Positions 1-21,087 of a DNA stretch of 21,087 nt are shown here, piece after piece. The first letter of the stretch is position 1; each line of letters begins with the position of its first letter. A program made the translations under genes and the position numbers. The stretch is from a virus. The notes under the pieces were generated by a model. It was not told the origin of the DNA, ran no database searches, and saw only the letters and a list, made by a program, of their open reading frames with translations. The DNA lies in IMG/VR virus record IMGVR_UViG_3300032285_003545, positions 1 to 21,087 of that record; one strand, 5' to 3'.

Positions 1-529
1 CTGTTACAGTAGTAGTAGGTGTCAAAGTAGCAGTAACACTTGGGGTTATGCTATGGGTTGGAGTAGTGCTAGGTGTAAAGGTCGTGCCTGGCGTACGAGT
101 TGGAGTGCTTGTACTGTGGGGAGTAGATGTAATTGTAGCAGTAGGGGTGTGGGTAGGAGTGACGCTATTAGTCGGTGTACGAGTTGGAGTAGTAGTACTT
201 GTTACTGTATTAGTAGGTGTTGGACTAGGAGTTATACTAATAGTAGGAGTATTAGTTGGAGTTCTAGTATTAGTAGGGGTAGGTGTTACTAGCAAAGGAG
301 AAGTTCCGGAAGTAATACTGCCTATAGCAAAATTATTGAAACAACCTAACTGTAAATTTTCTAAAATAATCTGTGTTGCAGTATCCGGAATTGATATTAC
401 TATCCCAGCTTGCAAATAGGTGAGATCTACATAAGTATCGACTAATGTACTTGCTGAGATTATATCATAGTAGATGTTGAAAGAACCTTGCGCTCCGCCA
501 TCTACTATCTTTACTAAGTAACTTTTCAT
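1..529 (-). CDS. Thr-Pro-repeat tail fibre-like protein, partial (3' end off the window)
   Basis: An open frame starts at ATG 527-529 (MKSYLVKIVDGGAQGSF...) and runs 176 codons to the left edge without a stop. Residues 1-80 form a small, apparently folded N-terminal segment. From about residue 81 onward the protein is a low-complexity Thr-Pro repeat (TPTPTNTRTPTNTPT-like) that is still continuing at the edge. It lies 28 bases after the stop of the preceding gene, which also has a Thr-Pro repeat, so the two form a tandem pair at the downstream end of the tail operon. Such repeats usually act as extended stalks or linkers, often O-glycosylated in other systems. A fibre or surface-decoration role is inferred from position and composition. 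No distal receptor-binding domain can be judged because the C-terminus is missing. The start has no Shine-Dalgarno sequence, like most genes here. Confidence 0.8.
   Translation of the reverse strand, partial: MKSYLVKIVDGGAQGSFNIYYDIISASTLVDTYVDLTYLQAGIVISIPDTATQIILENLQLGCFNNFAIGSITSGTSPLLVTPTPTNTRTPTNTPTISITPSPTPTNTVTSTTTPTRTPTNSVTPTHTPTATITSTPHSTSTPTRTPGTTFTPSTTPTHSITPSVTATLTPTTTVT
2..289 (-). repeat. Degenerate Thr-Pro codon repeat (tract 1)
   Basis: On the coding strand this is a run of alternating Thr (ACN) and Pro (CCN) codons with interspersed Asn, Arg, Ser, Val and Ile. It gives a degenerate 6- or 12-base periodicity that continues past the left edge. On the plus strand it reads as GTNGGNGT-like repeats and creates long artefactual Val-Gly frames. 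It is similar in composition to the tract at 900-1136. Confidence 0.85.
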
Positions 530-557
530 TAGACTTGTAGCTTTTTAGTTCATTCAT

Positions 558-2111
558 TTAGCAGCTACAGCCCGGTGTGTTTAAGCACGTTCCGTCTACT
601 AAATATATTTGAGTTCCGTTGCTTGACGGAGTTACATTTGTACTAAATACGTTTAATACAGAAGTCAATCCTGTGATAGGAATCGTACTTGTCGCTGAAC
701 TCCATGTTCCTGCTGATACTGTTGCTGTTAGGCTAGGTAGATACTGGTTTCCTGTTGCTGTACTTACTAATGCATCAAAAGTAAATGTTACATCTGTAGT
801 TGGTGCTGCTCCTGAGATAGTATCTCCTAGAGTGTATACATTCCAGTACAGTTGTGAGAAACTAGCATAAGCACAAATTGTAAATTTAGTATAGTTCTGA
901 GGAGTAGTGCTTGGAGTTATTGTTGGAGTTACTGTTGGTGTTACAGTGCTAGTAGGTGTTCTGGTAGGAGTAATAGTATTGGTAGGTGTTACGGTTGGTG
1001 TTACTGTATTGGTAGGAGTTACAGACGGTGTAATAGCAGGTGATACTGTTATAGTAGGAGTAATAGTAGGTGTAGGAGTAGGTGTGTTAGTTTGAGTAGG
1101 TGTTATAGTAGGTGTTTGAGTAGGCGTAGGCGTAGGTTGTACGTACACAACTCCTCCTGTAATTGTACAGTCTATAACATGGACTGTAATAGTGGAAGTA
1201 TTACTAGGAGAGCAGACCTGGCTCTTAACTATATAGTCAGTGTAATAAGTACCTTCTGTATTAGTTAATGGATCTGCTTCATTTAGAACTATAGTACCTC
1301 CTGTGGTTATATTGCTAGGAAAATTTTGTCCGCTTATTGGGACAAGTTCTAGAGATCCGTTATCTACAGGACTACAGTCAGTTGTTGCTGTAGTTAACGG
1401 GTATATGATTTTAGGATTATCGGTAGTAAAGAATACCTCATATACGTCTGATACGGTTGGACCAGCATCAAATAAACAATAGTAGTCCGGATTTGTTATT
1501 ACGAGAATACCGTGAGGATATATTATATTTCCTACGTGTTTACCTGCTGAGATGCAGTCATATAATAGGTCGCTGTCATATATTGCAGTATCGGGATAAT
1601 ATGCTTCAAATTCAGCAACTGTAGGGAAGTATGATCCGTATATGTCATCTATACAGTTTACTAAATCAATTAAATTGCCGTTGCCGTCATCTACTATGTA
1701 GTAGCCTGCTGTATCGCCTATAATTTTAAAGGTTTTAGGTGATATAGCTTCTCCGTATACGTTTTGCGGTACAGATAGTACTTTTATATTTACGTTCGAA
1801 GCAGTTGGAAAGTTTCTAATATCGGACTGGTAGCTACCTGATACTGCAGTTGATTGATTGTAATTGTAGAAAGCAGAACCAGTCTGTAAAGATGCTGAGA
1901 GATAGTAACTATAGTATAGGTTCTTTACTGATGAGTAATGTAGTGCATCTTGAGTGGTAGAACCTGATATGTTGAATGGAGTATTGCTTGCTTTATAAAC
2001 ACGAAAGCCCTCATCATACGCAGAGCAACTAGGATACTCTAAGCTTTTTTTCGCTTTGTAAGGAACTACTGAAAAATCCGAGGTCGTTAGTGTCTTGAAT
2101 GCAGAACTCAT
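558..2111 (-). CDS. Thr-Pro-repeat tail fibre or tip-like structural protein
   Basis: 517 aa. Residues 1-325 are a Tyr/Ser/Thr-rich, beta-type region with scattered cysteines (for example C29, C153, C186, C212, C246, C300, C315). Residues 326-404 are an uninterrupted Thr-Pro repeat. Residues 405-517 form a C-terminal beta-rich domain ending in a Cys-rich tail (CLNTPGCSC). The layout of globular head, rigid stalk and globular tip suggests a fibre or adhesin-like appendage. The gene follows baseplate and tail structural genes and precedes another repeat protein, which fits host recognition or surface decoration. I do not recognise a named family for either globular part. On the coding strand GGAGA directly abuts the start codon, one of the few purine-rich signals seen here. 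A function other than structural is unlikely, but the exact role is inference. Confidence 0.85.
   Translation of the reverse strand: MSSAFKTLTTSDFSVVPYKAKKSLEYPSCSAYDEGFRVYKASNTPFNISGSTTQDALHYSSVKNLYYSYYLSASLQTGSAFYNYNQSTAVSGSYQSDIRNFPTASNVNIKVLSVPQNVYGEAISPKTFKIIGDTAGYYIVDDGNGNLIDLVNCIDDIYGSYFPTVAEFEAYYPDTAIYDSDLLYDCISAGKHVGNIIYPHGILVITNPDYYCLFDAGPTVSDVYEVFFTTDNPKIIYPLTTATTDCSPVDNGSLELVPISGQNFPSNITTGGTIVLNEADPLTNTEGTYYTDYIVKSQVCSPSNTSTITVHVIDCTITGGVVYVQPTPTPTQTPTITPTQTNTPTPTPTITPTITVSPAITPSVTPTNTVTPTVTPTNTITPTRTPTSTVTPTVTPTITPSTTPQNYTKFTICAYASFSQLYWNVYTLGDTISGAAPTTDVTFTFDALVSTATGNQYLPSLTATVSAGTWSSATSTIPITGLTSVLNVFSTNVTPSSNGTQIYLVDGTCLNTPGCSC
900..1136 (-). repeat. Degenerate Thr-Pro codon repeat (tract 2)
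   Basis: About 237 bases encode residues 326-404 of the 517-aa protein. Thr and Pro codons alternate with Ile, Val, Asn and Arg in a loose 4-6-residue pattern (TPTVTPTNT, TPTITPTQT). Plus-strand units such as GGTGTTAC recur. The tract resembles the one in the neighbouring gene at 2-289 and could support recombination or slippage. Confidence 0.85.
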
Positions 2112-2136
2112 TCTCCATTTTATTTTTAAATTTAAA

Positions 2137-3207
2137 TTACCAGTCGAGCTTAACTCTAAATAATGCCTCAGTTATAAAATCTTTCTTCAACGGTTTTGAA
2201 GTTTTTGCAACAGCTAAAAGTTCATTATTGTCGTTGTATAATCCTACAGTTGTAATATAGGTCTGTGGATTATTAACAAAACTAGAATATACAAAATCTC
2301 CACTTCCGCTTATCATAGAAGGATTAGTAGTGTAGTTGCAATCCTGATTTCCTATTCTAAGGAAGAGGTAATCTGAGGAGATTGTTTCTTCACTATTCAT
2401 TTGGAAATATTGCGCATTTGAACCACTTATTGCTCTATACAATGCACTGGGATTGTCTCCGTTTACGTTACTAGTTCTTCCAACAGTAAGACTTACTCCA
2501 CCTTTCGCAAAAGGCATTTTTAAAGCTTCAGTGTTAAGTACGAGTGTACCAATGTCTGGTAGGAACAATCCGTAAGAACCTGATTTGGTATAACCAGGTG
2601 TTACGCCGGATTCTACTGTTGAAGTTGTTGCTGTACCGTAAGATCCACTAACAATGTCGTATACTCTACCACAATCTAGGTAGCTATTAATAGTTACAGC
2701 TTTGCTATTATCTGTTAATTTTAGAGTATTACCGCTTCCGTCTGTTAAGTATAAATTGAGACTTCCAGGTAATAAATGCTCTTTGTACTTAGACCTCTCC
2801 ACGCTTATAACTAGGATATCTTGAGGAGTTACAGGCGTAACTGTACTCATACCTGTGCCCTGTGTTGTTGATCCTACTCCAAAGCTAAAAGTTGAATTTT
2901 CATCTCCATATACTAAAGTTCGGTACTGTCCGTATACTGTCCGGGAAGGTGAATATCCTGGAATAAGATTATTATAGTTTACAGATCCTGATCCTGCGAT
3001 ATGTCCGTATGAAATGCTGAATTGTTTTTCAGAATTACTTGAAGTAACAGATGTCTGATATACATCTAAGTAAAAAGTAGGTGCTGCTGATACGGTAGAG
3101 GATGTATAGAAGCTTGTGAGCGTAGGTTGGTTATTAGTCCAGGTAGGAGTAATAATTGAATCAGCGCTTATTACAAAATCTGTAGATTGTAGTTTGATGT
3201 AGCTCAT
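2137..3207 (-). CDS. Tail/baseplate structural protein, unknown family
   Basis: 356 aa, rich in Ser, Thr, Tyr, Asn and Gly, with no signal peptide or membrane segment and the look of a beta-rich virion protein. The middle segment (ERSKYKEHLLPGSLNLYL) and the C-terminal segment (ITTVGLYNDNNELLAVAKTS followed by a basic PLKKDF stretch) read like conserved folded elements. From memory, similar proteins occur beside the large baseplate protein in uncultured environmental myoviruses, but I cannot name the family. It starts 2 bases after the stop of the preceding 219-aa gene, so the two are almost certainly translated from the same transcript. Likely a tail-tip or fibre-attachment component; this is inferred from context. 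Confidence 0.75.
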   Translation of the reverse strand: MSYIKLQSTDFVISADSIITPTWTNNQPTLTSFYTSSTVSAAPTFYLDVYQTSVTSSNSEKQFSISYGHIAGSGSVNYNNLIPGYSPSRTVYGQYRTLVYGDENSTFSFGVGSTTQGTGMSTVTPVTPQDILVISVERSKYKEHLLPGSLNLYLTDGSGNTLKLTDNSKAVTINSYLDCGRVYDIVSGSYGTATTSTVESGVTPGYTKSGSYGLFLPDIGTLVLNTEALKMPFAKGGVSLTVGRTSNVNGDNPSALYRAISGSNAQYFQMNSEETISSDYLFLRIGNQDCNYTTNPSMISGSGDFVYSSFVNNPQTYITTVGLYNDNNELLAVAKTSKPLKKDFITEALFRVKLDW

Positions 3208-3209
3208 GC

Positions 3210-3869
3210 TTAGCTATTTGTTTTTAGAATAGTCACTGGAATAGAAAGTCTAGCTCCGGAATCACGGCCCTGTACTATTAACATAGTTGTTAGACTAGTT
3301 TGTGATCCGAATAAGGTATTAATAGTGGTGGCTGTCAAATTGATAGAAGCACCTACTACTGTTTTACCTACATTTGTACCTACAGTTGTAGTAGCATTAA
3401 GAGTTTGAGCTTCTGTTGTATTAATTCCAGTTCCTGTAAAGCTACTTAAAACTCTTACGTCGTCTATTGTTGCAACATATCCTGATTGTTCAAAAGTCGA
3501 AGTTGCTCCAAGATAGTTTAGAGTTTGAGGAGTTATTGAAAGTGAAGCTCCTTGTCTCAAACTGATTGTGTTATATCCGGTGTCTATGACGGGTAGTTTA
3601 GTGGTTCCTCTCGGAAGTGTTATGAGTTTATACTTCATGATCTGCTGATCATCAGGAAAAGCTTCTAGTACGGGCATATTTTCAATTGCTTCTCCGTAAT
3701 ACGCAGAACCTGAAGGATGTGTTGGATTATATAAAGTATAGTCTACTTCATCATCTGATAAAGCAAATTGTGTAATCTTAAAAGAACCGTCATTTCTAGC
3801 TAGAAGCTGACGACCTTTCTTGGTTAAGATTGCATCTAGTATAACACTTGTATTGTTTAAATAGCCCAT
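3210..3869 (-). CDS. Tail/baseplate structural protein with conserved N-terminal ILTKKGRQLLA motif
   Basis: 219 aa. The N-terminal 100 residues contain a distinctive segment (AILTKKGRQLLARNDGSFKI, then QFALSDDEVDYTLYNP). It resembles small tail-associated proteins of environmental T4-type phages, where the first part probably docks onto the baseplate. Residues 110-219 are Thr/Ser/Gly-rich and beta-type, with a long stretch of short hydrophobic and Thr repeats (LNATTTVGTNVGKTVVGASI). No enzyme motif is visible. The gene is preceded by a 45-base AT-rich gap, one of the longer gaps in the block, which contains the motif AATATTTATAAG and may carry a regulatory element. The exact position in the particle cannot be told from sequence. 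Confidence 0.75.
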   Translation of the reverse strand: MGYLNNTSVILDAILTKKGRQLLARNDGSFKITQFALSDDEVDYTLYNPTHPSGSAYYGEAIENMPVLEAFPDDQQIMKYKLITLPRGTTKLPVIDTGYNTISLRQGASLSITPQTLNYLGATSTFEQSGYVATIDDVRVLSSFTGTGINTTEAQTLNATTTVGTNVGKTVVGASINLTATTINTLFGSQTSLTTMLIVQGRDSGARLSIPVTILKTNS

Positions 3870-3886
3870 TTTTATTTGATTTATCT

Positions 3887-3898
3887 CTTATAAATATT
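3887..3898 (-). promoter_or_regulatory. AATATTTATAAG motif in the gap before the 219-aa gene
   Basis: The 12-mer AATATTTATAAG on the minus strand lies in the 45-base gap at 3870-3914, about 17 bases before the next start codon. Exactly the same 12-mer occurs in the gap at 13515-13539. The opposite strand reads TATAAATA, the T4 late-promoter octamer, but pointing away from the gene. Role unproven. Confidence 0.35.
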
Positions 3899-3914
3899 AA
3901 ATATACGAATTTTA

Positions 3915-6900
3915 TTAGATTAAACCTTGACTTTTCAAGGATTTTATTATATTACCTGCATTCTTTCTAACAGGTTCTTGTATATCTTGTGGATACAGTA
4001 TTCCTTCTTCCACAAAGTTTGCATCAATAGGATTATACCGAAGTATTACGTTTGTCTCATCTGGCACGTGTTTTGCTACAATATACTTACAGAACTTACC
4101 ATTAACAGTTGTAGTAGCGGGTGTTGTTAATACATTTAGATTTACTGAGCGATCTAATAATGCATAGAATCTTCGATTAACTGTATTGCTAGCTGATGAT
4201 CCTGAGAAGAAAGTTTGAACAACTCTATACTCCTCTGTCTCTACGTATCTATTCACATCTGGAAAATGTATAGCATCTCCAGGTTCTAATGTAAAAGGAA
4301 GTACTACTCTTTCAATAGGAGATGTAGTAGTTTTAGGATCAGATGCATCGTCAAATACTACTTGACTTTCCGCATAGAGTAGTTCTGATAATACAGCTGA
4401 GAATTGTATGAGTCTGTTGTTATGTGAGGTATCTGCTGGAGTTGTTACAAGGTACAGACAGGTTTCCGGATCTGCAACGGTGGTTGTGTATTCAGTATAA
4501 ATCGTAGGTGGTGTATTAGTTCCAGTAGTTACTGTACCTGTTGCTGATACGCTTTCTAGTCGAATAGTATCTCCTACAGTTAAAGGATCACAGGCATTTA
4601 CATCTATTGGATCAAAAGTAATAGTCGTTGAGAAGTATGATGCATTGCTAGTAGGATTCATAGATAGACTAGCATAGACCGGATTCATGTCGTAAGGACT
4701 AGCACATCCTCCTAATGTATAGGTAAAGAATATCATAAGAGTACAGTTTGGTCCAGTAGGTAAATTGCCCGTACCGATGTACCGAATTTGTATACCCAGG
4801 GTCTGTGGAGTAGCGTAGTGAGAGCTTGGAATTAGCTTTACCGACCAGTTAGTTACATCACCCCACTCCGCTATATTAGACAGATCGCATGCAGGAGTTG
4901 TTATCGGTGTTCCTCCTGGTATGGTTATTGTTTTTTGTATAGGTTCTGGATAATTCCAAGTAAATGATGTTGCACTGTTATCTATATTATGTAGTATGGG
5001 CAGGTACCTAAAACCTCCTTCGTAGACTCCTATGCTTCTGTTAGTTAGAGTACTCGTAGATTGATTAGAGTAATCAAACAATGATATGTTGACTTTTTCT
5101 CCTCCTTTATAAAGGTTCTGTATATCAAATATATTATTGTTCTCTTTAGTAAGGTCGATCACAGTCTCTGCATCATCAATAAGGTATTTTATTTGAGCAT
5201 TACTCCTAGAAGGCAATGTTAGTGATGCTGTGTATATGTCTTTTAAGTATCCGTATTTAAATCTTGTTCTATCGATAGCTGCTGTTTTTCCATACGACGA
5301 ATCTCCTACAGAATAAGTGGTGTATAATTTACTAATTGTCTTACTTCCTTCGTATCTAATTGTCGTATAAGCTTTAGAGCTATAATTTGAATCTTGAATT
5401 TGTGCCCAAGGAGTAGTTAATGCCTGTATTGAGCCGGTGTTTCCTTGATTAATTCTGATTATAGATTGTGTGATAACTCCATAATTTACCGGGCGAAGTT
5501 GATTATAGCTGTAATCGGCATCATATTGCTTTGTTGATCTTCTACTTCCGGTAATATTATTGTACAGTGGATCTAGCGAGTAAGTAATATACTTCCAATT
5601 ACTGTTTAAAGGCGTTACATTTGAAACTCCTACTTGTTCAAAAAACTGTTCTCCAACGTATATAGTTGAGCCACTATACTCTCCTGTTATCTGAGAGAGA
5701 CCTTGCGGTTGCACTTTAATTGCTGACCCGCTTGGTGTGATTACAGACATTGTATAGCCAGACAGATACCGAGTTCCTTGAGGAACACTCCCCGTGATAG
5801 TGCCAATAGTTATAGAACTACTGTAGTCCGTTCTTGAAAAAGAAGGTTCTGTTCTAGCAACTGTATTCCTTTCTAGGATATGCGGCTTAATCAACAGTCC
5901 TGTTGTTAGAGTAGCTCTAGCAGGAGTGAAATCTTTCAGTAATTTGAAAAGAGAATTATCAATATACTTTAATAGTCTTGCAAAATCTTTAACACCGAAT
6001 TTACTAGTATATTTCCTGAAATAAGAATCTCTTAGTAGTTCTAGACTAGTGTATTTAGATTCATACCTGTCAGCAGCACCACCAATATAGTCGTCTATAT
6101 TAAAGTTTCCTAGCTGATTCATGATGTCTTCATCTATCATATCAGCAGGAGAGAAAGCTATTTCTAAATCCTGATTTGAGATAGTCCGGTCTTGATCAAA
6201 TCTTTGTAGAGAGGTATACGGGCTTAGAGTTATATCTGCACCATAGCTACCTGTAATTACATTCTCTATAATTACTTTGTTATTAACTTTTTGCGGGCGA
6301 CCAACAGACGGCTCTGTGACTAAATCAACAAATTCTTGAGGAGTAAAACTTTGTGAATTTCCTCCTACGAATTGGCCATACCCGTACGGGGATCCTCCGT
6401 TCATAAATGTACCTACGTTAGTCACTATTCCTCCGTATTGGGGAATGAAATAACTACCTGTCGCAGCAGGATGTACCGTACCTATTACTGCAGTAGGAGC
6501 TATTTGTACATTACCTAATAGGAACTGCTGGTAGTCGTTACTATTTACTTTTGTTCCGGCAGTATTTTTATAAGGTAGGTCTAATTCATTTCCTAGGGGT
6601 GCTCTAAATATTAGGTCAAATTGAGAACCAGTTGGATTGTTTGTAGAATAGTCTCTTGAATTTAGCGCATGTCGTTCTATAACATCATCCGACAAGGATG
6701 TTGCCCATAATCTAAATTCTTGGAAATATCCATTTAGAGATTCATTATAGACAAAACCGCCTGGGTGACATCCTAGGTATAGCTGTAGAGATCCAGACTC
6801 TGTAGGAGTATATCCCATCCACGATGCGTTATTCGTGTATAATGCTCCGTTGATTTCAGGGGTTACTTTAGAGTCACTAAATCCTATCTGACTGATGCCT

Positions 6901-9155
6901 TCTTCATTATAGAATGAGCTTTTAACAGTTACCCTATAACTGTTTGTTCCTATATAGGTAGCGTTAATTCCAGTTACTGTTCGCTGCACTACTACAGTCC
7001 ACCATTGGGTTTCGTCAAAGAAGGGAAGATAGATTGAATCTGTAACAGCACCTCCAAGACTACCGTTTATTATAAAATTGAGTAGTCCATATTTTTCAAA
7101 AGAACTGGAAGGAGGCGCTATAGTTGTATCGTTGTATATTAAACTCAGATTAAACTTATACCCAGTATCGTACGGTCCAAGATGTAGTAATGACGTAAAA
7201 TCATAACTTGAACTTGGAATTCCATTAGTTTTAAACCTAAACTCAATAGCATCGGGAACTACATTAGCATCTCCTGTTTTGAGGTATTGATAGTAGGAAG
7301 GGGCCCATGGAAATACCAAGCTACTTGTATCGTTAGATTTGTATGCTAAGCTAAACCTGTTTTGTTTATACCCTGCATAGCTTCCAGCTTTAGGTACTCC
7401 TCCATATTCATTTACTCTTAGAATAGTATCAGGGATACCGTAACAACTAATTAAAGCCCTAACTCCTCTTTCCGTACCTTTTGTTTTTAGTAGGTACGGT
7501 AGGTTATGATAAAGTCTCTTATGGTATTCTAATGTGATATCTTCTGCTGCTTGAGTTGATTCTGAAGAAGTAATGTAGTACTGTATTTTTTCAGAACCAG
7601 TAGGTGGTAGTAGACTTCCATCTGCATTATATCCTAAAAGAGAGTAGTATAGGTTATCGGAGATATTAGTATTAGTGTATAAACTTATACCTAAAGACTT
7701 TAATGCATCTGATACTAAATCTTTTGAAATGCCTCCCTGTAGGCTATTATCTGCAACATTTTTATTGGTTACATCTTGTAAGTAAATCCATATGTTATCA
7801 AAATGCTGCCCAATCATATTTAAGAACGTCTCATAAGGTGCATTTTGAGGATCTTCTCTTAAATAAGAAGGTATGGTATTAATTAGCAAGTCCTTATTCT
7901 GATTATCAAAAAGAGAAGCTGAGTACAGCATGGATAATGTACCTGCAGTAGGTTCTAGTATTTCGCTTCCTATCCAACTTCTAGCTTGAGAACTTGTTAC
8001 AGAATATAATTGATATGGTTTTTGACTAGTGTATTTAGGCCAACTAAAAGTTCCGGATTCGTAATATAGGTAGTACTCATATCCGTCAAATTTCTCTATT
8101 AGGCTATTAATCTTAGATTGTAAAATATCTCTCGTAGAAGATATAATAGCCGTATTGCCATCAGGAACTATATCGTCGTTAAGAGCAGTAATATCTGCTG
8201 AGTAACTTTCGATTAACTGTACTTTGTATTGAAAATTATAAAGCCTATCTGTTATAGAGGAGAAATGTATAAAATTGCTAAAAGTAGAGTAATCGACGTT
8301 AATCTCTACTCCTTTCTCTTCTAACAAGCTTTTTATTTGCTGATAGGAGGATGATACCGGTGCTGTAAATAAATCTTGGTAATTGTACTCCTCGATTGCT
8401 TGACTTGCTTTTTGATTAATTGCTATACTAAAATTAGGACCTCTAAGACGTGGAGTTGTATCTACTAGAGTCTCTGGAGCTATAGTTATGGATAAATTGT
8501 AGGTAATTGGCTCGCTTACTTTCTGTACAAACCAAAAAGTACTCTTAACAAGGATAGCGGTAGGCAGTGGTTCGTATAATTTAACTAGCAGCACCGTTTG
8601 ACCGTCTACATCTGTCGTTAATCCTAAATTAACTCCTATTACTGCAACATTATTTCCAAAGTTTAATAAAAAATCAAAATGATAAGGCTGTACTGTGTTA
8701 GCAGTTTGGTAATCGCTATAAGCAGTTAGTAGATCATCTTCAGATAGATTTTGATTTACAACTTTTATTTCAGTCCTACTAGGTGATATTTCTTTTATCC
8801 AAAAAGGGGAGCTGTTGCTACTTTTTAATAATTTACGGTAGAAGTTATAAACTACATTAACTGCTCCTCTATCTATACCTACTTTTTTTATATCTTTTTC
8901 TGGAGATATTTCTAATATAGTTCCAGTGTTTGTTGCTGCATTACTTCCTTGAGCAGAGATTCTCCAATCAGGATTTTCCAGTATTCCGTAGAGGTAGTTA
9001 TTGTTTAGGTCATAAATATGCGTCTCTACGTAGTCTTCGGGGTATCCGAATTCAGACGATATTTCCGATTGTTGGATTAACCGTAAGTCTACTTCTGTAT
9101 ATTCTTGAAATTCCGGGGTACTTCCTAGCTGGGATATAGTTACTGTTTCTGCCAT
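3915..9155 (-). CDS. Very large baseplate/tail protein with tail-protein-I-like segment and LamG-like lectin domain
   Basis: 1746 aa, the largest protein in the window. Residues about 425-600 resemble the P2 gpI/tail-protein-I type of baseplate segment: short helices around YETFLNMIGQHFDNIWIYLQ (441-460) and the conserved LPYLLKTKGTERGVRALIS (552-570). Residues about 610-840 look like a concanavalin/LamG-type jelly roll (IEFRFKTNG, WWTVVVQRT, then LGCHPGGFVYNESLNGYFQE and FRLWATSLSD). A further conserved-looking helical piece around residues 1050-1110 (FARLLKYIDNSLFKLLKDFT) may be another docking segment. The C-terminal 600 residues are beta-rich, with Cys-containing Ig-like stretches. By position after gp25 and gp6 it is the candidate functional equivalent of T4 gp7 or a fused wedge/fibre connector. 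It begins with a TAATG overlap with the upstream gene. Binding of a surface glycan through the LamG part is inferred. Confidence 0.8.
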   Translation of the reverse strand: MAETVTISQLGSTPEFQEYTEVDLRLIQQSEISSEFGYPEDYVETHIYDLNNNYLYGILENPDWRISAQGSNAATNTGTILEISPEKDIKKVGIDRGAVNVVYNFYRKLLKSSNSSPFWIKEISPSRTEIKVVNQNLSEDDLLTAYSDYQTANTVQPYHFDFLLNFGNNVAVIGVNLGLTTDVDGQTVLLVKLYEPLPTAILVKSTFWFVQKVSEPITYNLSITIAPETLVDTTPRLRGPNFSIAINQKASQAIEEYNYQDLFTAPVSSSYQQIKSLLEEKGVEINVDYSTFSNFIHFSSITDRLYNFQYKVQLIESYSADITALNDDIVPDGNTAIISSTRDILQSKINSLIEKFDGYEYYLYYESGTFSWPKYTSQKPYQLYSVTSSQARSWIGSEILEPTAGTLSMLYSASLFDNQNKDLLINTIPSYLREDPQNAPYETFLNMIGQHFDNIWIYLQDVTNKNVADNSLQGGISKDLVSDALKSLGISLYTNTNISDNLYYSLLGYNADGSLLPPTGSEKIQYYITSSESTQAAEDITLEYHKRLYHNLPYLLKTKGTERGVRALISCYGIPDTILRVNEYGGVPKAGSYAGYKQNRFSLAYKSNDTSSLVFPWAPSYYQYLKTGDANVVPDAIEFRFKTNGIPSSSYDFTSLLHLGPYDTGYKFNLSLIYNDTTIAPPSSSFEKYGLLNFIINGSLGGAVTDSIYLPFFDETQWWTVVVQRTVTGINATYIGTNSYRVTVKSSFYNEEGISQIGFSDSKVTPEINGALYTNNASWMGYTPTESGSLQLYLGCHPGGFVYNESLNGYFQEFRLWATSLSDDVIERHALNSRDYSTNNPTGSQFDLIFRAPLGNELDLPYKNTAGTKVNSNDYQQFLLGNVQIAPTAVIGTVHPAATGSYFIPQYGGIVTNVGTFMNGGSPYGYGQFVGGNSQSFTPQEFVDLVTEPSVGRPQKVNNKVIIENVITGSYGADITLSPYTSLQRFDQDRTISNQDLEIAFSPADMIDEDIMNQLGNFNIDDYIGGAADRYESKYTSLELLRDSYFRKYTSKFGVKDFARLLKYIDNSLFKLLKDFTPARATLTTGLLIKPHILERNTVARTEPSFSRTDYSSSITIGTITGSVPQGTRYLSGYTMSVITPSGSAIKVQPQGLSQITGEYSGSTIYVGEQFFEQVGVSNVTPLNSNWKYITYSLDPLYNNITGSRRSTKQYDADYSYNQLRPVNYGVITQSIIRINQGNTGSIQALTTPWAQIQDSNYSSKAYTTIRYEGSKTISKLYTTYSVGDSSYGKTAAIDRTRFKYGYLKDIYTASLTLPSRSNAQIKYLIDDAETVIDLTKENNNIFDIQNLYKGGEKVNISLFDYSNQSTSTLTNRSIGVYEGGFRYLPILHNIDNSATSFTWNYPEPIQKTITIPGGTPITTPACDLSNIAEWGDVTNWSVKLIPSSHYATPQTLGIQIRYIGTGNLPTGPNCTLMIFFTYTLGGCASPYDMNPVYASLSMNPTSNASYFSTTITFDPIDVNACDPLTVGDTIRLESVSATGTVTTGTNTPPTIYTEYTTTVADPETCLYLVTTPADTSHNNRLIQFSAVLSELLYAESQVVFDDASDPKTTTSPIERVVLPFTLEPGDAIHFPDVNRYVETEEYRVVQTFFSGSSASNTVNRRFYALLDRSVNLNVLTTPATTTVNGKFCKYIVAKHVPDETNVILRYNPIDANFVEEGILYPQDIQEPVRKNAGNIIKSLKSQGLI

Positions 9156-9493
9156 TATGTTAGTTTACTGATATCAATCAAACTTTGGTTTGCTTCAAGA
9201 AGTTGCTGTCTTAGAGAATTAATTTCTTCAAGTAGCGCTTTTTCATTATCACTTATAATATCACCACCTATATACTCACTACTTGTTTTAACTAAGTATT
9301 CGTGAGAGTTAATCTCTCCAGTTACGGGTATTTGAAAAAATAGTGTATCGTATAATCTAAAAAAATCTTCTACAGTAGCTTCTGCAACGGGAGCAGGAGT
9401 TGGATTGACAAACTCTGTAAAGGTTGTGTCAATAACTTTTGGATAAGTATTCGCTCCTAGAACTTGTCGAAGTAGGTTTACTGTTTCTGACAT
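9155..9493 (-). CDS. Small tail-operon protein with C-terminal coiled coil
   Basis: 112 aa, acidic. Residues 1-50 include a Pro/Ala-rich linker (NPTPAPVAEATVEDFF). Residues 80-112 are a heptad-like helix (DNEKALLEEINSLRQQLLEA). There is no membrane segment or enzyme motif. Both ends overlap neighbours through TAATG junctions: its start overlaps the stop of the DNRLRE protein, and its stop overlaps the start of the 1746-aa protein. Such tight coupling suggests coordinated production, perhaps as an assembly partner or small wedge component of the giant protein. I do not recognise the family. Confidence 0.75.
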   Translation of the reverse strand: MSETVNLLRQVLGANTYPKVIDTTFTEFVNPTPAPVAEATVEDFFRLYDTLFFQIPVTGEINSHEYLVKTSSEYIGGDIISDNEKALLEEINSLRQQLLEANQSLIDISKLT

Positions 9494-10755
9494 TATCTTA
9501 CAATTTTAAAAATATAATCATCATCAACTAATACTTCTTGGTAGGGTAGAGCTTGTAATTGAGTTAGAGTATAACTTCCTAATAAGGTATTAATCTCGGC
9601 ATCAGAAAGTCCAGCTAAAGGACCATAAGAAGTTTGATATACTTTTGTTTTTAGTATAATCTTATAGAATCTTTCAGGTTCTAGCCCATTAGCATACAAG
9701 GTAAAGTAGTTGCCGTTTCTATCTGCGCTTAGTTTAGTATAGTCTGTATCAAAATCTATAACCATTTCTTTTGTCTTATAATCTTGTAAAGCCCAGTAGC
9801 TCTCTACACCTAAATATTTCCAATTTAAGTAAAAAGAAGAAGTAGTAAACTGTCGAACTGGATACTTATCTCTAGATTTAAATCTGAAAGAATGTATAGA
9901 ATCTTGCTTGTATTCACCACTGTTATTCTCACAAACTGCTATAAAGTTATTTGTCGTAATATAGTAGTTACTTGACGTATTAAAAGTATATTGAGCATCG
10001 TCCCATTTAAAATCTATACTAGGCGGATAAATGGTTGCAGTATCTCTAGAGAAAAACTTTAAATCAAAAAATGAACTTGTATTTAATTCTACAGAACCTG
10101 TATGCTTTACAATAACTCCGTAATTAGTAGATCCGGAGAACCATCGAGATACTATGCTTGTAACATCTATATTAAGATCCTTACTGGTATTATAATCAAA
10201 ACTTTGAGTACACCTATAATTACTATTCCAAGAACCGCCGCCTGATTGGTATAGGTACTGTACTGTACCTAATGCTGCTGACCATGTTGGACTATTTGCA
10301 TACTGTCCTGTATATGTCCAACTTCCTCCTGTGTTGTTATATGGATAGTCTGTGTACTGTCCTGTTCCCATAGTCCAGTTCTGGGATACTGGTAGGCATT
10401 CTAGAATATAGTTCTCTGATATGCTTTGTGCAAAAGCTAAGTATAGTTTTAAAGAAGCTTTGAATGATCCACTGCTAAAATTCTTAAGAGCTGTTATATC
10501 TTCGTCTGAAAATGAAATAAGTGCTCTACTGATAACTTCTGGCTGATTAGAAGCTGTTGCATTATAGTATTCAGAATAAGCAAAATCATAAGAATAGTAC
10601 GGAGAGTATTCTACTGGGACAACTCCTGCGTATCTTTGATAGTCTTGAGAGTTCTTTACAGATACTTCTACGATTGAATCTAAGCCCGTATTCTTATACG
10701 GAGTTTTAGAATATAATGTTGTATCTTTGTTGGGGAATATTTTATATACTGCCAT
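9493..10755 (-). CDS. Baseplate-associated DNRLRE-like beta-sandwich protein
   Basis: 420 aa. Residues 1-250 follow the DNRLRE-domain pattern (a jelly-roll module common in secreted bacterial surface proteins). They start with FPNKDTTLYSKTPYKNTGLD, then RALISFSD for the first strand pair, KASLKLYLAFA, a W-containing segment, LNIDVTSIVSRWFSGSTNYG, and a closing FFSRDTATIYPPSIDF. A Gly/Tyr/Trp-rich loop lies at about residues 130-175. The rest (250-420) is a second beta-rich domain with no recognised family. It lies between gp6 and the giant wedge protein, so it is probably a baseplate component, perhaps with a carbohydrate-binding or stabilising role. The family match is from pattern memory and should be tested by profile search. 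Confidence 0.75.
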   Translation of the reverse strand: MAVYKIFPNKDTTLYSKTPYKNTGLDSIVEVSVKNSQDYQRYAGVVPVEYSPYYSYDFAYSEYYNATASNQPEVISRALISFSDEDITALKNFSSGSFKASLKLYLAFAQSISENYILECLPVSQNWTMGTGQYTDYPYNNTGGSWTYTGQYANSPTWSAALGTVQYLYQSGGGSWNSNYRCTQSFDYNTSKDLNIDVTSIVSRWFSGSTNYGVIVKHTGSVELNTSSFFDLKFFSRDTATIYPPSIDFKWDDAQYTFNTSSNYYITTNNFIAVCENNSGEYKQDSIHSFRFKSRDKYPVRQFTTSSFYLNWKYLGVESYWALQDYKTKEMVIDFDTDYTKLSADRNGNYFTLYANGLEPERFYKIILKTKVYQTSYGPLAGLSDAEINTLLGSYTLTQLQALPYQEVLVDDDYIFKIVR

Positions 10756-10776
10756 TCTCTGGTGTTTAAATCTTTT

Positions 10777-12648
10777 TTAGAAAGTAACAACTTTTCCTTT
10801 AATATCTACATCCGGATATTTAACTTCAAAAATTGAAGGATCAAGAGATGGGTATATGACTCCATTTAAAGTTCCTGCGGATATATCATAAGCATACTTT
10901 GAATATCCATTTTCTTCCCCATACTTATTAACTATTTCAACTTTTCGTACTGTCTGAACTCCTGTAACTTTGTCTAAAATAGTGTATATATCTGATAGAA
11001 TAATTGGTTGATTTATTTGCCAATTATCTAGGTTAAAATGAGCTTGCAGTTGTTCAATACATCTAGCAATAACTTCTCTTCCTGCATAATTAGGTCGTAA
11101 TACTACTTCAAAATTAACTCCTATGTTGACTATAAATGCATCTCTCAATAGTATTGTATCTGTAAGCATTCTGTACTCTGAGAGATATGTTTTTAAATTT
11201 TGTTTTAGAATATCTGATGTGGTAGTTAGATTACCGTTACTATCCGTAGCTAAGATGTAAATTGTAGCACTATACGGATCTAAGACTCCTGGCTGGTTTA
11301 CAGTACTGTTTAATACTATGCTGTCTTTTAATATAGCAGCTTTTGCTATTTTGCCGAACTTAGAAGGCATATTATATACATGGGCAATGTAGTCCTGGGA
11401 AGTTACTGCGCGTAATTGTGTAGGATATTGCAGTAGAGTATTTAATTTGATCTCATCTAAAGTATCTCCATCACCGCCGCCTGATGCAGGAGATGGATTA
11501 TTTATTGATATTGAATTTAGAACAGCTGTTCCAAGATCCGTATTTGCTACTACTCCTTCAAAAAAATCAGCACTAAAATCTATAATATTTCCAATTGAAT
11601 TAGCAGCTACGTTAGCACTTGCTCCACCTCCTACCAAGTAAGTAAAGGTTAGGGTAGTGTTAGAGGGTGCAAGACCGTAGGTATATGTAGAGGTGAAGTT
11701 AGTTGGATCGTAGGCTGTGGTTAGTTTTGTTAACGAGTCCATGACTCCAATTGCTACTTTATTAGGATTCGGCAATACTGCTTCGTCAGCTACACTGTTA
11801 ATACCTGATCCGAATTCTATATCTACTACTCCTTCGGGCTTTACTCTTGATACAAATCGCCTAGAGACTTTCTTTACTTGTAAGAAGTAAGGTACCTGGT
11901 TAGAATCATTTTGGTAGTTCGGAGTAATACCTTCAAGATTAGCTACAGCTTCTAGTACTGTATCTTGAGCAAGGTATGGAACTTCATACCATTTATTTCC
12001 GTCTGAGTCTACTACGTCTAGTATCTGTATAATATTAGTGTCTAATATTGATACTTTTTTAAATTTCTCAGCTTGAGAAAAGTTAAAAGAAGTAGTTTTT
12101 ACTGTACCTGATAGAGCTTGTACTGATTTTTTCAATAAAAAGAAATCCGGTAGACCTCCTGTGGTAGAGTATACGCTAACCTCAGTTGGACTATAAGAAC
12201 TAGAGATAGCAAAATTAATTGGCTCTGGGACATAGAAGGCATTACTGTTTCCTGCCGATACTTGCATACCCTCGTGTATTATTAAAGCGTAACTATAGTC
12301 CGGTACGTAGTTACCATCACCATCCTGTATAGAGGGTATCAGTTGGTAGATGTCTAGTTCTACTGTTGCTGCTGAAGTTGCTTTAGGTCTATACCCTAAC
12401 ATATAAGCAAGAGCGTATAGGTTTGTAGTCTGCTTAGCATACTGTAGAAAAGTTTCTTGAATTTGGTTATCCAAGTAGAAAGATAGCACATCTCCTACAT
12501 AAGCCGCCATTTCTATAAACATAGTACCGGGAGAAGCTGATGTAAAGTCATTGTAGGACTGTGGAAAATACGCTTTTGCATACTCTATTAGAGATGCTTT
12601 TAAATCCGTATAGTCTTTGTTTATGTACTTAATATCAACGTTAGCCAT
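10777..12648 (-). CDS. gp6: Baseplate wedge protein, T4 gp6 / phage baseplate J-like
   Basis: 623 aa, close to the 660 aa of T4 gp6. The N-terminus (residues 1-90) is the typical helical wedge segment: DYTDLKASLIEYAKAYFP, then SPGTMFIEMAAYVGDVLSFYLD, then YALAYMLGYRPKATSAATVE. Residues 388-424 carry the Baseplate_J signature, a Gly-rich loop followed by a DTLDEIK-like acidic helix and RAVTSQDY. The family forms the wedge core together with gp25 and gp7 and triggers sheath contraction. Its start overlaps the end of the gp25 gene by 8 bases, the usual gp25-gp6 order. No truncation is visible. Confidence 0.93.
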   Translation of the reverse strand: MANVDIKYINKDYTDLKASLIEYAKAYFPQSYNDFTSASPGTMFIEMAAYVGDVLSFYLDNQIQETFLQYAKQTTNLYALAYMLGYRPKATSAATVELDIYQLIPSIQDGDGNYVPDYSYALIIHEGMQVSAGNSNAFYVPEPINFAISSSYSPTEVSVYSTTGGLPDFFLLKKSVQALSGTVKTTSFNFSQAEKFKKVSILDTNIIQILDVVDSDGNKWYEVPYLAQDTVLEAVANLEGITPNYQNDSNQVPYFLQVKKVSRRFVSRVKPEGVVDIEFGSGINSVADEAVLPNPNKVAIGVMDSLTKLTTAYDPTNFTSTYTYGLAPSNTTLTFTYLVGGGASANVAANSIGNIIDFSADFFEGVVANTDLGTAVLNSISINNPSPASGGGDGDTLDEIKLNTLLQYPTQLRAVTSQDYIAHVYNMPSKFGKIAKAAILKDSIVLNSTVNQPGVLDPYSATIYILATDSNGNLTTTSDILKQNLKTYLSEYRMLTDTILLRDAFIVNIGVNFEVVLRPNYAGREVIARCIEQLQAHFNLDNWQINQPIILSDIYTILDKVTGVQTVRKVEIVNKYGEENGYSKYAYDISAGTLNGVIYPSLDPSIFEVKYPDVDIKGKVVTF

Positions 12649-13054
12649 TTTCTAAATTTATAGTAATTTCGTCTTGCTGGTTTGTTGTAACTACTTTATA
12701 GGTGATTGATACTCTTACAATATTCTGATCCGGATATGGTTCGATTGAGGAGTCCAGTATTTGTATATTAGTGAAGTAGGATTCTATACCACCTATGATA
12801 AGATCTTTAAGGCCTTCCACGTAGTTAGTCGTCATTTGTTCAAACAACTTTTTTCTGAGACCTAGTCCAAAGGTGGGTTCGAATACACGTTCACCTGGGT
12901 TTGTTAACACATAGTTAATTAAGTTATAACGAGTTTGCTCTTGAGTCGTATACACAGTTCTAAATACAAAAGCTTGATTAAAAGGAATTGCTACTCCTAC
13001 TCCTGTACTAGCTTTTAAATCTATAGGGTTTATATTTCCGACTCTATATGCCAT
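12641..13054 (-). CDS. gp25: Baseplate wedge protein gp25-like (lysozyme-like fold family)
   Basis: 137 aa, the usual length for the gp25/GPW family. The family core is visible at residues 51-72: TNPGERVFEPTFGLGLRKKL, containing the conserved E-P-x-F-G-x-G-L-R. It is preceded by a helix that holds the conserved N-x-I-x-Y-x-L (NLINYVL) and followed by the beta-hairpin SITYKV. In contractile tails gp25 binds gp6 and the sheath, and starts sheath polymerisation. The fold resembles lysozyme but is not catalytic in T4. It starts 1 base after the stop of the 152-aa gene and overlaps gp6 by 8 bases. Confidence 0.95.
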   Translation of the reverse strand: MAYRVGNINPIDLKASTGVGVAIPFNQAFVFRTVYTTQEQTRYNLINYVLTNPGERVFEPTFGLGLRKKLFEQMTTNYVEGLKDLIIGGIESYFTNIQILDSSIEPYPDQNIVRVSITYKVVTTNQQDEITINLENG

Positions 13055-13055
13055 T

Positions 13056-13514
13056 TTACATATTCATTTTTTTCATTATTGCAGAGAAATCCGGTACTTC
13101 GTTAATTTCAACCATCTCTTCTTTTGAACTCTTATTTGCTGTCATAAGCATTTTATTTACCTGATAGGTTGGATCTTCAAGCTGTTCTTGAATTACAGGC
13201 TGTTCATAAGAAAATTGTTGTTCTGCAAAAGTAGGAGATGTAGCAGACATCATACTTCTAAAATCAGATGTATCACTTAATCCTAATTTTGATAACATTT
13301 CCATCCTCGTTTGTTCTAACATAGGATTTGACATCTTAGTAGCTGGTGCTTGTACTGTGGGTGTAGGTTGTGAAGTATAGGCTGGTCTTGCTTTTACTAT
13401 CTCCAAAAGGATAGGAACCATCTCTTCCTTTATGGCGGATTTTACTTCCTCCCTAATAACTTTCCTTAGACTCGCTAAAGCATTAGGTTTGTTTGAATTG
13501 GGCTTTTGGTTCAT
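13056..13514 (-). CDS. Small, largely disordered protein upstream of gp25
   Basis: 152 aa. Residues 11-44 form a charged amphipathic helix (LRKVIREEVKSAIKEEMVPI). Residues 45-110 are Pro/Thr/Gln/Ser-rich and probably disordered. The C-terminus is a short conserved-looking motif (PDFSAIMKKMNM) preceded by an acidic stretch. No catalytic or membrane signature is seen. Its position between the 748-aa hub-like protein and gp25 suggests an assembly factor, chaperone or small hub/wedge linker. The start codon lies immediately after the motif AATATTTATAAG, which leaves almost no leader. I do not recognise a family. Confidence 0.75.
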   Translation of the reverse strand: MNQKPNSNKPNALASLRKVIREEVKSAIKEEMVPILLEIVKARPAYTSQPTPTVQAPATKMSNPMLEQTRMEMLSKLGLSDTSDFRSMMSATSPTFAEQQFSYEQPVIQEQLEDPTYQVNKMLMTANKSSKEEMVEINEVPDFSAIMKKMNM

Positions 13515-13515
13515 A

Positions 13516-13527
13516 CTTATAAATATT
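13516..13527 (-). promoter_or_regulatory. AATATTTATAAG motif directly before the 152-aa gene
   Basis: The same 12-mer as at 3887-3898 fills half of a 25-base gap and ends one base before the ATG at 13512-13514. If it were a -10 box, the transcript would be leaderless, so a translation or processing signal is equally possible. Confidence 0.3.
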
Positions 13528-13539
13528 TTGAATTAAAAA

Positions 13540-15786
13540 TTATCCTCCTGCTAATTGAGCTCTTGCTTTATCATCTTCTTCTAGTTTCTTTTTAGCTTTT
13601 TCTGCTGCTACTCTTATAGCGGGATTAAAACTAAATTTAGCTGCTGTAATAGCTGCTTTTAAAACCTTCCTTTGCGAGCTGGTAAGTAAGTTCTTAGAAG
13701 GACTGGGTGCTTCATTTCCTAACTGCGGCAGTACGTTAGTGACTCCGCTTGTGGTTGCATTGACACCTTGGTCTTTTACGTCTTGTTTAAATTTCACTAC
13801 TCTGTCATCTACTTTCTGCTTAGCTTTTCTCTTTAGTTTAACTCCATTTTTTAAGCCTGAGATGAAGTCGTTTATCTCTGCTTGCACTTCTACCATATCA
13901 CTTGTCGTAGAAGTAGTTTCAATGGGTATTTCGTCTATACCGAGAATAGAAGAAGTACTGTCTAGTAAAGACTGTTCATCTAGAGTCAAGACATTATCGC
14001 TATTCTGCAGTACTCCTTGTTGCTGTAATCTTAGTTTAAGCTCTTGTATTAGAATAGCGTTGTTAGTAGCAAACGTCAAATCTCCTTCAGCAACTAGCAG
14101 TCCATTATCATTGTAAGCTACTGCTCTCCGTCTCTTAAACCTTCTTCCTTCGTCTACTAGCTCTTCCTCTATAACAGTAAAAGTGTATCCTGGAATCTTT
14201 AGAGAAGATTGCGAGTCCTGTACAGTCCTGGCGTAGTTATCTGTGAATTCTACTAACCTAATTTGTGAGCTTACAAGAGTGTTTATATTCGTATACACAT
14301 CTTGTAGAATAGGTAGATTTTTAATTTCAGCGCATGCTTCCATATTTACTACTAGTATCTGCAACTCTCGTGTGACTATCTGTACTTTTTCAAGAATAAA
14401 AGCAGCGAACTCATACACAAGTGCAAGAAGTCTACTAATTTGTTCTAAGAAATTTAAAGTTCGGTTATTACTAGCTTTTACGGTTTCTTTAGCTTCTTCT
14501 AGAGTAGCAGTAATTCCATGTACGGAAAACATATTAGGAAGCGGTAGAGTCTTAAATAACTGTACTATTATCTTAAACACTCTAATAAGTACTGTAAGTA
14601 TTTTAACAACAACTTTGGCAAAGGACAGTATTTTAAATATCTGCAAGACTGCTTGATTTATATTCCGGACTACTTGTAAGATCTTTTTAACAGCGGGCAG
14701 TAATCTTGCCGGGTCAATAATCTGCTGCAGTTTCCTAATTTGACTCTGTACTCCTAGTAAATTTACAATACTTTGTGCAGAATTTATAGATGCAATTGCT
14801 CCTAAGATAGCTTGTAAGTCATGTACCTTATTTACAATTTTCTGTACATCCGCGTTAGGGATATCGCTAACGCTTTTATACCCTGTAAAGATTGCAGTAA
14901 TATCTTCAACTGTAGATCTTGCTTTTCCTAATCCCGGTACTACTGATAGTAACTCTGTTGGTATCTCTGTGAATATTCCTAAACCTAACTCTCGTAGGTT
15001 ATCAAGAAGATTAACTAGTTTTTGTTTCTCTGCTTGCTGGTTGGTGTTAGATCCTGCTTGTACTGTTGTATTCTCCGTTCTAGGAGTGTTAGCAATTGTA
15101 GTAAAGGTTGTGTATTTACTAATTGCTTCGTTTAAATTGTAGGCCGAGCTTCTAACTTGATCTAATTTTTGCTTTATATCAGGATTTTTAATTAGATCTA
15201 CTTTCACTTGTGAAAGGTAATAGTTTATGATATTGCAAATATCAACTTCGTTTAAAGCTTTTAGTGGAGCTTCTACATACTTACTGAATATGTCATCTAT
15301 CCTGTTTTCTAAATCTCCTAACTTTTTAGCAGTCTTCAGTGTAAAATTTTCTAATCCAGCAGGAGAAGGAGCAGGTAGAGCTACCGGAGCATATGGACGG
15401 AAAGGAACTGTTGCTTTCTCAATTGGTGAGATAGAGATCGGTATGTTCTGCGGACTTTGTACTACGGAGGTTTTTATCGGAGCTTTTACTTTAGCTACTA
15501 CTGCTACTGTTTCTAGGGTACCGGTTGACTCTAAAACAAACTCTCCTAAATCGACCTGTGTGGTATTTGCCGGTATTTTTCGAATTTCGGGTTTATATCC
15601 TGTATAAGTAACTTGTACGTAATCAGCTGTATCCGTATTCGCTGTTACGGCATATTCTCCATTTGATTGAACTGTCGTACCGGTCTTTAGAGCTACTTGA
15701 TTCTTGTCTAAAAGAACGACACTCGCTCCTTGCAGGTACTGATTATCTTTTCCTTTAACCTTACCTTTTATTTGTACTTGTGCCAT
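13540..15786 (-). CDS. Hub or tape-measure-like protein with N-terminal SusC-type carboxypeptidase-regulatory-like domain
   Basis: 748 aa. Residues 3-87 match the CarboxypepD_reg-like pattern common at the N-terminus of SusC/TonB-dependent proteins of Bacteroidota: a VKGKDNQYLQGASVVLLDKN opening, then SNGEYAVTA and VQVTYTGYKPE. A Pro-rich linker (100-145) follows, then long helices (150-530). Within these, residues 360-420 are hydrophobic and cationic (LQIFKILSFAKVVVKILTVL...), unlike a soluble coiled coil and similar to the membrane-interacting stretch of tape-measure proteins. Residues 530-590 look like a small beta insert. The C-terminus (640-748) is very Lys/Ala-rich and helical. It follows the hub and spike genes and precedes gp25, so it may be a central hub or tape-measure protein; neither is proven. 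The host-like domain suggests acquisition from a Bacteroidota source. Confidence 0.75.
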   Translation of the reverse strand: MAQVQIKGKVKGKDNQYLQGASVVLLDKNQVALKTGTTVQSNGEYAVTANTDTADYVQVTYTGYKPEIRKIPANTTQVDLGEFVLESTGTLETVAVVAKVKAPIKTSVVQSPQNIPISISPIEKATVPFRPYAPVALPAPSPAGLENFTLKTAKKLGDLENRIDDIFSKYVEAPLKALNEVDICNIINYYLSQVKVDLIKNPDIKQKLDQVRSSAYNLNEAISKYTTFTTIANTPRTENTTVQAGSNTNQQAEKQKLVNLLDNLRELGLGIFTEIPTELLSVVPGLGKARSTVEDITAIFTGYKSVSDIPNADVQKIVNKVHDLQAILGAIASINSAQSIVNLLGVQSQIRKLQQIIDPARLLPAVKKILQVVRNINQAVLQIFKILSFAKVVVKILTVLIRVFKIIVQLFKTLPLPNMFSVHGITATLEEAKETVKASNNRTLNFLEQISRLLALVYEFAAFILEKVQIVTRELQILVVNMEACAEIKNLPILQDVYTNINTLVSSQIRLVEFTDNYARTVQDSQSSLKIPGYTFTVIEEELVDEGRRFKRRRAVAYNDNGLLVAEGDLTFATNNAILIQELKLRLQQQGVLQNSDNVLTLDEQSLLDSTSSILGIDEIPIETTSTTSDMVEVQAEINDFISGLKNGVKLKRKAKQKVDDRVVKFKQDVKDQGVNATTSGVTNVLPQLGNEAPSPSKNLLTSSQRKVLKAAITAAKFSFNPAIRVAAEKAKKKLEEDDKARAQLAGG

Positions 15787-15787
15787 A

Positions 15788-16231
15788 CTACAGTGTATAA
15801 GTTGTTTTGGACTTCACATTAACCAGCTTATTACGGACCCTGGTACAGGTCCCTTGTAGTTTACTAGACGTTTTTACGAGATCTACTATACTCTGCTGTA
15901 GGTTAGTCTGTGATAAATTACTTAAAGCAATTGCTGTAGCTTCTAACTCTTTTAATACTGTGTCTAGTAGTTCAACTAAGGTATCAGCTTTTGTTACAGG
16001 CTGTCCTACTTGCTTTGCTCTAAGTCCTAATTCAATTTCCGGAGCATTAATAGTAGTACCTGTTTGCGTGTCAATATTCACTCTACCAGGGCTTGAAAGT
16101 CCGATTGCATTTTTTCCAAAAAGAAAGATACTGTCTCCTTTACTGTGTACAACTACTCTATCCGAGGATATGATCACTTGCGGACCTGTATATGGAAATT
16201 GCGGTAAGTACGGAGCTTTCTGAGTGGACAT
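15788..16231 (-). CDS. Baseplate spike/needle protein (gp5 C-terminal beta-helix-like)
   Basis: 147 aa. Residues 15-70 form a succession of short beta strands (GPQVIISSDRVVVHSKGD, then SIFLFGKNAIGLSSPGRVNI, then TTINAPEIELG). They resemble the triple-stranded beta-helix spike part of T4 gp5 and the spike family of environmental T4-type phages. Residues 75-147 are helical, including a TLVELLDTVLKELEATAIAL segment probably used for trimerisation. It is separated by 3 bases from the OB-fold hub gene, so the hub and needle functions that are fused in T4 gp5 are here two genes. Likely role: the membrane-piercing tip. No metal-binding PAAR motif is seen. Confidence 0.75.
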   Translation of the reverse strand: MSTQKAPYLPQFPYTGPQVIISSDRVVVHSKGDSIFLFGKNAIGLSSPGRVNIDTQTGTTINAPEIELGLRAKQVGQPVTKADTLVELLDTVLKELEATAIALSNLSQTNLQQSIVDLVKTSSKLQGTCTRVRNKLVNVKSKTTYTL

Positions 16232-16234
16232 ATT

Positions 16235-17104
16235 TTATTTTTTCTGATTTCTCCTATCTTGTTCTGCAGCAGATATCTTAGCGTAACTTGTAGGTAGAGT
16301 AGGAATGCTCAAGAGAGTGCTTTTGCTCAAACCTCCTTGTGCAGTAAAAGACTCTAAGCTAAAATTCTCTATAATGTCTTTAACATATACTTCCTGTGAG
16401 GTTGTCATCCATATACTACTTGCATCATTGTTTATATTCTCTTCTAGCAAATCCCAATTGTCACCTTGCTTTTCTCCGAATCCATTTGTTATAATAGTTA
16501 TAGGATCTCCTTCCCCTTCTACTCCACTCCACCTATTGGTACCGTTCTTACCGGTGCTACCGAATCGTATAGTATTACCCCACCTTCCTTCAATTGTTAT
16601 ATCTCCTAAAAATGGTTTTAGGGTTGTTATGTTTTCTTTCTCTACAATATCTGAACTTACTTCCTGATTAGTATCATATGCTGATATTCCTTCTGTTATC
16701 TGATCTAGAGAAGGTTGTTGGTTTTCAATAGTTGCTTGCAGTTCTGCTTTATTTGGATGCTTGTTATGGTGGGAGTTTAACCAGAGAGAATATGGTAGAA
16801 AATAAAATTTATCTTGTGCTGTAGGACTATCATTCAATCTATAACTCGGTCCTGTAATGATACAGACTATTTCGTCCTTTAAAGGATAATGTTTATGGTT
16901 GTTTGAAATAGGTAATGCAGTTCCGGCTGTTGCTGTTGCTCCGTAAAGAGGTTCGTATGTAATCTGTCCTAACTTTGCAGGGTCTGATAACTCTATCGAG
17001 ATAACCCGTCCTACCATTACACTGTTAATAGACGGTCCGGGAGTTTTACGTCCGGGAGTTTGAAACCCGGCACGCATCACATTATCTATAATATTAGAGG
17101 ACAT
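16235..17104 (-). CDS. Baseplate hub protein, gp5-like OB-fold, without lysozyme domain
   Basis: 289 aa. Residues 25-110 give an OB-like pattern (INSVMVGRVISIELSD, then HYPLKDEIVCIITGPS and KFYFLPYSLW). Residues 165-210 contain the segment GDITIEGRWGNTIRFGSTGK followed by GDPITIITNG, which I recall as highly conserved in hub proteins of marine and freshwater T4-type phages. T4 gp5 is 575 aa with a lysozyme domain between the OB fold and the beta-helix; here no lysozyme motif is present, and the spike is the next gene. The C-terminus is helical and Lys-rich. Its start overlaps the stop of the 110-aa gene (TAATG). It probably caps the tail tube and carries the needle. Confidence 0.8.
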   Translation of the reverse strand: MSSNIIDNVMRAGFQTPGRKTPGPSINSVMVGRVISIELSDPAKLGQITYEPLYGATATAGTALPISNNHKHYPLKDEIVCIITGPSYRLNDSPTAQDKFYFLPYSLWLNSHHNKHPNKAELQATIENQQPSLDQITEGISAYDTNQEVSSDIVEKENITTLKPFLGDITIEGRWGNTIRFGSTGKNGTNRWSGVEGEGDPITIITNGFGEKQGDNWDLLEENINNDASSIWMTTSQEVYVKDIIENFSLESFTAQGGLSKSTLLSIPTLPTSYAKISAAEQDRRNQKK

Positions 17105-17436
17105 TAATTAATTTGTAGTTGTTTTAATTCACCAAATAGTAATTCTTTATCCTTCTCAGATAACAATTCTCCTGATTCTGCAGATGCAGCAGTACTTAAT
17201 GCTTTCTGGACTATACCGGCCATCTTAATAAGAGCTTCATCATTTTTAACAGCAACTTCCATATACCCTTGTAACAAAGGTACTATCAATACAGCATCTC
17301 CGGGTTCATTAACCATATCTTTCAACTGTATGATTAGTTCTTTAATTTGCTTCTCTTTAGATTTACTATTCTTGTAAATATCTTCAAGAAGAGACGAAAA
17401 CGATTTACCCTTAAAGATCTCTTGATTAAAATCCAT
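17104..17436 (-). CDS. Small helical protein between late sigma factor and hub
   Basis: 110 aa, almost entirely helical, with a basic N-terminal half (NSKSKEKQIKELIIQLKDMV) and an acidic C-terminal half (ESGELLSEKDKELLFGELKQ). There is no transmembrane segment or cysteine. Its size and its place next to the gp55-like gene raise the possibility of a gp33-like late-transcription co-activator, but I see no sequence match to gp33 and no SLDFLF-type clamp-binding tail. A baseplate assembly role is equally possible. Upstream there is a 25-base gap with TATTTAT and a purine-rich AAAAGGAT just before the ATG. I do not recognise a family. Confidence 0.75.
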   Translation of the reverse strand: MDFNQEIFKGKSFSSLLEDIYKNSKSKEKQIKELIIQLKDMVNEPGDAVLIVPLLQGYMEVAVKNDEALIKMAGIVQKALSTAASAESGELLSEKDKELLFGELKQLQIN

Positions 17437-17447
17437 ATCCTTTTGAA

Positions 17448-17454
17448 ATAAATA
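17448..17454 (-). promoter_or_regulatory. TATTTAT motif before the 110-aa gene
   Basis: TATTTAT on the minus strand, 11 bases before the ATG at 17434-17436, in a 25-base gap between the sigma-factor and 110-aa genes. It is part of the set of TATTTAT heptamers found in non-coding gaps of this window. It is followed by AAAAGGAT, which may be a ribosome-binding site. Confidence 0.3.
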
Positions 17455-17461
17455 GAGGATC

Positions 17462-18223
17462 TTAAAAAATACCGGAAGAGTAACCTTGTTCTAAATACCT
17501 GTTGTGTATTAATTTGTAGACTTTCTTTAACTTCTTTATTATAACAGTTATGGCAGGTGTGGATGCATCTGTAATTTCCCTAATGTAAATGTAGAGAGCT
17601 TTTTTGGATAGTATATCTAAATTTTCTCTCTTTCTAAAGATCTCTAAGATAGCATCAGCAATCCTAGCATCTTTTTCTTTAGGAAAGAGATCTTCTAAGT
17701 TACTCTCTACGTAAGCTATGAAAAGATCAACCGGATTGCTTCTTTCTAGGTTTAGATCTACATCAGTTTTATTACTAATGTCTGCTAGAATAGTTTTATC
17801 ATTATCAATATCTTGTAATGGAGCTTTTTCTTTTTTCCTCTTGTAGTTCTTCTTGTTAAGGTTTATAAGATATCTCTTAGTGATTGTTCCGAAATAAGAA
17901 TAGGCTTTACCTTTTTCTTTTTTGTAAAGCCTTAATTTTTCAAGAAGTACTGCTACTACTTCGTGCTTCAAATCCATTACTGTATTTCCATCCGTATAAG
18001 GAAACTTAAACGTATTAATAATATTTTCTGCAAGTTTATGAAAAGCGTAGTTAATCTTCTCGTTAAAGAGCCTATTCTTAAAGACAGCATCTTCGGATGC
18101 TACGTACTCTAAAATAGCGTCTTCTGTTTCCTGCGTAAAATATAAATTAGACGTTTTAGGTTTCCTTTTTCTTATTCTACCTTTCTTGGTTAGCTCAACC
18201 GGTACTTCTTCTATATGAATCAT
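17462..18223 (-). CDS. gp55: Late sigma factor, T4 gp55-like
   Basis: 253 aa. Residues 56-133 match a sigma region 2-like helical core: FHKLAENIINTFKFPYTDGN, then MDLKHEVVAVLLEKLRLYKK, then KGKAYSYFGTITKRYLINLN and a Lys/Arg-rich patch. The order and spacing are those of T4 gp55 (LAEGL...FNFSGYTQ...DGIEASIKGL...AYITQACFNAFV). T4 gp55 is about 185 aa. This protein is longer, and residues 203-243 (ILSKKALYIYIREITDASTP, then AITVIIKKLKKVY) look like a helix-turn-helix. The T4 clamp-binding C-terminus (SLDFLYE) is absent; the tail here ends YSSGIF. It likely directs host RNA polymerase to late promoters of the structural block. The start overlaps the upstream gene through TAATG. Confidence 0.82.
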   Translation of the reverse strand: MIHIEEVPVELTKKGRIRKRKPKTSNLYFTQETEDAILEYVASEDAVFKNRLFNEKINYAFHKLAENIINTFKFPYTDGNTVMDLKHEVVAVLLEKLRLYKKEKGKAYSYFGTITKRYLINLNKKNYKRKKEKAPLQDIDNDKTILADISNKTDVDLNLERSNPVDLFIAYVESNLEDLFPKEKDARIADAILEIFRKRENLDILSKKALYIYIREITDASTPAITVIIKKLKKVYKLIHNRYLEQGYSSGIF

Positions 18224-18495
18224 TACTTTGTAAATTCATTTAACATTTCCTGAATTGCTTGTACAGTTCTAAAGAAGGTACCTACTTCATCGTCGCTAGC
18301 GAAAATACCTCTCTTATCCATATCCTTTAATCTCTTATCAGATTCCTGAGAGATTAGTTTGATATTCTCTAGAAGTATTTGCTGTCTTTCAACAGTCTCT
18401 TCTAGTTTTACATTTTTCTGATATAGGTTAAAGATTACATAACCTACTACAGTAAAGACCCAAAGTCCTAAATTTAAAAGTGTTCCGGTAGTCAT
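18223..18495 (-). CDS. Membrane-anchored coiled-coil protein
   Basis: 90 aa from the ATG at 18493-18495 (MTTGTLLNLGLWVFTVVGY...). An in-frame ATG at 18514-18516 would add 7 residues (MLLKTCN). I prefer the inner start because it lies one base after the upstream stop (TAATATG), as at other junctions, and avoids a 20-base overlap. Residues 5-25 form one hydrophobic segment (LLNLGLWVFTVVGYVIFNLY). It is followed by a charged coiled coil (VKLEETVERQQILLENIKLI, about 29-60) and a short C-terminal helix. The topology resembles small i-spanin or inner-membrane phage proteins, but no lysis cassette surrounds it. It sits between the HD hydrolase and the sigma factor, so its function remains open. Confidence 0.75.
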   Translation of the reverse strand: MTTGTLLNLGLWVFTVVGYVIFNLYQKNVKLEETVERQQILLENIKLISQESDKRLKDMDKRGIFASDDEVGTFFRTVQAIQEMLNEFTK

Positions 18496-18496
18496 A

Positions 18497-19285
18497 TTAC
18501 AGGTTTTTAAAAGCATTCATGATGGACGGATTAGAACTACCAAGTCTTTTTAGAGCTTCTTGAGAAGCTTTAGGTGAGTTAGTAGGTACAGGCTTTTTAG
18601 TTTGAGTTACTGGCTTTGTCGTAGGTTTATTGTCAAACTTTCCATACCACTCTCTTTCCCATTCTACTCTAGCTGCTAACATATCAGCCTGGTGTACTAA
18701 TAGCGGTAAGTAACTTCTAAGTCTAGCTTCTGGTTGATAAGATACAAGGTAGGACTTGTTAGGTTCTTCGTATAAGCCATCATGTAATTTTATACCTAGG
18801 TATTCTTTCTCAGACATTGTAATACCTCTGGATTGTAGTAGAAATAATCCTCTATCAGGAACTGTAAAATACTGTAACTGAGTATTATACTTATACATCT
18901 TTCCTAGCTTTTCTACTTCCCAGCTATTATCATTAGGGAAAGCTCCTGGTTGTCCGGGAAATCCTAATTTACCTAAGTCATGATTAAGACATACGAAAGC
19001 TAATTCCTCTTGAGTAAAATCTTCATGACCTTCAAAAGACTTCCAGGTCTTATTTAATTCTACTGCTGCATAGTAAACTCTCAGAATATGATCTATATAA
19101 CCTCCAGGAATACAGTTATGATTAGATTTAGTAATCGCAGCAGGAAGTAGAGCTGCATCTTCTCCGAACTCTTCATATAATTCCAGGAGTTTATCTTTTC
19201 TATCACCGGTAATAACCTTGTTTATGATAGAATTAAATTCAATCCAATTTTCTTGGATTTGTTCTGCTGTTAGAGTGTAACCCAT
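18497..19285 (-). CDS. HD-domain metal-dependent hydrolase
   Basis: 262 aa. The HD metal-binding set is visible: H66 (YIDHIL), H102-D103 (LNHDLGK), H168 (KLHDG) and D201 (HQADMLAA). These are the residues that coordinate metal in HD phosphohydrolases. The domain spans about residues 50-215. Residues 217-262 are a Lys/Pro/Thr/Ser-rich, probably disordered tail with a short conserved-looking end (SNPSIMNAFKNL). In phages HD proteins can hydrolyse nucleotides, dNTPs or cyclic and alarmone-type nucleotides. The substrate cannot be told here, and no synthetase domain is present. The gene lies just before the late sigma factor and after a redox protein, so a role in nucleotide metabolism or in blocking host signalling is possible. 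The start lies 2 bases after the stop of the 56-aa gene. Confidence 0.82.
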   Translation of the reverse strand: MGYTLTAEQIQENWIEFNSIINKVITGDRKDKLLELYEEFGEDAALLPAAITKSNHNCIPGGYIDHILRVYYAAVELNKTWKSFEGHEDFTQEELAFVCLNHDLGKLGFPGQPGAFPNDNSWEVEKLGKMYKYNTQLQYFTVPDRGLFLLQSRGITMSEKEYLGIKLHDGLYEEPNKSYLVSYQPEARLRSYLPLLVHQADMLAARVEWEREWYGKFDNKPTTKPVTQTKKPVPTNSPKASQEALKRLGSSNPSIMNAFKNL

Positions 19286-19287
19286 AA

Positions 19288-19458
19288 TTAATATTCTTTT
19301 TGAATTAAAGATTGTATTTCCTCAATAATGTCTTTCATCTTTTGATTTATAACCCTCATTTCTTGTTGTGGAGCATTACTTGAAATCAAAGAATCAAATG
19401 AAGCAGTCAAGTTATGTAACAGTTCTAACTTACCTTCGATGAGTTGTTTATATCTCAT
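19288..19458 (-). CDS. Small helical protein (56 aa) between glutaredoxin-like and HD genes
   Basis: An open frame from ATG 19456-19458 to TAA 19288-19290 translates to MRYKQLIEGKLELLHNLTAS... and ends QSLIQKEY. It is almost wholly helical with heptad-like hydrophobic spacing and no membrane segment. Its start overlaps the end of the glutaredoxin-like gene by 11 bases, and its stop lies 2 bases before the HD gene start. It therefore fills an otherwise unexplained 160-base gap in a tightly packed operon, the main reason for believing it is real. The predicted protein has good codon usage and no internal stop. I do not recognise a family. Confidence 0.72.
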   Translation of the reverse strand: MRYKQLIEGKLELLHNLTASFDSLISSNAPQQEMRVINQKMKDIIEEIQSLIQKEY

Positions 19459-19762
19459 GATTTTTTATTTGTTTAATGTAATTAATAATATCATTCGGTG
19501 AATTATAATATAAGAACTTTTCGGCAGATCTACTACTAGGTCTATCTCCGTCATTAGGATTTATAAAATAATTAATACTGTTCTCTCTAACAATAACTTT
19601 AGGATACCTTGCCGAATTAAAAAACTTCTCTAACTTCGCACACTCTTGGTCATTTTTTGGATCATCAACATCTACTTCTTCAAATCTATAATTCGCCCCT
19701 TTAAGTCTTTTTAAAGTGTCATTACAAAAAGGGCAAGTACTCATCGTATAAATTCTTATCAT
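19448..19762 (-). CDS. Glutaredoxin-like thiol-disulfide protein
   Basis: 104 aa, the size of a single thioredoxin-fold domain. The N-terminus IRIYTMSTCPFCNDTLKRL carries the CxxC redox centre (C10-P-F-C13). The cis-proline region is present (RYPKVIV, P54), followed by an INYFINP strand. This fits a glutaredoxin such as T4 NrdC, which supplies electrons to ribonucleotide reductase or other enzymes. No reductase gene is in the window, so the partner is unknown. The insert with EKFFNSARYP before the cis-proline is normal for phage members. It overlaps the 56-aa gene by 11 bases; the 70-base gap upstream holds no other frame. Confidence 0.85.
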   Translation of the reverse strand: MIRIYTMSTCPFCNDTLKRLKGANYRFEEVDVDDPKNDQECAKLEKFFNSARYPKVIVRENSINYFINPNDGDRPSSRSAEKFLYYNSPNDIINYIKQIKNHEI

Positions 19763-19832
19763 CTTTTATTCTTTTTCTTTTTAAGAATGATACTTTGCAA
19801 AAAGCTAAGGTTTTTTTACCATAAAAGCAACT

Positions 19833-20105
19833 TTATTTTGCTCCTAGTTTATTGATTATGAATATAACTTCATCTGCTAGACTCCAAAGTTCCATATCTA
19901 TTACGATCCCTAAAATTCTACCCATCTGGTCTAATACTTCTTCTTGTTCGGAGATTGGAATATATCCTTCCACTCCCTCGTCCGGCAGGTTCCTAAGAGT
20001 TGCAGCTAAGACTAAAACATAATCTGTCATACTACTTAAGTACTGATCTAAGAAATTTTCAGCAAAGGAATCTTCAAGGCTATCTAAAATTGATGTATCT
20101 AGCAT
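19833..20105 (-). CDS. Unknown 90-aa acidic helical protein
   Basis: 90 aa from ATG 20103-20105 (MLDTSILDSLEDSFAENFLD...). The frame stays open upstream to an ATG at 20141, but those 12 codons would be read through the hairpin and U-tract of a terminator (20110-20151) and would encode an artificial hydrophobic peptide, so I choose the inner start. The protein is acidic and helical with an internal segment EGVEGYIPISEQEEVLDQMG and no membrane span or Cys. It is the first gene of the leftward block and directly follows the terminator-like structure, so its expression could depend on read-through or on its own signal. Family unknown. Confidence 0.7.
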   Translation of the reverse strand: MLDTSILDSLEDSFAENFLDQYLSSMTDYVLVLAATLRNLPDEGVEGYIPISEQEEVLDQMGRILGIVIDMELWSLADEVIFIINKLGAK

Positions 20106-20109
20106 AACA

Positions 20110-20151
20110 TAAAATAAAAAAGCGAGCCCAGGCACTCCCATACCCAGGCTC
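20110..20151 (-). terminator. Rho-independent terminator or attenuator before the leftward operon
   Basis: On the minus strand GAGCCTGGG (20151-20143) pairs with CCTGGGCTC (20132-20124): 9 base pairs, two of them G-U, with a 10-base loop. It is followed by GCTTTTTTATTTT (20122-20110). On the plus strand the two G-U pairs become A-C mismatches and no T-run follows, so the element is directional. It stops leftward transcripts just before the 90-aa gene. Confidence 0.75.
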
Positions 20152-20176
20152 TATATTTACACCCTAACCAACATTA

Positions 20177-20183
20177 ATAAATA
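20177..20183 (-). promoter_or_regulatory. TATTTAT motif upstream of the terminated leader
   Basis: TATTTAT on the minus strand (context TATATATTTATTAATG), about 25 bases before the terminator stem. If it acts as a promoter core, the transcript would be a short RNA of roughly 60 bases ending at the U-tract at 20110. Confidence 0.3.
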
Positions 20184-20223
20184 TATACTATTTTAAAAAA
20201 CAAACCAACTTTTTTTAAAACTT

Positions 20224-20241
20224 TTTTCTATTTATAGAAAA
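20224..20241. promoter_or_regulatory. 18-base palindrome containing TATTTATA/TATAAATA
   Basis: TTTTCTA (20224-20230), TTTA, TAGAAAA (20235-20241): perfect 7-base arms around a 4-base centre. The minus strand reads TATAAATA (20236-20229), identical to the T4 late-promoter octamer and pointing toward the leftward block. The plus strand reads TATTTATA. It could be a late promoter for the sigma factor encoded here or an operator. The octamer alone is expected a few times by chance at this base composition. Confidence 0.4.
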
Positions 20242-20319
20242 TAATCCTGTTCTATTTAATAGTTATACATTTTTGAAATAAAGTTAACCAATTTATGGAC
20301 CCCGATGGTAAACGATTAA

Positions 20320-20529
20320 ATGACCTGGAGATCAACATTCTTAAACAACGTGGCAACATTTTGCTTAATGACAGCAATGTTCTTCAACCCCTTTGGGTTC
20401 GACGCCTTATTCAGGATGGTAATGAACTGGACAGGTTCTTACTGGATTACGGATTTAATTTTTTATGGAATTGCGGGATCCTTTCTTGGATTATATTTCT
20501 TATTCAAAAGAGCTTCTAAGAAGACCTAA
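20320..20529 (+). CDS. Small membrane protein (two hydrophobic segments), lysis candidate
   Basis: 69 aa (MTWRSTFLNNVATFCLMTAM...). Hydrophobic segments lie at about residues 7-33 (including MFFNPFGFDALF) and 42-62 (WITDLIFYGIAGSFLGLYFL), followed by a basic tail (FKRASKKT): the pattern of a small integral membrane protein. NPFGFD plus GSYWITD reads like a conserved core. An alternative frame (20295-20519, 74 aa) overlaps it, but this frame has the more coherent membrane topology. It is the first gene of the short plus-strand pair and could be a holin or anti-holin or an immunity-type membrane protein. No specific family is assigned. Confidence 0.62.
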   Translation: MTWRSTFLNNVATFCLMTAMFFNPFGFDALFRMVMNWTGSYWITDLIFYGIAGSFLGLYFLFKRASKKT

Positions 20530-20672
20530 TATCCCTTGATTCTCCGGTGTGTAGCTTCTATCAGTATATATACTAGTAAAGTAAATTTGACCTAGAGAAA
20601 TCAAAGCTAATAGAGGGTCAGAAGGGTTTCGATAAGACAGTAGATATTTATTTAAGACAAAACATTACAACT
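20530..20672 (+). promoter_or_regulatory. 143-base intergenic region with possible promoter
   Basis: No open frame and no tRNA-like fold was found. It contains a 12-base palindrome AGTATATATACT (20563-20574) and TAAATTTG (20582-20589), which fits the Bacteroidota -7 consensus TAnnTTTG, but no TTG -33 element lies at the right distance. It also holds TATTTAT (20645-20651), 21 bases before the next ATG. A promoter for the 82-aa gene is plausible. Confidence 0.4.
20645..20651 (+). promoter_or_regulatory. TATTTAT motif before the 82-aa gene
   Basis: Context GATATTTATTTAAG on the plus strand, 21 bases before ATG 20673. It is in the sense of the gene it precedes, as are the heptamers before the minus-strand genes. 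Proposed as a candidate promoter element only. Confidence 0.3.
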
Positions 20673-20921
20673 ATGAACAATGCATTTTTCAGCTTTCTAG
20701 CCGAGCTAATAACCAGGTTATTCTCCGCTAAACCTAAATTTTTCTCTATTATTCAATGGGTAGCATTCCTAGCAGGAGGCTTTTCTGCAACAGTACAGTA
20801 CTTGAAAGAAGTTGGTACTGCTCTACCTTCTTGGGTAGCTGTAGCAGGAAATGTTAACGTAGTGGTAGGATCTGTAGTAGCTCTTATCATTTCACAATTG
20901 CCTGTTAAGCAAGGAGAATAA
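20673..20921 (+). CDS. Two-span small membrane protein, holin candidate
   Basis: 82 aa. A short amphipathic N-terminus (NNAFFSFLAELITRLFSAKP) is followed by membrane segment 1 (about 24-44, FSIIQWVAFLAGGFSATVQY), a short loop with KEVGTALPS, and membrane segment 2 (about 54-76, VAVAGNVNVVVGSVVALIIS). It has a charged C-terminal tail (PVKQGE). Size, two spans and the plus-strand mini-operon fit a class II holin, but no endolysin is in the window and holins share little sequence, so this is inference from topology. The gene is closed by a clear terminator 21 bases after its stop. Confidence 0.75.
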   Translation: MNNAFFSFLAELITRLFSAKPKFFSIIQWVAFLAGGFSATVQYLKEVGTALPSWVAVAGNVNVVVGSVVALIISQLPVKQGE

Positions 20922-20942
20922 GTTTAACTTAATGTAATAGAG

Positions 20943-20971
20943 AAAGGCCCCTTTTGGAGGCCTTTTCTTTT
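20943..20971 (+). terminator. Rho-independent terminator after the 82-aa gene
   Basis: AAAGGCC (20943-20949) pairs with GGCCTTT (20959-20965) around a short loop and is followed by TTTTCTTTT (20963-20971). It ends the plus-strand pair. The reverse strand also forms the hairpin, with a weaker U-run, so it may serve the convergent minus-strand gene ending at 20994. Confidence 0.85.
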
Positions 20972-20993
20972 GTATGCACTACTAGACTATGAA

Positions 20994-21086
20994 TTAATTA
21001 GTCGGTGTTTCGAAAAGTTTCATCTTCTTGGAAAAACTTTCGAACTCTCCTTTTGCTTCCATATATCCTTCTACGCCATCTTTCTT
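20994..21086 (-). CDS. 3' end of an unknown protein, partial (5' end off the window)
   Basis: On the minus strand the frame from 21086 reads KKDGVEGYMEAKGEFESFSK... ending in ETPTN and TAA at 20996-20994. Only 30 residues are visible, charged and helical. A second frame is also open here (stop at 21000-20998), but it gives an Arg-rich, atypical peptide, so this one is preferred. Too short to assign a function. It converges on the plus-strand gene and shares its terminator region. Confidence 0.5.
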   Translation of the reverse strand, partial: KKDGVEGYMEAKGEFESFSKKMKLFETPTN

Positions 21087-21087
21087 C

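Follow-up and report, generated by a model that had tools for sequence, protein, structure and literature searches.

The window analysed here is the whole stretch of 21,087 nucleotides that makes up IMG/VR virus record IMGVR_UViG_3300032285_003545, a 21-kb viral sequence that is probably a fragment. Genes in the window follow the order p97, p253, p110, probable spike body, probable spike tip, SLOT, p152, gp25, gp6, p420 and p112, where SLOT denotes the gene under study and its product is referred to below as the slot protein. The central part of this operon comprises the following genes:

16235..17104, minus strand: probable gp5-like spike body, 289 aa (sequence pattern and gene order)
15788..16231, minus strand: probable spike tip, 147 aa (sequence pattern; many relatives have it fused to the following gene)
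13540..15786, minus strand: slot protein, 748 aa, a putative spike-associated helical adaptor (open reading frame, synteny and AlphaFold model)
13056..13514, minus strand: small conserved partner p152, 152 aa, with an N-terminal coiled helix (synteny)
12641..13054, minus strand: gp25 baseplate wedge (PF04965, E 6e-7; phrog_261, E 2e-18)
10777..12648, minus strand: gp6 baseplate wedge (phrog_219, E 4e-21)

Neither cultured phages nor viral contigs yielded a match when searched directly with the whole slot protein. Relatives were therefore reached through gp6, whose identity is 45% with its counterpart in Flavobacterium phage immuto and 44% with that in Microcystis phage Mel-JY01. The gene order described above is common to the 80 IMG/VR contigs found in this way, as far as each contig reaches. 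Together with the Pfam and PHROGs matches of the neighbouring gp25 and gp6, this conserved position bears out the T4-like baseplate context proposed in an initial, sequence-only reading of the locus. The two genes upstream of the slot (289 and 147 aa) gave no profile match, including to solved spikes, and their sequence pattern and order point to a probable spike identity. A spike-tip profile compared with the PDB retrieved mostly coiled coils, with no phage spike among them, and was set aside. Here and in near relatives, spike body and tip are encoded separately (15788-17104), but the distant group has a single fused gene of about 410-430 aa (425 aa, for instance, in contig L036).

The ATG of the slot reading frame lies one base past the stop codon of the preceding gene (TAG-T-ATG), a spacing that makes the domain-bearing start plausible. 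Alignments, profile searches and an AlphaFold model of moderate confidence (pTM 0.42) outline the following layout for the protein:

15526..15780, minus strand: CarboxypepD_reg / SusC-NTE-like beta-sandwich, residues 3-87 (Pfam, TBDT profile, model and 9hfj match)
15490..15516, minus strand: LETVAVVAK, residues 91-99, a weak TonB-box-like segment after the domain (TBDT profile and shuffles)
15358..15516, minus strand: disordered linker, residues 91-143 (AlphaFold pLDDT 28-35)
14206..15354, minus strand: helical core, residues 145-527, with long helices at 359-413, 423-483 and 492-527 (alignment and model)
14548..14712, minus strand: amphipathic helix 359-413, hydrophobic and Lys/Arg-dotted (model, hydropathy and shuffles)
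14014..14205, minus strand: C-terminal alpha/beta subdomain, residues 528-591, the most conserved part (alignment and model)

An LPxP turn, common in the slot-protein family, directly follows helix 359-413, and the arginine pair RR 552-553 is invariant in alignment A1. After residue 591 the model shows a loosely helical tail.

The N-terminal region of the slot protein matched PF13620 over residues 5-75 (E 2.1e-7, 31.6 bits against a curated cut-off of 32.3) and PF13715 over residues 6-95 (E 8e-5, 23.0 bits against 32.2), and these matches are significant though just under both curated cut-offs. AlphaFold, with no homologue covering the region, modelled a seven-stranded domain at residues 3-85 (pLDDT 77-89), and re-alignment with VIA returned the SusC NTE 9hfj as its top PDB match (Z 11.5, rmsd 2.0, 79 of 80 residues), tied with the transthyretin-like domains of carboxypeptidase D/N. 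The CarboxypepD_reg-like domain that had been read from the sequence at residues 3-87 is hence confirmed, the predicted fold agreeing with the sub-threshold profile matches. As for its further designation as SusC-type, 9hfj ranks at the top, and a profile built from the N-termini of 58 Bacteroidota TonB-dependent receptors matches residues 3-100 with 36.4 bits, but SusC is not singled out, and the generic PF13620 outscores PF13715. For the domain of a distant relative, a PDB profile search likewise returned SusC homologues first (9hfj, E 1e-4), and fold comparison again identified 9hfj (Z 11.9).

The seven-stranded beta-sandwich is common to the slot-protein domain, the SusC/RagA NTE (PF13715; 6YTC, 9HFJ) and other CarboxypepD_reg domains (PF13620). 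Unlike SusC/RagA, the slot protein has no plug, barrel or signal peptide, and the domain is joined to a phage helical core; past the TonB-box position the plug and beta-barrel are absent, with the helical core in their place and no TBDT profile match. When bacterial genomes and viral contigs were searched by pattern, no sequence similar to residues 1-120 or 1-175 emerged, so that no donor gene could be identified. An alignment placing TBDT fragments on the slot-protein N-terminus was discarded, as the fragments were misaligned.

The whole slot protein had no useful match in NCBIfam, PHROGs or PDB sequences, and its core showed no detectable similarity to known hub proteins in Pfam, PHROGs or the PDB. 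Structural searches of the helical core with Foldseek and VIA gave no convincing match and only generic bundles, an absence that is uninformative in this setting. Among the contigs reached through gp6, 23 near relatives show about 19-30% identity to the core (about residues 175-591), and profile-profile comparison links near and distant relatives over the helix and the C-terminal subdomain (98.9% probability, E 3e-17). Slot proteins span about 285 to 1052 aa, and distant-type relatives are encoded on at least 399 viral-contig stretches. These comparisons indicate that the core, about 175-591, defines an undescribed family occupying one conserved operon slot. Alignment A1 was also tried as a search query and dropped, being too diverged.

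In cultured phages, tblastn matches to the slot family were restricted to immuto phages. In Flavobacterium phage vB_FspM_immuto, immuto_155 has the same operon slot as the analysed phage and a recognisable core (E 1e-4 by phmmer against the retrieved relatives; 27.8% identity to a distant slot member), but it measures 371 aa and lacks the CarboxypepD_reg domain. This homologue of the putative hub adaptor (L002:13024-14139) is annotated as 'DNA repair ATPase, RecN', a label that is probably a coiled-coil misannotation. The same phage encodes immuto_237 (L087:9611-12427), a 938-aa protein with a VanY D-Ala-D-Ala carboxypeptidase domain at its end, near the tape measure gene, and a possible tail cell-wall enzyme; the 'carboxypeptidase' beside the immuto tape measure was accordingly rejected as an instance of CarboxypepD_reg. 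In Microcystis phage Mel-JY01 the protein occupying the slot ('putative chitinase', with an endolysin profile) sits likewise between spike and gp25, but its similarity is to endolysins and no similarity to the core was detected. No relatives with a solved structure or virion proteomics were found, nor did the open literature searched contain a report of the combined domain and helical-core architecture.

A census of 102 complete, distinct relatives, not counting the analysed phage, revealed a mosaic N-terminus. The CarboxypepD_reg domain is absent from all of the near complete relatives (19/19). The 83 distant relatives comprise 39 with the domain at the N-terminus, 6 with the domain behind a further module, 24 with its second half only and 14 without it. 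The intact domain is thus found in 45 of the 83 distant relatives (45/102 overall), and the architecture, for which the sequence-only reading knew of no counterpart among T4-type hub proteins, recurs and is not unique. In a tree of the core, the analysed phage falls in a fully supported clade of 20 members and is the sole domain carrier there. Furthermore, the receptor profile gives its domain 38.9 bits, and the profile of the distant phages' domain gives it 10.6. Two separate acquisitions of the domain are thus the simpler reading, a provisional one in view of the narrow phage profile and the uncertain root of the tree.

The half-domain relatives show that the domain can be divided between adjacent genes. 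At these loci, counted after removal of a duplicate contig and of L047, the gene directly upstream ends in the missing first strands (A-B) in 22 of 23 cases (this count includes 2 degenerate ones, and a few of the contigs nearly duplicate one another); one such gene end reads GTVINSETNQPIEGVQV. Slot genes with an intact domain abut the spike gene (37/37), as do those with an extra N-terminal module (6/6); at half-domain loci an extra gene of 449-1294 nt lies between spike and slot in 21 of 22 loci. The upstream genes in split pairs are of GH19 or DUF5675 type, or unknown. In particular, GH19 hydrolases intervene at L215, L244 and L241, and also, together with LysM, at L210, whose gene is the one of these without the half domain, and DUF5675 proteins at L226, L236, L237, L240 and L227. 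A fused protein combining DUF5675, domain and core is encoded at L222, with two weak domain matches. In the first-half segment, synonymous sites differ by 0.49 and non-synonymous sites by 0.41 (0.36 in the centre), a divergence indicating that the split pieces are old and that constraint is mild. In the core tree, well-supported branches carry at least 6 changes of the half state. A single programmed frameshift was considered as the cause of the split and appears unlikely, with gaps ranging from -44 to +38 nt and separate start codons.

Split pairs are located, among others, at L240:1624-3626, L230:4238-6011, L041:1-1593, L236:1404-3346 and L215:4107-6002. At L047:7465-9228, a single reading frame contains both domain pieces around a second copy of an N-terminal beta module, as if tandem genes had recombined. 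At three further loci (L040:5781-7292, L076:5866-7419 and L079:1899-4992), the genes intervening between spike and slot start with a CarboxypepD_reg-like domain, followed by a part that by eye resembles an OmpA-like domain; the slot proteins of L040, L076 and L079 lack the CarboxypepD_reg domain.

Within the core, the hydrophobic but Lys/Arg-dotted helix first noticed at residues 360-420 corresponds to a single helix of the model at 359-413, with a Kyte-Doolittle maximum of 1.94 over 21 residues and a net charge of +10. It is amphipathic beyond chance (36 of 10000 shuffles), and its approximate insertion energy, a rough estimate, is about +0.4 kcal/mol, so that a transmembrane role is not predicted. 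The helix is hence predicted to be of an amphipathic, surface-seeking kind, and it gives no clear transmembrane signal.

The account that we favour, and hold to be somewhat more likely than not, is that the slot protein serves a contractile tail of T4-like type as a structural adaptor at its central spike/hub, with its N-terminus as a swappable attachment position and the domain as a protein-protein joint. Because the gene keeps strictly to its place in the operon, next to the spike pair and gp25/gp6, we infer that the baseplate is the docking site of the helical core and the C-terminal alpha/beta subdomain (about 175-591). The same position suggests that the protein may belong to the hub, and it would then be present in virions. 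The swappable N-terminus would here consist of one beta-sandwich tethered by some 50 residues of flexible linker, and in relatives of the domain alone, with an extra N-terminal module, or divided with the upstream gene, which often encodes a cell-wall hydrolase. The occurrence of these three forms makes a protein-protein joint the most likely function for the domain, and such a joint at the tail tip may hold or position the spike or cell-wall-penetrating parts. In favour of this account are the constant gene order, the extra genes at half-domain loci that supply the missing strands, the GH19 and DUF5675 types among them, the L222 fusion, the endolysin-like slot protein of Mel-JY01, the separate tape measure and the fold of the domain. 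The moderate confidence of the model and the failure of profile searches to match the two probable spike genes count against it.

In T4, gp5, gp27 and gp29 form the hub, and gp5 carries the tail lysozyme. The slot gene resembles this system in having a probable spike and gp25/gp6 as its neighbours, and in the link of a hydrolase to the hub region in relatives, but in these relatives the enzyme is joined via a beta-sandwich and not inside gp5. The analysed stretch has no hydrolase fused to or inserted beside the domain, and the nearest relatives (19/19) lack the domain, so that its role in the analysed phage, and the part that it might hold there, may differ. A broader reading, which we regard as tentative and short of even chances, is that the NTE-like domain is a general tail-tip joint, often naturally split, with strands A-B on a tail hydrolase and the rest on the adaptor, and clipped together by strand complementation. 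The analysed phage would then present the intact form, probably through a separate gain from a TonB-receptor-type gene.

Other roles were weighed against an adaptor. The hydrophobic, cationic helices might instead exit the tail as part of a membrane-active pilot protein, insert in the host membrane and aid DNA entry. Kyte-Doolittle maxima of mostly about 1.5-2.4 across the slot family, a predicted helical hairpin and a weak resemblance to the helices of alpha-pore-forming toxins agree with this, but the helix is amphipathic rather than apolar, with an insertion energy estimated at about +0.4 kcal/mol, and the pore-toxin matches lie within the range expected of any helical bundle, making such a role unlikely. 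That the slot protein is itself a tape measure, or tape-measure-like as had been suggested from the sequence, is very improbable. The long helices and the family sizes of 285-1052 aa are in line with the suggestion, and a few slot proteins weakly match a tape-measure profile (phrog_167, E 0.003). The analysed record, probably a fragment, lacks the tape-measure region, and the gene was checked in relatives. In immuto it is immuto_233, which encodes 1006 aa and neighbours the sheath gene, and three long contigs of the slot-protein family likewise have it apart from the slot gene. On a 166-kb contig, the tape measure lies at 150 kb and the domain-bearing slot gene at 54 kb, about 95 kb apart.

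For the domain itself, a host-directed function can be envisaged, the sequence-only reading having proposed that it could act in docking to or crossing the Bacteroidota envelope. In the form considered here, a captured N-terminus of a TonB-dependent receptor, with its TonB-box-like tail, would engage a periplasmic partner such as TonB after outer-membrane crossing. The TonB box of B. theta (81-VDEVVV-86; DEVVVTG in Bt1763) comes after the NTE (PMC7782687), which in SusC places the homologous module on the periplasmic side; the original description of the domain as a host surface module is therefore corrected, and the order of NTE and TonB box suits a periplasmic partner. The contrast between 38.9 bits for receptor N-termini and 10.6 for the distant phage domain also suggests a separate acquisition, and the receptor-profile alignment continues into LETVAVVAK, which aligns with the TonB box. 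However, extension past residue 86 adds 4.4 bits, a gain reached by 78 of 2000 shuffles (p about 0.04), so that the TonB-box-like segment is weakly supported. The low score against the distant phage profile is partly expected from its narrowness, and no TonB-box-like segment is seen by eye in distant domain-bearing relatives. We consequently view host engagement as improbable. Similarly doubtful is that the domain is a decoration gained without functional effect, like the Ig-like ornaments often seen on structural proteins of phages. That just one of the 20 nearest complete members has it, tethered by a disordered linker, fits a passenger of this sort, but the domain recurs at the same N-terminal position in the distant clade, and both halves are retained where it is split.

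These results provide annotation and a parts list for a tail-protein family, large and without a name, from uncultured T4-like phages, in which a Bacteroidota-type periplasmic domain is used repeatedly at one spot of the phage tail. The possible natural split-domain clip attaching cell-wall enzymes might in turn serve as a protein-joining tool.

Elsewhere in the operon, a 253-aa protein (17462-18223) is strongly conserved across the family and shows a weak match to sigma-70 region 2 (E 0.02); it might be a late sigma factor. At one end of the window, the proteins encoded at 2-529 and 558-2111 contain long Thr-Pro-rich repeats and are probably tail fibre or appendage linkers.
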